Shown piece after piece: positions 1 through 64,000 of a DNA stretch of 64,000 nt. Made by a program: the position numbers and the translations under genes. The stretch spans positions 124,001-188,000 of the forward strand of contig JALFTI010000021.1 of the NCBI GenBank assembly GCA_022778585.1, written 5' to 3'. Within the stretch, counting starts at the first letter, position 1; each line of letters opens with the position of its first letter. The notes under the pieces were generated by a model that saw only the letters and a program-made list of their open reading frames with translations, made no database searches and was not told the DNA's origin. Source of the DNA: Pygmaiobacter massiliensis (GTDB taxonomy: Bacteria; Bacillota; Clostridia; Oscillospirales; Ruminococcaceae).

Positions 1-288
1 TAAAGCGGCAATAAAAACGCTGCCCTTTTGCCATCGCCCGGCCTTTTGAAAAAGGCCTGCTTTCCTTAAAACTACATAAAAATGCCAACACACAGAAAAC
101 AGGCAGAATATCGAAAGCTTTAAAACTTTATCTTTTGAAGCGATTTTTTGGTTTTGATAAAAAAATAGTCTTTTCTGCGCCTGCTTTGTGTGTTATACTG
201 TTTTTTAAATAGCGGTAGCGGGTAAGCTGCTGCGCATTGCTTATAAAATAGACCCTGCCGCAGGGCCGGGCTGGATAAGGGGTAAAAG

Positions 289-1059
289 ATGGAAAAGACC
301 AATGAACTTTGGAAGCTGACCGCCCATGCGGTCAAACAGGGCGGTTACGACAAGGTTGTGCTGGCAGTAGGTTCCTGCGAAGCGCATGGCCAGCACCTGG
401 CGGAAGGCTGCGACACCTTTGTTTCTTACGAGCTGGCCCGCCGCACAGCCGACCGGGTGAAGGGAATGCTGGTATTGCCGCCGGTTACGGTGGGGTACAG
501 CGGCCACTACGATTCGTTCCCGTTTACCTTAACCTTGCAGTATGAAACGGTCATTCATGTGGTAGAGGATATCCTCACTTCGGTTTTGTCCAACGGCGTG
601 AACAAAATTTTAATTATCAACGGTCACGACGGCAACATTGCCCCCATTGAAATTGCCTGCCGCAAGGTGAAGGAAGCCTGGCCCGACGCCCGCATGCTGG
701 TGCTGGACGAGTGGTGGGTGACCGGCGGCAAGCTTTTGCCAGATCTGTTTGAGGTATGGGGCGGCCTGGGCCACGCCGGTGAAGGGGAAACCTCCATTGC
801 CTACCACATGTTCCCGCAGTATTGTGAACCGGAGCAGGCTACCTGTGTTGTGCCTCAGCTGCCGGATGGCATTAACATTAAATGGGATTTTGGCGAACTG
901 ACCAACACCGCCCAAACCGGCGACGCCACCAAGGGCACCGCTGAAAAGGGGAAAAAGATGGCCGACGCTTTGGTGGATTATCTGGAGCAGCTGGTTAACA
1001 AAATGGACGCCTGTGGATGGAACTATGCAACCCCTGGTGCCCAAAAGCCGCTGGGCTGA
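289..1059 (+). CDS. Creatininase family protein
   Basis: 256 aa ORF; VLAVGSCEAHGQHLAEGCDTF, NGHDGN and HAGEGETS motifs typical of the creatininase/amidohydrolase family; promoter-like TTATACT upstream. Confidence 0.85.
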   Translation: MEKTNELWKLTAHAVKQGGYDKVVLAVGSCEAHGQHLAEGCDTFVSYELARRTADRVKGMLVLPPVTVGYSGHYDSFPFTLTLQYETVIHVVEDILTSVLSNGVNKILIINGHDGNIAPIEIACRKVKEAWPDARMLVLDEWWVTGGKLLPDLFEVWGGLGHAGEGETSIAYHMFPQYCEPEQATCVVPQLPDGINIKWDFGELTNTAQTGDATKGTAEKGKKMADALVDYLEQLVNKMDACGWNYATPGAQKPLG

Positions 1060-1110
1060 GCTTTGAAAGCACAGGGGACAGCTTGCCCAGGGCTGCAGCC
1101 TAAAAGAATA

Positions 1111-1143
1111 AAAAGCGTGGGGCGGCCTGCTCCGCGCTTTTTT
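1111..1143 (+). terminator. Rho-independent terminator
   Basis: AAAAGCGTGGGGCGGCCTGCTCCGCGCTTTTTT hairpin with T-run downstream of the creatininase gene. Confidence 0.6.
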
Positions 1144-1400
1144 GCGCCAAGGCATAAAGCAAAGGCACAGGGGTGGTTTATGGCATAAAGCCATAGCAAA
1201 AGCCAGGCGCTCACAAAGGCAAAACGCTTTGCTTTATACGCTGCCGCGGCCATAAGCCATAAAAAGTTTACAAACCGGCCAAACTTTTGTGAGGGCTAAA
1301 GTTTGTAAAGTGGGTGAAAATACAGTATAATATTTGCTGAATTGGCCGCCTGGCAGCGGCTTGGCAATTTGCCGTACAGAAAGGAAAGGAAACAGCTAGT

Positions 1401-3230
1401 ATGAACAAAAGTTCTGCCTATGACGCTACGCCCGGCCAGGGAGGGGGCACGGTGAAAAAAACACTGATTAACCTGCTGGTTACCCTGGTGTTTGGCCTTG
1501 TGTATTTTTACCTGGAATTGCCGGCACTGAACCTGCACGACCAGGAATTTTATGTTTTTGTATTTTTGCTGTCGGCGGTGTGGTGCGTCAGCTCCATTTT
1601 AACCTCTGGCCTGTGGAAGTTGCAGGGGCAGGGTGACTTTTTCCGGTCGGTAAAAAACAACTGCCGGCTGCCGCTTATTATCTGCGCTGCATTGGTGGTT
1701 ATTTTCCTGCTGGGCAGCCTGCTTTCCAGTGTTATTTTGCGGGCCGGCAGCTACAGCAAACTGTTAAGTTTTGAAACCGGGGACTTTTCTACCGATGTAA
1801 CCCAGGTGTCCTACGACCAAATTCCCATGCTGGACGCGGACAGCGCTTCCAAGCTGGCTGACCGTAAGCTGGGCGAGCTTTCGGACATGGTAAGCCAGTT
1901 TGAAGTGTCGGACACCAATACCCAAATCAATTACCAGGACCGGCCGGTGCGGGTTGCACCACTGGTATACGGCGACTTGATTAAATGGTTCAACAACCGC
2001 TCGGAAGGGCTGCCCGCCTATGTGCTGATTGACATGGTAACCCAGAATGTGGAGGTTGTGCGGCTGGAAGAGGGGATGAAGTATACCCCGGCCGAACATT
2101 TTTCCCGCAATTTGTACCGTCACCTGCGTTTTTCTTACCCCACCTATATGTTCGATGAACCCACCTTTGAAATTGACGAAGAGGGGACTCCGTATTGGAT
2201 CTGCCCGCGGCTGGTTATGACCATTGGCCTGTTTGGTGGGCGGGACATTGACGGCGCGGTGCTGGTAAACGCCATTACCGGCGAAAGCACCTACTACGAC
2301 GCGGAGGATGTGCCCAGCTGGGTGGACCGGGTGTACAACGCCGACCTGATTGTGGAGCAGTACGACTATTACGGCCAGTACCACAACGGGTTTTTAAACT
2401 CCATTTTTGGGCAAAAAGGGGTAACCGTTACCACCGATGGCTATAACTATATGGCCATGGACGATGATGTGTATATGTACACCGGCATCACCTCGGTGGG
2501 GGGCGACCAGTCGAATGTGGGCTTTATTTTAACAAACCAGCGCACCAAGCAGACCACCTATTACCAGGTGGCTGGCGCTACCGAATATTCGGCCCGCTCT
2601 TCGGCCGAAGGTGTGGTACAGCATTTGGCATATAAGTCCACCTTCCCGTTGCTTTTGAATATTGGGGGCGAGCCCACCTATTTTATGTCCCTGAAGGATA
2701 ACGCCGGGCTGGTGAAGATGTATGCCATGGTAAATGTGCGCCAGTACCAGGTGGTGGCAACCGGTTCCACCGTGGCCGAATGCCAGGCGGAGTACGAGAA
2801 GCTGCTTTTGCAGAACGATATTACTGAACAAACCCCCACCGTGACCGGCCGTGTAGAAGGGGTTGTGACAGAAAAGCGGGAGGCCGTAATAGGGGGCGAC
2901 ACCTATTACTACCTGAAGCTGCAGGGGCAGGAAGGCTATTTCTCTCTGCGGGCGGCCGACAATGAACTGGCGGTTATTTTGAACACAGGCGACTGGGTAG
3001 AGATGGACGCGGCCGCCGACCAGCAAAATTCCATTCGCTCGGCAAAGCTTTTGCAGTATACCCCCTCAGGACAGCCGGCCCAGCCGGAAAGCACTCCGCA
3101 GCAGATGCAAAGCGACAGCACACAAACCGAGGCCCAAACGGGAGAAAGTGAACCCGAAAGTCAAAGTGCCGCCCAGCCGGATGCTTCTCAGCCGCAAGAT
3201 GACCAGCAGGCACAAAGCGAAGAGACCTGA
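1401..3230 (+). CDS. Large membrane-anchored protein of unknown function with Q/S/E-rich C-terminal tail
   Basis: 609 aa ORF; N-terminal hydrophobic segments, long extracytoplasmic-like region, low-complexity tail; GAAAGGAAAGG upstream of the start region. Confidence 0.8.
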   Translation: MNKSSAYDATPGQGGGTVKKTLINLLVTLVFGLVYFYLELPALNLHDQEFYVFVFLLSAVWCVSSILTSGLWKLQGQGDFFRSVKNNCRLPLIICAALVVIFLLGSLLSSVILRAGSYSKLLSFETGDFSTDVTQVSYDQIPMLDADSASKLADRKLGELSDMVSQFEVSDTNTQINYQDRPVRVAPLVYGDLIKWFNNRSEGLPAYVLIDMVTQNVEVVRLEEGMKYTPAEHFSRNLYRHLRFSYPTYMFDEPTFEIDEEGTPYWICPRLVMTIGLFGGRDIDGAVLVNAITGESTYYDAEDVPSWVDRVYNADLIVEQYDYYGQYHNGFLNSIFGQKGVTVTTDGYNYMAMDDDVYMYTGITSVGGDQSNVGFILTNQRTKQTTYYQVAGATEYSARSSAEGVVQHLAYKSTFPLLLNIGGEPTYFMSLKDNAGLVKMYAMVNVRQYQVVATGSTVAECQAEYEKLLLQNDITEQTPTVTGRVEGVVTEKREAVIGGDTYYYLKLQGQEGYFSLRAADNELAVILNTGDWVEMDAAADQQNSIRSAKLLQYTPSGQPAQPESTPQQMQSDSTQTEAQTGESEPESQSAAQPDASQPQDDQQAQSEET

Positions 3231-3892
3231 CTGTAACCCCCTGGGAAAATACCCATAAGCTGTGCGGGAAAGCCGGTGTGCCCCAAATACCGGTTTCGCT
3301 GCAAAGTTTTGCGCACAAGTGTTTAAGGGGGCAAATCAAGCTTCAAAGGCTTGCTTTGCCCCCTTTTTACATGCTCACCCCTTAAACTTATAGCAACAAA
3401 CTGCTTTGTAGCCCAAAGGCGCAGCTTTGGCGGCAGAAAGGTGAAAGTCCGGCAGGTACTGTTGGTGGTTTTAAACAGGCTTTGCTGGTGCCACAAAATA
3501 AAACCGGGTTTTAACCGGCCGGCATTTTTGCTGTGTTACATGGGCTAAAGAGTTTAAGCTTTTAAAAAATGGCAAAAATAGACCGTTTTTTTGCAAAAAG
3601 ACTTGTGTGTAAAAGATAAGCTGCGGTATACTAAATATTTAGTGGGTCTATAAGGCAAAGCGCTGTTCAAGGTGACTGCCGGCTGTTTTACAAAGCCTGC
3701 GTGGCAAAAACTGCTGGCAGGAATGCAGCTGCATGGCGCTTAGCGCGAAGGGGGTAAGAGCGCTTTCTTTAAAGTTTGTTAGGCGTTTCTTCATAAAGAT
3801 TCCATAATTATTTTGGATAATAAATGTGAAAGCATAAAACCCGTGTGCTGGTGAAAAAGGCGGCGCGGTTTTGCATAAAAGGAGAGAAAAAC

Positions 3893-4300
3893 ATGAAAGA
3901 AAAAATGCGGGCATTTATGACCGGCCGATATGGTATGGACAGCCTGGGCCAATTTTTAAGCCGGCTTTCGCTGGCGCTTTTGGTGACGGCTATTCTGCTG
4001 CGCCAAAGCGGTGCGGCGCGGGCATTGTCGGTAATGGCCTGCATATTGCTGGTTTTGTGCTATTTTCGCATTTTTTCCCGCAATACAAACGCCCGGGTTC
4101 GGGAAAACTATGCCTTTTATATGGTGCGCCAGAACACGGTGGGGCGAATAAAAGCCGCCTTTGGCCGGCTGCGGGACCACAATAGCCACTGCTTTTTTAA
4201 ATGTCCTTCCTGCGGGCAGATGGTGCGGGTACCGAAAGGGCGCGGCCTGATTGACATTACCTGTCCCAAATGCCGCTGCGAGTTTAGGGAAAAGAGCTGA
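3893..4300 (+). CDS. Small membrane protein with C-terminal zinc ribbon (CPSCGQ...CPKC)
   Basis: ORF from ATG 3893 preceded by AAGGAGAG; two hydrophobic segments then two CxxC pairs. Confidence 0.75.
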   Translation: MKEKMRAFMTGRYGMDSLGQFLSRLSLALLVTAILLRQSGAARALSVMACILLVLCYFRIFSRNTNARVRENYAFYMVRQNTVGRIKAAFGRLRDHNSHCFFKCPSCGQMVRVPKGRGLIDITCPKCRCEFREKS

Positions 4301-4304
4301 TCGG

Positions 4305-5153
4305 ATGTACGGATATATCATCATCAATGAGGACAGCCTGCCCAAAGAGGAGGCAGACCGGTACCACGCATACTACTGTGGGCTGTGCCGGGCGCTGGGG
4401 GACGGGCATGGCTTGTGCGGCCGGCTGACCCTTTCCTATGATCTGACCTTTCTGTCTATGTTGCTTTCGGGCCTGTACGAGCCCGAAGAAGAGTTCGGCG
4501 AAAGCCGCTGTGCATTGCACCCCGGCCGTCCCTGCCCGTGGGTTTCCACCAGTGTGGAGCAATATGTGGCGGATATGAGCGTGGCGCTGGCCTACCACCG
4601 CTGTGACGATGATTGGCGGGACGAACGCAAATATTCGGCGCTGGCCATGAAAAATGCGCTGGCTAAACGGTACAGCCAGGTTTGCGAGCGCTGGCCCCGC
4701 CAGGCTGCGGCCATTGGCCACAGTATGCAGCAGCTTTTGCGCTGCGAAGAAGCCCAAAGCAGTGATCTTGACGAGGTTTCCGGCTGTTTTGGCCTGATGA
4801 TGAGCACGCTTTTTGTCATGAAGTCGGATGAATGGAGCGTAACCTTACGAGAGATGGGATATGCGCTGGGCAAGTTTATCTATCTGATGGATGCTTACGA
4901 CGACCTGGAGCGGGACAAAAAGCATAAACGGTATAACCCGCTGTTGGCGCTTTCCCAGCAGCCGGATTATGAAGAACGAATACACGAAATTTTAACCATG
5001 CTGATGGCCCAGTGTGCCGGCGCGTTTGAACGGCTGCCGGTGTTGCGCAATGCACAGGTTTTGCGCAATATTTTGTATTCCGGCGTGTGGACCCGCTACG
5101 CCCAGATCCAGAGCCAGAAAACGGTCCGCAAGAAAAAGAAGGAGCAGGAATGA
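4305..5153 (+). CDS. DUF5685-like family protein
   Basis: [32 protein letters not shown]... N-terminus and DAYDDLERD motif; follows the zinc-ribbon ORF directly. Confidence 0.7.
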
Positions 5154-5854
5154 GAGATCCTTACGATATTCTGGGGGTGGCCCGCACCGCCAGCGATGAC
5201 GATGTGAAAAAAGCATACCGGGCGCTTTGCAAAAAATATCACCCGGACCTAAACCCCGGCGACAGCGCGGCCGAAGAAAAATTTAAACAGGTGCAGGCCG
5301 CGTACGATGAGGTGATGCGCCAGCGCCAGACAGGCGGTGCAAGCGGCGGGTATTATGGCTCAAACAGCCCGGGCGGCTTTTATGGCTGGGGACCGTCTGG
5401 GCCGTTTTGGGGGTTCGGTTTTGGCGACGATGAGCCGGGCAGCTACCGCCAGCAGGACCCGTTTGGCCGGTATACCGCAGGCCAACAGGACGAATCCAAC
5501 GAAATGCAGGCCGCCCGCAGTTATTTGAATGCCCGCCACTATGCTGAAGCGCTGAATGCGCTGAACCTGGTGGATCCCACCGCCCGTACTGCCCGCTGGT
5601 ATTATTATGCGGCCCTGGCAAGCGCCGGGCTGGGCAACCGCATTAATGCGTTGGAATATGCCCGCACGGCGGTGGAAAAAGAGCCCAATAACGCCCAGTA
5701 CCGCCAGCTGCTCGACCAGCTGCAAAACCAGGGCCAAACCTATTACAATACGGCCCGCAGCTATGGACCCCCCACCTTCAGTGTGGGAAGGTTTTGTTTA
5801 ACGGTTTGGCTTTTGCAGCTGCTTTCAGCCCTTTGCTGCCGTTGCCGGCTGTAA
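5150..5854 (+). CDS. J-domain (DnaJ-like) protein with TPR-like C-terminal region
   Basis: [38 protein letters not shown] with HPD motif; ATGA overlap with upstream ORF stop. Confidence 0.85.
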
Positions 5855-5917
5855 GCCGTTTACAAAACGGCAAAACACCCTAGTATATGGCAGATATAGA
5901 GAATACAAAAAATAAAA

Positions 5918-5957
5918 CACAAACGCACACAAGGCAAGCTGCCCTGTGTGCGTTTTT
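5918..5957 (+). terminator. Rho-independent terminator
   Basis: AACGCACACAAGGC..GCCCTGTGTGCGTTTTTT hairpin. Confidence 0.6.
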
Positions 5958-6427
5958 TGCTGGCGCTTTTCGGTTTGCAGAAGGCGTATGGGGTTTTGGC
6001 AAAATGTTCGGGTGCGCCTGATTGGGTTTTGCAGAAAAAGCCTTTGCCCCAAAAGCCCGCGTGTTTTTGTGCCGTATGTTCTGGAAAAGGCGGCGGTAAA
6101 CGTGTTTTTTGCGGAGATGACGACAAAGGGCGGTAAGCGTCGTTTTATAGACCGAAAAGACCCTTTGCAGCAGGCCTTTGCCCGCAAACGGACAGCGCTT
6201 TGTTGACAGCGAGTTTGAATTATTATATGGTTGTAATGGGAATATGCTAAAAGAAAAAGCCTGCAGCTGTGCTGGCGCAGGTACTGCGGCAGGGGATGAA
6301 CGCCGGGCAAAAGAAGGCCGGCGCCCTTTTACAGAAGAAATCCGTTACAGAAGAAATCCGCGCCCGGACGGTTAATCGATTTGGCTTTTTGCAAAATTTG
6401 CCGGTGCGCAGTGTGAGGAGGTATAGA

Positions 6428-7126
6428 ATGGAACCCATTTTGGAATGCCGGAACCTTTATAAAAGCTACCGGGGAAAGCCGGCGCTGCGGGGGTTGAACC
6501 TTTCGGTGTACGCCGGGCGGATTGTGGGGCTTTTGGGCCCCAATGGCAGCGGCAAAACCACCCTGATTAAGTTGGCCTGCGGGCTGCTTACCCCCACATC
6601 GGGCCAGGTGCTTATTAAGGGGCGGGCACCCGACGCTACAACCAAGGCGTTGGTGTCCTACCTGCCGGACCGCAACTATTTGGAAAACTGGATGACCGTG
6701 CAGCAGGCTTTGACCTTTTTTGAAGAGTTTTATCAGGACTTTGACCCTGCCCGTGCGGCGGATATGCTCAGCCGGCTGAACATTCGGCCCGATATGCGGT
6801 TTGGCAGCCTTTCCAAAGGTACCAAGGAGAAGGTGCAGCTGATTCTGGTCATGAGCCGCAGAGCCTCGCTGTACCTGCTGGATGAACCGATCGGCGGGGT
6901 GGACCCGGCTGCCCGGGACTATATCCTCTCCACCATTATCAACAATTACGACCCCGGCGCCACGGTGCTGATCTCCACCCATCTGATTGCCGATGTGGAA
7001 AAGGTGCTGGACGATGTGGTGTTTATTCGGCAGGGGCTGGTGGAACTGTGCGCTACGGTGCAGGAGATCCGCGAAGAAAAAGGCTGCAGTGTGGATGAGC
7101 TGTTTCGGGAGGTGTACAAATGTTAG
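6428..7126 (+). CDS. ABC transporter ATP-binding protein
   Basis: Walker A GPNGSGKTT, LSKGTKEKVQ signature, LLDEPIGGVDP Walker B; ATG 6428 preceded by GAGGAGG. Confidence 0.9.
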   Translation: MEPILECRNLYKSYRGKPALRGLNLSVYAGRIVGLLGPNGSGKTTLIKLACGLLTPTSGQVLIKGRAPDATTKALVSYLPDRNYLENWMTVQQALTFFEEFYQDFDPARAADMLSRLNIRPDMRFGSLSKGTKEKVQLILVMSRRASLYLLDEPIGGVDPAARDYILSTIINNYDPGATVLISTHLIADVEKVLDDVVFIRQGLVELCATVQEIREEKGCSVDELFREVYKC

Positions 7127-7965
7127 GCAAACTGTTCCGGTACGAAATGAAGGCCACCGGGCGGATTATTCTGCCGTTTTACTTAGGGCTGGCCGTGCTT
7201 GCACTGGTATGCCGGCTAAGCGGTGTGTTTTCCGAAAGCAAGCCTTCTGGCCAGCTGGGGGGCGTGGTTTCCGAACTGCAGCTGCTGGGCCTTATGGTAT
7301 ATTGGACATTGCTGGTAGCCACCTTTGTGGTGGTGTTTGTGGTTATGCTTACCCGGTTTTACAAAAATTTGTACGGCGGGGGCGGGTATTTAATGCACAC
7401 CCTACCGGTAACAACCGCCCAAAAAATTTGGAGCAAGGCGCTGGCCAGCGCAGTGTGGGGAATTGCCTCGCTGGCAGTGGTTCTGTTAACGGCCCTGATT
7501 TTGTTTTTGGGTACCGATGTGCTGGACTTTTTGTGGTATTTATGGCCGACCCTGGGCGAACTGTGGCAGCAGCTTTTGTGGTATATTTTGCCCGGCGGCA
7601 TAGACCCAGTGTCCGGTTTCTGGCTGGTGATTTTACTTTTGGAATTTTTGGCGCTTTTGGTTTTTTCGGTGCTATTAAGCTCCATGGCCTGCTACTTTTT
7701 CCTTTCACTGGGCCAGCAGATGGGACGCCACAAGGTACTGGGCGCTTTTTTAAGCTATATTGGGTTTGTGGTGGTATGGCAGCTTATCAATATGGTGCTG
7801 AATATCAGCGGGCTGTATGAGGGGGCGGCTTATCTTACCATGCGCCACCCATTGCCCGGGTTGGCGCTGACCCTTTTGATAGAGGTGGTATTGGTGGGCG
7901 GCTTGTTTTTTGCCAGCTACTTTGGCACCTATTACCTGATGAACCGCAAACTGAACCTGGAGTAA
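7120..7965 (+). CDS. ABC transporter permease
   Basis: 281 aa, multiple hydrophobic segments, overlaps the end of the ATPase gene. Confidence 0.8.
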   Translation: MLGKLFRYEMKATGRIILPFYLGLAVLALVCRLSGVFSESKPSGQLGGVVSELQLLGLMVYWTLLVATFVVVFVVMLTRFYKNLYGGGGYLMHTLPVTTAQKIWSKALASAVWGIASLAVVLLTALILFLGTDVLDFLWYLWPTLGELWQQLLWYILPGGIDPVSGFWLVILLLEFLALLVFSVLLSSMACYFFLSLGQQMGRHKVLGAFLSYIGFVVVWQLINMVLNISGLYEGAAYLTMRHPLPGLALTLLIEVVLVGGLFFASYFGTYYLMNRKLNLE

Positions 7966-7975
7966 AGGAGAAAAA

Positions 7976-8185
7976 ATGGAACATAAACCTTACTGCTGCC
8001 CAAAATGCGGCAACGGAGCATATGTGACCGACCAACTGCAGGCTACCGGCGGCAATTTTGCTAAGCTTTTCGATATACAGAATAAGCGCTTTGTTACCGT
8101 AAGCTGTACCCGATGCGGCTATACCGAACTGTACCGTCAGCCGGAGGACGGCGCGATGGATGTGCTGGACTTTTTGTTTGGCTAA
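7976..8185 (+). CDS. Zinc-ribbon domain protein
   Basis: 69 aa with CCPKCGN and CTRCGYTELYR motifs; AAAGGAG RBS. Confidence 0.8.
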   Translation: MEHKPYCCPKCGNGAYVTDQLQATGGNFAKLFDIQNKRFVTVSCTRCGYTELYRQPEDGAMDVLDFLFG

Positions 8186-8205
8186 CAGTAAAAGAGAATA
8201 AAGCA

Positions 8206-8237
8206 AAAAACGGCGGGGCTATTGCCCCGCCGTTTTT
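8206..8237 (+). terminator. Rho-independent terminator
   Basis: AAAAAACGGCGGGGCTATTGCCCCGCCGTTTTT perfect hairpin. Confidence 0.85.
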
Positions 8238-8537
8238 GTCGTTTTACCCTGCGATTTTTGGAAAAACAAAATGGCTTTTAATGGGCACACAGGGAAAACG
8301 CAGGCCCCCTGCCGGATGTAAGGCGTTTTAAAGCTGCATAGCCAAAAAGAAAGTCTTAGCTGGCATGTTTGTGTTCTGAGTCGGCAAAACAGGTGTGTTT
8401 TTCTTTGAAAACACAAAAGGGGACTATGCAAATAGACGAGGTCTGGTATACTGGTAAAAGGTTTAAAAAAGGCAGCAACAAAAAACGCTGCAAAGGCGTG
8501 CGCTTTGGCAGGCCTGTGGATTTGTGGGAGGAATTTT

Positions 8538-9410
8538 ATGCGGCAAAAACAAAAAGCGCGGATTACAGTGGCGGCCTGTATGGCAACCTTTGGCACCCTG
8601 GCGCCCTTTGTGCGGCAGATTGAATTGAGCTCTGCCCAGCTTGCCTTGTGGCGGGCTGTTTTGGCCGCGGTGCTTTTGGGGGGCTATTTGGCGGTAAGCC
8701 GCCGTACCCCCAACTGGCGTGCGCTATACAAGGCGCTGCCCGCGCTGCTTTTATCAGGCGCTGCCATGGGCATTAACTGGATTTTGCTGTTTGAAGCCTA
8801 CCGGTATACCACGGTGGCGGTTGCAACCTTAAGCTACTATTTTGCCCCGGTGCTGGTGACGGTATTGTCGGTTCCGCTGTATAAAGAAAAGATCTCAGTA
8901 AAGCAGGCGGGGTGTTTTGCGGCCAGCACGGCCGGCCTTTTTTTCATTGTGGGGGCAAATGGCTTTGGCACCGGCAGCTCCAATGCGCTGGGGGTGGCCT
9001 TTGGCCTGGCAGCGGCTGCATTTTACGCGGGGGTTATTCTGCTTAACAAATCCATTTTGCAGGTGGGGGGAATACAGCGCACCTTTGTGCAGTTTTTGGC
9101 TGCCATTGTGGTGCTGGCCCCTTATGTGGCGCTGCAGGACGGCCTTTCGCTGGCCGGGCTTTCCTGTACCGGCTGGCTTTCCCTTTTGGTGGTGGGGCTT
9201 TTGCATACCGGGCTTATCTACTGCTTATATTTTTCTGCTATGGAGCATCTGCCCGGGCAGGAGCTGGCTATTTTAAGCTATATTGACCCGTTGGTTTCGG
9301 TGGCGGTTTCGGTGGCGGTTTTGCACGAACCGCTTTCGCCGGCCCAGCTTTTGGGCGGCGCCATGATATTGGGCTTTACCCTGCTGAATGAGCGCTTGGC
9401 TGACAGGTAA
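8538..9410 (+). CDS. EamA/DMT family transporter
   Basis: About 290 aa, duplicated hydrophobic EamA pattern; GGGAGGAATTTT RBS upstream of ATG 8538. Confidence 0.85.
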   Translation: MRQKQKARITVAACMATFGTLAPFVRQIELSSAQLALWRAVLAAVLLGGYLAVSRRTPNWRALYKALPALLLSGAAMGINWILLFEAYRYTTVAVATLSYYFAPVLVTVLSVPLYKEKISVKQAGCFAASTAGLFFIVGANGFGTGSSNALGVAFGLAAAAFYAGVILLNKSILQVGGIQRTFVQFLAAIVVLAPYVALQDGLSLAGLSCTGWLSLLVVGLLHTGLIYCLYFSAMEHLPGQELAILSYIDPLVSVAVSVAVLHEPLSPAQLLGGAMILGFTLLNERLADR

Positions 9411-9930
9411 GGACCAAGTATACAAAGGTTTATTTGTTTGGCATGTACTTACTGTTTTTTGCATAGTTTTATATAAAGGCAAAAGCTTGCATGATGGCCA
9501 GGAAAGCAGCGGCTGCATTGCCATATGCGGTTTAGAAGGGGTATCGGCCATAGCTGTGGCGGCAAAGGCGTGCAGCGCCGTTTTAAGCCCCATGGCCGAT
9601 TGTAAACCTGTGGTAAACAAAGCAAAATCATGGCGGATAAACAAATGTTTTATGCCCCAAAAGTATTTATAACAATACAAAAAAGGCATTAGACAGCGAA
9701 AAAAAGGCGTAGTATTCTTTTTTATGGTAAAACGCCTGAAAAAGCGGCGGTTGACAGTGGGTGCAGCCGCCGTTTTTTTGTATAAAAAGCCAGCCGGCAA
9801 AATAAAACTGCCGTGGCCAATAAAGCAGATGACAAGTGTGAGGGGATAAAAACGCTGTGCAATAGCTGTACTTTGCAAAAGCTTGGGCTTGAGGCAGGCT
9901 GTAAGCGGCGTGTGGGCAAGAGAGGCAAAA

Positions 9931-10665
9931 ATGAACAGACAGACCACTTTACAGCTGCCGCAAACAGCACAGCAGGGGCTTAACGCAAACCAACTAAAGC
10001 TGATTGCGGTGGTGGCAATGGTAATTGACCACTGCACCATTGTTTTTGTGCCGGATGATTTTTGGGCCGTTTGGATTTTGCGGATGATAGGCAGAATGAC
10101 CGCGCCAATCATGTGCTATTTTGTGGCCCAGGGGTATTACCATACCCGCAGCCTGCCGCGGTATATGGGCCGGCTGCCGTTAGTGGGGCTGGCAGCGCAT
10201 ATTCCGCACAATTTGTGTTTTGGGTATAGCCTTTGGCGGTTTTGGCAGGCGACCGATGTTATGTTTGCCCTGCTATTTGGCCTGGTTGCGCTGGCGGTGT
10301 GGAAAGGCGAACGGTTTGCCCTGTGGCAAAAGGCGCTGGCAGTGTGCGGCTGCTGCATGCTGGCGTATTCGTCCGACTGGAACTATATTGCGGTGCTTTG
10401 GGTGCTGGGTATGGGAGTTTTTTACCAGGATAAGCAAGGCCAACTGCGCGCTTTTTTGCTGGTGGCGGCTGTATACCTGCTGCAGCCGTTTATTTATGGA
10501 ACCACTCTGCACTATGCCAGCCGGTTTGGTGTGTTTTTTGCCTTTTTACTTTTGTGGCACTACAATGGGCAGCACGGCAGCAAAAGCCGCCTGGTTCAGT
10601 GGGGGTTTTACTGGTTTTACCCACTTCACCTGCTTTTGCTGTGGTGGCTGGGATCTGTGTTGTAA
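9931..10665 (+). CDS. TraX family protein
   Basis: NANQLKLIAVVAMVIDHC...RMIGRMTAPIMCYFVAQGYYHTRS; polytopic membrane pattern typical of TraX. Confidence 0.8.
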   Translation: MNRQTTLQLPQTAQQGLNANQLKLIAVVAMVIDHCTIVFVPDDFWAVWILRMIGRMTAPIMCYFVAQGYYHTRSLPRYMGRLPLVGLAAHIPHNLCFGYSLWRFWQATDVMFALLFGLVALAVWKGERFALWQKALAVCGCCMLAYSSDWNYIAVLWVLGMGVFYQDKQGQLRAFLLVAAVYLLQPFIYGTTLHYASRFGVFFAFLLLWHYNGQHGSKSRLVQWGFYWFYPLHLLLLWWLGSVL

Positions 10666-10672
10666 AAGCTGT

Positions 10673-10707
10673 AAAAGGCCGGCAGAATACCTGCCGGCCT
10701 TTTTTGT
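10673..10707 (+). terminator. Rho-independent terminator
   Basis: AAAAGGCCGGCAGAATACCTGCCGGCCTTTTTT. Confidence 0.85.
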
Positions 10708-10755
10708 GTTTTTCAGATAGTAGCTTTTGTTTTAAAAGCCTGGCTTTGGCGGCGC

Positions 10756-13191
10756 TCAGCCCCCGTGTACCGGGCATACAGCCTCGGGCAGGGCATCAGC
10801 TTTATAGTAGCCCACCGCAGAAGGGCACCCATCCCCTGCCAAACTGCCCGAAACCGTGCAGTAGCGCTGCTGGGTCACCGTGTCGTCCACCGGGAAGGAA
10901 ATCGGCTCCAAATTTGCCTGTGCGGCGGCCATTACATTGCGCCAGGCCAGCGTGGGCGGGTGTGCATTGTAATTCACTGCAAGCGGCAGCGATTCGTCGT
11001 ACCCGTACCAGCTGGCGGTTACATAGTAGGGGGTCAGGCCAATAAACCAGTGGTCCTTATTGTCCGAAGTGGTGCCGGTTTTGCCCACCGAGTCCATGCT
11101 GCCCGGCACGCTGTAACCGGCGGCGGTGCCTTCGCCCACCATAACCTGGCGCAAAAGCCGGTTCATAATATAGGCGGTATCGGCAGAAATAACCTGTCGG
11201 CTTTCCACCTTGGGACTAAGCAGTTCGCTGCCGGTGGCACGCTGTACCGAGCTGTAGCAGTAGGGGGTGGTATACACCCCGCCCGAACCAAACATGGCAT
11301 AGGCGGCGGCCATTTCCAGCGGGCTGACCCCATAGGTGGAAGCACCCAAAATCATCGGGGCCGAGGCTTTGTCCTGGCTGGTAAAGCTGGTAATGCCCAG
11401 CTTTTGGGTGGTAAACCGGTAGATGGCGCTGACCCCTGCCTGTTCGCCCACCCGCACCGCAATGGTGTTGATGCTGCGAGCCAAAGCGTCCGCCACCAAA
11501 AGGTTTTCGCCGGAATAGGTTTTGGAAAAGTTTGCCGGCCAGTCTTTCAGTTCGCCGGTTTCTTCGTCCTCAATCTGGCGCACCGGCTCGTCCAAAAAGC
11601 TGGAAGACCAGGTGATCTGGTCCTTTTCCAGCGCCAGCACATATGCGCCGATGGGCTTCATGGTGCTGCCCACCTGCCGGGTGGCCTGGGTAGCGCGGTT
11701 ATAAGCGCGGCTGTGGTCCTTTTCGCCCAGGCCGCCCACCACCGCACAGATGCGCCCTTCATAGTCCAGGCTGACCATGGCGGCCTGCGGGTAAACGGTC
11801 ACCTGGCCGGTTACCGGGTTGCCCTCCTCATCGGTCAGCGGCTGTCCGGTCTCCTCGTCAGTCAGCTGGGCGGTAATCTGCTTGCCCGGCTGCGGGTAGA
11901 TCCAGGCCTGCTGCAGGGTGCGCTCCATGGCGCTTTGCAGTTCGGGCACCACGGTGGTGTAAATGCGCAGTCCGCCGTCATACAAAAGGCGGGAAGCTTC
12001 CGAACGGGAAAGGTTATACTGCTGGGAAAGGTCGGTGATAACCTCTTCCATTACCAGGTCGGTGAACCAGTCGGTGGGGGTTTCGTCCCGCTCGGGGTCG
12101 CTGTTGCCGGTGGTCACAAGCGGTTCGGCCACGGCGGCGTCGTGTGCGGTTTGGTCAATATAGCCTTCCGCCAGCATTTGGTCCAGCACATAGTTGCGCC
12201 GTTCCAGGTGCTCTTCGGGGTGGGTCTCCGGGTCGTACCGGGCCGGGCTGCGGGTTATGGCGGCCAGGCTGGCGCACTGGGCCAGCGAAAGCTCGGCAGG
12301 CGAACAGCCAAAAATTTTTTCGGCAGCGGCTCCCACCCCGGCGGTATTGCCGGTAAAGCTGATGGTGTTCAGGTAAGCGTCCAGAATAACATCCTTGTCG
12401 GAGCTTGCGTCCAGTCGGCAGGCACGGTAAATTTCGGTCACCTTGCGCAGGTAGCCGGAAAGCCCGGTCGACTCGTCCTCCCGTGTGAGGTTTTTGATCA
12501 GCTGCTGGTCAATGGTGGAGGCCCCCTGTTTTACCCCGCCCGGGTACCAGCCGGTAATGGCATGCACCCCCTCGTTAAAAATGGCAAACAGGGTGCGCTT
12601 CCAGTTTACCCCGTTGTGGCGGTAAAAGTCCTGGTCCTCCACCGCTATAAAAGCCTGTCGCAGCTGGTCGGGAATCTCGCTGGAAGGGGTATATACCTTG
12701 TTCTGGGTACATTGCAGGGTAGAGTATTCGGCAAAACTGCCATCCTGCGTTTGGTAGTATAAAATGGTTTCGGTTTTATAAGGAATTTGGTCCAAATCCA
12801 GCCAAAGGTCATCGTGGGCTGTGGCGGCGGCCAGGTAAATGCCAAGCCCTGCGGCCCCAACCAATACCAGGCTGACCGCTGCACACACAAGGTTCTGCCA
12901 CAGTTTGCGTCGTTTACGGCGCCTTTTTTTGCGAAAAATACCCCTTTGCCGGCTGCTGTCGGCCCCTTCGGCCCCGCTGGCCGAAAAAATGCGCTTTCTG
13001 CGTTTGGCGGCGGGAGAGACTTCGTTTTCCTCCGGGGGGCGCCGGCTTGTATCCGGCGCTTTTTGTGTGCCGTTTGCCTGGTAGGGGGAAGCAGACTTTG
13101 GGGCAGAAGGCTCGTCCAAAAGCTCAAAAATATCCTCGTCTGCGCTGTAAGGAAATGGTTGCGAATCTCGGTAGGGATGACGCGGCTGCAT
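10756..13191 (-). CDS. Class A penicillin-binding protein (transglycosylase/transpeptidase, PBP1A family)
   Basis: N-terminal TM, AVEDQDFYRHNGVNWKR and GGVKQGASTIDQQLIKNL (GT51), STMKP, SINT, KTGTTSDNKDHWFIG (transpeptidase). Confidence 0.95.
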   Translation of the reverse strand: MQPRHPYRDSQPFPYSADEDIFELLDEPSAPKSASPYQANGTQKAPDTSRRPPEENEVSPAAKRRKRIFSASGAEGADSSRQRGIFRKKRRRKRRKLWQNLVCAAVSLVLVGAAGLGIYLAAATAHDDLWLDLDQIPYKTETILYYQTQDGSFAEYSTLQCTQNKVYTPSSEIPDQLRQAFIAVEDQDFYRHNGVNWKRTLFAIFNEGVHAITGWYPGGVKQGASTIDQQLIKNLTREDESTGLSGYLRKVTEIYRACRLDASSDKDVILDAYLNTISFTGNTAGVGAAAEKIFGCSPAELSLAQCASLAAITRSPARYDPETHPEEHLERRNYVLDQMLAEGYIDQTAHDAAVAEPLVTTGNSDPERDETPTDWFTDLVMEEVITDLSQQYNLSRSEASRLLYDGGLRIYTTVVPELQSAMERTLQQAWIYPQPGKQITAQLTDEETGQPLTDEEGNPVTGQVTVYPQAAMVSLDYEGRICAVVGGLGEKDHSRAYNRATQATRQVGSTMKPIGAYVLALEKDQITWSSSFLDEPVRQIEDEETGELKDWPANFSKTYSGENLLVADALARSINTIAVRVGEQAGVSAIYRFTTQKLGITSFTSQDKASAPMILGASTYGVSPLEMAAAYAMFGSGGVYTTPYCYSSVQRATGSELLSPKVESRQVISADTAYIMNRLLRQVMVGEGTAAGYSVPGSMDSVGKTGTTSDNKDHWFIGLTPYYVTASWYGYDESLPLAVNYNAHPPTLAWRNVMAAAQANLEPISFPVDDTVTQQRYCTVSGSLAGDGCPSAVGYYKADALPEAVCPVHGG

Positions 13192-13561
13192 GCAAAACCT
13201 CCTTTCCGGCCCTGGCAAAAACAATAAAGCGGCAAAAAATACCGGCCAGTGCTTTGCAGAACCTTTTTAAACAAAAGTTATCATACCACAGTATAAAACG
13301 AAATGTGTGACAGAAACATGTCGGGCAAAAACGAAAAAGTACACATCCCTCAAGGAAAGCCGGCACTAAAGCGTACCGGAGAATATGGAAAGCAAAGCGG
13401 CAGATGGTGCTTTGTGCCCCCAAAACGGCAATATACTTTAAAATGTCCCAAAACGCCCCAAAAGCAAAAGGCGCAGCAATGGTTAACGCCCTTTGCCGGG
13501 GCAGCGGGCATTTTTGCCTAAAAAGCAGCTGCACATTTAGCATGTGCAGGCGGTAGGGGGG

Positions 13562-14155
13562 TTACAGCTCAATGCTTTCGCCCGGGCGCAAAAGCACCCG
13601 GCCCTTAGCCGAAAAACGGCTGGCAACCTGTTCGGAATAAAGGCTTCCCGGCATGGTGTGAATGGGCACCGTGTGTACAGCGCCAATCAGCTGTGCGCAG
13701 CGCGAAGCCTCGCAGAGGTCCATGTTGTATACGCCGTCGCAGGGCAGAAAAGCCCAGTCGATCTGCCGCTGGGACAGCACCTGCTGCATATAGGGCACAA
13801 ACGAAGTATCCCCCGCTGCGTAGAGGGTTTTGCCATCTACTGTAAGCAGAAACCCCACACACTGGTCAACCGGGTGGTTTTGGTTTGCCGCAGGGGTGGC
13901 CTCAATTTTTACACCTAAAACCTCTTTGCACTGGTACTGGCCGTTTTTCAGCATATCGCTTGCGCGCAGCACGGTGGCATTGGGGGCAAGGGTCAGCTTG
14001 TCCAGGGCGTTGTGGTCGTAATGCTCGTGGGTGATCAGCACCAGATCGGCCGCCGGCTCGTACCCCGAACCGGCATAGGGGTCCAAATACAATACCGTGC
14101 CGCTATGGGTGGTAATGCGCAGGCTGCCGTGACCGTTGTAATATAAAGTAGCCAT
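13562..14155 (-). CDS. MBL-fold metallo-hydrolase
   Basis: MATLYYNGHGSLRITTHSGTVLYLDPYAG...THEHYDHNALDKL; GDTSFVPYMQQ; UlaG-like architecture. Confidence 0.85.
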   Translation of the reverse strand: MATLYYNGHGSLRITTHSGTVLYLDPYAGSGYEPAADLVLITHEHYDHNALDKLTLAPNATVLRASDMLKNGQYQCKEVLGVKIEATPAANQNHPVDQCVGFLLTVDGKTLYAAGDTSFVPYMQQVLSQRQIDWAFLPCDGVYNMDLCEASRCAQLIGAVHTVPIHTMPGSLYSEQVASRFSAKGRVLLRPGESIEL

Positions 14156-14543
14156 AAGGTTTACACTTGCCTTTCTGCCAGCCGGGGGCGGCGTTTGCTT
14201 TTTGGTGTATTGTACCACACCGCGCTTTTTCGGGCAAACGCCGGCTGTACGGTGCTGCACTTTGCTAAAAACGCTTTTTGTTCCTGTTAAAAGCATGCGC
14301 AAAAGGGCCGCTTGTCAGCCATTTTTTCACCTTTTGGCGCGTTTACAAACTCAAATAGGTATGGTATAATAACAAATATTATCCGCCCGGGCTTGGGCGG
14401 CAAGCTTGCCGGCGGGGCGGTTTGGTTCCCGTTTTCGGCGGCGTTGGGGTGTTCCGGCCTTTAGCGGTAAATTGAGCGCTCTTGCCGAACGCTGAATTTA
14501 TTGCTAAAACCGGTATGCCCACAAAAAATCAGGAGGCATTTTA

Positions 14544-16694
14544 ATGGTAGCAGAATTTACTTCCCGCAGAGAAACCTTCCCCAATTTCCGCGAATGGAAG
14601 ACCGAGCTGGCCGGCCGCCCGCTGGTGGTGGAAACCGGCAAAATGTGCGGCCTTGCAAACGGCAGCTGCCTGGTGCGGTATGGCGAAACTGCCGTGCTGT
14701 GCAATGTAACCATGAGCGAAAAGCCCCGGGAGGGCATTGACTTTTTCCCACTTTCGGTGGATTTTGAAGAAAAGCTTTACGCGGTGGGCCGCATTCCCGG
14801 CAGCTTTATGCGCCGGGAGGGCCGTCCCGGCGAAAAGGCCATTTTGAACAGCCGCGTGGTGGACCGTCCCATCCGTCCGCTCTTCCCCAAAACCATGCGC
14901 AACGATGTTTCGGTGGTTATGACGGTTATGAGCGTGGACCAGGACTGCAGCCCCGAGGTTGCGGGCATTATTGGTACTTCCATCGCCTTGTCCATTTCGG
15001 ATATTCCCTGGAAGGGCCCCATTGCCGGCGTGTTTATGGGCCTTGTGGACGGCCAGCTGGTGGTGAACCCCACCCAGGCCCAGCGCGAGGTGAGCGATCT
15101 GCAGCTGACCGTTGCCGCCAGCATGGACAAGATTGTTATGATTGAGGCCGGCGCCAACGAGGTGGACGAGGAGACCATGCTTTCGGCCATTGATGTGGCC
15201 CATGTGGAATGCCGCAAACTGATTGAGTTTATTGACGGCATTGTTGCAGTGATTGGCAAGCCGAAAAAGCAGTTTGAAAGCGTGGACCTGGATGCCGAGC
15301 TGCTCGCCGAGGTGAAGCGGGACTATTTGGACGACTTTAAAGCTGCCATGGATACCGACGACAAGAATGTGCGGGACGAGCGGCTTTTGCCCATTCGCGA
15401 AAAGCTGGAAGAGCGTTACCTGGAGCAGTGGGGCGCCGACACCATTGAACAGCTGATGTACAAAATGCAGAAGTTTGTGGTGCGCCGCTGGCTTTTGGAC
15501 GAAGGCAAGCGTGTGGACGGCCGCGGCATTAACGAAATTCGCCCGCTGGCCGCCGAAGTGGGGCTTCTGCCCCGGGCCCATGGCAGCGGTATGTTCACCC
15601 GCGGCCAGACCCAGGTGCTGACGGTGGCAACCCTTTCCAACACCCGGGACGCCCAGATTATTGACGATATCAGCACCGAAGAGACCAAGCGGTACATGCA
15701 CCACTACAACTTCCCGCCCTATTCGGTGGGCGAGGCCCGCGGCCTGCGCAGCCCCGGCCGTCGAGAGATTGGCCACGGTGCCCTGGCCGAGCGTGCGCTT
15801 TTGCCGGTACTGCCCAGCGAGGACGAGTTCCCGTATACCATTCGTCTGGTGTCGGAGGTGCTTTCCTCCAACGGTTCCACCAGCCAGGCTTCCATCTGCG
15901 GTTCCACTCTGGCGCTTATGGATGCTGGTGTTCCCATTAAAGCACCGGTTGCCGGCATCTCCTGCGGGCTTATCACCGAAGGGGACCGCTGGATGACCAT
16001 GCTGGATATTCAGGGGGTAGAGGACTTCCACGGCGATATGGACTTTAAGGTGGGCGGCACCCACAAGGGTATTACCGCCATCCAGATGGACATGAAGGTG
16101 GACGGCCTGACCCGCGAAATTATTGCCGATGCGTTTGAAAAGTGCCGCAAGGCCCGCATTTACATTCTGGATGAAATTATGCTGCCGGTTATTCCCGAAC
16201 CGCGCAAGCAGCTGTCCAAGTATGCCCCCAAAATGATCAGCTTTATGATCGATGTGGACAAGATCCGCGATGTGATCGGCAAGGGCGGCAAGGTGATTCA
16301 GGACATTTGCGCCAAGTGCAACTGCAAGATTGATGTGGAGGAGAACGGCCGGGTTTGCATTACCGCGGTGGACCGGGACGATTTGAACCGCGCCGCCTCC
16401 ATTGTGAAACTGATTGTGGAGGACCCCGAAGTGGGCGCCATCTATAAGGGCCGTGTTACCCGGCTGATGAACTTTGGCGCCTTTGTGGAGATTGCTCCGG
16501 GCAAGGAAGGGCTTGTGCATATCTCCAAGCTGGACCAGACCCGTGTGGAGCGGGTGGAGGATGTGGTCGCTGTGGGCGACGAGATTCTGGTCAAGGTGAT
16601 TCCCTATGACCAGCAGGGCCGGCTGAATTTGTCCCGCAAGGACGCTTTGGCTGACCTGGCTGCCCGCAAGGCCGCCAAGGAACAGGGCGAATAA
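14544..16694 (+). CDS. pnp: Polyribonucleotide nucleotidyltransferase (PNPase)
   Basis: 716 aa; duplicated RNase PH domains, KH (VIGKGGKVIQDI) and S1 (GRVTRLMNFGAFVEIAPGKEGLVHIS) domains. Confidence 0.98.
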   Translation: MVAEFTSRRETFPNFREWKTELAGRPLVVETGKMCGLANGSCLVRYGETAVLCNVTMSEKPREGIDFFPLSVDFEEKLYAVGRIPGSFMRREGRPGEKAILNSRVVDRPIRPLFPKTMRNDVSVVMTVMSVDQDCSPEVAGIIGTSIALSISDIPWKGPIAGVFMGLVDGQLVVNPTQAQREVSDLQLTVAASMDKIVMIEAGANEVDEETMLSAIDVAHVECRKLIEFIDGIVAVIGKPKKQFESVDLDAELLAEVKRDYLDDFKAAMDTDDKNVRDERLLPIREKLEERYLEQWGADTIEQLMYKMQKFVVRRWLLDEGKRVDGRGINEIRPLAAEVGLLPRAHGSGMFTRGQTQVLTVATLSNTRDAQIIDDISTEETKRYMHHYNFPPYSVGEARGLRSPGRREIGHGALAERALLPVLPSEDEFPYTIRLVSEVLSSNGSTSQASICGSTLALMDAGVPIKAPVAGISCGLITEGDRWMTMLDIQGVEDFHGDMDFKVGGTHKGITAIQMDMKVDGLTREIIADAFEKCRKARIYILDEIMLPVIPEPRKQLSKYAPKMISFMIDVDKIRDVIGKGGKVIQDICAKCNCKIDVEENGRVCITAVDRDDLNRAASIVKLIVEDPEVGAIYKGRVTRLMNFGAFVEIAPGKEGLVHISKLDQTRVERVEDVVAVGDEILVKVIPYDQQGRLNLSRKDALADLAARKAAKEQGE

Positions 16695-16715
16695 TTCTTC
16701 GTTTTAGGAAAAAAC

Positions 16716-16759
16716 AAAAAGGGCCGGCCTTTGTGTAAAGCAAAGGCCGGCCCTTTTGC
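16716..16759 (+). terminator. Rho-independent terminator of pnp
   Basis: AAAAAGGGCCGGCCTTTGTGTAAAGCAAAGGCCGGCCCTTTT. Confidence 0.9.
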
Positions 16760-16982
16760 TTTGGAAGAGGGGAAAGTGCAGTGGTGCTGTTAGGGGCCGG
16801 CGAAAAAAACAGCAAAACCCTGCAAAAAAAGCTTGCGTTTTGTAATACCTTGTAGTATATAATAATGTTACGCTTTAGCCGGCATATCGGTTTCAGTGGC
16901 CTTCGAATAAAACGGCGCAGTTTGGCAGATGCGGCATACTGCAGGGCCGCCCAACCGTTTGACAGGTAAAAATGCGGGAGAA

Positions 16983-17925
16983 ATGAAGATGCTTCTTTAC
17001 AGATCGACCGTTGTGGAAGCGACAAATAAGGAGATAGAGCCGCTTTTAAAGCAGATGGTGCGCACAGCGCTGGAAAAACAAATTGGGCCCGACTGGTACG
17101 AACAGCGCGGCAAGCAGGTTATGCAGAGGTACCGGTACTATAAAAAGTTTTGCAAAAAATGGAAGATGGTCTTTCCAGCATAGAAGCTATGGACCTGACA
17201 TCCCTTTTGTTTTTGCTGTTTCCCTATGAGGACAAACCCGGCAATGCCGCCCCAAAAGGGGAAGACCAGCAGCAAGCCGGCAAGCTGCCGGAGGGTTTGA
17301 TCAACGAGGTTGCGCAGTATTACAACTGGGACGCCGAGCAGATAGCAGGGCTGGAAAGGGTGCGCCAGATCCGCAATAATGCCACCCACGACGACTGTGA
17401 TGAGAACAGCAGCTTTTCTCAGCAGGAGATCAACTCCGGCAAGCAGGAAAAGCGTTGGCTTCGCCAGTTGGAGCAGAAGATTCAAAAAATCAAGCCTTCT
17501 TTTTCGCTGCAGCGCTACCAGGAGAAGCTGCTGGAAGAGATTTGCCAGCTGGCGCCGGAGGCAGCTAGCCCCTTTGACGATTTGAAGCTGCAGAACGAAA
17601 GAATTCGGGCCAAGTGCCAAAAAATTTGGAAGATGGAGCTGCTGCATGCCCCGCTGGGCGAGCCGCTTTCGGGCGCGGTACCCTGGGCCGTTGCAACACA
17701 GGAATTACAGGAAATGCCCTGGCCTTCGCAGCAAGTGCAGCAGGGCGCACGGCAGCTTATACCCAGCCGGTTTCCCATACCCAGCCCGCAGCGGAACGGG
17801 GGCCGTCCTTTGGCAGTGTTGCGCCCAGCACCAGCGACCGGGTAAACGATACCATAAGCAACGCAGCCGAGGGCTTGGCCGACGGAATGAGCCGCTTGTT
17901 TGGATGGCTGAATAGGAGGCAGTGA
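16983..17925 (+). pseudogene. SWT1-like HEPN-domain protein, disrupted by at least two -1 frameshifts
   Basis: Collinear pieces in three frames (16983-17183; 17150-17845; last part of the 17614-17925 ORF). Splicing them gives one continuous protein with EKQIGPDWYEQR..., DLTSLLFLLF and an R-x4-H motif (RNNATH). Confidence 0.7.
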
Positions 17926-17930
17926 GGAAT

Positions 17931-20610
17931 ATGATGGACCAAAAAACAAACCCGGCCGAATTTCAGTCGATTCAAAAGCTGCGGGAAAGCGCCCCAAGTG
18001 CAGGCTATGCGGCCTGGTACCATTTGGCACAGGCTTATTACACCGGCGAAAATGCCCCCAAGGACCTGGAGGAAGCTGCCTTTTGGCACTGGCGGCAGCC
18101 AGCGAGCCGGGAGAATGGCAGCAGCAGGGCCGTCAACTGATTGGCCAGATTCGCCGCCAGCTGTTTTCGGGCGATGTTATGCAAAAAGCTGCCCAGTACG
18201 ATTCCGAAGGCCGGTTTGAGGAGTCGTTTGAAATTTATTTGGCCCAGACCCAGCAGGAAAATGTGCAGGCCATGAATGCGCTTTCTGTTTGCTACGAACT
18301 GGGCGTGGGCGTGGAAGAAAACGCCCAGAAAGCGTTTTTTGGGCTGAAGCAGGCGGCTGAAAACGGGCTTTCGTATGCCTATTACCCGCTGGCATACCGT
18401 TATTATATCAGCGATGGCACAAAGCCCAACCGGGAAAAAGCCATTTATTGGGCACAGAAGGCAGCCTGCCTGGAAAATGCCAGCACACAGGATGCTTGCA
18501 CCCTGTTAGAGAAACTGCAGCAGACCACAGAGGATAATTTGTGGATGACCTATGCTGCTAAATGCGAAGAGCAGCCTGAAAAACAGACAGAGGCCTTTCA
18601 AATTTACCAAAAGCTGGCGCAGGCTAAAAACCCCGAGGCGATGTACTGGCTGTCTTACTGGTATCAGGAAGGCTGCGGCACCGAACAAAATCCGATTGAA
18701 GCGATGCGGTGGCTGAACTGTGCGGCCGAAAATGGGGAACAGCTGGCCTATTACCCACTGGCCTGGCTGTATGCGAATGCCGACGCAGCCCAACAGGACC
18801 TGCAAAAAGCTTTGTACTGGGCTGAAAAAGCGGCCTGCGTGGAAGGAGAAAACAAGAAGATGCCTGTGCGCTTTTAAAGCAGCTGCGTCAGCAGACAGCA
18901 CAAAAAGAGCAGCAGCCAACGCCAACACAGGAGGTGCAGCCGCCGGTACAGAAAGACCAGCAGCCTGCACAGCAAGCGCAGCAGCCGGCAGCTGGCCATT
19001 GTGCGGCTGCTTTGCAGCCAAAAAAGCAGCCGGTGGCGAAGGAACAGCCCGCGCAACAAACGCCGCAGCAGCTGGCCCAGCAGTTTGCTCAGCTGCAGCA
19101 GCAGGCCCAGCAGGGGGATGCACAGGCCATGTATGAGCTTTCCGTCTGCTATGTCAAAGGGTCGGGAACTGAGCTGGACAGACAAAAGGCCGCACAATGG
19201 TGTAAAAAAGCAGCGGAATAGGGCTTTGAAAAGGCCTTTTTGTCCATGGCGTATCGGTACTTTAACGGTGACGGTATAGGACACAATTTTGTACAGTCGG
19301 AATACTGGGCGCAAAAGGCCGCACAGGTTGAAAACGAAAACCAGGCTGCCGCCAAACGGCTTGTAGAAATTTTGCAACAGCGCAAAGCGCAGGCAAAGCC
19401 GCAGAACAAGGCGCCGGTAAGCACAGCCCAAAACCGAACAAATGCCAATACGGAAAACCGCGGGTTGCAGCTTTACCGCGCAGGCCGCTGTGCCCAGGCC
19501 CTGCCGGTTTTGCTGGCCGAGGCCCAGCAGGGAAATGTGCAGTCGCTTTATTATGCGGCGCTGTGCCAGTTGGAAGCAACGGAACCTCAATATAATCCGC
19601 ACCAGGCTTTTGCTTTGCTGCAGCAGGCGGCCGAGCAGGGGGTTATACAGGCATATTGCCATTTGGCGCGGTTTTACTACCAGGGCGTGGTGGTGGAACA
19701 GGACCTGGACCAGGCCTATAACCTGGCCAGCCTGGCCGTGCGCCAGCCGAACCTGCTGCGTCAGCAAGCCTGGATTTTGATGCAGAAGATTGTTTGGCAG
19801 CAGAAGGGGCAGCAGATTGATCTTTCCCAGGCGGCGCAAAAAGATTATTCCGACGGCTTTATTTTGTACCCAAAAAAGCAGTATTTTCAGGCATTGCCGC
19901 TTTTGGAGAGTGCTGCCAGAGCGGGACATGCCGGGGCGCTTTACCAAATTGGCATGGCCTACCTGGACGGAAACGGGGTTGCACAAAATTATGCCAATGC
20001 CAGCCGCTTTTTGCAGGAAGCTGCTCTGCGCGGCAGCTGGGATGCTTTGCAGGCCTTGTTCACACGGATGATAGGTTCCGTTACAATGCTGCCGTTTAAG
20101 CTGTGTGCCCAGCTTAGCAAAATGCCCCAGTGCGAAAATGTTTACCAGGCAGGTTTGGAAAATTGGCTTACACAGCTGCGCAGTAAACAGCCCAGCAGGG
20201 TAAGACCATTTTGCACCGACGCCAGCAACGCCATGCTGCAGGCAATGGAAATTCGGAAAAAACCCAAGCGGATGTCTGTGCCAAGCGGAGAGAAGTCTCA
20301 TTTAATTGATACCCAGGGCAACTGGGAGGCAGGCGAATGCTTTTTGCGGGCCGGCGCATTCGGCGACGCAGACGGCTTTTGCGGCTACGCTGAAATTTTG
20401 AACCAAAGTTCGGACCCAAAATCCAGGGAACAGGCAGTTTATTACTATAAGCTGGCGGCCTATTTGGGCCATTCCTATGCCATGTACCGGCTGGGGCAGC
20501 ACTATGAAGCAAAAGACCAGCAAGCTGCCAGAGCCTGTTACCGCGCAGCGGCAAAATGGGGATACCAGCCGGCCCAAATGTGGTGCAGGCAGTATGGGCA
20601 GGATTTTTAA
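17931..20610 (+). pseudogene. Long Sel1-like (TPR-type) repeat protein, disrupted by two -1 frameshifts and one in-frame TAG
   Basis: Collinear pieces 17931-18140, 18083-18877, and one frame from about 18856 to 20610 interrupted only by TAG at 19219-19221; repeated A-x-Y-x-L-x(3)-Y-x(2)-G-x-G Sel1 pattern throughout. Confidence 0.8.
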
Positions 20611-20688
20611 AGCATTTAAAGCGGCATGAAATATGGCGTTTGCCTCTGTGGTCCAATGTGGCCCAATTTGGAAAGGAGAGTGTGTGCT

Positions 20689-21066
20689 GTGGTTCCCATG
20701 CACCCGCACCATGCGCTGTGCGCGCTGTTTTTTGAGGGAAAAGGGTACAGCGATATCTTTACCGAGCACCTGGCCCTGATGCTGGATGGCCTGGCCGCAA
20801 AAGACCGCCCGGTTACGCTGACCCTGGGGGCGGATTTGATCTGCGGCCCCTGCCCCCATAACCAGCCTTCCGGCTGCGAATCGCAGGAGAAGGTGGCCCG
20901 GTATGACCGGCAGGTGCTTTGCCTGTGCGGGCTGCAGGAAGGGGATACCCTGCCCTGGAGCCAGCTAGAGCAGCTTTGCCTGGAAAAAATTGTAAGGCCC
21001 GGGCGGCTTGTGCAGGTATGCCCGGACTGTGCCTGGGCGGATATTTGCCAAAAAAAGCAGCTTTGA
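20689..21066 (+). CDS. DUF1284-like protein (cysteine-rich)
   Basis: HPHHALCALFFEGKGYS...CGPCPHN...VCPDCAWADIC; AAGGAG upstream of GTG 20689; start could be ATG 20698. Confidence 0.7.
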   Translation: MVPMHPHHALCALFFEGKGYSDIFTEHLALMLDGLAAKDRPVTLTLGADLICGPCPHNQPSGCESQEKVARYDRQVLCLCGLQEGDTLPWSQLEQLCLEKIVRPGRLVQVCPDCAWADICQKKQL

Positions 21067-21239
21067 CCCGTTTTAAAAGGCACCAAAAAACGATTTGTGG
21101 TCTTTTAGCTTCGGCTTTTGGGCCGGAAAAAGGTGCATGCTGCTGCGTTGGCTTTTTGTGCAGATGAAGCTGGTGCAAAAAACAGCGATTGTGTAAAAAT
21201 AGCAGTTGGGCCCAGTTTTTGGGCGCACAAGCAGGTTGA

Positions 21240-21277
21240 AAGGGCAAAGCAGGCCGCAAGGGCCGGCTTTGCCCTTT
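21240..21277 (+). terminator. Rho-independent terminator
   Basis: AAGGGCAAAGCAGGCCGCAAGGGCCGGCTTTGCCCTTTTTT. Confidence 0.75.
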
Positions 21278-21593
21278 TTTGCATTTTACGCAGATGGACG
21301 GCTTTGCCTTAAAAGGTTTGGCTTTTGTAAAGGTACAGCAAAAGAGGGCCTGGGCCACAGCGCAAAACCGCATACCGGCACTTTGCGCTGTACATGTTGG
21401 CCCCCAATACTAAAATTTTTGTTTAGCGGTACTGGCTTTTTAGCTGTTTTGATTTGCATTTTGCCCAAAGCGGGAGGTGCCCCCCCTTTACAGCCGCCAA
21501 AAATGCGATATAATAAATTTGCAAGGACCATATAGAACAAAATAGTACCTTAGCATACCAATGTGAGGCACAGTAAGGAAAGGACGAAAGCAT

Positions 21594-22250
21594 ATGAAGC
21601 TGTTTTTGGATACGGCCAATCTGGAAGAGATCCGCTGGGCAAACGACCTGGGGGTCATCTGCGGCGTTACCACCAATCCCTCGCTGATCGCCAAGGAAGG
21701 GCGCGACTTTGCCCAGACGGTAGCCGAGATCGCCTCCATTGTGGATGGTCCCATCTCGGGCGAGGTAAAGGCCACCACAACCGACGCCGCCGGTATGATT
21801 GCCGAAGGGCGGGCTATTGCGGCCATTCACCCCAATATGGTGGTGAAAATTCCCATGACCGCCGAAGGGCTTAAGGCCACCAAGGTGTTGTCTGCCGAGG
21901 GGATTCGCTGCAATGTTACTTTAATTTTTACAGCAGGCCAGGCGCTTTTGGCGGCAAAGGCCGGCGCAGCTTATGTTTCGCCGTTTTTGGGCCGGCTGGA
22001 CGATATTACCACACCGGGTATTGACCTGATTGGTTCCATTGTTCAAATTTTTGAAAATGACCCGGACATTACCACCGAAATTATTGCAGCAAGTGTGCGC
22101 AACCCCATTCATGTAATCGATTGTGCCATGGCGGGTGCTCACATTGCCACCGTGCCAGCCAAGGTGATTAAACAGATGATTGCTCACCCGCTGACCGATG
22201 CGGGCATTGAAAAATTTAAAGCAGACTATGAGGCCGTGTTCGGCAAATAA
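21594..22250 (+). CDS. fsa: Fructose-6-phosphate aldolase / small transaldolase
   Basis: [70 protein letters not shown]. Confidence 0.95.
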
Positions 22251-22271
22251 TCGCTTTTGGAAAGATTGCAG

Positions 22272-22303
22272 GGCGGGCGCCTTTTAAGGCGCCCGCCTTT
22301 TTG
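22272..22303 (+). terminator. Rho-independent terminator
   Basis: GGCGGGCGCCTTTTAAGGCGCCCGCCTTTTT. Confidence 0.9.
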
Positions 22304-22562
22304 CGCCTTGTAAAAACAGCCTGCCTGCGCTTTCTGTATAAAAGTGCTTAAAAAAGCCAAATGTTTTTTTCTGAAAATCCGCTTGCCTGTACAAATAAAG
22401 TCCTTAAAAATTTTACATTTCAAACACAACTGCTAAAAATGCAAAAAATTTTTGTGCAAAAAAGCAAATATGCGCAGCCTTTTGTTACAAAATGCTGTGC
22501 TGACTGCAAAAAACTACTCGCCCCAATGTTTCAACATGCAAATTAGCAGTCTAAATGGGTGT

Positions 22563-22617
22563 TTGACAATAAAAATACTTGTGGCTATATTTTAATTGTT
22601 CGCTATCGAACAATTAA
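22563..22617 (+). promoter_or_regulatory. SigmaA-type promoter with overlapping palindromic operator for MarR-ABC operon
   Basis: TTGACA (22563) - 17 bp - TATATT, then inverted repeat TTAATTGTTCG-CTAT-CGAACAATTAA (22592-22617). Confidence 0.75.
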
Positions 22618-22650
22618 TAAAAACACGCGTTGGAAACGGGGGCGACAGTT

Positions 22651-23160
22651 ATGCGGGCGGACCACTGTGCAAAGCCCTGCGATGAAGAACACCGCAGCCG
22701 CATTGGATACCAGATCCGCACCTTGAATAATCTGATGGTACGGCAGATTGAAGGAAGGGTGCAGGCCATGGGGCTGACTACCATGCAGGCATGGATTATT
22801 GGATACCTGTACCACCGCAGCGGGCAGGATGTATTTCAGCGGGACCTGGAGAATGAATTTTCCATTGGGCGTTCCACCGCCACCAGTATTTTGCAGCTGA
22901 TGGAAAAGCGAGGCTTTGTAACCCGCCAGCCGGTTGAACGGGACGCCAGGCTGAAAAAACTGTGCCTGACCGAACAGGCCTGCCGCCTGCATGAAACGGC
23001 GGTGCAGCAGATTCCGCAGTTGGATGCAGAGCTTTCGCGAGGAATTGGCCCGCAGGAGCTGGAGATCTTTTTCAAGGTGATTGACCAGATGAAGAAAAAC
23101 CTGGAAGACAGATCTTGCAGTCTTTTGACAGCAGTAAAGGAGGAGACGAGCAGAGTATGA
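22651..23160 (+). CDS. MarR family transcriptional regulator
   Basis: wHTH pattern GQDVFQRDLENEFSIGRSTATSILQLMEKRGFVTRQPVERDARLKKLCLTEQA. Confidence 0.9.
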   Translation: MRADHCAKPCDEEHRSRIGYQIRTLNNLMVRQIEGRVQAMGLTTMQAWIIGYLYHRSGQDVFQRDLENEFSIGRSTATSILQLMEKRGFVTRQPVERDARLKKLCLTEQACRLHETAVQQIPQLDAELSRGIGPQELEIFFKVIDQMKKNLEDRSCSLLTAVKEETSRV

Positions 23161-24911
23161 TTAAGACCATTTCGTCCAAGTTTGGACAGTATAAATCTGC
23201 TGCCATAAAAACACCGGTGTTTACCGTGCTGGAGGTGGTGCTGGAACTGGCACTGCCGGTGCTTATGGCCCATATTATCGACGACGGCATTGAAGCAGGG
23301 GACCTTTCAAAGGTGGCGCTGTATGGCGGGCTGATGTTTATTGCTGCCATGGCCAGCCTGTTTTGCGGCGCGCAGGGGGCAAAATATGGGGCCGAAGCGT
23401 CTACCGGCCTTGCGGCAAACCTGCGCAGTGCCATGTTTGAGCGGATTCAGACCTTTTCTTTTTCCAATATTGACAAATACTCCACCGCGGGGCTGGTAAC
23501 CCGGCTTACCACCGATGTGACCAATGTGCAGAACGCCAGCCAGATGATTCTGCGTATGTGCGTGCGCGCACCGGTTACGCTGGTGTGTGCTTTGTTTATG
23601 AGCTTTGTAATAGGCGGGCGGCTGGCGCTGGTGTTTGTGGCGGCTATTATTCTTTTGGGCACCTTTTTAATGATTCTGCTGCCCATGGTGGGAGAGCTGT
23701 TTAACCAGGTGTTTAAAAAGTACGACGCGTTGAACGCCAGCGTGCAGGAAAATGTGTCGGCTATTCGGGTGGTAAAGGCCTATGTGCGGGAGCCGTTTGA
23801 AAAGGAAAAATTTAAAACCGCGGCCCAAAATGTGTACCGGCTGTTTGTAAAGGCCGAGGGCATTATTGCGCTGAACGCCCCCATTATGATGCTGGCGGTT
23901 TACAGCTGTATTTTGGGGGTGTCCTGGCTGGGCGCCAAAATGGTGGTTGCCGGCACCCTGACCACCGGCAACCTGACAAACCTGTTTAGCTACATTATGA
24001 GCGTATTGATGAGCCTGATGATGCTTTCGATGGTGTTTGTCATGGTTACCATAAGCAAGGCCAGCGCCGAGCGTATCTGCGAGGTGCTGGCAGAACAGCC
24101 GGAGATTACAAACCCCGAACAGCCGGTTATGCAGGTGGCGGACGGCAGCATTCGGTTTGACCATGTGAGCTTTTCCTACAACAAAAACGGCACCGGCCGG
24201 CCGGTTTTGCAGGATATTAACCTGGACATTCATTCGGGCGAAACCATCGGCATCATCGGCGGTACCGGCAGTGCCAAATCTACCCTGGTAAGCCTGATAA
24301 GCCGGCTTTATGATGTAACCGAAGGAAGCATACAGGTAGGCGGTGTGGATGTGCGCCGGTATGACATAGAGCAGCTGCGCAACCAGGTTGCGGTGGTATT
24401 GCAGAAGAATGTGCTGTTTTCCGGCACTATTTTGGAAAACCTGCGCTGGGGCGACAAAAACGCCACCGATGAAGAGTGCCGCGAAGCCTGCCGTTTGGCC
24501 TGCGCCGATGAGTTTATTCAAAAATTCCCCGACGGCTACAATACCTATATTGAACAGGGCGGCACCAATGTTTCGGGCGGACAAAAGCAGCGCCTTTGCA
24601 TTGCGCGGGCCCTTTTAAAGAAGCCTAAGGTGTTGATTTTGGACGATTCTACCAGCGCGGTGGACACCGCCACCGACGCCAAAATTCGCAAAGCGTTCCA
24701 AAAGGCCATTCCCGGCACTACCAAGCTGATTATTGCCCAGCGCATTTCCAGCGTACAGGAAGCGGACCGCATTTTGGTGCTGGACGAAGGCCGGGTAAAT
24801 GGGTTTGGCACCCACGAAGAGCTGCTTGAAACCAACGAGATCTACAAAGAAGTATATCAGTCCCAGATAAAGGGCAGCGGAGACTTTGACAAACAGGAGG
24901 GTGAGGCATAA
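23157..24911 (+). CDS. ABC transporter, fused permease/ATP-binding (multidrug type)
   Basis: TM domain plus NBD; GGTGSAKST, VSGGQKQRL, LILDDSTSAVDT; ATGA overlap with marR. Confidence 0.95.
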   Translation: MIKTISSKFGQYKSAAIKTPVFTVLEVVLELALPVLMAHIIDDGIEAGDLSKVALYGGLMFIAAMASLFCGAQGAKYGAEASTGLAANLRSAMFERIQTFSFSNIDKYSTAGLVTRLTTDVTNVQNASQMILRMCVRAPVTLVCALFMSFVIGGRLALVFVAAIILLGTFLMILLPMVGELFNQVFKKYDALNASVQENVSAIRVVKAYVREPFEKEKFKTAAQNVYRLFVKAEGIIALNAPIMMLAVYSCILGVSWLGAKMVVAGTLTTGNLTNLFSYIMSVLMSLMMLSMVFVMVTISKASAERICEVLAEQPEITNPEQPVMQVADGSIRFDHVSFSYNKNGTGRPVLQDINLDIHSGETIGIIGGTGSAKSTLVSLISRLYDVTEGSIQVGGVDVRRYDIEQLRNQVAVVLQKNVLFSGTILENLRWGDKNATDEECREACRLACADEFIQKFPDGYNTYIEQGGTNVSGGQKQRLCIARALLKKPKVLILDDSTSAVDTATDAKIRKAFQKAIPGTTKLIIAQRISSVQEADRILVLDEGRVNGFGTHEELLETNEIYKEVYQSQIKGSGDFDKQEGEA

Positions 24912-26851
24912 TGGCACAGACAACTCAGGCGGCGCGGCCCATGCACGGCCCTGGCGGCCCCCGTATGGGCAGGCCTCGCGTTCGGGTAGAAAACCCGGGC
25001 CGGATTGCGAAACGCCTTTTGGGCGAAATTTTTAAAAACTACGGTTTAGCCTGTGTGCTGGTGGTGGTATTTATTTTAGGTTCCACCCTGGCCAATGTAC
25101 AGGGCACCCTTTTTATGCAAAAGCTGATCGACGACTATATTAAGCCGATGGTTTTGACCGGTTCGCGGGACTTTGCACCGCTGGCCGCAGCGCTTTTTCG
25201 GGTGGCGGGTTTTTATGCGGTGGGTATTATTTGCACCTATGCCTATAACCGCATTATGGTGAATGTGGGACAGGGCACCATCCGCAGCTTTCGGGTAAAG
25301 CTTTTTAACAAAATGGAAAGCCTGCCCATTCGCTATTTCGACACCCACGCCCATGGCGATATTATGTCCATCTACACAAACGATACCGACACCCTGCGCC
25401 AGATGATCGGCCAAAGTATGCCGCAGTTTTTTTCCAGTGCCTGCACAGTGGTATCGGTGCTGGTCAGTATGGTTATTTTGGACATTCCGCTGACGCTGCT
25501 TTCTTTGGTAATGGTGGCGCTGATGCTGAATGTGGTAAAAAAGCTGGGCGGGCGTTCGGGCAGCTATTTTGTGCAGCAGCAGAAGGACCTGGGCAGCCTG
25601 AACGGCTATATTGAAGAGATGATGGACGGCCAGAAGGTTATTAAGGTGTTCTGCCATGAAGAGGAGACCTTAAAGGAATTTTACCGCCGCAACGAAGCGC
25701 TGCGGGACGCTTCCTGCAACGCCAACGGCATTGCCAACATGATGATGCCGGTTATGATGAACCTGGGTAACCTGAGCTATGTGCTGTGCGCCGTACTGGG
25801 CGCTGTGCTGGCACTTTCGGGCTATACGGGGCTTACGCTGGGCACCTTGGTTTCGTTTTTAACCTTCAACAAAAGCTTTAACCAGCCCATTGGCCAGGTA
25901 AGCCAGCAGTTTAACAGCGTAATTTCGGCGCTGGCCGGTGCGGACCGCATTTTTAAGCTTTTGGACGAAGAGCCCGAAACCGACGAAGGCTATGTGACAT
26001 TGGTGAACGCCGAAGAAGGGCCAAACGGCGAGCTGAAGCCCACCGAGCGCAGAACCGGCATTTGGGCCTGGCGCCACCCCCACAAGGCGGACGGCGCCGT
26101 AACCTACAAAAAGCTGGAAGGGGACATTGTGTTTGACGATGTGGACTTTGGCTATAACCCGGACCACATTGTGCTGCACAATATTAAGCTGTACGCCACT
26201 CCCGGCCAGAAGATTGCGTTTGTGGGTTCCACCGGCGCGGGCAAAACCACCATCACCAACCTGATCAACCGGTTTTATGATATTCAGGACGGTAAAATTC
26301 GGTATGACGGCATTAATGTAAACAAGATTAAAAAAGCGGACCTGCGCCGCAGCCTGGGCATTGTGCTGCAGGACACCCACCTGTTTACCGGCACGGTAAT
26401 GGAAAACATTCGCTACGGGCGGCTGGATGCAACCGATGAGGAATGCGAGGCCGCTGCACGCCTGGCCGGTGCCGACGGCTTTATCAGCCGGCTGCCGGAT
26501 GGCTATAATACCCTTTTGACCGGTGACGGTGCAAACCTTTCCCAGGGCCAGCGGCAGCTTTTGGCCATTGCCCGCGCGGCGGTGGCAGACCCCCCTGTGC
26601 TGATTTTGGATGAGGCCACCAGCTCCATTGATACCCGCACCGAACGCCTGGTGCAGGAGGGAATGGACCGGCTGATGAAGGGCCGCACCACCTTTGTAAT
26701 TGCGCACCGGCTTTCCACTGTACAGAATGCCGACTGCATTATGGTGCTGGAAAACGGCCGTATTATCGAGCGGGGTAGCCACGACGAGCTGATTGCCGAA
26801 AAGGGCAAATATTACCAGCTGTACACCGGCAACTTTGCCGAAGAAGGCTGA
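24911..26851 (+). CDS. ABC transporter, fused permease/ATP-binding (multidrug type)
   Basis: TM domain plus NBD; GSTGAGKTT, LSQGQRQLL, LILDEATSSIDT; TAATG overlap with upstream ABC gene. Confidence 0.95.
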   Translation: MAQTTQAARPMHGPGGPRMGRPRVRVENPGRIAKRLLGEIFKNYGLACVLVVVFILGSTLANVQGTLFMQKLIDDYIKPMVLTGSRDFAPLAAALFRVAGFYAVGIICTYAYNRIMVNVGQGTIRSFRVKLFNKMESLPIRYFDTHAHGDIMSIYTNDTDTLRQMIGQSMPQFFSSACTVVSVLVSMVILDIPLTLLSLVMVALMLNVVKKLGGRSGSYFVQQQKDLGSLNGYIEEMMDGQKVIKVFCHEEETLKEFYRRNEALRDASCNANGIANMMMPVMMNLGNLSYVLCAVLGAVLALSGYTGLTLGTLVSFLTFNKSFNQPIGQVSQQFNSVISALAGADRIFKLLDEEPETDEGYVTLVNAEEGPNGELKPTERRTGIWAWRHPHKADGAVTYKKLEGDIVFDDVDFGYNPDHIVLHNIKLYATPGQKIAFVGSTGAGKTTITNLINRFYDIQDGKIRYDGINVNKIKKADLRRSLGIVLQDTHLFTGTVMENIRYGRLDATDEECEAAARLAGADGFISRLPDGYNTLLTGDGANLSQGQRQLLAIARAAVADPPVLILDEATSSIDTRTERLVQEGMDRLMKGRTTFVIAHRLSTVQNADCIMVLENGRIIERGSHDELIAEKGKYYQLYTGNFAEEG

Positions 26852-26890
26852 TTTTACCGCTGCAGGCCGATTTTTGCAGCCTTTTCCAAT

Positions 26891-26926
26891 AAAAAAGCGC
26901 GAAGGCAAAAGCCTTTGCGCTTTTTG
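26891..26926. terminator. Bidirectional terminator between convergent genes
   Basis: AAAAAAGCGCGAAGGCAAAAGCCTTTGCGCTTTTTG. Confidence 0.85.
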
Positions 26927-26937
26927 TTTTGCTATTT

Positions 26938-27600
26938 TTAACGGGCAGTTTTTGCCAGGGATTTGGTGGCAAAAGCTGCAGGCTGCGCCAATTTTTGGGA
27001 AAGCTGGTACAGCACAAGCCCTCCCTTTTCCGAATAGCCGGTATTCCAAAGCTGGGCAAAGTTCAGCCAGCGGGCGCGGCCATAGGTAACCGCTTTTACC
27101 AAAAGGCTGCCGGTTTCGGTTTCTTCATAGCCCGTTAATAAAAACCAGTGCCACACATAGTCGGCAAGGTCGGGGTCCTGGTGCTTTAAGGTCAGGCAGG
27201 GCACCGGCAGCCCGGCATCAATCTGTTCCATCAGCGCCTTTGCGGCAAGCGGCGCGGCGGTATCTCCCGGCAGCGGGCGCATGGTAAGGCTTGTTTCCCC
27301 CACCCGGCGCAGGTACTCCCCAAAGCCGTCCATATAAAGCTCCAGCCGGTTAATGCCATGCCAGCGGGGGCGCAAAAACGGCTTCATGCCGGCGGCAAAC
27401 CGCAGCCAGTCCAGCTTAAGCGGAGCGTACGGATTAAACGGATAAAGCTTTGCAAGACCTTTGTACCGCTTTAGGTAAATACAGCTGTCGCAAGCCGTCA
27501 CTGCGGCGCATCCGCCAATCTTCATCCAGTGGTCCACAAACCAGTCCTGGCAGCCGCCATAACAATCTTCAATTTGAAAAAAAGGCAGCTGGCGTTTCAA
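26938..27600 (-). CDS. C39-like (papain-fold) putative cysteine peptidase family protein
   Basis: WMKIGGCAAVTACDSCIYL (Cys motif) and DYVWHWFLLTGYEE (His motif); TTG start with AAGGAG RBS; TTGA overlap with upstream gene. Confidence 0.5.
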   Translation of the reverse strand: MKRQLPFFQIEDCYGGCQDWFVDHWMKIGGCAAVTACDSCIYLKRYKGLAKLYPFNPYAPLKLDWLRFAAGMKPFLRPRWHGINRLELYMDGFGEYLRRVGETSLTMRPLPGDTAAPLAAKALMEQIDAGLPVPCLTLKHQDPDLADYVWHWFLLTGYEETETGSLLVKAVTYGRARWLNFAQLWNTGYSEKGGLVLYQLSQKLAQPAAFATKSLAKTAR

Positions 27601-28130
27601 GCGTTTTTCTCCTTTTGGGGCAAGGTGGGGTCAGAGGGGGCGGTTTTGGCCGGGGCCGGTGCGCGCGCATCCTTTTTTGCTGCGCCGGTATTGGTATCGT
27701 CGGCCGCATGTTCCTTTGGTGCAGCCCGGCGGGCGGCGCTTTGTTTCAAGTTATCCAAAAGTGTGCGCAGCTGGGCCAGAAAAAGCTCGGCCAAAAGGGT
27801 TAAAAAGCATGCTGCCACAATAACCAAAAGCCAGATGATCCACCCGTTGGAGGTGGCTCCGCCGCCTGCATCCTGCCCGGAAGAGGAAAAAACCAGGCTG
27901 GCCGCAAACCCTGCCGGGTAGCTGAGCGACACCCCCAGCGCAAACACCCGCGCCCCCAAAAGGCTGCCCGCCAGCGCGCAAATAAGGCACAGGCAGGCGG
28001 TAAGAACCGGAAAGTCCTGCATTTGGTGCAGAAAATAAAGCGGCCAGCGGATGATAAGAAAGCTGGCCAGCACAATGGCGCAGCTTGCGCCGCCAAGCCG
28101 CAGGCGTTTTTTTAAGGCGTTTTTGTACAT
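27597..28130 (-). CDS. Small membrane protein, unknown function
   Basis: Hydrophobic segments ASCAIVLASFLIIRWPLYFL, GWIIWLLVIVAACFLTLL; RBS AAAGGAGG upstream of ATG 28130. Confidence 0.6.
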   Translation of the reverse strand: MYKNALKKRLRLGGASCAIVLASFLIIRWPLYFLHQMQDFPVLTACLCLICALAGSLLGARVFALGVSLSYPAGFAASLVFSSSGQDAGGGATSNGWIIWLLVIVAACFLTLLAELFLAQLRTLLDNLKQSAARRAAPKEHAADDTNTGAAKKDARAPAPAKTAPSDPTLPQKEKNA

Positions 28131-28251
28131 TCGGTTTTCCTCCTTTAAAAAGGTGCGGCAAGCTGCCCGAAAACGGCGCATACAGCAGGTGTTTTGGTAC
28201 ACGGTTTATCATACCACCCCAGGCGGTCGGGCGCAAGCAGGCGCAAAGAGA

Positions 28252-28290
28252 CAAAAAAGCGGGCGGCCCTAAAAAGGACCGCCCGCTTTG
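28252..28290 (-). terminator. Rho-independent terminator downstream of metG
   Basis: Minus strand AAAGCGGGCGGTCC...GGGCCGCCCGCTTTTTTG. Confidence 0.85.
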
Positions 28291-28359
28291 GGTGCAAAAA
28301 ACAAGGCAAACGCAAAAGCTTTTAGCCCTAACGGGCCATGCTTTTACAGCGCGCAAAAA

Positions 28360-30345
28360 TTAGTGAATGGCGCTGCCCGGAGCTACCGTTTCGGGGAAGA
28401 AAACCACCGAAGCGCCGCCGTCGGCTGTGTCGGCCGCCACGATCATGCCCTCGCTCAGGTAAGCGCCCTTCAGCATGGGGCGCGCAGCAAGGTTTGCCAC
28501 AATGGCCACATTCCGGCCAATCAGGTCTTCGGGCGCGTACCATTTGGCAATGCCGGAAAGAATGGTGCGCTCGCGCTCGCCGTCAAACACGGTCAGGTGC
28601 AAAAGCTTACGGCTCTCCTTCATCCGCTCGCAGGCAATTACCCGGGCTACCCGCATTTCTACCTTGCAGAAATCGTCAAAACTGATTTCGGGCAGATGCT
28701 CCATCGGCTCGGCTGCGGCGGGCGCCGGGGCTGTTTGGGGCTGCACTTCGGCCTTCGGGGCGGCTGCCTCCTGGCTGGCCTTGTGGGCGGCAAGCTGGGC
28801 CATCTCCTTGGCAAGGTCAATGCGCGGGAATAAGGCGTCGCCGCCCACTACGGTCTGCTCCATGGGCAATGCGCCAAAATGACCAAGGCTTTCCAGCGTT
28901 AAAAGCGCCGGGTCGCTTACGCCAAGCTGCGCAGCAATCTTCGGGCCGGTGGTGGGCAAAAACGGGGTTAAAAGCACAGCGGCATACCGCAATACCTCGC
29001 ACAGGTTGTACAAAACGGTGGCAAGCCGCGCCTTTTTCGCCTCGTCCTTGGCAAGGGCCCAGGGCATGGTTTCATCAATGTACTTGTTGGCCCGCTGAAT
29101 GGCCTTGAAGATCTCCATAAGGGCCTGGGGCAGAAGCAGTTTGTCCATGCAGTCGGTCACGGCGGCGGGCAGTGCTTCGCACAGGCTGGAAAGCTCCTCA
29201 TCCAGCGGCTGGGCTTCCCGCTGGGCGGGCAGGGTGCCGGCAAAGTACTTCTTTACCATGGCTACCGTGCGGGACAAAAGGTTGCCCAGGTCGTTTGCCA
29301 GGTCCGAATTGATGCGGTTGATCAGCGCTTCGTTGGAGAAGTTGCCGTCGTTGCCGAACGGAATCTCCCGCAGCAAAAAGTAGCGCACGGCGTCCACCCC
29401 GTACCGTTCGCACAGCACAACGGGGTCTACCACATTGCCTACCGATTTGCTCATCTTGCCGCCTTCCATCAAAAGCCAGCCGTGGCCGAATACCCGTTTG
29501 GGCAGCGGCAGGTCCAGCGCCATAAGCATGGCGGGCCAGATGATGGTGTGGAAGCGCAGAATTTCCTTGCCCACCATGTGAATATCGGCGGGCCAGAATT
29601 TGTCGTAGTCGTGGTAGGTATTGTTGCCGTAGCCCAAAGCGGTGATGTAGTTGGACAGCGCGTCGATCCACACATAGATGGTGTGGTTGGGGTCAAAGGT
29701 GACCGGAATGCCCCATTTTACGCTGGTGCGGGACACGCAGGTGTCCTGCAGGCCCTGACCAATAAAGCTGATCATCTCGTTTTTGCGGGTTTCGGGCTGG
29801 ATGAACTGGGGATTTTCTTCGTAGTACTGCAAAAGCCGGTCGGAATATTTGCTGATCTTGAAGAAGTAGGCTTCCTCCTCGGCCTCGTACACCTCGCGCC
29901 CGCAGTCGGGGCATTTGCCGTCCACCAGCTGGCTTGCGGTCCAAAAGCTTTCGCAGGGCTTGCAGTAGTGGCCCTTGTAAACGCCCTTGTAAATATCCCC
30001 CTGGTCATACAGCTGCTTAAAAATTTTCTGTACAGCTTGTACATGGTAGTCGACGGTGGTGCGGATAAAGCGGTCGTTGGAAATGTTCAAAAGCTTCCAC
30101 AAATCCTTTACCGTGGCCACACTTTCATCCACATACTGCTTGGGGGTAACCCCTTTTGCCTTGGCCTTGTCCTCAATTTTTTGGCCGTGCTCATCGGTAC
30201 CGGTCAAAAACAGAACATCGTACCCCTGCATGCGCTTGTACCGGGCCAGCGCGTCGCAGGCCACGGTGGTGTAGCTGTGGCCAATGTGCAGCTTGTCCGA
30301 AGGGTAGTAGATGGGTGTGGTGATATAGTACTTTTTCTTGTCCAT
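28360..30345 (-). CDS. metG: Methionyl-tRNA synthetase
   Basis: MDKKKYYITTPIYYPSDKLHIGHSYTT; CxxC zinc pairs; KMSKSVGN; C-terminal tRNA-binding (Trbp111) domain. Confidence 0.98.
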   Translation of the reverse strand: MDKKKYYITTPIYYPSDKLHIGHSYTTVACDALARYKRMQGYDVLFLTGTDEHGQKIEDKAKAKGVTPKQYVDESVATVKDLWKLLNISNDRFIRTTVDYHVQAVQKIFKQLYDQGDIYKGVYKGHYCKPCESFWTASQLVDGKCPDCGREVYEAEEEAYFFKISKYSDRLLQYYEENPQFIQPETRKNEMISFIGQGLQDTCVSRTSVKWGIPVTFDPNHTIYVWIDALSNYITALGYGNNTYHDYDKFWPADIHMVGKEILRFHTIIWPAMLMALDLPLPKRVFGHGWLLMEGGKMSKSVGNVVDPVVLCERYGVDAVRYFLLREIPFGNDGNFSNEALINRINSDLANDLGNLLSRTVAMVKKYFAGTLPAQREAQPLDEELSSLCEALPAAVTDCMDKLLLPQALMEIFKAIQRANKYIDETMPWALAKDEAKKARLATVLYNLCEVLRYAAVLLTPFLPTTGPKIAAQLGVSDPALLTLESLGHFGALPMEQTVVGGDALFPRIDLAKEMAQLAAHKASQEAAAPKAEVQPQTAPAPAAAEPMEHLPEISFDDFCKVEMRVARVIACERMKESRKLLHLTVFDGERERTILSGIAKWYAPEDLIGRNVAIVANLAARPMLKGAYLSEGMIVAADTADGGASVVFFPETVAPGSAIH

Positions 30346-30410
30346 TTTCCTCTTCCTTTCTTTCTGCGACGAATGGGCCGCAAAAAGTATTGTAAACAAA
30401 AAACAGGGCT

Positions 30411-31445
30411 TTAGTGGTGGTGCAGTTTTGCACGCAGCTTCAAAGCAGCCTCCAGCGCGGCGTTTACCGCAGGGTTGTACACAATCCTAAATTCCCCAAC
30501 CGTGGTCACAATTTCGCCGGTAAAGTTCTGCTTAAAGGCCAGCACATTGTAAAGGGCCTGGCTGTCCTCCGGCCGAATGGCCACCCCCTGCATGTCGTAA
30601 ACATGGCAGCCGGTGGAAAGGGCCCACTTCATCATCTCCCACTGCAGAAGATAGGTGCCCCGCAGCCGGCGCAGTGCGTGGTCGTCGGAAGAACAGCCGT
30701 ACACATGGGCGCAGCGGCCGGCATAGTTTACCGAGAGCCCGCCGCAGATGGGCGCGCCATCCGGCGCATAGCACATATAAAGCCGCGCGTCCTGCGGAAA
30801 AGCGGCAAGAAAACCGGCCAGGTATTCCTTTGGGCGGATGGAAAAGCCCTGCCGCTCGCCGGTTTCGCTGTACACCTTGTAAAAATCATCCAGGCAGTCA
30901 TCGCCCCAGCGGCACACCACCCCCTGCTTGGGTGCGTAGCGGATATAGTAGCGGGTTTCGCGGGCAAATTTGGCCAAAAGCTCCTGTTCGCTTAAGCCTT
31001 TAATATAAGGCAGCATGTAGTTGTACCGGGGCTGAATGGTATCCTTAAACCCGGCGTCGGGGGTGAATTCGCAGCCTAAACTGCAAAAAAGGTCAATGTG
31101 CTGCTGGTCTCCTTCATACAGGTAAGGGTCCATTTTTAAAATGTGGGCGTGGTATTTTTTGGCAACCTCGCCGGCGCCTTCCAAAAGTTCGGCCAGCACC
31201 GCCCGGTCGTTATAATCACAAACAGGTCCGCGGGGGGCGTACATCAGCGCGCCGGGGCCCATAGGCATAATCAAAATACTCAAGGTGCCGCAAAGCGCTC
31301 CCTGCTCGTCGCGCACTGCAACAATTTCGTGCTTCCAGTTGGGCTTTACCTTGGCCCAGCTGGGGCTTTGCATAAAGCTGCCGTTGGGGTGGCTGCGCAC
31401 AAAGGCATCCACCTCGGGGTATGCTTTTGGGGTTAAAATCTCCAA
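30411..31445 (-). CDS. FemA/FemB-type peptidoglycan bridge aminoacyltransferase
   Basis: NGSFMQSPSWAKVKPNWKHEIV...KMDPY...YMLPYIKGLSEQELLAKFARETRYYIRYAPKQG; typical FemABX pattern. Confidence 0.9.
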   Translation of the reverse strand: MEILTPKAYPEVDAFVRSHPNGSFMQSPSWAKVKPNWKHEIVAVRDEQGALCGTLSILIMPMGPGALMYAPRGPVCDYNDRAVLAELLEGAGEVAKKYHAHILKMDPYLYEGDQQHIDLFCSLGCEFTPDAGFKDTIQPRYNYMLPYIKGLSEQELLAKFARETRYYIRYAPKQGVVCRWGDDCLDDFYKVYSETGERQGFSIRPKEYLAGFLAAFPQDARLYMCYAPDGAPICGGLSVNYAGRCAHVYGCSSDDHALRRLRGTYLLQWEMMKWALSTGCHVYDMQGVAIRPEDSQALYNVLAFKQNFTGEIVTTVGEFRIVYNPAVNAALEAALKLRAKLHHH

Positions 31446-31915
31446 TCGACTACCTTCTTACCTTTCCGCCGCAGGCGGTTTTTAAACCAGTGCGGCTAGC
31501 TTGCCGCATAGATATTATAAGTATAGCACAAAAAACACGGGTTTACCACTGGAAAGCGGCAAAAAAGCCGGCTTTGGCCCAAACGAACTGGCCTGAATGG
31601 CGGTTTCGATCGAAAAAGCAAAAACTTTGTATAATTTGCATAAAACACAAAAACCACAGCCGGGTTTTGTTGCGTTTTTGCTCAAGAAAACCCTTGAAAA
31701 AATGTATACATATGGTATGATAAGGGGGAGAAGAACACAAAAAGAAGGGCGGGCGCATGAAAAAAATAACCATGCGGCAGCCCTTTTCTGCTTTTTGCCC
31801 CGCAGGCTTTGGCAGAAAAGGAGAAAAGCCCGCCGCAAAAAATGAAAAAGGAACCCGCCTGCCGGCTTTTTTGGCGTTTGCGGGCAGGTTCTGATTGAAA
31901 AAAGGGGAGAAAGAC

Positions 31916-33121
31916 ATGAAAGAATGCATTGCTATGCTGCTGGCTGGCGGCCAGGGTTCACGGCTGTACGCCCTGACCCATAAGCTGGCCAAGCCTGCTG
32001 TTCCGTTTGGCGGAAAGTATCGGATTATCGACTTCCCGCTTTCCAACTGTGTGAACTCGGGTATTGATACGGTGGGTATCCTCACCCAGTACCAGCCGCT
32101 GGTACTGAACGAATATATTGGCAACGGCCAGCCCTGGGACCTGGACCGGCTGTACGGCGGGGTGCATGTGCTGCCCCCCTACCAAAAGGCCAACGGCAGC
32201 GATTGGTACAAGGGTACCGCCAACGCCATTTACCAAAACATTAATTTTATTGACCGGTACGAGCCGGAGTATGTGGTCATTCTTTCGGGCGACCATATTT
32301 ATAAAATGGATTATTCCAAAATGCTGGACTACCATAAACGCCAGCAGGCAGACTGCACCATTGCGGTGCTGGAGGTGCCCTGGGAGGAGGCTTCCCGCTT
32401 TGGCATTATGACCGCCGACCCGGACGGGCGCATTACAAAGTTTGAGGAAAAACCCAAAGAGCCCGAATCGAACCTGGCTTCCATGGGCATTTACATTTTC
32501 ACCTGGTCCAAGCTGCGGGAATACCTGGAGCGGGACGAAGCAAACCCCGAAAGCGAAAACGATTTTGGCAAAAACATTATTCCCACCATGCTGGCCGACG
32601 GGCAGAGAATGTGCGCCTACCCGTTTGAGGGTTACTGGAAGGATGTGGGTACCATTGACAGCCTGTGGGAGGCTAATATGGACCTGCTGAACCCCAATGT
32701 ACCGCTGGATGTGTGGGACGAAAGCTGGAAAATTTATTCCCGCACGGCGGGCCAGCCGCCCCACCACATTTCAAACCTGGCCCATGTGGAAAACAGCATG
32801 ATTACCGAAGGCTGCGAGGTGGACGGCCATGTGGAATTCAGCGTGCTGTTTTCGAATGTGAAGGTAGCGGCTGGCGCGGTGGTGCGCGATTCCATTATTA
32901 TGCCGGGCGCGGTTATTGAAGAGGGCGCCCAGGTGCATTATTCCATTGTGGCAGAAAATGTGACGGTGAAGAAGGGGGCCATTGTGGGTGCCCGGCCCGA
33001 ACATATGGAAGATATTTCGAAATGGGGCGTTTCGGTTATAGGCGAAGGCGTTACAGTGGGCGCCGGCGCAAAGGTAGGTCCCAAGGCAATGATCACCGAA
33101 GATGTCAAGGAGGTGCTGTAA
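31916..33121 (+). CDS. glgC: Glucose-1-phosphate adenylyltransferase
   Basis: [62 protein letters not shown]. Confidence 0.97.
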
Positions 33122-33122
33122 A

Positions 33123-34244
33123 ATGGTGAACCTGAACGCACTGGGCATCATTTTTCCCAATATGCACGACAACGCCCTGAAAGAATTGACCCTGTACCGC
33201 ACCATGGCCAGCGTGCCGTTTGCCGGCCGCTATCGGCTGATCGACTTTGTTCTGTCCGGCATGACGCTGGCGGGCATTCAAAATGTGGGCGTTATTGTTA
33301 AAAAGAACTACCAAAGCCTGATGGACCATTTGGGCAACGGCCGCGAGTGGGACTTGTCCCGCAAAAGGGGCGGGCTTGTTATTTTTCCGCCCAACGCGGC
33401 GGGGGCCGGCAGTGAATACCATGGCCGCATTGAAGCGCTGTATACCATTTTGCCCTACATAGAAAGCGCGCGGGAGGACTATGTGGTGCTGGCCGACTGC
33501 AATACCGTGTGCACGCTGGACTATGCCGCTTTGGTGGCAAAGCATGCCGAAAGCGGGGCCGATGTGACCATTGCCTATGCCAAGGACCGCATGACCGAAG
33601 CGCTGGGCCGAAACAATGTTTCGCTGCAGATGGCGCCTTCCGGCCGGGTGCGGGAACTGCTGATTAACGACACCGCTTCGGGCAAGCGCAATTTGTCGCT
33701 GGGCATTATGGTGGTAAACCGCGAACTTTTGTGCGAGATTGTAAAGACCAGTTATTCCCGCGGGCTGGTGCGGTTTGAGCAGGAGGTATTGGCCAAAAAG
33801 CTGGATACCTTTAAGGTGTGCGGTTTTGAATATGTGGGCTACCGCAGCCGCATTCTGGATATGGCCAGCTATTTTGAGGCCAATATGCAGATGCTGTATG
33901 TGGAAAACCTGAACCGGCTGTTCCCGGAAGGGCGGCCTGTTTACACCAAGGTGCGGGACGAAGCGCCGGTGCGCTACGCCATTGGCAGCAAGGTGAAAAA
34001 CGCCACCGTTGCCGACGGGTGCATTATTGAAGGCGAGGTGCAAAACTGCATTTTGTTCCGTGGTTGCCGCATTGGCAAGGGCGCAGTGGTGAAAAACTGC
34101 ATTCTGATGCAGAATACCATTGTGCAGCCCGGCGTGCGGATGGATTATGTAATTACCGATAAGGATGTAACCGTTACCGAAGGCCAGTACCTGGGCGGAA
34201 CCAAAAACTTCCAGGTATTTGTGAAAAAGGGGTCCACTGTATAA
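33123..34244 (+). CDS. glgD: GlgD-type glucose-1-phosphate adenylyltransferase subunit
   Basis: GlgC-like N-terminus lacking the canonical GG-x-GSR loop (NALGIIFPNMHDNALKELTLYRTMASVPFAGRYRLIDFVLSG); immediately follows glgC. Confidence 0.93.
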   Translation: MVNLNALGIIFPNMHDNALKELTLYRTMASVPFAGRYRLIDFVLSGMTLAGIQNVGVIVKKNYQSLMDHLGNGREWDLSRKRGGLVIFPPNAAGAGSEYHGRIEALYTILPYIESAREDYVVLADCNTVCTLDYAALVAKHAESGADVTIAYAKDRMTEALGRNNVSLQMAPSGRVRELLINDTASGKRNLSLGIMVVNRELLCEIVKTSYSRGLVRFEQEVLAKKLDTFKVCGFEYVGYRSRILDMASYFEANMQMLYVENLNRLFPEGRPVYTKVRDEAPVRYAIGSKVKNATVADGCIIEGEVQNCILFRGCRIGKGAVVKNCILMQNTIVQPGVRMDYVITDKDVTVTEGQYLGGTKNFQVFVKKGSTV

Positions 34245-34270
34245 AAGGCGGGCCATAAAAGGAGAAAAAA

Positions 34271-35695
34271 ATGAAAATTTTGTATTGTGCCAGTGAGGCG
34301 CTGCCCTTTGCCATGAGCGGCGGCCTGGGAGATGTGGCAGGCAGCCTGCCCAAGGCGCTGGTGCGCCGCGGCATAGACTGCCGGGTGGTGCTGCCGCTTT
34401 ATGGCACCATAAAGCCCGAGCTGCGGGAAAAAATGGAGCTTGTGACCAGCTTTACGGTACAGCTGGGCTGGCGCAACCAGTACTGCGGGGTGTTTACCTG
34501 CCAGGCGGATGGGGTGACCTACTACCTGCTGGACAATGAATATTACTTTAAGCGTTCGGGTCTGTATGGTTTTTATGACGATGGCGAGCGGTTTGCGTTT
34601 TTCAGCCGGGCCATTCTGGAAATGCTTTTGGCGGTGGATTTTGAGCCGGACATTCTGCATACAAACGACTGGCAAACCGCGCTGGTGCCGGTGTATTTGA
34701 ACCTGTGCTACCGGCACCAGCCCAAGCTCAGCCGGGTAAAAACGGCCTTTACCATCCACAATATTCAGTACCAGGGCAAATACGGTATGGATATGCTGGG
34801 CGATGTATTGGATGTGGGGGATGCGGGCGCGCGCTGCCTGGAATATGACGGCTGTGTGAACTTTATGAAGGGCGCCATTGAGTCGGCAGATAAAATTACC
34901 ACCGTTTCGCCCACCTACGCCAAGGAGATTATGGACCCCTGGTATGCCCACGGGTTGGACGCGCTTTTGCGGGATAAGGCCTACAAGACCTGCGGCATTT
35001 TAAATGGTATTGATACCGAGGTGTATAACCCCGAAACCGACGCCTACCTTGCCGCAAACTACGGCCCGGACAATGTGGCCCAGGGCAAGGCTGCCTGCAA
35101 ACAGGCGCTGCGCCGCCGGTTTGGCCTGGAAGAAAACGACCAGCCCCTTTTGGGTATGGTAACCCGGCTGGTGGGGCACAAAGGGCTGGACCTGGTGCGG
35201 CATGTGGCCGAATATATTGTGCTTTCGGGCATGCAGATTATGCTGGTGGGCAATGGCGACTATATGTACGAAAGCTTTTTTAGGGACCTGGCCGAAAAGT
35301 ACCCTGGCCGGGTGGCGGTGTACATTGGCTTTAACCCCGAACTGGCCCACCAGGTTTATGCCGGCGCGGATTTGTTCTTAATGCCTTCCAAGTCGGAACC
35401 GTGCGGCCTGGCCCAGATGGTGGCGCTGCGGTATGGCACCATTCCCATTGTGCGCGAGACCGGCGGCCTGAAGGACTCCATTACCGATTCGGGCGATGGC
35501 AAAGGCAACGGCTTTACCTTTGCCACCTACAATGCCCACGATATGCTGGACGCCTGCCTGCGGGCAAAGGCCGCTTACGAGTATGCGGACGGCTGGAAAA
35601 CACTGGTGAACCGGGCGCTTGGCTGCGACTTTAGCTGGAACAGCTCTGCCGCAAGCTACATTGGCCTGTACGAGGAAATGGTGAACCTTTGGTAA
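34271..35695 (+). CDS. glgA: Glycogen synthase
   Basis: MKILYCASEALPFAMSGGLGDVAGSLPKAL (KTGGL-like), SKSEPCGLAQMVALRYGTIPIVRETGGLKDSI. Confidence 0.97.
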   Translation: MKILYCASEALPFAMSGGLGDVAGSLPKALVRRGIDCRVVLPLYGTIKPELREKMELVTSFTVQLGWRNQYCGVFTCQADGVTYYLLDNEYYFKRSGLYGFYDDGERFAFFSRAILEMLLAVDFEPDILHTNDWQTALVPVYLNLCYRHQPKLSRVKTAFTIHNIQYQGKYGMDMLGDVLDVGDAGARCLEYDGCVNFMKGAIESADKITTVSPTYAKEIMDPWYAHGLDALLRDKAYKTCGILNGIDTEVYNPETDAYLAANYGPDNVAQGKAACKQALRRRFGLEENDQPLLGMVTRLVGHKGLDLVRHVAEYIVLSGMQIMLVGNGDYMYESFFRDLAEKYPGRVAVYIGFNPELAHQVYAGADLFLMPSKSEPCGLAQMVALRYGTIPIVRETGGLKDSITDSGDGKGNGFTFATYNAHDMLDACLRAKAAYEYADGWKTLVNRALGCDFSWNSSAASYIGLYEEMVNLW

Positions 35696-35745
35696 TGGCG
35701 TGCAAGACTTTGCCAAAAAGATTTTAAAAAGAAATACGCCACACA

Positions 35746-35785
35746 AGCGGGCAGCCTCATTCCAATGCGGCTGCCCGCTTTTTTG
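35746..35785 (+). terminator. Rho-independent terminator of glg operon
   Basis: AGCGGGCAGCCTCATTCCAATGCGGCTGCCCGCTTTTTT. Confidence 0.85.
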
Positions 35786-36333
35786 CGCTGTTTTACTGCC
35801 GGCAAGGCTTTGCTTTTTGCTTTGTAAAGCCGGCCGGCAGCAGGGGAAAGGGGTCGAACCGGCGGGCAGAATGTGTTATAATAGCACATAATGCAGCTGT
35901 TATGCGTTTGGTTTTATGCCGTTTTGGGCCCCTTTACAGCGGGCAAAAGCTGCGGCAGCTTATTTGAGCCGGTATTTTGGGCATGGTTTAACAGCGCCTG
36001 GGGCAGGTATTGTGTTTTTGCCTTATGTTGGGTTTTCACACCTTGCCCTGGCAAAACCGCGGTAGCCCTTTTAAGCTGGTATTTGCAGTATGGTTTAAAG
36101 CGCCAAAAGTGCCGTTTAAAAATAAACTGCTGCATAAAAGAACTTTGTGCGGGCCTTGGGCTTTACCACTTTGGGCCTTTGTGCCAGGGTTTGCAGCCCG
36201 CGAAAAGAGCGCCTGCTTTTTGTGCGGCTTGTGCAGCGGTGCCCGGGCTAGGGGTTTGTGTGCAGGTGCAGCAGTGTAAAAACAAGCCAGGGGACCGTTT
36301 TGCCCCCGGCGCTATTTTGGAAAGGGGCAAACC

Positions 36334-37266
36334 ATGAAAAAACAATGGCTGCAAACTACGCCGGTGGTCTGGGCGGGGGCGCTTTTGTGCTGCGGGCTTT
36401 GGGGCAGCGCGTTTCCCTGTGTGAAGATCGGCTATGAACTGTTTGGCATCCAGTCGGCAGGCAGCGCTTCGCTTATTTTATTTGCAGGCTGCCGGTTTTT
36501 GCTGGCGGGCCTGCAGGCTGTAGGCCTGCGCAGCCTGCTGCAAAGGCGGCTTATGGTGCCAAAGCCCCAAAACTGGGGGCTGGTGGTGCGCCTTTGCCTT
36601 GCGCAAACGGTCAGCCAGTATTTGTTCTTCTACATTGGCCTTGCCAACACCACGGGGGTCAAATCCTCCATTTTAAATGGCATGGGGGTGTTTTTTTCGC
36701 TTTTGGTGGCGGGGCTTTGGTTTCGCAGTGAAACGCTTACCGCCAATAAGCTGGCCGGCTGTGCAGTGGGCTTTTTGGGAGTACTGGCGGTCAATTTAAC
36801 CGGCCAAGGGCTGGACTTTTCCTTTACCTTAACGGGGGAAGGCTTTATTCTGCTTTCTTCGCTGTGCAGCGCGGTGGCGGCTTCGCTGGTGGGCCGGTAC
36901 AGCCAGCGGGAAGACCCGGTGGTTTTAAGCGGGTGGCAGTTTATAGTGGGCGGCGCCATTATGATAGTATGCGGTTTTCTGGCCGGCGGAAGGCTTATGC
37001 AGGTAAGCCTTGTAGGCATTGCCATGCTGTTCTACCTTTCGCTCATATCCTCGCTGGCTTTTTCTGTTTGGGGTATTCTGCTCAAGTATAATCCGGTTTC
37101 GCGGGTTACCATTTTTGGCTTTATGCGGCCGGTTTTTGGGGTTATTTTGTCCGGGCTGCTTTTGGCAGAGGGCAGCCAGGCTTTCACCTTCCGTAATTTG
37201 GCCGCGCTGGTGTTGGTTTGTGCGGGCATTTTGCTGGTGAACCGGCCTGCGCATGCAAAAGCATAA
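36334..37266 (+). CDS. EamA/DMT family transporter
   Basis: About 10 hydrophobic segments, EamA duplicated pattern; GGAAAGGGG RBS. Confidence 0.88.
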   Translation: MKKQWLQTTPVVWAGALLCCGLWGSAFPCVKIGYELFGIQSAGSASLILFAGCRFLLAGLQAVGLRSLLQRRLMVPKPQNWGLVVRLCLAQTVSQYLFFYIGLANTTGVKSSILNGMGVFFSLLVAGLWFRSETLTANKLAGCAVGFLGVLAVNLTGQGLDFSFTLTGEGFILLSSLCSAVAASLVGRYSQREDPVVLSGWQFIVGGAIMIVCGFLAGGRLMQVSLVGIAMLFYLSLISSLAFSVWGILLKYNPVSRVTIFGFMRPVFGVILSGLLLAEGSQAFTFRNLAALVLVCAGILLVNRPAHAKA

Positions 37267-37280
37267 AAGCTGCAATAACA

Positions 37281-37313
37281 CAAAAACGGCGGGCCAAATG
37301 CCCGCCGTTTTTT
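37281..37313 (+). terminator. Rho-independent terminator
   Basis: CAAAAACGGCGGGCCAAATGCCCGCCGTTTTTTG. Confidence 0.85.
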
Positions 37314-37537
37314 GTGTGGAATAAATGCGGCCTTGACGAACACATTGTTCGGGCTGCAAACCGTTTATGGGCAGATAAAATTTTTGGGCCTTCCAATTTT
37401 GCAAAGGCCAGGCATACTGGTACCTGTTTTTGGGCTGCGGCCGCAAACGGAGCCGTTTTTTGTTTTCCAATAGAAAACGGTAGCAATTTGTCATAAAATG
37501 TCGTATTGTATAAAGAAAAGCAGTTGCGGAGGATGAC

Positions 37538-38389
37538 ATGGCAACCAAAACCCAAAACAGAAAAAGAAAAAAACAATCCTTTAAGTTGCCGATGGGGATT
37601 ATTGTGGTGCTGGTATGCGCGGCGGTGCTGGCGGCACTGGCGCTGGGGCCCGGCTTTCATGCGCCGGGCGCGGCGGTGTCATCCTCCAGCGAGGCGCTTG
37701 AGCAGCACAGCTACGACTGGTCTGGCCTTACCCAGCAGGAAAATGGCCGCAAGGTGTACCAAAACGCCCAGGGGGTAAGCGCTGCGGCCGGCATTGATGT
37801 TTCCAGCCATCAGGGCACCATTGACTGGAACGCGGTGGCTTCGGATGGTATTCAGTTTGCATTTGTGCGGGTGGGCAGCCGCGGCTACCAAACCGGCGAG
37901 ATTTATTACGACGAACAGTTTGAGGCCAATTTTACCGGCGCACAGGCCGCAGGGCTTAAGGTAGGGGTGTATTTTTATTCCCAGGCGGTAAACGAACAGG
38001 AAGCCAGGCAGGAAGCCCAGGTGGTGCTGCAGGCGCTGGATGGGCGCGCCTGCCAGCTGCCGGTGGTAATTGACTACGAAGAGGTGCTGGAGGAAGAGGT
38101 GCGCACTGGTCAGATGACCAATGAAGAGCGCACTGCTGTGGTGCAGGCCTTTTGTGAAGAGGTAAAACAGGCCGGCTATACGCCCATGCTGTATTCTACC
38201 CGCAGCATGCTGCTGGACCGGTTTGACCTGACCCAGCTGCCCGATGTAAAGCTTTGGGCGGCCGAATTCAACGAGCTGCCGGATTTTCCCTACACCTTTG
38301 ATATTTGGCAGTATACCCCCCGCGGCCGAGTGGCCGGCATTGGGCCGGATGTGGATTTGAACTTGTACCTTTCCGGTTGGGAGGGATAA
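37538..38389 (+). CDS. Glycoside hydrolase family 25 (lysozyme-like), membrane-anchored
   Basis: N-terminal TM; GIDVSSHQGTIDWNAVASDGIQFAFVRVGSRGYQTGEIYYDEQFEANFTGAQAAGLKVGVYFYSQAV; WQYTPRGRVAGIGPDVDLNLY. Confidence 0.95.
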   Translation: MATKTQNRKRKKQSFKLPMGIIVVLVCAAVLAALALGPGFHAPGAAVSSSSEALEQHSYDWSGLTQQENGRKVYQNAQGVSAAAGIDVSSHQGTIDWNAVASDGIQFAFVRVGSRGYQTGEIYYDEQFEANFTGAQAAGLKVGVYFYSQAVNEQEARQEAQVVLQALDGRACQLPVVIDYEEVLEEEVRTGQMTNEERTAVVQAFCEEVKQAGYTPMLYSTRSMLLDRFDLTQLPDVKLWAAEFNELPDFPYTFDIWQYTPRGRVAGIGPDVDLNLYLSGWEG

Positions 38390-38610
38390 CCTTTACTCTG
38401 CGCCCAGCTTTTAGACGGTAAAACAAGCAAAAAAGCGCCAAGTGCATGCATTTTACATAAAAATATAGTTAATATGCTGTAAAGATTTGACAATTTTGTT
38501 CCTATCCGCTACACTAAGAACAGGTACAGGGAGTTTGGATGGTTTGCCAAAGGGCCTGTGCCGGTAAAAGCTGGTAAAAATATGCTGTGCCGGTGAACAG
38601 GAGGGAGCAG

Positions 38611-39150
38611 ATGAAACGGTGGCTTTCCAAGCTGCCGCCCATGGGCGCGCGCATGTGGAAAACAATTTTTGCTGCTACGCTGGTGGCGTTTGTGTACAGT
38701 TTAATTGACCGCAACGCCTGTTTTGCCTGTATTGGTGCGGTGTACGGCATGGGAAGCGTGCGCAAAAACGGGTTGGTAAGCGGCGGCAATCGGTTTATTG
38801 GTACCCTGATTGGCGGCGTTGTGGCCATTTTCTTTTATTGGCTGATTCATTTAACAAAGCTGCCGGTACCGGACTGGGCGCTTTTGGCGGTAGGGCTTGG
38901 GATTGTGCTGTATACCAGTGCGGTGTGCGGTGCGCACGGGGCCATACAGCCGGGCACAGTGGTGTTTTTTGTGGTGTTGTATACCGTTGCAAAGGAACAA
39001 TACCTAAGCTACACCATCGCCCGCATTCTGGATACCGGTATAGGGGTGCTGGTGTCCTATATCATCAGCCTGTTGTGGCCTTCTCCGTATGAGAAAAAAC
39101 AGCCCGAACAGGCTGTTGCGCCGGCAGGGGTTATGTCGGAAAACAGCTAA
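38611..39150 (+). CDS. FUSC/aromatic acid exporter-like membrane protein
   Basis: MKRWLSKLPPMGARMWKTIFAATLVAFVYSLIDRNACFACIGAVYGMGS...GNRFIGTLIGGVVAIFFYW. Confidence 0.75.
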   Translation: MKRWLSKLPPMGARMWKTIFAATLVAFVYSLIDRNACFACIGAVYGMGSVRKNGLVSGGNRFIGTLIGGVVAIFFYWLIHLTKLPVPDWALLAVGLGIVLYTSAVCGAHGAIQPGTVVFFVVLYTVAKEQYLSYTIARILDTGIGVLVSYIISLLWPSPYEKKQPEQAVAPAGVMSENS

Positions 39151-39370
39151 AAAGAATTTACCCAGCCAGTGCTGGCTGTTGTTTGATGAAAAAGAGAAAG
39201 CGGGGGAGGCCTCGCTTTCTTTTTTTCTTTTCTTTTTTAAAATGCATGGGTACAAAACAAAAAGCAGGCTTTTATGCTGCAAAATGCTGTTTTGCGGCTG
39301 GGCAAGCTTTTAAAGTGCCGGCAAAATACTGGCCTTTTGCAAATAAAAGGCTATAAGAAAAAAGCAGGTT

Positions 39371-39408
39371 TAAAAAGCACCCCGGGCAACGCCCGGGATG
39401 TGCTTTTT
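39371..39408 (-). terminator. Terminator downstream of the pilus-like cluster
   Basis: Minus strand AAAAAGCACATCCCGGGCGTTGCCCGGGGTGCTTTTTAAA hairpin. Confidence 0.7.
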
Positions 39409-39733
39409 AAAAGGTTTGGGTAAAGCGCACAAAACTGCCGTTTTTTAGTACCAGGTCGCCGGTGTCGCCGGCGGCAATGGCATGGTAGGTTTCGGCGGGC
39501 AGCTGCAGTTCGTAGCGGCCTTCGCCCCGGCTGGCAAAGGCGCCGTAATAGCAGGGGGTGCCGTCCGGCTGGGGCTTGGCCCAAAGGCGCACCACCGTCA
39601 CTTCGCGGCAAATTTCGTCCGCTGCGGCGGGCGGCGAGGCAGTGCGGCGGCGTTCTTTTTCGTTATAGGTTTGCAGCGCGGCCCAAACAACAACAAGGCC
39701 GGCCAAAAATAAGGCCATAAAAACAGGTGCCAT
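39407..39733 (-). CDS. DUF2500-like single-TM protein
   Basis: N-terminal TM followed by VVRLWAKPQ...YYGAFASRGEGRYELQLPAETYHAIAAGDTGDLVLKNGSFVRF. Confidence 0.55.
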   Translation of the reverse strand: MAPVFMALFLAGLVVVWAALQTYNEKERRRTASPPAAADEICREVTVVRLWAKPQPDGTPCYYGAFASRGEGRYELQLPAETYHAIAAGDTGDLVLKNGSFVRFTQTF

Positions 39734-39751
39734 AGCTTCTCCTTTGCAAAG

Positions 39752-40810
39752 TTAACGGTTCAGGCGTTTTGCCAAAAGTTCCGGGTTTGCGGCATAGGTC
39801 AGCGCGGTTTTGTCGGAAATAATGCCCGCTTGCACCAGCTGCAGAATACTGGTATCCATGGTAATCATACCCTCCTGGCTGCCGGAAGCAATCATGGTGT
39901 CCAGCTGGTGGACCTTGTTTTCCCGAATGAGGTTGCGGATGGCGGGGGTTGCCACCATAATTTCAAAGGCGGGAACCAGACCTCCGTCCAGGCTGGGCAG
40001 AAGCTGCTGGCTGACCACCGCCTGCAGCACCATGGCAAGCTGCACAGCAATTTGGTGCTGCTGGGCCGGCGGGAACGAGTCCAGAATGCGGTCGATGGTA
40101 TTGGCGGCGCCGATGGTATGCAGGCTGGAAAAGATTAAATGCCCGGTTTCGGCGGCGGTCATGGCGGTGGTAATGGTTTCGTGGTCCCGCATTTCGCCCA
40201 GCAAAATAGTGTCGGGGCTTTGGCGCAGTGCCGCCCGCAATGCCGACACATAGCTTGCGGTGTCGGTATTGATCTCCCGCTGGCTTACAATACACTGTTT
40301 ATGCCGGTGCAAAAATTCCAGCGGGTCTTCCAGCGTGATAATATGCCCCGAACGGGTGGAGTTGATGCGGTCGATCAGGCAGGCAAGGGTAGTGGATTTG
40401 CCGCTGCCGGCGCTGCCGGTAACCAGAATAAGCCCTTTGGTGCGGTCGGCCAGCGAAAGCACACTGGCAGGAATGCGCAGTGCGGCGGGGTCGGGCAGTT
40501 CAAAGGTGATAATGCGGACCACCGCGGCCAGAGAATTGCGCTGGCGGTAGGCCGACACCCTGAACCGGGACACGCCGGGCAAAGCAAACGAAAAATCATC
40601 GTCGCCATTGGACAAAAAAGGCTCAATTGGCCGTTTGGCCAGCTGATAGATCTGTTCCAAAAGCGACTGGGTATCGGCCGGGCGCAGCGGTTCGGGGCCA
40701 ATGTTACACAATTTGCCGTCCAGCTTGTATACCGCAGGGCGGCCGGCCACCAGATACAGGTCCGAAGCGCCCAGCTTCACCACCTGCTCCAGTTGGGCAA
40801 TCAGGTCCAT
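39752..40810 (-). CDS. pilT: PilT-type twitching motility/retraction ATPase
   Basis: GASDLYLVAGRPAVYKLDG; Walker A GSAGSGKSTT; LEDPLEFLH; GEMRDHETITTAMTAAETGHLIFSSLHT. Confidence 0.93.
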   Translation of the reverse strand: MDLIAQLEQVVKLGASDLYLVAGRPAVYKLDGKLCNIGPEPLRPADTQSLLEQIYQLAKRPIEPFLSNGDDDFSFALPGVSRFRVSAYRQRNSLAAVVRIITFELPDPAALRIPASVLSLADRTKGLILVTGSAGSGKSTTLACLIDRINSTRSGHIITLEDPLEFLHRHKQCIVSQREINTDTASYVSALRAALRQSPDTILLGEMRDHETITTAMTAAETGHLIFSSLHTIGAANTIDRILDSFPPAQQHQIAVQLAMVLQAVVSQQLLPSLDGGLVPAFEIMVATPAIRNLIRENKVHQLDTMIASGSQEGMITMDTSILQLVQAGIISDKTALTYAANPELLAKRLNR

Positions 40811-40824
40811 AATGGGTCCTCCTT

Positions 40825-41331
40825 TCAGGGGGCGGGCTGGCTGGTGCCGTACACCGGAAGGGTGTCGTCGGGCTGCCAGTCGCCCAGGTTTGTGGTATAA
40901 AAGCCTTGGGTGGTATAGTACCCTTCACCGGCCGAAAGCGCGCTGGGGCGAAGGGCCAAAAGCTGCACCACAATGGCCTGGTCCTCGCCAAACGGTTCGG
41001 TGCGGCTTATAAGCAGGTCGCCGCTTGGGGTAAGCTGGCACTGCCAGCCTTCTTCGGTTAGCGCGGAGGCGGTGGTTTTGGCCCAGCTTTCGTCGGGCAA
41101 ATCCGCTTTTTTGCAAAGCAGCTGGTCCGCCTGGGCAATCTGCTGCCAGCAGCAGGTTTCTGCCTGGTAGTATTCGGTTAAATATTGAGCGCCCGACTGG
41201 CCCAACAGGCTGTCGGCGTTGGCACCGGCCAGACTGCTGACCGCCAGGGTGGAAAGGCAGACCACCACCAAAATGACCAAGACGGTAATGGCCCCAACGG
41301 CAAAGCCGGGGCGGCGGGGAGAAGAGGTCAT
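40825..41331 (-). CDS. Hypothetical pilus-cluster protein with N-terminal TM
   Basis: N-terminal hydrophobic helix AVGAITVLVILVVVCLSTLAVSSL; 4-bp overlap with upstream gene in a tightly packed minus-strand operon. Confidence 0.65.
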   Translation of the reverse strand: MTSSPRRPGFAVGAITVLVILVVVCLSTLAVSSLAGANADSLLGQSGAQYLTEYYQAETCCWQQIAQADQLLCKKADLPDESWAKTTASALTEEGWQCQLTPSGDLLISRTEPFGEDQAIVVQLLALRPSALSAGEGYYTTQGFYTTNLGDWQPDDTLPVYGTSQPAP

Positions 41332-41759
41332 CCGCTCACCTCCCCAAATAAAAGCGGCGCATGCCAGCCGCAGCTGATAGCAAAAATTTCTTCACCGCGC
41401 CAGGTAATCTGAATTTGCGCCTGTTCGGTGCCGGTGACCGTTGCGGTTAGCTGATACACCGCGTTTGACAGGTCATCTGTCGGCTGCAGGTTTTGGTCGT
41501 AATACCCTAAAAGCGCGTCGTCCTTTACAAAACCGTCCAGCCAGTCTGCCGCCTTTGCAAAATCTCCCTGTGCGGTTTGCAGGCATGCGGCGGCGCTTTG
41601 GGAAAGGCTCATGGCGGCGCTGGTGGCCCGGGTGCGGTCGCTTTTTAGCTTTGCGGCAGCAAACAGCTGAATACAGATGGCGCTGGCCAGCGAAAAGATG
41701 AGAACAGCAGCCAAAAATTCCAACAAAAACAGGCCGCTGCGGGAGCGGTTTTGGTTCAT
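41328..41759 (-). CDS. Type IV pilin/pseudopilin-like protein
   Basis: MNQNRSRSGLFLLEFLAAVLIFSLASAICIQLFAAAK: prepilin-like G-F/L-xLLE N-terminus; overlaps neighbouring genes. Confidence 0.65.
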   Translation of the reverse strand: MNQNRSRSGLFLLEFLAAVLIFSLASAICIQLFAAAKLKSDRTRATSAAMSLSQSAAACLQTAQGDFAKAADWLDGFVKDDALLGYYDQNLQPTDDLSNAVYQLTATVTGTEQAQIQITWRGEEIFAISCGWHAPLLFGEVSG

Positions 41760-42241
41760 GGGCTCACCTCCTGGCTGTGCAGGCAAAAAAGCACCTGCCG
41801 GGTTTTTCCGTCCAGCCCGACAGTGAACCGGTACAGTCCGTCTCCCAGCGCCTGGAAGGAAGCGCTGTCCAGCTGGGCAATTTCCTGGCCGGCAGAAAGC
41901 TGTGCATCGGCCGTTTCGGCACAGGTCAGTTCCCGCAAAGCGCCGTCAAAATAGTATAAATAGGTGCAGTAGCCGGCCTGCTGGCCGCTGTTTTCCAGCC
42001 GCAGGGCGGCGCAGTCTTCCAGCGAAACCAGCTGGACAAGGCCGGACTGGTCGGCATAGCGTACCTTTTGGGTTACATAGGAAAGGGCGGTGCGCACCGA
42101 AAAGGTTTCCTGCAGGCCGGCGGCGGCCGAACGGTAGGCGCCGGCCCCGGCGCTTACCACCGCAAGCGCTGCGGCGGCAAACAGCAAAAACAGCAAAAGC
42201 GGCCCCAAAAGCTCGGCGGCCTTGTGCCGGTTGTCGCGCAT
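41756..42241 (-). CDS. DUF4860-like pilus-cluster protein
   Basis: N-terminal TM then RTALSYVTQKVRYADQSG...YCTYLYYFDGALREL. Confidence 0.6.
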   Translation of the reverse strand: MRDNRHKAAELLGPLLLFLLFAAAALAVVSAGAGAYRSAAAGLQETFSVRTALSYVTQKVRYADQSGLVQLVSLEDCAALRLENSGQQAGYCTYLYYFDGALRELTCAETADAQLSAGQEIAQLDSASFQALGDGLYRFTVGLDGKTRQVLFCLHSQEVSP

Positions 42242-42281
42242 TTTTTCTGCCTCCTTCCCAACAGTGTGGTTATAGCGCTTT

Positions 42282-42617
42282 CTAGCGCATGGTTACGGTA
42301 ATAACCGGCATCAGGTTACTGGCAAATACCTCGTAATCCACCCGAAACTGCGAATGGTCGTACTGCAAAGCATACCGTTCTTCCAGTTCCTGCAGGGTGG
42401 CGGGGTAGCGCCCTTCAAAGGCGTAACAGTGCACCGCACTGCGGCGCACGGCCTGTTCCAGCTGCTGCAGCTGCTGGGTTTTGGCCGAAGAAAGCGACGC
42501 AGCGGCGATAAACCAAAACCAGCAAAGCAGCATAAGGCCAAACACAAAGGGCAAAAGCCGGCCCAGCCAGCAGTGCTTGGACGAAGGGGCAGAAAAGCGG
42601 ATACGCTGACGAGACAT
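42282..42617 (-). CDS. Hypothetical pilus-cluster protein with one TM
   Basis: Conserved position between PilC-like and pilin-like ORFs; HCYAFEGRYPATLQELEERYAL resembles pseudopilin-like segments. Confidence 0.6.
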   Translation of the reverse strand: MSRQRIRFSAPSSKHCWLGRLLPFVFGLMLLCWFWFIAAASLSSAKTQQLQQLEQAVRRSAVHCYAFEGRYPATLQELEERYALQYDHSQFRVDYEVFASNLMPVITVTMR

Positions 42618-42630
42618 GCAAAGCCTCCTT

Positions 42631-43680
42631 TCAGCCAATGGCGGCCAGAATGCCGGTTAAAGGCAGCATGACCGACAGCAGAATAACCCCAACCACCACC
42701 GAAAAAACGGCAACCAGAAAAGGCTCTACCATTAAAATACGGTCATGCAGCTGCTGTTCGGTCTGCTGGGCGTATTCATCGGCCAGCTTCTGCATGGTAT
42801 TGTCGGCTGTGCCGGTGCGAAATGCCATAGACATCATACGGGCAAAAAGGCCGCTGGTAAGCTGTTCGGCCTGCAAGGCGCCGGCCAGATCCTCGCCGTC
42901 TTCCAGCCGCTTTTGGCAGTTTGTTACCTGCTTTTCCACAGCGGGGTGGTCGGCAAGCGGAAGGGCCAGTTCCAGGCAGCGTTCCGGTTCCATACCGCTG
43001 GCCAAAACCAGCGCAAAAGCGCTGAAAAACCGTGCGGTGGCAAGCTGTTTGGAAAGGCGGCGGGTAAAAATGCTGTGCTGCCACAGGCTGCGGGCTGCCT
43101 TTTGCCCGGCGCGTGTTCGCCACAGCCACAGCCCAAACCCTGCTGCCAGCACAAGCAAAACCGCCAAAACCGCCGCCGCAGAGGAAAATGCCTGGCCCAG
43201 CCGCATGGCCCCGGCCGCGGGGCCGGTCAGCTGCACGCCCAGCTGGGCAAACACCTGCTGGAAGATGGGCAGTACCTTGGCCACCAAAACCCCAACCACC
43301 AGCACCATGACCCCGATCATGACCAGCGGGTAGCGCACAGCGGCCCACAGTTCCTGCTTGGCGGCCTGCTGGCGTTCGTAGTAGTGGGCAAGGGCTGCAA
43401 GCACCTTGTCCAGCCGGCCGGCGGTTTCGCCCACCGACACCATGCGCACCAGGTAGCCTGGGAAAAGGCCCGATTCGGCCAATGCCTGGGAAAAGGAAAG
43501 GCCGTCTTCACAGTGCTGGGCCAGATTTTGCAAAATTTCCCTGCCCTGCAGGTCCTGCGTGTCCTGCTGCATCATGGCAAGGCCGTCGGAAAACGGAATG
43601 CCTGCCTGCAAAAGCATGCCCGCCTGGGCGCAGAATGCGGCAAGCTCCCGGTCGGTAAGCACAGCGGTGGCGTGCGGCAT
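42631..43680 (-). CDS. Type II secretion system F family / PilC-like inner-membrane platform protein
   Basis: LLQAGIPFSDGLAMM...SVGETAGRLDKVLAALAHYYERQ...ALVLASGMEPERCLELA; duplicated T2SSF domain. Confidence 0.92.
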   Translation of the reverse strand: MPHATAVLTDRELAAFCAQAGMLLQAGIPFSDGLAMMQQDTQDLQGREILQNLAQHCEDGLSFSQALAESGLFPGYLVRMVSVGETAGRLDKVLAALAHYYERQQAAKQELWAAVRYPLVMIGVMVLVVGVLVAKVLPIFQQVFAQLGVQLTGPAAGAMRLGQAFSSAAAVLAVLLVLAAGFGLWLWRTRAGQKAARSLWQHSIFTRRLSKQLATARFFSAFALVLASGMEPERCLELALPLADHPAVEKQVTNCQKRLEDGEDLAGALQAEQLTSGLFARMMSMAFRTGTADNTMQKLADEYAQQTEQQLHDRILMVEPFLVAVFSVVVGVILLSVMLPLTGILAAIG

Positions 43681-43716
43681 AAAAAGGTCCCTCCTTGTTT
43701 TGCCGGGGGTGCCCGG

Positions 43717-44667
43717 TTAATAGGTATATTTTACCGTGTAGTTGGAATCGTCGTTAATAAACTGCATAATTTTACTGCTTTGGTTTTCGTTGCTGGCAAA
43801 GGTGGGGTCCATGCGTTTCCACTGTTTGCCGTCAAATTCAATAATCCCCTCAATCCAGCCCGTTTCGGGGGTATAAACACTCACCCAGGCGTGGTAGATA
43901 TCGCCGGCCCAGCCCACATCCAGCCGGGTGGGAATGCCCTGGGTGCGCAGCATGGTGGCCATAACGGCGGCATAGTCAAAACAGATGCCGGTTCGGCTTT
44001 CCAAAATGGCATCCACATTTGGCAGGTAGCCGCTTTCCACCGTTTCAGCCTTGTCGTAATCGTAGGTAAAGCTGCCCACAATCTCCTCGTAAACGGCGGC
44101 CACTACATCCAGGTCGGTATCGGCATAGGCGGCAAGCTTTGCGCCTTCGGCCACGGTTTTACTGTCGGCAGAAAAGTTTACATATTGGTTAGGGTAAAGG
44201 TAGGGCAGGGTTTCGTCCGAAATGGCGGCCGAAAAGGTTTGGCTGAAGGCATAGGCATATTCGGTGCCTGCAATCTGCTCAAACACATTGCACTGGTATT
44301 CGCCGCTGCCGGAAGTAAGCGGAAAAACCTCCCACCCGCTGTGCAATGTATAGGTATAGGTAACCTGGTTGGGGCCGGAAAGCTGCAGCTTCACCTTGGG
44401 GTTTTGGCCGGTATACTGCACCATAATGTACCCCTGGTCGGTATGGGATGCGTCCAGTATGACCTGGTCGTTCTGGTAGACCACCGCGCCGTCCGCTGTG
44501 GGGGTAAGTACGAACGGTTCGCTGCCGCGGCTGCCCGAACCCTGCTGCGGCTGCGCGGCGGACTGGCTTTGCGCAGCCGACTGGCAGCCGGCCAAAACGC
44601 AGCACAAAAGCGCAGCGGCAAGAAAACGGCAGGTTTTTTGAACCAATAGCCCCACCCCCCTTTTCAC
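43717..44667 (-). CDS. Transglutaminase-like domain lipoprotein
   Basis: Lipobox-like LLCCVLAGCQS; GICFDYAAVMATMLRTQGIPTRLDVGWAGDIYHAWVSVYT. Confidence 0.85.
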   Translation of the reverse strand: MKRGVGLLVQKTCRFLAAALLCCVLAGCQSAAQSQSAAQPQQGSGSRGSEPFVLTPTADGAVVYQNDQVILDASHTDQGYIMVQYTGQNPKVKLQLSGPNQVTYTYTLHSGWEVFPLTSGSGEYQCNVFEQIAGTEYAYAFSQTFSAAISDETLPYLYPNQYVNFSADSKTVAEGAKLAAYADTDLDVVAAVYEEIVGSFTYDYDKAETVESGYLPNVDAILESRTGICFDYAAVMATMLRTQGIPTRLDVGWAGDIYHAWVSVYTPETGWIEGIIEFDGKQWKRMDPTFASNENQSSKIMQFINDDSNYTVKYTY

Positions 44668-44839
44668 TTAAAATAGTAGAATGTGCCGCATGGCCTTTAC
44701 AAGGCGGCACCGATAAAACACAAAAGACAACCCGCCCAAAACCCCAAATAGCCGTCCCAAACAGGCGCAGGCGGAAAGCAGGTTTCATGGTTTTGGCTTT
44801 GGGCTGGTTTGCAAAGCGCAAAAAGCGGCAAAAAAGAAA

Positions 44840-44874
44840 ACGGTATAACAGCCGCACCGCGGCTGTTATACCGT
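44840..44874 (-). repeat. Perfect 16-bp inverted repeat hairpin (3-nt loop) with T-rich tail on minus strand
   Basis: ACGGTATAACAGCCGC-ACC-GCGGCTGTTATACCGT. Confidence 0.85.
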
Positions 44875-44953
44875 GCAGCCAGCACAGAAAAATATTGTGG
44901 CTGCCAAGGGAGGCTTTCCGAAAAGGGCGCTTTACCCAGCATAAAAACAAAAT

Positions 44954-44980
44954 TATAATAACCGCTTTGCGGCTATTATA
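44954..44980 (-). repeat. Related 12-bp inverted repeat (one mismatch)
   Basis: TATAATAACCGC-TTT-GCGGCTATTATA followed by CCACGC; similar in sequence to 44840-44874. Confidence 0.75.
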
Positions 44981-45039
44981 CCACGCTGGCCAGGGTGCTG
45001 GCAAATGGCGGCAGGGAGGTTTGGGAAGACTTTTTTTGC

Positions 45040-45885
45040 TTAGCTGCGGCCCAGCTGTGCAAAAAACCAGTCAATGGCAGCGCGGTTTCGCTCCACCAGC
45101 TCCCAGCAGCCCTGCGCCAATTCCCATTTCATAATCAGCCCGCTGGAAAAGCTTGCAATCATCTGCACAATTTCGTCGTCCGGCAGGGGGCAGCGCACCG
45201 AACCGTCGGCGCGGGCGCGGGCCAAAAGCGCGTGCAGAATGCGGTAGTAGGGGCGTTCTTGTTCCACAAAACGCATGCGGTTGAGCCCGAACATCATCAG
45301 ATAGGTCATGCGGGTATAGTCCTTATCGTCCAAGGTCAGCACCGTGATGGCCCGACAGAAAAATTCCTGCATCAGCGCAAGGCCGTTCATGCTCTGCAGG
45401 CGGGGGTCATTATGCAGCTTTAGCCAAATTTCCTCGTACCCTTCGTCCCAGCTGTGCAAGGGGTCTGCCAGGCGCGGGTCGCGGGGTATAACAGGGTCCG
45501 GCAAAGCGGCTAAACTGTGCCGGCAGGCACCGCCGCAGCCGCTTTCCACACCGGCGCTGGCCAGCTGCCCGGCCCCCCAGCTGGCCAGCCGGTAAAGGGC
45601 GGGCATAAGCTGGCGGGCGGTTTCGGTAAGGGCATATTCCACCCGGGGCGGTATTTCGTTATACTGGGTGCGCGAAAGCAGATGATTGGCCTCCAGTTCC
45701 CGCAGGGTTTGGGTCAGCATCATATTGGTAATGCCCGAAATGCGCCGTTTCAGCTCGTTATAGCGCATAACGCCGTGTTTGTCCAGTTCGCACAGAATGG
45801 GAAGCCGCCATTTGCGGCCCAAAAGGTCCAGGCTATATACCACCGGGCAGATGTCATACCGGGAATTGGCCGATGAAACCGCCAT
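45040..45885 (-). CDS. HxlR-type wHTH transcriptional regulator with C-terminal TetR_C-like domain
   Basis: DICPVVYSLDLLGRKWRLPILCELDKHGVMRYNELKRRISGITNMMLTQTLRELEANHLLSR (HxlR); C-terminal half LARARADGSVRCPLPDDEIVQMIASFSSGLIMKWELAQGCWELVERNRAAIDWFFAQL resembles TetR C-terminal domains. Confidence 0.85.
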   Translation of the reverse strand: MAVSSANSRYDICPVVYSLDLLGRKWRLPILCELDKHGVMRYNELKRRISGITNMMLTQTLRELEANHLLSRTQYNEIPPRVEYALTETARQLMPALYRLASWGAGQLASAGVESGCGGACRHSLAALPDPVIPRDPRLADPLHSWDEGYEEIWLKLHNDPRLQSMNGLALMQEFFCRAITVLTLDDKDYTRMTYLMMFGLNRMRFVEQERPYYRILHALLARARADGSVRCPLPDDEIVQMIASFSSGLIMKWELAQGCWELVERNRAAIDWFFAQLGRS

Positions 45886-45906
45886 GTAAAACCCTCCTTG
45901 CTGCGT

Positions 45907-45939
45907 AAAAAAGCGCGGAGCGGCCTGTGCCGCCCCGCG
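45907..45939 (-). terminator. Terminator-like hairpin in the HxlR 5' leader (possible attenuator)
   Basis: Minus strand CGCGGGGCGGC-ACAG-GCCGCTCCGCG then CUUUUUU, directly upstream of AAGGAGGG and ATG 45885. Confidence 0.65.
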
Positions 45940-46298
45940 TGTATGGTTTGCAGAACATGTTGCCGCCCGCGCTTATATTGAAAAAGGCGAAAAGCACAGG
46001 GCGGTTTTTGGGTGGCTTTGTTTGCTTTTGCCGTTTGGCAGCGCCAAAATGCAAAAGCAAAACATTTGGCTGCCCAAAAAGCAAAACGAAAAGAAAAATG
46101 CCATGCCAAAAACAAAACCGCACAGCCGCCTTTTGGCTGTAACGCCATGCCGGCAGGGATGGTATGAGACCGACCGCCATGGTTTTTGGCCGGCATAAAT
46201 GGGCGAAAGCCGGCATGAAAAAGCGGATAACCGCTATTTTAAAACCATTATACTAATATTATACCATGCAAGCAGATTGGGCGGCAAGCAAAAAACGG

Positions 46299-48341
46299 TC
46301 ACAGTTCCAGCGCGGCAAAATACCCGCTGCGGCTTGCCTGGGCAAGGTTTGCGGCGCCAAGGCAGTCGCCCGCCGGCACCACCGTGTCGGCACAGCCCCA
46401 AAAGCGGTCCCGCTCGGTCAGGTTGGCTTTCATGCCGGCGGCCAAAATAACCGTGTCGGCCGGAAGAGTGCTGGTTTCGCCGGCCTGGTTTTGCAAAAGC
46501 AGGTGGTCGCCGGTTATTTCCACACAGCGGGTGGAAAGCAGGACGGTTACCTTGTTGGGGCAAGGCCGGGCTTTATCCAGCTGGGCGGTTTCGCGGTCGT
46601 ACTCGTGGTCCAAAAAAAGCATGGTATGGTAGCGCAGGTGAGGGTCCGCGTCGTGGCCCATTAAAAGGTCGGCTGCTTCCACAATGGTGACCTGCCGGCC
46701 CAGCCCGGCAAAATGAACCGCCGCTTCGCAGCCCACCGAGCCGCCGCCCAAAATAACCACCCGCTGGCCCACCTTTTCCGGCTGTTCCAGCGCATCCACT
46801 GCGGGTAGCACCAGGCTGCGTTCCAGCCCGGGAATGGGCGGCCACACCGGCACGGCGCCCACCGCCACAATTACCGCGTCGGCCTGTTCGGCCTTTACGG
46901 TTTCGGGACAGGCGCGCTGGCCCAAATGCACGGTAATGTCGGGCTGCTTTTCCACCTGGCAGACTAAGTAGCGCAGATAGCGGTTGAGATGTTCTTTAAA
47001 CGAAATTTGGCTGGCGTGACAAAGCTGACCGCCCAGCCGGCCGCTTTGTTCATAAAGCGCCACCCGGTGGCCGCGCGCAGCCGCCTGCAAAGCGGCCTGC
47101 ATGCCGGCCGGGCCGCCGCCCACCACCAGCACCTTTTTGCTGTGCGCGGCCGGCCGGACAAGCTGCTGTTCCAAAAAAGCCCAGCCGTGGGTGGGGTTTA
47201 CCGAACATCTGCTTTCTCCGCGCGGGCGCTTGGAAAGGCAGCGCAGGCAGCGAATGCAGGGGCGAATGTCCTCTTTTCGGCCTTCCTTGGCCTTGTTGGA
47301 CCAGTCCGGGTCGGCAATTTGGCTGCGCACCAGCGAAACAAAATCGCAGGCGCCTTCCCGCAGAAGCTGCTCGGCAGCGTCCGGGTCGCCTATGCCGCCA
47401 ATAGCGTCCACCGGAATGGTAAGGTGGCGCTTTAATTCGCGGGCCAGGTAGCTGTTGCAGGCTTCCTTTAAAAAGAAGGTGGGGTGGGTGATGACCAGCG
47501 AGTGCAGCCCGGAACGAATGCCCTCGGAACACTGCAGAATATCCACATAAGGCTGCAGAAGCTGGGCCATCTGGATAATCTCTTCCAGGGTGGAGCCGTC
47601 GGATACAAATTCGTTGGCACTGTAACGCAGTTCGATCACCATGCTGTCGCCCACCGCAGCCCGAATGGCTTTCAGCACCTGGATGGGGAAGCGCACCCGG
47701 TTTTGGGGGCTTTGGCCGTATTCGTCGGTGCGGTGGTTGGTATGGGGGGAAAGAAACTGGCTGAGCAGCCAGCCGTGGCCGGCATGTAGCACAATCATAT
47801 CAAACCCGCCCCGCTGGGCCATGCGGGCAGCACTGGCAAAATACTGGGCAATTTGGTCCATGCCGGCTTTGTCCAGTGCCTGCACATGGGTTTCTTCCCG
47901 CACGCCGTCCCGGCGCACCATCTCCTCCACATGCGAGGTGTTTACCAGGGTGCGGGCGGTGGGGCCGACCGGGTCGTATCTGCCCGGGGGGGCAAACTGG
48001 CCCGGGTGGCTCAGCTCAATGGCGGCTTTGGCGCCAAAGGCATGAATGGAATCGCTTACCATATGCATGCCGGTGAGGGTGGAATCGGTAAAAAAGTTAA
48101 AATGGCTGGTACTGGTGGAATACCGGGGGTCTACCCCGCATTCTCCGGTACACACCGCCCCGGCGCCGCCTCGGGCAATGCTGCCATAGTAGTGGGCGGC
48201 CGCCGGGGTAAACTCATCATAGCCGTTGGGGTTTGGGCTAAGCAGGTTGGGGCCGCCGCCCTGCGGCGCGCTGATAATGCGGTTGCGGAAGATTTGCCCC
48301 CGGATGACGATGGGGGAAAACAGGTGTGGATAACGCGACAT
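46299..48341 (-). CDS. Old-Yellow-Enzyme-type NADH:flavin oxidoreductase with C-terminal FAD/NAD-binding domain (2,4-dienoyl-CoA reductase/BaiCD-like architecture)
   Basis: N-terminal TIM-barrel FMN domain (FSPIVIRGQIFRNRIISAPQ), CIRCLRC...CSVNP Fe-S-like cysteines, VLVVGGGPAGMQAALQAAARGHRVALYEQ. Confidence 0.9.
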   Translation of the reverse strand: MSRYPHLFSPIVIRGQIFRNRIISAPQGGGPNLLSPNPNGYDEFTPAAAHYYGSIARGGAGAVCTGECGVDPRYSTSTSHFNFFTDSTLTGMHMVSDSIHAFGAKAAIELSHPGQFAPPGRYDPVGPTARTLVNTSHVEEMVRRDGVREETHVQALDKAGMDQIAQYFASAARMAQRGGFDMIVLHAGHGWLLSQFLSPHTNHRTDEYGQSPQNRVRFPIQVLKAIRAAVGDSMVIELRYSANEFVSDGSTLEEIIQMAQLLQPYVDILQCSEGIRSGLHSLVITHPTFFLKEACNSYLARELKRHLTIPVDAIGGIGDPDAAEQLLREGACDFVSLVRSQIADPDWSNKAKEGRKEDIRPCIRCLRCLSKRPRGESRCSVNPTHGWAFLEQQLVRPAAHSKKVLVVGGGPAGMQAALQAAARGHRVALYEQSGRLGGQLCHASQISFKEHLNRYLRYLVCQVEKQPDITVHLGQRACPETVKAEQADAVIVAVGAVPVWPPIPGLERSLVLPAVDALEQPEKVGQRVVILGGGSVGCEAAVHFAGLGRQVTIVEAADLLMGHDADPHLRYHTMLFLDHEYDRETAQLDKARPCPNKVTVLLSTRCVEITGDHLLLQNQAGETSTLPADTVILAAGMKANLTERDRFWGCADTVVPAGDCLGAANLAQASRSGYFAALEL

Positions 48342-48502
48342 ATTCCAATACCTCCTGCCATAGGATGGGGTAGAAGGCGCGCAGAAGCTGTGCGCCAGGC
48401 TGCCCGTAAAATCATTTGCTGATTTTAGTATAAGGGGCGCCTTGTGCCCCGGCAAGAACGCAGTTTTTTATGACCAGGGCAGTTTTTTCTGCCTATTGGC
48501 GC

Positions 48503-48538
48503 AAAAACGCCGCCCCGGCTTTGCCGGCGCGGCGTTTG
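48503..48538 (-). terminator. Terminator downstream of CarD-like gene
   Basis: Minus strand AAACGCCGCGCCGGCAAAGCCGGGGCGGCGTTTTTG. Confidence 0.75.
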
Positions 48539-48567
48539 AAAGGTGCGGTTTGGCGCAGCAGGGCAGG

Positions 48568-49077
48568 CTATGCATGGGAATGCAGCCTATCTGCAATGTA
48601 TTGGCATACCTCGCTTTTGGGAATCTGCAAAGCGGCGGCAAATTCGCCGTACAAAAGGTCTTCGGCCTGTTTCATAAAATGGCTGTCCACCTGGCCAAAT
48701 TTGCGGTGGCAGCCGGCAAGGGCCTGCTTTTTCCTCCAGATGGAGACGACCATACTCAGCAAAGCGGCGCAATCGTGGGACTTTATGGCCCGGGTGTAGT
48801 GGTCGCAAAGCTGCTGAATGCTTTTGGAATCGTCGGGCTGTGCGGGCAGGGATGGAATTTGGTCGATCAGGACGTTGACCTGCTGGCTGGTGAGGATAGG
48901 GCGCATAAATACCCGGGGATTTTGGACCGGGGCGCAGATGGTGCCTGTTTGGTAAAGCGGTTTCAGAGTATAGTAGGGCTGCAGGGTGCCACTGCCGGAA
49001 AAGTCCAGCTGACAAACCCCCATAACCCGGCACACGCCGGTGGTTTGGTATATAATGAGATCCCCTTCCTGGTACAT
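48568..49077 (-). CDS. CarD-like transcriptional regulator
   Basis: MYQEGDLIIYQTTGVCRVMGV...YYTLKPLYQTGTICAPVQN; typical CarD/CdnL N-terminal domain. Confidence 0.85.
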   Translation of the reverse strand: MYQEGDLIIYQTTGVCRVMGVCQLDFSGSGTLQPYYTLKPLYQTGTICAPVQNPRVFMRPILTSQQVNVLIDQIPSLPAQPDDSKSIQQLCDHYTRAIKSHDCAALLSMVVSIWRKKQALAGCHRKFGQVDSHFMKQAEDLLYGEFAAALQIPKSEVCQYIADRLHSHA

Positions 49078-49282
49078 AAAATGCCGCCTTTCTGCTTGAT
49101 TTGGCTGTGCCAATATTTTTAAAAACCAAAACAGGAAAAAATAAATTTTATAAAACAAAAAAAGAAAATACACTTAAAAACATAGGCGTAATTTTGCTTT
49201 CTGTAAAAATAATAGCACAAAAATTTTGGTTATGTAAGTAAAAAATAGTGCTGTTTGGGGCTTTGAAAACGAATAATAACCA

Positions 49283-49312
49283 AAAACCCCGCCGCTTTTT
49301 TAAGCGGCGGGG
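49283..49312 (-). terminator. Terminator downstream of isochorismatase-family gene
   Basis: Minus strand ACCCCGCCGCTTAAAAAAGCGGCGGGGTTTTTG. Confidence 0.85.
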
Positions 49313-49352
49313 TAAGGCAGGGCAGGCAGCTTTGCCCAAACAGGATATGCTG

Positions 49353-50057
49353 TTAATGGTTCAAAGAGCTTTCCAAAAGTGCAAGGGTCTCGTCGGTGCT
49401 CATAACATCGCAGTAGATCACGCTCATAATTTTCAGTTCTGCCTCGTGCAGCTCCATACTGCCGGCGGCACAGGCGTCCTCCACACAGATGACATGCAGC
49501 CCCTCGTCGGCCAGGCCGCGCACCGTGCAGGCCACGCACTGGTCGGTTACAATGCCGGTAACCACTACCGTTTCAATGCCCATAAAACGCAGAAGGGTGA
49601 GATAGTTGGTGCCGGTAGTGACGCTGTCGGTGGTTTTGTTTACCACAATTTCGTCGGGCAGCGGGGCCAATTCGTCAATAATTTGGGCACCGCGGCTGTT
49701 TACCGGCAGCAGCATACCGTTCCACCCGGCAGATTTTTGCACCGGCGAGCGGTCCAGCCCGTCCTGGCGCAGGCAGGCAATGCGGCCATAGGTGACGGTT
49801 AGGTTGTTTTTGCGGAAGTAGTCCAAAAGGCGTTTGTTATTGGGAATGACAAGCTCGTCCAGCCGGTCGTGGAACGGAATCCACCGCTCCCATTCGCCCC
49901 GCTGTTTAAAAACGGCGGCTTCGCCTTCGTCCCGCAGAATAAACTCGTTTTGCATATCAATAATCAAAAGCGCGGTCTTGGCGGGGTCCAAAACGGTGGG
50001 GGCAAACTCTTCACAGGTTTGGTAATAAAAATTGCGGTATTTTTCGTGCGGGCGCAT
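49353..50057 (-). CDS. Isochorismatase/cysteine hydrolase family protein
   Basis: TALLIIDMQNEFILRDEG; VVVNKTTDSVTTGTNYLTLLRFMGIETVVVTGIVTDQCVACTVRGLADEGLHVICVEDACAA; GGAGG RBS 8 nt before ATG 50057. Confidence 0.9.
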   Translation of the reverse strand: MRPHEKYRNFYYQTCEEFAPTVLDPAKTALLIIDMQNEFILRDEGEAAVFKQRGEWERWIPFHDRLDELVIPNNKRLLDYFRKNNLTVTYGRIACLRQDGLDRSPVQKSAGWNGMLLPVNSRGAQIIDELAPLPDEIVVNKTTDSVTTGTNYLTLLRFMGIETVVVTGIVTDQCVACTVRGLADEGLHVICVEDACAAGSMELHEAELKIMSVIYCDVMSTDETLALLESSLNH

Positions 50058-50163
50058 GGCAAGGACCTCCTTTTTCAAATTGATATTTATGATAACCCCG
50101 ACCGAAAACGCCCTTAAATGCCGTTTTTAGTACTGGGTATACAACAAAGCAAAACCGGGGCGG

Positions 50164-51009
50164 TCAGCGGGCGGTGCCGGGGCGGCCGTTTGGCAAAAAG
50201 CTTTTGCGCAGCTGTTCCTGAAAGGCTGCGGGGGTCATTTTCATGTACTCTTTAAACACCTTGGTGAAATGGCTTTGGTCATAATAGCCGGTGCGCTGGG
50301 CCACCTCTGCCACCGATATGCCGGGTTCTGCCACCATAAGCTGCAAAGCGCTTTGAAACCGAATGTTAGCCAGCGCCGTTTGAGGCGCTAAGCCCACATG
50401 TTCCAGCATAACCTTTTGCAGGTAGCGGCTGCTGTACCCGGTTTGTTCGGCCAGCTCGTTCACCCGTACATCCCCGTGGTTGCGCAGAATGTCCAGCATC
50501 ATCTGCTGGATCAGTTTGCCCACATCCCGCTGGCGGGTGCGCGCTTCCCACCGGCTGATAAACTGGCGGGTCAATTCAATGCGCTCTTCAAAAGAGGTGG
50601 CGCAGGCGATCTGCTCTGGGGTGGTGCCTGGCTGCAAAAGGTCCTCCAGCGGAATTTCGGTATCGGCCAGAACATTGCTGGGCAGGCCGAAAATGCGGGT
50701 AAATTCGCCGGGGAAAAACTGGCAGCTTAAAATATGGCGCCGGCCAAACAGCGGAACCATTTTGCTTTGGTTCAGTGCGCCGCAGCATACAGCGCCAGGG
50801 TGGTCCGGCTCCAGCGAAAACAAAATGCCGATCAGCCCAATGCCCGGCACGCAGTCAAGCCTCTGCACATCCTGGTCGGCCTGCAGCTCGTAGGCCACCG
50901 CAATGGGGGCACCGCTTGCTTTATCCACCAAAAGTTGCTTGGCCAGCTTGTCTGCGTCCCAAAAGGGCTGTACCGATAAAACTCGGTCAAATTCGCTGAC
51001 TTGTTCCAC
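50164..51009 (-). CDS. AraC family transcriptional regulator
   Basis: C-terminal double HTH: VNELAEQTGYSSRYLQKVMLEHVGLAPQTALANIRFQSALQLM...SVAEVAQRTGYYDQSHFTKVFKEYMKMTPAAFQ; GTG start 51009 with GGAAAGGGG. Confidence 0.9.
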   Translation of the reverse strand: MEQVSEFDRVLSVQPFWDADKLAKQLLVDKASGAPIAVAYELQADQDVQRLDCVPGIGLIGILFSLEPDHPGAVCCGALNQSKMVPLFGRRHILSCQFFPGEFTRIFGLPSNVLADTEIPLEDLLQPGTTPEQIACATSFEERIELTRQFISRWEARTRQRDVGKLIQQMMLDILRNHGDVRVNELAEQTGYSSRYLQKVMLEHVGLAPQTALANIRFQSALQLMVAEPGISVAEVAQRTGYYDQSHFTKVFKEYMKMTPAAFQEQLRKSFLPNGRPGTAR

Positions 51010-51324
51010 AGAAATTCCCCTTTCCAACACGAGTGTTCCGTATTTTACCAATGTTACTTCTGAAATTTACCAACTTCGTTTCCTGTTTTTCCTATTTTTC
51101 ATAAGGGACAAAGCATAAAATAAGGACAGAACCTCCATAAAAGTGCAATTTCGTGCAAAACAATTGGGCATAACGACAATAAAAGATGACAAAACATTAT
51201 CAAAAAGGGAATTTTTACTTTATCTTTTATTATAAGCGGTAGGTTGTGGGAAAGTCAATTGTGTGCAAAATTGTCCGAACTGGAGGAGTTTTCAAAACGA
51301 GTCAATAGAAAGGTGGAATCATTC

Positions 51325-52701
51325 ATGTTAATCGCGACCTGGATTATTACATTTGTATTGATAGTGGGCTTGGGCGTTTACGCCGGTACTAAAATTGCAA
51401 ATGCCAGCCAGTGGTCCGGTGCAGACCGTTCGATGGGCATTTTTGCGGTAGGCGCCATGCTGGGTGCCTGGCAGATCGGCGGCATGAGCATTGTGGGCGC
51501 CGCACAGAACGGATATGTTATGGGGATTGCCGGCAGCTGGTATTCCATTGCCAACGGTCTTTACATACTGGCCATTGGTATACTGGCTAAACAGATGCGC
51601 CGCAACTTCCCCAGCGACGCACTGCCCGATTATTTGGAAAATCGCTACTCCACCCGGGTTGCCCGGCTGCAGTCGTATGTGTGGATTGTTTTCGGTTTAA
51701 TGTACATTCCCATTCAGCTGAAAACTGTGGCTTCCATTCTGCAGATTGTGCTGCCCGGCCTGAACACCCACCTGTGCATGTTCATTGGCGTTACCATTGC
51801 AGTGGCTTATACCGCTTTTGCAGGCATGAAGGGCGCTTCCATTGTGGGCCGGGTCGTCTGCGTGGCCACCTACATTCTGCTTGCCTGGTTCATTTTTGCA
51901 AACCTGGGCGATTTTGGCGGTTATTCCGGCCTGGTGAGCATGCTGCCGGAAGGCTATGACCAGATGAGCGCTATGCCCACCCAGCAGGTTGTTGCCTGGA
52001 TGATTGGCGGTATTTTGACCTCGATTGTGCTGCAGTCGGCTTTGCAGCCGGTTTTGGCCGCTAAGAGTGACAAGGCTGCCACCTGGGGCTGCGTGCTTGG
52101 CTATGTAATTGCCGGTCCCATCTGCATTCTCACCGCTATTATTGGTATGATGGCCCGCGCCAAAACCCCCGACCTGGGCGATGGCGCCACCGCATTTGCC
52201 TGGGCTATTAAGGATATGTCCTCGCCGGTTATGGCGGGCATTATCTTCGCGGTTATGACCATGATTATTGCCGCAACCCTGGCCACCATGATGATGGCTA
52301 CCGGCACCATTGTGACCAATGTGTACAAAAAGCAGATAAACCCCAAGGCCGACGACAAGGCTGTGCTGAAAGTTTCCCGCTGGGGCACTGTGGCGGTTGC
52401 GTACTTGTCTTTGCTGCTGGGCTTCTTTATCCCCTCTGCCCAGATGACCAACATGTTCCTGACCGTTAACTATGTGGTTACCGCTCCGTTCAGCTTCTCG
52501 GTGCTGGCCGGCCTGTTCTGGAAAAAGGCCAACGCCAAAGGCTCCTTCTTCAGCATTATCGCCGGTATTGTGGTGGCGCTGGGCTGGGTTGCCGCAGGGC
52601 TTAACGGTAAAATCAATGTGGTGTATCCCACCATTATCATTTGCTATGTGGTCGGTATTATTGTATCGCTGGCCACCAATAAAAGCAAAGAGGCGGCCTG
52701 A
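51325..52701 (+). CDS. Sodium:solute symporter family protein
   Basis: About 13 hydrophobic segments; SMGIFAVGAMLGAWQIGGMSIVGAAQNGYVMGIAGSWYSIANG; SSS-family pattern. Confidence 0.9.
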   Translation: MLIATWIITFVLIVGLGVYAGTKIANASQWSGADRSMGIFAVGAMLGAWQIGGMSIVGAAQNGYVMGIAGSWYSIANGLYILAIGILAKQMRRNFPSDALPDYLENRYSTRVARLQSYVWIVFGLMYIPIQLKTVASILQIVLPGLNTHLCMFIGVTIAVAYTAFAGMKGASIVGRVVCVATYILLAWFIFANLGDFGGYSGLVSMLPEGYDQMSAMPTQQVVAWMIGGILTSIVLQSALQPVLAAKSDKAATWGCVLGYVIAGPICILTAIIGMMARAKTPDLGDGATAFAWAIKDMSSPVMAGIIFAVMTMIIAATLATMMMATGTIVTNVYKKQINPKADDKAVLKVSRWGTVAVAYLSLLLGFFIPSAQMTNMFLTVNYVVTAPFSFSVLAGLFWKKANAKGSFFSIIAGIVVALGWVAAGLNGKINVVYPTIIICYVVGIIVSLATNKSKEAA

Positions 52702-52876
52702 CGGCTGCAAAAGCCTGAAAAAGGCATAACCCGGGGCGCACAGTACTAAGCGCCGGATTAGAAACTGCCATACTTAAAATTTTGCATAGGTTTAACTCAA
52801 ATGCACAAAGCAAGGCGGCCACCGCAGCCGCTTTTGCTTTGCGCAGGCAGCAAAACCACAGAAGGAGTGAAAAATT

Positions 52877-54604
52877 ATGCCCAACAGACCTTATTTGGGA
52901 CGCACGGTGGACGACACAATTGCCATGTACAAACCCCATGTTTCCGGCAGCAAGGGCGCGGTAAGCGCCAATAACCCCCTGGCCGCAAAAGCCGGCCTGG
53001 AAATGCTTGCAGCCGGCGGCAACGCGTTTGACGCTGCCTGTGCCATCAGCCTGGTGCTGGGTGTGGTGGAACCCTACCACAGCGGCATTGGCGGTGGATG
53101 CTTCCATGTGTTTTACGACAAAAAGTCCGATTCCTGCCATGCGGTGGACGCCCGCGGCGTAGCGCCGATTAACGCCTACCAGGATATGATGCTGGATGAA
53201 AACGGCGAGGTGGATTTGAACCTGACCGAGTTTTCGGGCCGTTCGGTGGCGGTGCCGGCGCTTTACCGGGCCATGGATAACCTGTTGAAAAAATACGGCA
53301 CCATGACTTGGGAGCAGGTTTCGGCGCCGGCCATTAAGCTGGCTCGGGAAGGGTTTCCCTGCTCGTTTGCATATGCCCGCATTAGCAATACGCCCGAAGC
53401 CGAGCACAACAAGGCCGAGTATGAGGGCTTTGCCGAACTGTACTTAAATAACGGCAATCCCCGCCAATTTGGCGAACTGGTAAAGAACCCGGATCTGGCC
53501 GACACCATGGAAGCGGTGGCCAAAAACGGGGTGGATTGGTTCTACAATGGCCCGGTGGCCGACGAGATTGTAAAGCAGGTAAACAAATACAAAGGCCTTT
53601 TGTGCAAAGAGGACCTGGTAAACTGCGCCCCGAAGGAGCGCACCCCGGTGAAGGGAACCTACCGCGGATATGACATTATCTCCATGAGCCCGCCCTCCTC
53701 CGGCGGCACCCATGTGATTCAGATGCTGAACATTCTGGAAAACTTTGACCTGGCAAAGATGGGCTTCCATTCGGCCGACGCCACCCATGTAATTGCCGAG
53801 ACCATGAAGATGATGTTTGCCGACCGTTCGGTGGCTATGGGCGACCCGGACTTTGTGGATGTAAATGTGGAAAAGTTGACCAGCAAGGAGTATGCAAAGC
53901 AGCTGGCCGCCAAAATTGATATGAACAAAGCCCAGGAGTATGCCCCCACCGAAGGGATTGAGGCCAAGGAATACCGCGGCTGCACCGCAAACTTTACGGT
54001 GATGGACCAGTACGGCAATATGCTCTCGCAAACCCAGACCATCCGCAACTGGTGGGGCTGCGGGGTGGCCATTCCCGGCCGCGGCTTTGTGATGAACAAC
54101 ACCATGGCCGACTTCAGCGCAAAGGCCGGCGTGCGCACCACCCAGGGCCTTGCCTACGGTATGGCCAACGCCATCCGCCCGGGTAAAACCCCCTTGTCCA
54201 GCATGTCGCCCAGCCTGGTTATGAAGGACGGCAAGCCGTTTTTGACGGTGGGCGCGGCCGGCGGCCCCCGCATTATTACCAGCACCCTACAGCTGATTAT
54301 CAACAGCATTGATTACAATATGATGATGGATTCGGCGGTGAAGCACCCGCATATGTGCTGCCTGACGCTGGGTCAGGGGCTGGAACTGGAGGAGGGCTTC
54401 TCGCCCGACACCGTGAAGCTTTTGCAACAGCGCGGCCACCAGGTGAAACAGACCGGAGATTTTGGCGTGCTTTTGGTTATGCCCAACGGCATTCGGTATG
54501 AAGACGGCCAGTTCTTCCCGGGAGGCACCAGCCGGGTGGACGGCGGCGGCGGTGCGCTGACCGAATACGGCACCATGGCAATTGACGGTTTGTGCTTTGT
54601 ATAA
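52877..54604 (+). CDS. ggt: Gamma-glutamyltransferase
   Basis: LAAKAGLEMLAAGGNAFDAACAISLVLGVVEPYHSGIGGGCFHVFYD; PPSSGGTHVIQMLNILENFDL; C-terminal GGPRIIT; catalytic-like CTANFTVMDQYGN region. Confidence 0.9.
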   Translation: MPNRPYLGRTVDDTIAMYKPHVSGSKGAVSANNPLAAKAGLEMLAAGGNAFDAACAISLVLGVVEPYHSGIGGGCFHVFYDKKSDSCHAVDARGVAPINAYQDMMLDENGEVDLNLTEFSGRSVAVPALYRAMDNLLKKYGTMTWEQVSAPAIKLAREGFPCSFAYARISNTPEAEHNKAEYEGFAELYLNNGNPRQFGELVKNPDLADTMEAVAKNGVDWFYNGPVADEIVKQVNKYKGLLCKEDLVNCAPKERTPVKGTYRGYDIISMSPPSSGGTHVIQMLNILENFDLAKMGFHSADATHVIAETMKMMFADRSVAMGDPDFVDVNVEKLTSKEYAKQLAAKIDMNKAQEYAPTEGIEAKEYRGCTANFTVMDQYGNMLSQTQTIRNWWGCGVAIPGRGFVMNNTMADFSAKAGVRTTQGLAYGMANAIRPGKTPLSSMSPSLVMKDGKPFLTVGAAGGPRIITSTLQLIINSIDYNMMMDSAVKHPHMCCLTLGQGLELEEGFSPDTVKLLQQRGHQVKQTGDFGVLLVMPNGIRYEDGQFFPGGTSRVDGGGGALTEYGTMAIDGLCFV

Positions 54605-54638
54605 CCTTTAAAAGGCTGTGCGGGCTTTAGCCGGCAGA

Positions 54639-54675
54639 AAAAAGCGGGGAGCACCGTAAGGTGCCCCCGCTTTTT
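54639..54675 (+). terminator. Rho-independent terminator
   Basis: AAAAAAGCGGGGAGCACCGTAAGGTGCCCCCGCTTTTTG. Confidence 0.8.
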
Positions 54676-55308
54676 GGTTTGTAAATATATTGAAAGCAAA
54701 ACAGCGGAAAACGCCTGCCCCAAAGCCCCCTTGCTAAACGGAAAAACAAAGCTTTTGCCGGCTTGGCCATACAAAAAGGCCCAAAGCGGCCAAAAGCCCA
54801 AAGCATCCATTTGAAAGCAAAGGCCGTTTGCAAAAAAGCCCCGTTCATCTGCCGGGTAGCCAAAAACCGGCAGGCAAGGGAAAAAACAAAAGGCGGTTTA
54901 AAAACGGGCCGTTTGTGCTGTACAGCGTTTTTTGGGCAGGTTGGTGCAAAGTGTTTGGTATTTTGTGGAATTTTGTGCAGCCATATGATATAATAACCGC
55001 ACAGTGACCCTGATAATTTTTATTTTTGTGCCGGGCCTGGCGCCCCTTTGGGGCAGCCGAAACTTTTGGCAGATTATACATGCCGGCAGCGCCGGTGTGG
55101 TACCATATTGGCAGAGAACGGTTTGACTTTGACGGCATTATGCTGCCAAAATGGTTTGGGGCAGAGAAAAACAAAAAAGTGGCCGGGCCGTTTGGACGAA
55201 AGGGCCGGAATGCTTTGCCGGGGCGGCCGGGCGGTGAGACCAAAAAACGGGCTGTTTTGGAAGGGCAGCCCAAACAGCGGCGTTTGCCTAAAGAAAGGGG
55301 GCCTTTTT

Positions 55309-56082
55309 ATGCTGCAGGAGCGGCGCAGTAAGATTATTGACAAAATCCAGCAGGACAATGTGGTCAAGGTCAGCGAGCTGATGGAGGAATTTGGCGTATC
55401 GATCGAGACCATTCGGCGAGATTTGGAATACCTGGAAAAGCACGATTATTTAAAAAGGGTATACGGCGGCGCGGTGCTGCGGGGGCTGAATACCCAGGAA
55501 CCCTCCTACGAGCGGCGGGAAATTGCCCACGAGGCGGAAAAAAAGGCCATTGCTGCCCGGGCGGCCGAGCTTGTGGCGGATGGCGACACTATTTTTGTGG
55601 ATGTGGGCACCACCACGCTGGAGACGGTGCGCCAGCTGAAGGGCAAGCGGGACCTGACGGTTATTACCAATTCCACCCTGGCGGCGCAGGCGGCGGTGGA
55701 AAACCCGTTCAGCCGGGTGATTCTTTTGGGCGGGGAAATCCGCCGGGGGGACCTTTCGGTTTCGGGATATTTGTGCGACAACAGCCTGGAAAACTTTTAC
55801 GCCAACAAGGCGCTGGTGGGGGCCGGCGGGCTTACGGTGGAAAATGGCGTGACCGACTACCACCTGGCGGAAGCCAACACCCGAAGGCTGATGATTTCCC
55901 ATGCTGACCAGGTTATTTTGGTGGCGGACGCCAGCAAGTTTGGCGTGGTTGCCATGAACCGGGTGTGCCCGCTTTCCAGTGTGAACATTCTGGTGACCGA
56001 CCAGGGCCTGCCGGAAAGCGAGGCGGAAAACTACCGCGCCCAGGGACTTGAGGTGCTGCAGGCTGCCCCGCCCGAGCGCTGA
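55309..56082 (+). CDS. DeoR/GlpR family transcriptional regulator
   Basis: RRSKIIDKIQQDNVVKVSELMEEFGVSIETIRRDLEYLEKHDYLKRVYGGAV; DeoR sensor domain DGDTIFVDVGTTT; AAAGGGGG RBS. Confidence 0.95.
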   Translation: MLQERRSKIIDKIQQDNVVKVSELMEEFGVSIETIRRDLEYLEKHDYLKRVYGGAVLRGLNTQEPSYERREIAHEAEKKAIAARAAELVADGDTIFVDVGTTTLETVRQLKGKRDLTVITNSTLAAQAAVENPFSRVILLGGEIRRGDLSVSGYLCDNSLENFYANKALVGAGGLTVENGVTDYHLAEANTRRLMISHADQVILVADASKFGVVAMNRVCPLSSVNILVTDQGLPESEAENYRAQGLEVLQAAPPER

Positions 56083-56191
56083 GGAAATTTGGGGATGCAA
56101 AAGCTGCCAAAGCCCTGGCAAAAGAATAAGCTTTGCCGGGCGCATTTGGGGCAAACTGGCCCAAAGCGCTGTTTGGTTTGTGTTTTAACGC

Positions 56192-56226
56192 AAAAAAGGG
56201 AGAGACCCGATGGTCTCTCCCTTTTT
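56192..56226. terminator. Bidirectional terminator between convergent genes
   Basis: AAAAAAGGGAGAGACCCGATGGTCTCTCCCTTTTT. Confidence 0.85.
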
Positions 56227-56248
56227 ATTTGGCAGAAAGGAAAGCCGG

Positions 56249-56671
56249 TTACCAGCCCATTACCTCGTGTACCTTTTTCTGCATGGCGGCCTTCTGCTCG
56301 TCGGTCATGTTGCGGTACTCGCTGTTGGTGGGGGGATCGCCCGCGTTGGAGTTTTCCACATACATCAGCTTGCAGTCCTTCGAAAGCAGGTTGTTGAACC
56401 ACAAACCCTGGGGCACATTGTAAATTTTGCCGCGCTCCAGCTTGGTAACCTGGATCTCGTCTTCGGGGTTGAAGCCGTCGCAGGACAGCAGGCAGGCTTC
56501 GCCTTCGATCAGCATGAACTGCTGGTCGGTGGTGTGGTGGATCTCCAGACGGTACACCTTTTCGGGGGTGTTGGCTTCGCGCCAGTTTTTAATGCTCAAA
56601 AGCCAAAGACCGTTGTTGTATACCTCGTCGATGCCTTCGCCTTCGTACTGGTAAGTAATAATCTCTTTCAT
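56249..56671 (-). CDS. Cupin-like small protein
   Basis: RLEIHHTTDQQFMLIEGEACLLSCDGFNPEDEIQVTKLERGKIYNVPQGLWFNNLLSKDCKLMYVEN. Confidence 0.65.
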   Translation of the reverse strand: MKEIITYQYEGEGIDEVYNNGLWLLSIKNWREANTPEKVYRLEIHHTTDQQFMLIEGEACLLSCDGFNPEDEIQVTKLERGKIYNVPQGLWFNNLLSKDCKLMYVENSNAGDPPTNSEYRNMTDEQKAAMQKKVHEVMGW

Positions 56672-56694
56672 GATAATAAACCTCCTTGAAGAAT

Positions 56695-57630
56695 TTATAA
56701 TCTCACGCTGTCACCCAGCGCTTGAGCCAATTCATCCATGGTGGGGTAGGCAGGAATGGTGCCCCACCGGGTGGTGGTATAGCTGGCAAACCGGCTGGCC
56801 CAGGCGCAGGCGTCCGGGACGGTAAGCCCTTTTACCAGGCAAACGATCATGGCCGACAAAAACGCGTCGCCGGCGCCGGTGGTATCCACCACCTGAACCG
56901 GTTGGGTCGGCCGGGTGAAAAAGCCGTCGGCGGTAAGCCCGCAGCAGCCGTCGGCGCCCAGGGTCATAATGACATTGGCGCACTGGAACAGCTTTTTTAC
57001 CTCTTCCACCAACTGGGCAAGCGGAAGCTCGTGCCAATCCGCCAGGCCCAGAATGCGCGCGGCCTCTACCTCGTTGATTACCAGAAAATCCACACAGGGC
57101 AAAGGTGCCAGCGGCGTTTTGGGAATGGGGCTGTAGTTTAAAACGGTGGTCATGCCAAGTTCTTTGGCTTTTTTAAGGCCGGCCAGCGTGAGCTCCTCAC
57201 GGATCTCAAAGCCGGTGGAGAAGAACTGGGCCGGGGCCAGGCGTTCCAGTTCGCGGCAGACCTCTTCGGGGGTGAGCGCCCGGCTGGAGCTTTCGCCGGT
57301 GACGATCAGGTTTTGGCCGCTGTCCTCAATTACCCGAATGCCCTGGCCGGTCATCACCTCGTCGGTGCGCAAAAGGCCAGAGGTATCCACACCGGCTTCC
57401 TTCATCCAGTTTTCGCCCCGGTCGCCGGCGGCGTCCTTGCCGGCCTTGCCAATAAAGGCGGGCCGAATGCCCAGCCGCCCCATGCAGATGCAGGAGTTGG
57501 GGCCTTTGCCGGCGTCGATGTTGGCCTTCCAGTCGTGCCCGCGCACCGTCTCGCCGGGGCGGGGCAGCTTATCTACCCGCACCGACATGCCGCCTCCCAG
57601 GTTATTCAGCACAATGACATCCAGTGCCAC
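56695..57630 (-). CDS. PfkB/ribokinase family carbohydrate kinase
   Basis: KGPNSCICMGRLGIRPAFIGKAGKDAAGD...VDTTGAGDAFLSAMIVCLVKGL. Confidence 0.95.
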   Translation of the reverse strand: MALDVIVLNNLGGGMSVRVDKLPRPGETVRGHDWKANIDAGKGPNSCICMGRLGIRPAFIGKAGKDAAGDRGENWMKEAGVDTSGLLRTDEVMTGQGIRVIEDSGQNLIVTGESSSRALTPEEVCRELERLAPAQFFSTGFEIREELTLAGLKKAKELGMTTVLNYSPIPKTPLAPLPCVDFLVINEVEAARILGLADWHELPLAQLVEEVKKLFQCANVIMTLGADGCCGLTADGFFTRPTQPVQVVDTTGAGDAFLSAMIVCLVKGLTVPDACAWASRFASYTTTRWGTIPAYPTMDELAQALGDSVRL

Positions 57631-57632
57631 GC

Positions 57633-58559
57633 TCAGCCCTCCCCTTTGCTGTTCTCGTTGGAGAGGATGATCTCCCCGTGGGACAGCGGGTGGTCGGCGG
57701 TGACCTTATCGCAGCAGATGGTCACTTCGGGAATGTACTGGGTGAACAGGGTGGCGGGGTATTCCAGCGTGGGCTGGCTGAACATCAGCACCCGGATGAC
57801 CGTCTGTTTCCACTTGCCGGTGGTGATCATGGCGACGCAGCGCTTGGCCGAGCACATAATGCCGAAACCGATGGTGACCATGTAGTGGTCGCACAAATCG
57901 TAGCAGCCGCCGAAGCTGCGCTCGCTTTTGGCAATGATATTGTCCGGGTTTTTGCGCACTACACGGGTTTTGCCATGGGCGTACTGGTCCACGGTAATGC
58001 GGTTTTCGTAGGGGGATTCGGGGCATTCGTTGCAGGCGACCAGGCCCTTGTAGCCAATGCCGGCCCAAACGGTGTCAATGCCGCCCAGCTTTTTGCACAT
58101 CTCATCGGGGTAATCCAAATCGCTTACCCGCGGGAAGATGCGGTGGTCTTCCGGCACATTCAGTTCCGGATCAATTTTGGCATAGAAACGGGCCAGCATA
58201 CGGCCTTCGCAGCTGTGGAAGTTGTTTTCCACCGGGAAGGGGCGGCATTCCCAGTCCAAAAGCTCGTCCATATGGAACACATACAGATTTTTCAGGCTGA
58301 TGCGCTCTTCATTTACCCGGCGGATAAAGGTTTTATACTGGTCTTCCGGGCCGGCGGGCAGAACCCATTTGGTAATCTTGCCGGCGGCGTTGTTGGCGAT
58401 CATCTCGTCGGCCATCATATTGCCGATGAGTTCAGCTACTTCCGCGCGGGAGTCTTTAATGATAATATTGGCGCGCCGGTCGGGCTGGTTTGCCAGCTCT
58501 TCCCGGGGAATCGAGCACCATTTTTGCATCTCTTCGCGGGAGATTTTGTATTCCATCAT
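57633..58559 (-). CDS. Glucosamine-6-phosphate deaminase/isomerase-like (NagB superfamily) protein
   Basis: VLPAGPEDQYKTFIRRVNEERISLKNLYVFHMDELLDW; NagB-like spacing, runs directly into the PfkB gene. Confidence 0.75.
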   Translation of the reverse strand: MMEYKISREEMQKWCSIPREELANQPDRRANIIIKDSRAEVAELIGNMMADEMIANNAAGKITKWVLPAGPEDQYKTFIRRVNEERISLKNLYVFHMDELLDWECRPFPVENNFHSCEGRMLARFYAKIDPELNVPEDHRIFPRVSDLDYPDEMCKKLGGIDTVWAGIGYKGLVACNECPESPYENRITVDQYAHGKTRVVRKNPDNIIAKSERSFGGCYDLCDHYMVTIGFGIMCSAKRCVAMITTGKWKQTVIRVLMFSQPTLEYPATLFTQYIPEVTICCDKVTADHPLSHGEIILSNENSKGEG

Positions 58560-58634
58560 ACGAATCGAACCTCCTTACAAATAAAAAACAGACAAATTGC
58601 AAAACACAAAGCGCGGCGAAGGAAAAAAGGTACG

Positions 58635-58650
58635 GTCGTTTTAAAACGAC
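58635..58650. promoter_or_regulatory. Perfect palindrome, candidate GntR operator in divergent intergenic region
   Basis: GTCGTTTTAAAACGAC flanked by GGTAC on both sides. Confidence 0.55.
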
Positions 58651-58826
58651 TGGTACTGCGCCGCGGTTTGTAAACAGAAGAAAAAACGGCGTGGCTATTG
58701 AAATAAGCGCTCCGGGCCGGTATAATAAAACTAACGATTAGACCGGACAGCGAACCGGTAAAATACCATACCAACAGCCCACATAAACAAACAATGGCAC
58801 GGTGCAGGAAAAGAGGTAGAAAGTAT

Positions 58827-59537
58827 ATGCTGAATGAGAACGACGCATCCCCGTTGTACCAGCAACTTACCGTGCAGCTACGGGCGGATATTCAAAACGG
58901 CAAATACCGCAGCGGAGAGAAAATTCCCACCGAGCTGGCGCTGAGCAAAATTTACAAGGTAAGCCGCGCCACCGTGCGCAGCGCGCTGGATCAGCTGGCC
59001 CAGGAAAAACTGGTAACCCGCAAGCAGGGCAAGGGGACCTTTGTGGCCACCCAAAAATTTAACCGCAACATTGCCATTAATACCAGCTTCAGCGAGGTGT
59101 GCGCCGCCAACGGCAAGGAGCCGGGCGCCCGGGTGCTGAAATGTATGATCGAACCCGCCAACGCCGAGGATATCCGGGATTTGAAGCTGAAGGAGGGCGA
59201 TTCGGTCATTGTATTGGAGCGCATCCGCTACGCCAGCGGGGTGCCGGTTTCGGTGGAAAGCAGCCGCATGCCCGAACAATTTTCCTTCCTTTTGCAGGAA
59301 AACATGAACGATGCTTCCCTGATTAAGGTATTAAAGGAAAAGTATTCGGTGGTGTTTTATCCGGGCAGCAAAGAGATTGAGCTGGCTTTCGCCACTCACG
59401 AGATCGCCAAGTACCTGGGCATTCGCCAGGGCTATCCGCTCATCTCCATTGCCTCGGTCAGCTGCGACTCGACCGGACGGCCTATCCACCGCAGCCAGCA
59501 GCTGGTGGTGGGGGATAAGTTTAAGTTTTACATTTAA
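58827..59537 (+). CDS. GntR family (HutC/UTRA type) transcriptional regulator
   Basis: PLYQQLTVQLRADIQNGKYRSGEKIPTELALSKIYKVSRATVRSALDQLAQEKLVTRKQGKGTFVA plus UTRA domain. Confidence 0.95.
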   Translation: MLNENDASPLYQQLTVQLRADIQNGKYRSGEKIPTELALSKIYKVSRATVRSALDQLAQEKLVTRKQGKGTFVATQKFNRNIAINTSFSEVCAANGKEPGARVLKCMIEPANAEDIRDLKLKEGDSVIVLERIRYASGVPVSVESSRMPEQFSFLLQENMNDASLIKVLKEKYSVVFYPGSKEIELAFATHEIAKYLGIRQGYPLISIASVSCDSTGRPIHRSQQLVVGDKFKFYI

Positions 59538-59580
59538 ACGCCCTGCTTTTGCCGCAAATACCCACACCGCAAAAGAAAAG

Positions 59581-59612
59581 AAAAACACGGCGCCGCCGGG
59601 CGCCGTGTTTTT
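59581..59612. terminator. Terminator between convergent genes
   Basis: AAAAACACGGCGCCGCCGGGCGCCGTGTTTTTT. Confidence 0.85.
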
Positions 59613-59733
59613 TACTTTGCCCGGTTTTATGCCTGCCAAAACGACAGCGCCCAGCACAGCACCCAGGCTGTGTTCGGCGCCGCCGTTTTGGCGGCTTTTT
59701 TATGAAAAACAAGCAATACGGGGCTTTTTTGCC

Positions 59734-60567
59734 TTAAGCGCCAATCCAGGATTTAAATGCGGCAATCGAGCGGCGGTCTGCCTCTTCGGGGTGCATGAAG
59801 TACCGCCGGTCGGCAATCTCCATCGACAAATAGCCCTGATAGCCGGCTTTGTCCAGCATGCCGACCCACTGCTGCAGCGGCAGATTGCCGTCGCCAAGGG
59901 CCAAATGGCCGCCCGGGGTGCCGTCCACCAGATGCACATGCACCAAATCGTCGCCCAAAGTATCAATATAATCCTGTACGGTCTCGTTTACCAGGCCCAC
60001 CTGGCAGGTATCCAGCATGGCTTTAAAGTTGGGCGAAGCAATGGCATCCACCGCTTTTTTCAGGTCGGCGGCGGTGTTCATCAGGTTGGAGCTGATGGGG
60101 GACAGGTGCTCCAGCGCCAGAATAACGCCGCAGCTTTCTGCCTTTTTGGCAAGCTTCGCAAGCGAGTCCATCGACCAGCTGAGCGCTTCCTCCCGCGGCT
60201 GGTCCAGGCAGCCCCAGCCCGGGGTGACCAGCATTTTTTCAATGCCTACTTCGGAGGCAATTTCAATGGCACGCTCCTCAAAGGCCATGCTGCGCTGGCG
60301 GATCTGCTGGTCGGGCGAGGCGATGTTTACCGGGTAAACCACCGTTTCCGGGGTATAGCAGATCGCCTTTAAGCCGCGGTCGGCCAGCTGCTTTTTGCAT
60401 TTTTGAATCAGGGCGTTGTCGCAGTCCTCCACATGCATGTGGGGCATGGCGGCCCAGATTTCGCAGTTTTTCAGGCCGTTTTCGGCCACCTTGTCCAGGT
60501 AGTATTCAAAGCTGTACCGGGCATAGTGGCAGTTCATGGCGGAAAGTTGATTCATCGAAAGAGACAT
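59734..60567 (-). CDS. Sugar phosphate isomerase/epimerase (AP endonuclease family 2 TIM barrel)
   Basis: VHLVDGTPGGHLALGDGNLPLQQWVGMLDKAGYQGYLSMEI; ALEHLSPISSNLMNTAADLKKAVDAIASPNFKAMLDTCQV. Confidence 0.88.
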   Translation of the reverse strand: MSLSMNQLSAMNCHYARYSFEYYLDKVAENGLKNCEIWAAMPHMHVEDCDNALIQKCKKQLADRGLKAICYTPETVVYPVNIASPDQQIRQRSMAFEERAIEIASEVGIEKMLVTPGWGCLDQPREEALSWSMDSLAKLAKKAESCGVILALEHLSPISSNLMNTAADLKKAVDAIASPNFKAMLDTCQVGLVNETVQDYIDTLGDDLVHVHLVDGTPGGHLALGDGNLPLQQWVGMLDKAGYQGYLSMEIADRRYFMHPEEADRRSIAAFKSWIGA

Positions 60568-60649
60568 ACAAAAAACCTCCTGTTTTTTCTGCTGCACACG
60601 CAGCAGAGCTTTTCAAAAATAGGCCTATCGTAACAAGCACGCCGCCCTT

Positions 60650-62164
60650 TTACAGGGTGTGCATCAGGTCCCGGGTGGCAAGGTACAAATCATCATACAG
60701 CTTGCGGTACTTTTTGTACTGCTCGTGGCGCTCGGGGTCCGGGGTGAAGGTGCGGGCGGGTTTAATAATCTGGCCCAGGGCCTCAAAGTCCCGGTAAAGC
60801 CCCGCGCCAATGCCGGCCATCAGCGCGTCGCCGTAGCTTGCGCCAATGGTCACCGCAGCAAGCTGCAGCGGTTCGCCGATCACATCTGCCACAATCTGCA
60901 TCCACAAGGGGTTTTGGGTACCGCCGCCCACCGCCATAATGCGGGACAGCGGAATATTGTTTTCCTTTAAAATATCCACATGCTGGCCCACCGCATAGGC
61001 TACGCTTTCCAGCGCGGCCCGGTACAGGTGGCGCTTGGTGTGCCGGTCGGTCAGGCCGAAGATAACTCCTTTTGCGTTGGGGTCGTTGATGGGGGTGCGC
61101 TCGCCGCTGGTCATATAGGGAAGCATCACCAAACCGTCGCTGCCGGGGGCAATCTCATCCAGCCCTTCCATCATGGTCTGGAACGCGTTGGCGCCGCCCG
61201 CCTTTTGCTGTTCTAGCGCTTCGGGGAACAGGTTGTCCCGGAACCATTTGGTAACGGTGCCGCAGTTGTTGGTGCCGGCCGCCACGCTGAAGGTGCCGGG
61301 CACCGTAAAGTTGTTGCCCCGCACCCGGTCGTCGTAGACCAAGTGGTCGGTGCAGCAGTAGATGAAGATGGAGGAACCAAACTGTACCATCATATCGCCG
61401 GGGTGCAAAACGCCGGTGCTGATGGATTCGGCAGTGGAGTCGCCGGTGCCCACCGTGACCGGGGTGCCGACCGCAAGGCCGGTCTCGGCGGCGGCCTGCT
61501 CGGTTACATAGCCTGCCACATCGCAGGAAACGCGGCCTTCGGGCAGCTGGTCGGGCCGGCAGAACAAGCTGCACTCTTCGGCCCGGATGCTGCCGTCTGG
61601 GTTATACATGGGCCGCAGCGAGGCGAGACCCAAAAACCGGTCCACCACATATTCGCCGGTCAGCTTGGCCACCAGGTAGGAAGAGCCGGGCAAAAATTTA
61701 TAGGTTTTTTCGTAAACCTCCGGCTCGTTGTTGCGAATCCACAAAATTTTGGCGCATACATCGCCCGAGCAAAGCGGCCGGCCGAACAGCTCCTGCACCC
61801 GCTTTTCGCCGTAGTATTCGGTCAGGTACTGAATTTCCTTCTGGCTGCGGGCGTCAATGCCGTACAAAATGGCCTTGCGCAGCGGCCGGCAGTTTTCATC
61901 CACCGGCAAACAGCAGGTGCCCAGGGTGGAAACCCCCACCGCTGCAATCTGGTCGGCGGCAAGCTTACTTTTTTCCAAAAGGGTATGGCTGAGAATGCAA
62001 AAATCCTTCCACCACACCTGCTCGGCGTCGTGCTCGTAATAGTTGGGCTTGGGGTTTTCCATGCCATGGGGGGTGGCTGCGCTTGCCACAATCTGCCCGG
62101 TCTGGTCCACAATGACGCCTTTGCTTTCGTTGGTGCCAATATCAATGCCCATTAAGTATTTCAT
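60650..62164 (-). CDS. FGGY family carbohydrate kinase (xylulokinase-like)
   Basis: YLMGIDIGTNESKGVIVDQTGQIVASA; GTGDSTAESISTGVLHPGDMMVQFGSS; ALESVAYAVGQHVDIL; MAVGGGTQNPLWMQIVADV. Confidence 0.93.
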   Translation of the reverse strand: MKYLMGIDIGTNESKGVIVDQTGQIVASAATPHGMENPKPNYYEHDAEQVWWKDFCILSHTLLEKSKLAADQIAAVGVSTLGTCCLPVDENCRPLRKAILYGIDARSQKEIQYLTEYYGEKRVQELFGRPLCSGDVCAKILWIRNNEPEVYEKTYKFLPGSSYLVAKLTGEYVVDRFLGLASLRPMYNPDGSIRAEECSLFCRPDQLPEGRVSCDVAGYVTEQAAAETGLAVGTPVTVGTGDSTAESISTGVLHPGDMMVQFGSSIFIYCCTDHLVYDDRVRGNNFTVPGTFSVAAGTNNCGTVTKWFRDNLFPEALEQQKAGGANAFQTMMEGLDEIAPGSDGLVMLPYMTSGERTPINDPNAKGVIFGLTDRHTKRHLYRAALESVAYAVGQHVDILKENNIPLSRIMAVGGGTQNPLWMQIVADVIGEPLQLAAVTIGASYGDALMAGIGAGLYRDFEALGQIIKPARTFTPDPERHEQYKKYRKLYDDLYLATRDLMHTL

Positions 62165-62289
62165 AAAATCTGCCCACTCCTTCCATAAGCCGGCAGGCGG
62201 CTTTTTTGCTGCGGCCCTGTCATGTGCCGCTTCTTTCCTGAAAAGCCCCGGTATATATTAATATATATAAGGTAAGAGAAGGTGCTTTT

Positions 62290-63099
62290 TTACAGGGTGG
62301 CGCGGTACTCGTACACCTGCTGCATGAACACCTTAACCCGCTCGGGATCTACAATGTTTGCAAATTTGCCGTCTACCTTGAAAGCGGTACCCACACAGGC
62401 GCCGTCGCTGATGGCAAGCTTTTCCTTTACATTGGCAGCGGTGCAGCCGGTATTGCAGAACACAGGCACACCCTCCGAAGCGGCGCGCACCTCTTCAATC
62501 AGGCTGGAGTTGGTCTCCTCGCCGGCGCTGGTGCCGGACACGCACAAGGCATCGGGGAAGCAGTGGAAGATCAGCGAATGCAGAATCTTCTTCATCGGCC
62601 GTTCGGCCAGGTAAGCGTCCGACTCGGGGTTTACCTTATAAAGCAGCTTCAAATCGTCCAGCCCCAAAGCCTTTTTGCGCCGCAGTGTTTCGGCAATGTT
62701 GGTGTCGGTAATGCCGCTTTCGCCCATGTAAGCGCCAGTAAAGGTAGAGCGCACGAAGTTTGCCCCGGTGGCGGCGGCCAGGTCAATGGAGGCAATGGGA
62801 TTGGAGACGATATTTACACCGAATGGGATTTTGATATCCCGCTTCAGCTCGCCCACAATGCGCCCCATAGCGCCCACGGTTACATAGGAAACCTGCTTTT
62901 GGTAAGGCAGGCTGAATTCGTTGGCGATCAAAACACCGTCCACACCGCCGTCCTGCAGGGCATTCAGCTCATAGCGGGCAGTTTCTACCACCTTTTCCAT
63001 GGTGTCCTCTTTTGTGTAAAGCGGGTCGCCAGGCATGGCGCGCAGGTGCAGAAGAGCGATAATGGGCTTTTTTACCCCAAACAGTTCTTCGGTCCACAT
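62290..63099 (-). CDS. BtpA/SgcQ family TIM-barrel protein
   Basis: KKPIIALLHLRAMPGDP...DGVLIANEFSLPY...PFGVNIVSNPIASIDLAAATGANFVRSTFTGAYMGESGI. Confidence 0.88.
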   Translation of the reverse strand: MWTEELFGVKKPIIALLHLRAMPGDPLYTKEDTMEKVVETARYELNALQDGGVDGVLIANEFSLPYQKQVSYVTVGAMGRIVGELKRDIKIPFGVNIVSNPIASIDLAAATGANFVRSTFTGAYMGESGITDTNIAETLRRKKALGLDDLKLLYKVNPESDAYLAERPMKKILHSLIFHCFPDALCVSGTSAGEETNSSLIEEVRAASEGVPVFCNTGCTAANVKEKLAISDGACVGTAFKVDGKFANIVDPERVKVFMQQVYEYRATL

Positions 63100-63901
63100 A
63101 AAAGCTACAACTCCTTCGCTTTTGGCGCGGCAGCCGGATACTACCGGGTGCAAGCGCAATTTTTCCATATATTATTATATTACAGGTAAATGCGGGCGTT
63201 TTCAAGCAAAAGACAATACCAATACATACAAAATAAAGCGTACATTTTGGTACAAAAGGGAAAACTGCAGGCTTTTTTGCGGCCAAAATGTGAAAAAACA
63301 AAAAAGAAGATGAAAAAGTAAAACAAAACTTTTATTATCAAAATAAAAACTTTTTATTATCTGCCAGTTTCTACCGGAAAAAAGTGAAAAGAAAGTGCAC
63401 GAAACTGGGAAATGTGCCCAAAATGTACTTACAAGCCCCGCCCAAATAAAACTTATTAAAAAATTGTGAATGAATTGTAAACCAAATAAAAATGGCTTAT
63501 TAAACAAGTTTTTGCAAATAAAACTGAACAAAATAAGCAAAAAACCGGGCGTTTATAAAATGCTTTTTGGCCGATTTCTACAATAATTTAGCGGGATATT
63601 GGTTGAAATCAACATTGACTTGGCTGGTTTGAATCTGTAAAATGCTAATAGAACCATACAGTACATATCAACCGGGTTGCCGGTTGCGGGTGTGGTTTTC
63701 ATTTTTGGCTATAAATACTGCGGCAGCTGCAGCGGTAAAGTCTGCGGTGTGTACCTGCCCGAAAGCAAAGCGTGCGAAGCGGGATGCGTGCTTTGCCCGG
63801 CGGGACAAAGGCTGGAAGGTTGCAGTTGGCGGCGCGGTATTTGTGCATAAGCGGCATGCCTTGGCGTGCCAACTTGAGTTACGAGGAGGTTAATAGTAAC
63901 T

Positions 63902-64000
63902 ATGACAATTTATTCATTGTTGACTGACCTTGCGATCGCTTCGTTGCTGATCCTGATTGGTCAGTTCCTGCGCTCCAAGCTGAAATTCTTCCAGGAGTTC
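63902..64000 (+). CDS. Partial N-terminus of a membrane transporter (GltS sodium/glutamate symporter-like)
   Basis: MTIYSLLTDLAIASLLILIGQFLRSKLKFFQEF, cut off by window end; GAGGAGG RBS. Confidence 0.5.
   Translation, partial: MTIYSLLTDLAIASLLILIGQFLRSKLKFFQEF

What the first reader, a model, noticed from the sequence alone, without database searches (positions are those of the whole stretch)
16983..20610. Decayed two-gene HEPN + giant Sel1-repeat locus
Seen: collinear fragments in alternating frames reconstruct two adjacent genes, about 314 aa and about 893 aa, with a short RBS-sized junction at 17923-17931. The first carries SWT1-like HEPN features (EKQIGPDWYEQR..., DLTSLLFLLF, RNNATH = R-x4-H). 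The second is built of Sel1-type repeats. Established: R-x4-6-H HEPN proteins are often RNases or toxins, and Sel1 proteins are scaffolding or adaptor repeats. Inference: this may be the remnant of a conflict or stress system in which a HEPN effector pairs with a Sel1 scaffold. I cannot assign a function from this sequence.
Basis: partly seen in the sequence, partly recalled or inferred. Interest (0 to 1): 0.68.

Follow-up and report, generated by a model that had tools for sequence, protein, structure and literature searches.

The report
Broken HEPN plus Sel1-repeat gene pair
A bacterium carries the disabled remains of two neighbouring genes, one for a likely RNA-cutting (HEPN) protein and one for a large Sel1-repeat scaffold; relatives elsewhere, including single proteins in which the two are fused, show that the pairing is real, but a HEPN-Sel1 partnership as such was already known.

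Summary
Codon usage and homology put two collinear genes at 16983-17925 and 17931-20610, broken by four frame changes (all in the same direction) and one in-frame TAG. The second gene is Sel1 repeats beyond doubt. The first hits no Pfam HEPN model alone, but a relative exists in another genus of the same family (G457; 34% identity, E 1.4e-28), also directly upstream of an intact 823-codon Sel1 frame. That relative touches HEPN_Swt1 (E 0.0025, below cut-off). The two-member profile aligns with bacterial Swt1-HEPN far above shuffled controls (45.8 against at most 19.6), with R-x4-H in register. Two genomes of a distant genus encode one intact ~637-aa protein with HEPN_Swt1 at the N-terminus and Sel1 behind it, a fused form of the same pairing. 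The pair is patchy: absent from six same-genus genomes and found only in G457 among the genomes sampled. HEPN-Sel1 association was reported in 2013 for other HEPN families (AbiU2, DUF4145), so this is a variant of a known kind. Most likely it was a HEPN RNase held or switched by a Sel1 scaffold. A conflict role is plausible but untested: no clear defence neighbours, phage or plasmid copies were found.

The parts
16712..16762 (.). Strong stem-loop between PNPase (14544-16694) and the pair, probably a terminator that isolates the pair from PNPase
   Evidence: inverted repeat 22 nt, 91%; 17-pair terminator-like stem on the minus strand
16983..17155 (+). HEPN gene, N-terminal fragment (frame 0), with GPDWYEQR
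   Evidence: codon usage; matches the N-terminus of the G457 relative, E 4.5e-10
17150..17842 (+). HEPN gene, main fragment (frame 2), with DLTSLLFLLF and RNNATH (R-x4-H); homology to G457 runs at least to PWPS, about 17732; the open frame runs on to 17842
   Evidence: codon usage; E 3.6e-20 against the G457 relative; G457 flank sequence
17740..17925 (+). HEPN gene, C-terminal tail (frame 1) with a conserved amphipathic helix (AAEGLADGMSRLFGWLNR)
   Evidence: matches the tail of the G457 relative, E 0.00099; helical moment above shuffles in both
17913..17933 (+). Short junction: ribosome-binding site TAGGAGG, stop of gene 1 (17923-17925), start of gene 2 (17931)
   Evidence: sequence
17931..18110 (+). 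Sel1 gene, N-terminal fragment (frame 0)
   Evidence: PF08238 E 0.006, below cut-off; codon usage
18083..18877 (+). Sel1 gene, second fragment (frame 2), four repeats
   Evidence: PF08238 E 4.8e-25; codon usage
18850..19221 (+). Sel1 gene, third fragment (frame 1), glutamine-rich linker and a repeat, ended by an in-frame TAG at 19219-19221
   Evidence: PF08238 E 8.9e-8; sequence
19222..20610 (+). Sel1 gene, last fragment (frame 1), five repeats and a C-terminus shared with G457
   Evidence: PF08238 E 2e-18; the C-terminal 65 aa find the G457 Sel1 protein best, 36.7 bits

Best explanation
Pseudogene remnant of a two-gene operon: a Swt1-like HEPN protein (about 310 aa, HEPN at the N-terminus, amphipathic tail at the C-terminus) followed by a giant Sel1-repeat protein (about 890 aa). 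In the working form the HEPN protein probably cut RNA as a dimer through R-x4-H, and the Sel1 solenoid bound it and held, placed or switched it. Shown: the two genes, their breakage, the HEPN and Sel1 homologies, recurrence of the pair in another genus, and fusion of the same two modules in a third. Inferred: RNase activity, direct binding, membrane placement by the tail, and a stress or conflict role.
For: Frames and lesions. Sel1. Relative of the HEPN gene in G457, E 1.4e-28, directly upstream of an intact Sel1 gene on the same strand whose C-terminus is the best match of the window's. HEPN: PF18731 E 0.0025, PF18730 E 0.019 and a Cas13e-model hit E 0.0011 over the R-x4-H stretch for the relative; profile-profile score 45.8, probability 92.7, against at most 19.6 in 150 column shuffles; invariant W-x-E-Q, D-x-T and R-x2-R-N-N-x2-H. 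Fused HEPN_Swt1-Sel1 protein, intact, HEPN_Swt1 28.6 bits over the 27.5 cut-off and Sel1 272 bits. Patchy presence.
Against: Only one second genome has the two-gene form, and its HEPN gene has a frame change near the 3' end. The window's own protein hits no HEPN model above threshold. The single-sequence fold of the main fragment is of low confidence (pLDDT 46.8). No clear defence context or mobile copies were found. Lesions could in principle be assembly errors.
Confidence: 0.55

Rival explanations
1. The HEPN domain was not a nuclease but an RNA- or protein-binding signalling module, for example at the membrane, with Sel1 as scaffold; the pair served regulation or envelope stress rather than conflict.
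For: Amphipathic tails in both relatives; in G457 a membrane protein lies directly upstream in the same orientation; no clear defence neighbours. Published Sel1-linked HEPN proteins of Firmicutes include zinc-ribbon, TM and SH3 fusions (PMC3710099).
Against: R-x4-H with the flanking R and N is among the few positions invariant between relatives only 21-35% identical, as expected for a retained active site.
Confidence: 0.27
2. The locus is intact and the frame changes are assembly or consensus errors.
For: All four frame changes go the same way, and G457 also has one; no reads were available.
Against: The in-frame TAG is a fifth, different lesion. PNPase directly upstream is open over 716 codons at 88% identity to a same-genus copy, and DUF1284 and transaldolase downstream match their families over nearly the whole profile in one frame. 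Genome 97.9% complete, 28 contigs.
Confidence: 0.12
3. The two genes are unrelated neighbours; Sel1 genes are common in this family and the adjacency is chance.
For: Sel1 proteins without a recognised HEPN neighbour are frequent in the family.
Against: Same order, strand and short junction in another genus whose HEPN protein is only 34% identical, and fusion of the two modules in a third genus.
Confidence: 0.04
4. Programmed -1 frameshifting produces alternative proteins.
For: All frame changes are of the -1 kind.
Against: Four changes plus a stop in two genes; in G457 the single change lies before the PWPS motif whereas in the window it lies after it, so the position is not conserved; the G457 Sel1 gene has none.
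Confidence: 0.02

Closest known systems
Swt1-like HEPN (Pfam PF18731 HEPN_Swt1; Abi2/Swt1 group of Anantharaman et al. 2013, PMC3710099)
   Same: G-x2-W region, D-x-T helix and R-x4-H aligned by profile comparison
   Different: Below the Pfam cut-off in the window and in G457; the paper's Swt1-like fusions list AAA+, PIN, ParB, TM, TPR and others, not Sel1
AbiU2 HEPN with a Sel1-repeat gene in the same operon (PMC3710099, Table 1)
   Same: HEPN gene paired with a Sel1 gene
   Different: No AbiU2 model among the Pfam hits
DUF4145-type HEPN fused to Sel1, zinc ribbon, TM, SH3 in Firmicutes (PMC3710099, Table 1)
   Same: HEPN joined to Sel1 in Firmicutes
   Different: No DUF4145 hit; here separate genes, no zinc ribbon recognised
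HEPN_Swt1-Sel1 fusion proteins of G578 and G540 (loci L124, L125; found here)
   Same: Same two modules, HEPN first
   Different: One chain of about 637 aa, intact, instead of two genes

Membership tests
HEPN superfamily, Swt1-like (PF18731) | R-x4-6-H motif in a helix | tested here: met
   RNNATH in the window, RNNIVH in G457, RNNYGH in the fusions, all aligned
HEPN superfamily, Swt1-like (PF18731) | Score above the Pfam gathering cut-off | tested here: not met
   Window protein no hit; G457 relative 18.5 against 27.5 bits. Of the two fused proteins one passes (28.6) and one just misses (26.2). So the window protein is called Swt1-like, not a formal PF18731 member
HEPN superfamily, Swt1-like (PF18731) | Profile-profile similarity beyond chance | tested here: met
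   hhalign score 45.8, E 4.2e-7 for one comparison; 150 shuffles at most 19.6, reversed 14.6
HEPN superfamily, Swt1-like (PF18731) | HEPN helical-bundle fold | tested here: inconclusive
   Only the main fragment could be folded, alone: helical but pLDDT 46.8
HEPN superfamily, Swt1-like (PF18731) | RNase activity | not testable with these tools
   needs biochemistry
Sel1-repeat proteins (PF08238) | Several repeats above the cut-off | tested here: met
   87.5, 32.8 and 66.6 bits in three fragments, cut-off 30.7
AbiU2 HEPN-Sel1 operon | AbiU2-type HEPN domain | tested here: not met
   no AbiU2 model among Pfam hits for the window protein or its relative
HEPN-MNT toxin-antitoxin | Nucleotidyltransferase partner next to the HEPN gene | tested here: not met
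   partner is a Sel1 protein
Known anti-phage defence systems (PADLOC) | Match to a defence model | tested here: not met
   no convincing hit for either gene

The most novel reading that the evidence does not exclude
A so far undescribed, patchily spread family of Swt1-like HEPN RNases controlled by dedicated Sel1 solenoids, existing as two-gene operons (with a membrane-binding tail on the HEPN protein) and as single fused proteins, acting as a conflict or stress effector in Firmicutes.
Probability: 0.3. Interest if true: 0.55.

Novelty: new variant of a known kind. Interest (0 to 1): 0.36.

Why it matters
It adds the Swt1-like branch to the HEPN families known to go with Sel1 repeats, and it supplies concrete relatives for testing: an operon in G457 and intact single-chain fusions in G578 and G540. 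If Sel1 solenoids gate HEPN RNases, that would be a simple scaffold-based control of a dangerous enzyme. The copy in the window itself is dead, which limits its own interest.

Tried and rejected
Pfam, NCBIfam, PADLOC and PHROGs scans of the fragments and relatives gave Sel1 but no HEPN above threshold for the window protein. Collection scans for the HEPN fragment, the last Sel1 fragment, the G457 protein and the fusion found nothing, nor did plasmids or phages. Weak matches in the order-wide search did not hold up: the best ones aligned short stretches of unrelated proteins. PDB sequence search: nothing meaningful. Same-genus loci next to PNPase were checked for the pair: none. The membrane gene of G457 was not found in the window. 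Programmed frameshifting was considered and rejected because the shift sites differ between the two relatives.

Full report
What is in the sequence. Between PNPase (14544-16694) and a DUF1284 gene (20626-21066) lie two collinear, same-strand, broken genes. A codon-usage log-odds score trained on long open frames of the window runs through frames 0, 2 and 1 in gene 1 and again 0, 2 and 1 in gene 2. Every frame change is the equivalent of one lost base; an in-frame TAG at 19219-19221 adds a nonsense lesion. A strong stem-loop at 16712-16762 separates the pair from PNPase. The junction has TAGGAGG at 17913-17919, stop at 17923-17925 and ATG at 17931.

Gene 2 is Sel1. Three fragments pass the PF08238 cut-off. 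No other close copy was found in the genome. Relatives in the family are mostly Sel1 proteins of about 500-1050 aa without a HEPN neighbour.

Gene 1 and HEPN. Alone, the window protein hits no HEPN model in Pfam. A home-made Swt1 profile from 25 family members scores it 11.5 bits, just above the best of 200 shuffles (8.3). Searches of same-genus genomes, 100 relatives and 394 genomes of the order found no convincing relative. A search of 398 genomes of the family found one: G457, 34% identity, E 1.4e-28. That protein scores E 0.0025 on HEPN_Swt1, E 0.019 on HEPN_Cthe2314 and E 0.0011 on the Cas13e model over the stretch that holds its R-x4-H; all are weak and below cut-offs. The profile of the two sequences against the Swt1 alignment gives hhalign probability 92.7 and score 45.8; 150 column shuffles reach 19.6 at most and the reversed profile 14.6. 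The aligned region spans G-x2-W to R-N-x3-H. This is good evidence for a Swt1-like HEPN domain, though the formal Pfam cut-off was tested and not met.

The pair is real. In G457 the HEPN gene is followed on the same strand by an intact 823-codon Sel1 frame. Its C-terminus is the best match of the window's Sel1 C-terminus among all loci compared. The HEPN tails end in similar amphipathic helices, LFGWLNRRQ and LFKWLEKRK (helical moments reached by 0.35% and 0.05% of shuffles). The G457 HEPN gene is itself shifted once near its 3' end, at a different place from the window's, so this copy is not a clean intact one; whether that is decay or an assembly error cannot be told.

A fusion supports the link. 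Among HEPN_Swt1 members of the phylum, two genomes of one genus, G578 and G540, encode an intact protein of about 637 aa with HEPN_Swt1 at residues 8-120 (28.6 and 26.2 bits; cut-off 27.5) and 8-9 Sel1 repeats behind it. Alignment of the four HEPN domains leaves 16 invariant positions, among them W-x-E-Q, D-x-T and R-x2-R-N-N-x2-H. Fusion in one genus and adjacency in others is the usual evidence that two modules work together (inference).

Distribution. PNPase is present in all seven genomes of the genus, but none of the other six has the HEPN gene, and what follows PNPase differs in those where it could be read. Three other genomes of G457's genus lack it too, as did a sample of about 350 genomes of the class. 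So the pair is a rare accessory locus. No copies were seen in plasmids, phages or viral contigs, and base composition does not set it apart.

How it most likely worked. The HEPN domain keeps the R-x4-H of active HEPN RNases; Sel1 solenoids are known as protein-binding scaffolds (established knowledge). I think it most likely that the HEPN protein cut RNA and that the Sel1 protein held it in check or placed it, perhaps at the membrane through the tail; in G457 a predicted membrane protein (judged from sequence) lies directly upstream. RNase activity, binding and localisation are inferred. The conflict role is a possibility by family resemblance (PMC3710099) and has no support from the neighbours scanned.

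Novelty. Anantharaman et al. 2013 (PMC3710099, Table 1, read) already list AbiU2 HEPN in operons with Sel1 genes, DUF4145-type HEPN fused to Sel1, and LA2681 with TPR. The present case extends this to the Swt1-like branch, with both split and fused forms. Literature searches found no other account, within an open-access library only. The window copy is a pseudogene, which limits its own interest.

Noticed in passing
L033:1079-7376 (same genus, G003) and L038:6767-14932 (G037): A recurring three-gene set: a Sel1 protein, a 1105/1215-aa protein almost without Pfam domains (a weak zinc ribbon near the end in one), and a vWA-domain protein; looks like an uncharacterised vWA system.
   Followed up: partly
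L121:1778-2284 (G730): A clear DUF6548 protein (PF20185, E 3.2e-37) carries RIRHIRNIITH, an R-x4-H stretch, and a hydrophobic C-terminus; DUF6548 also weakly matches the window and G457 HEPN proteins, so DUF6548 may be an unrecognised HEPN family.
   Followed up: partly
L116:10060-10686 (G457): A 209-aa protein with hydrophobic (membrane-like) segments ends right at the start of the HEPN gene and may be a third member of that operon; absent from the window.
   Followed up: partly
window 20626-21066: DUF1284 gene directly downstream of the pair; found in only one of six other genomes of the genus, in a different neighbourhood, so the accessory stretch may include it.
   Followed up: partly
L126:6369-7646 (G487): A 426-aa protein with a sub-threshold HEPN_Swt1 match lies beside two recombinase-like genes and a DUF262-like gene, a likely mobile conflict locus (gene names judged by eye from sequence).
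   Followed up: no
window 39752-40810 (-): ORF with weak matches to the defence models mad8 (E 1.5e-6) and HerA (E 6e-4), probably a generic ATPase.
   Followed up: no
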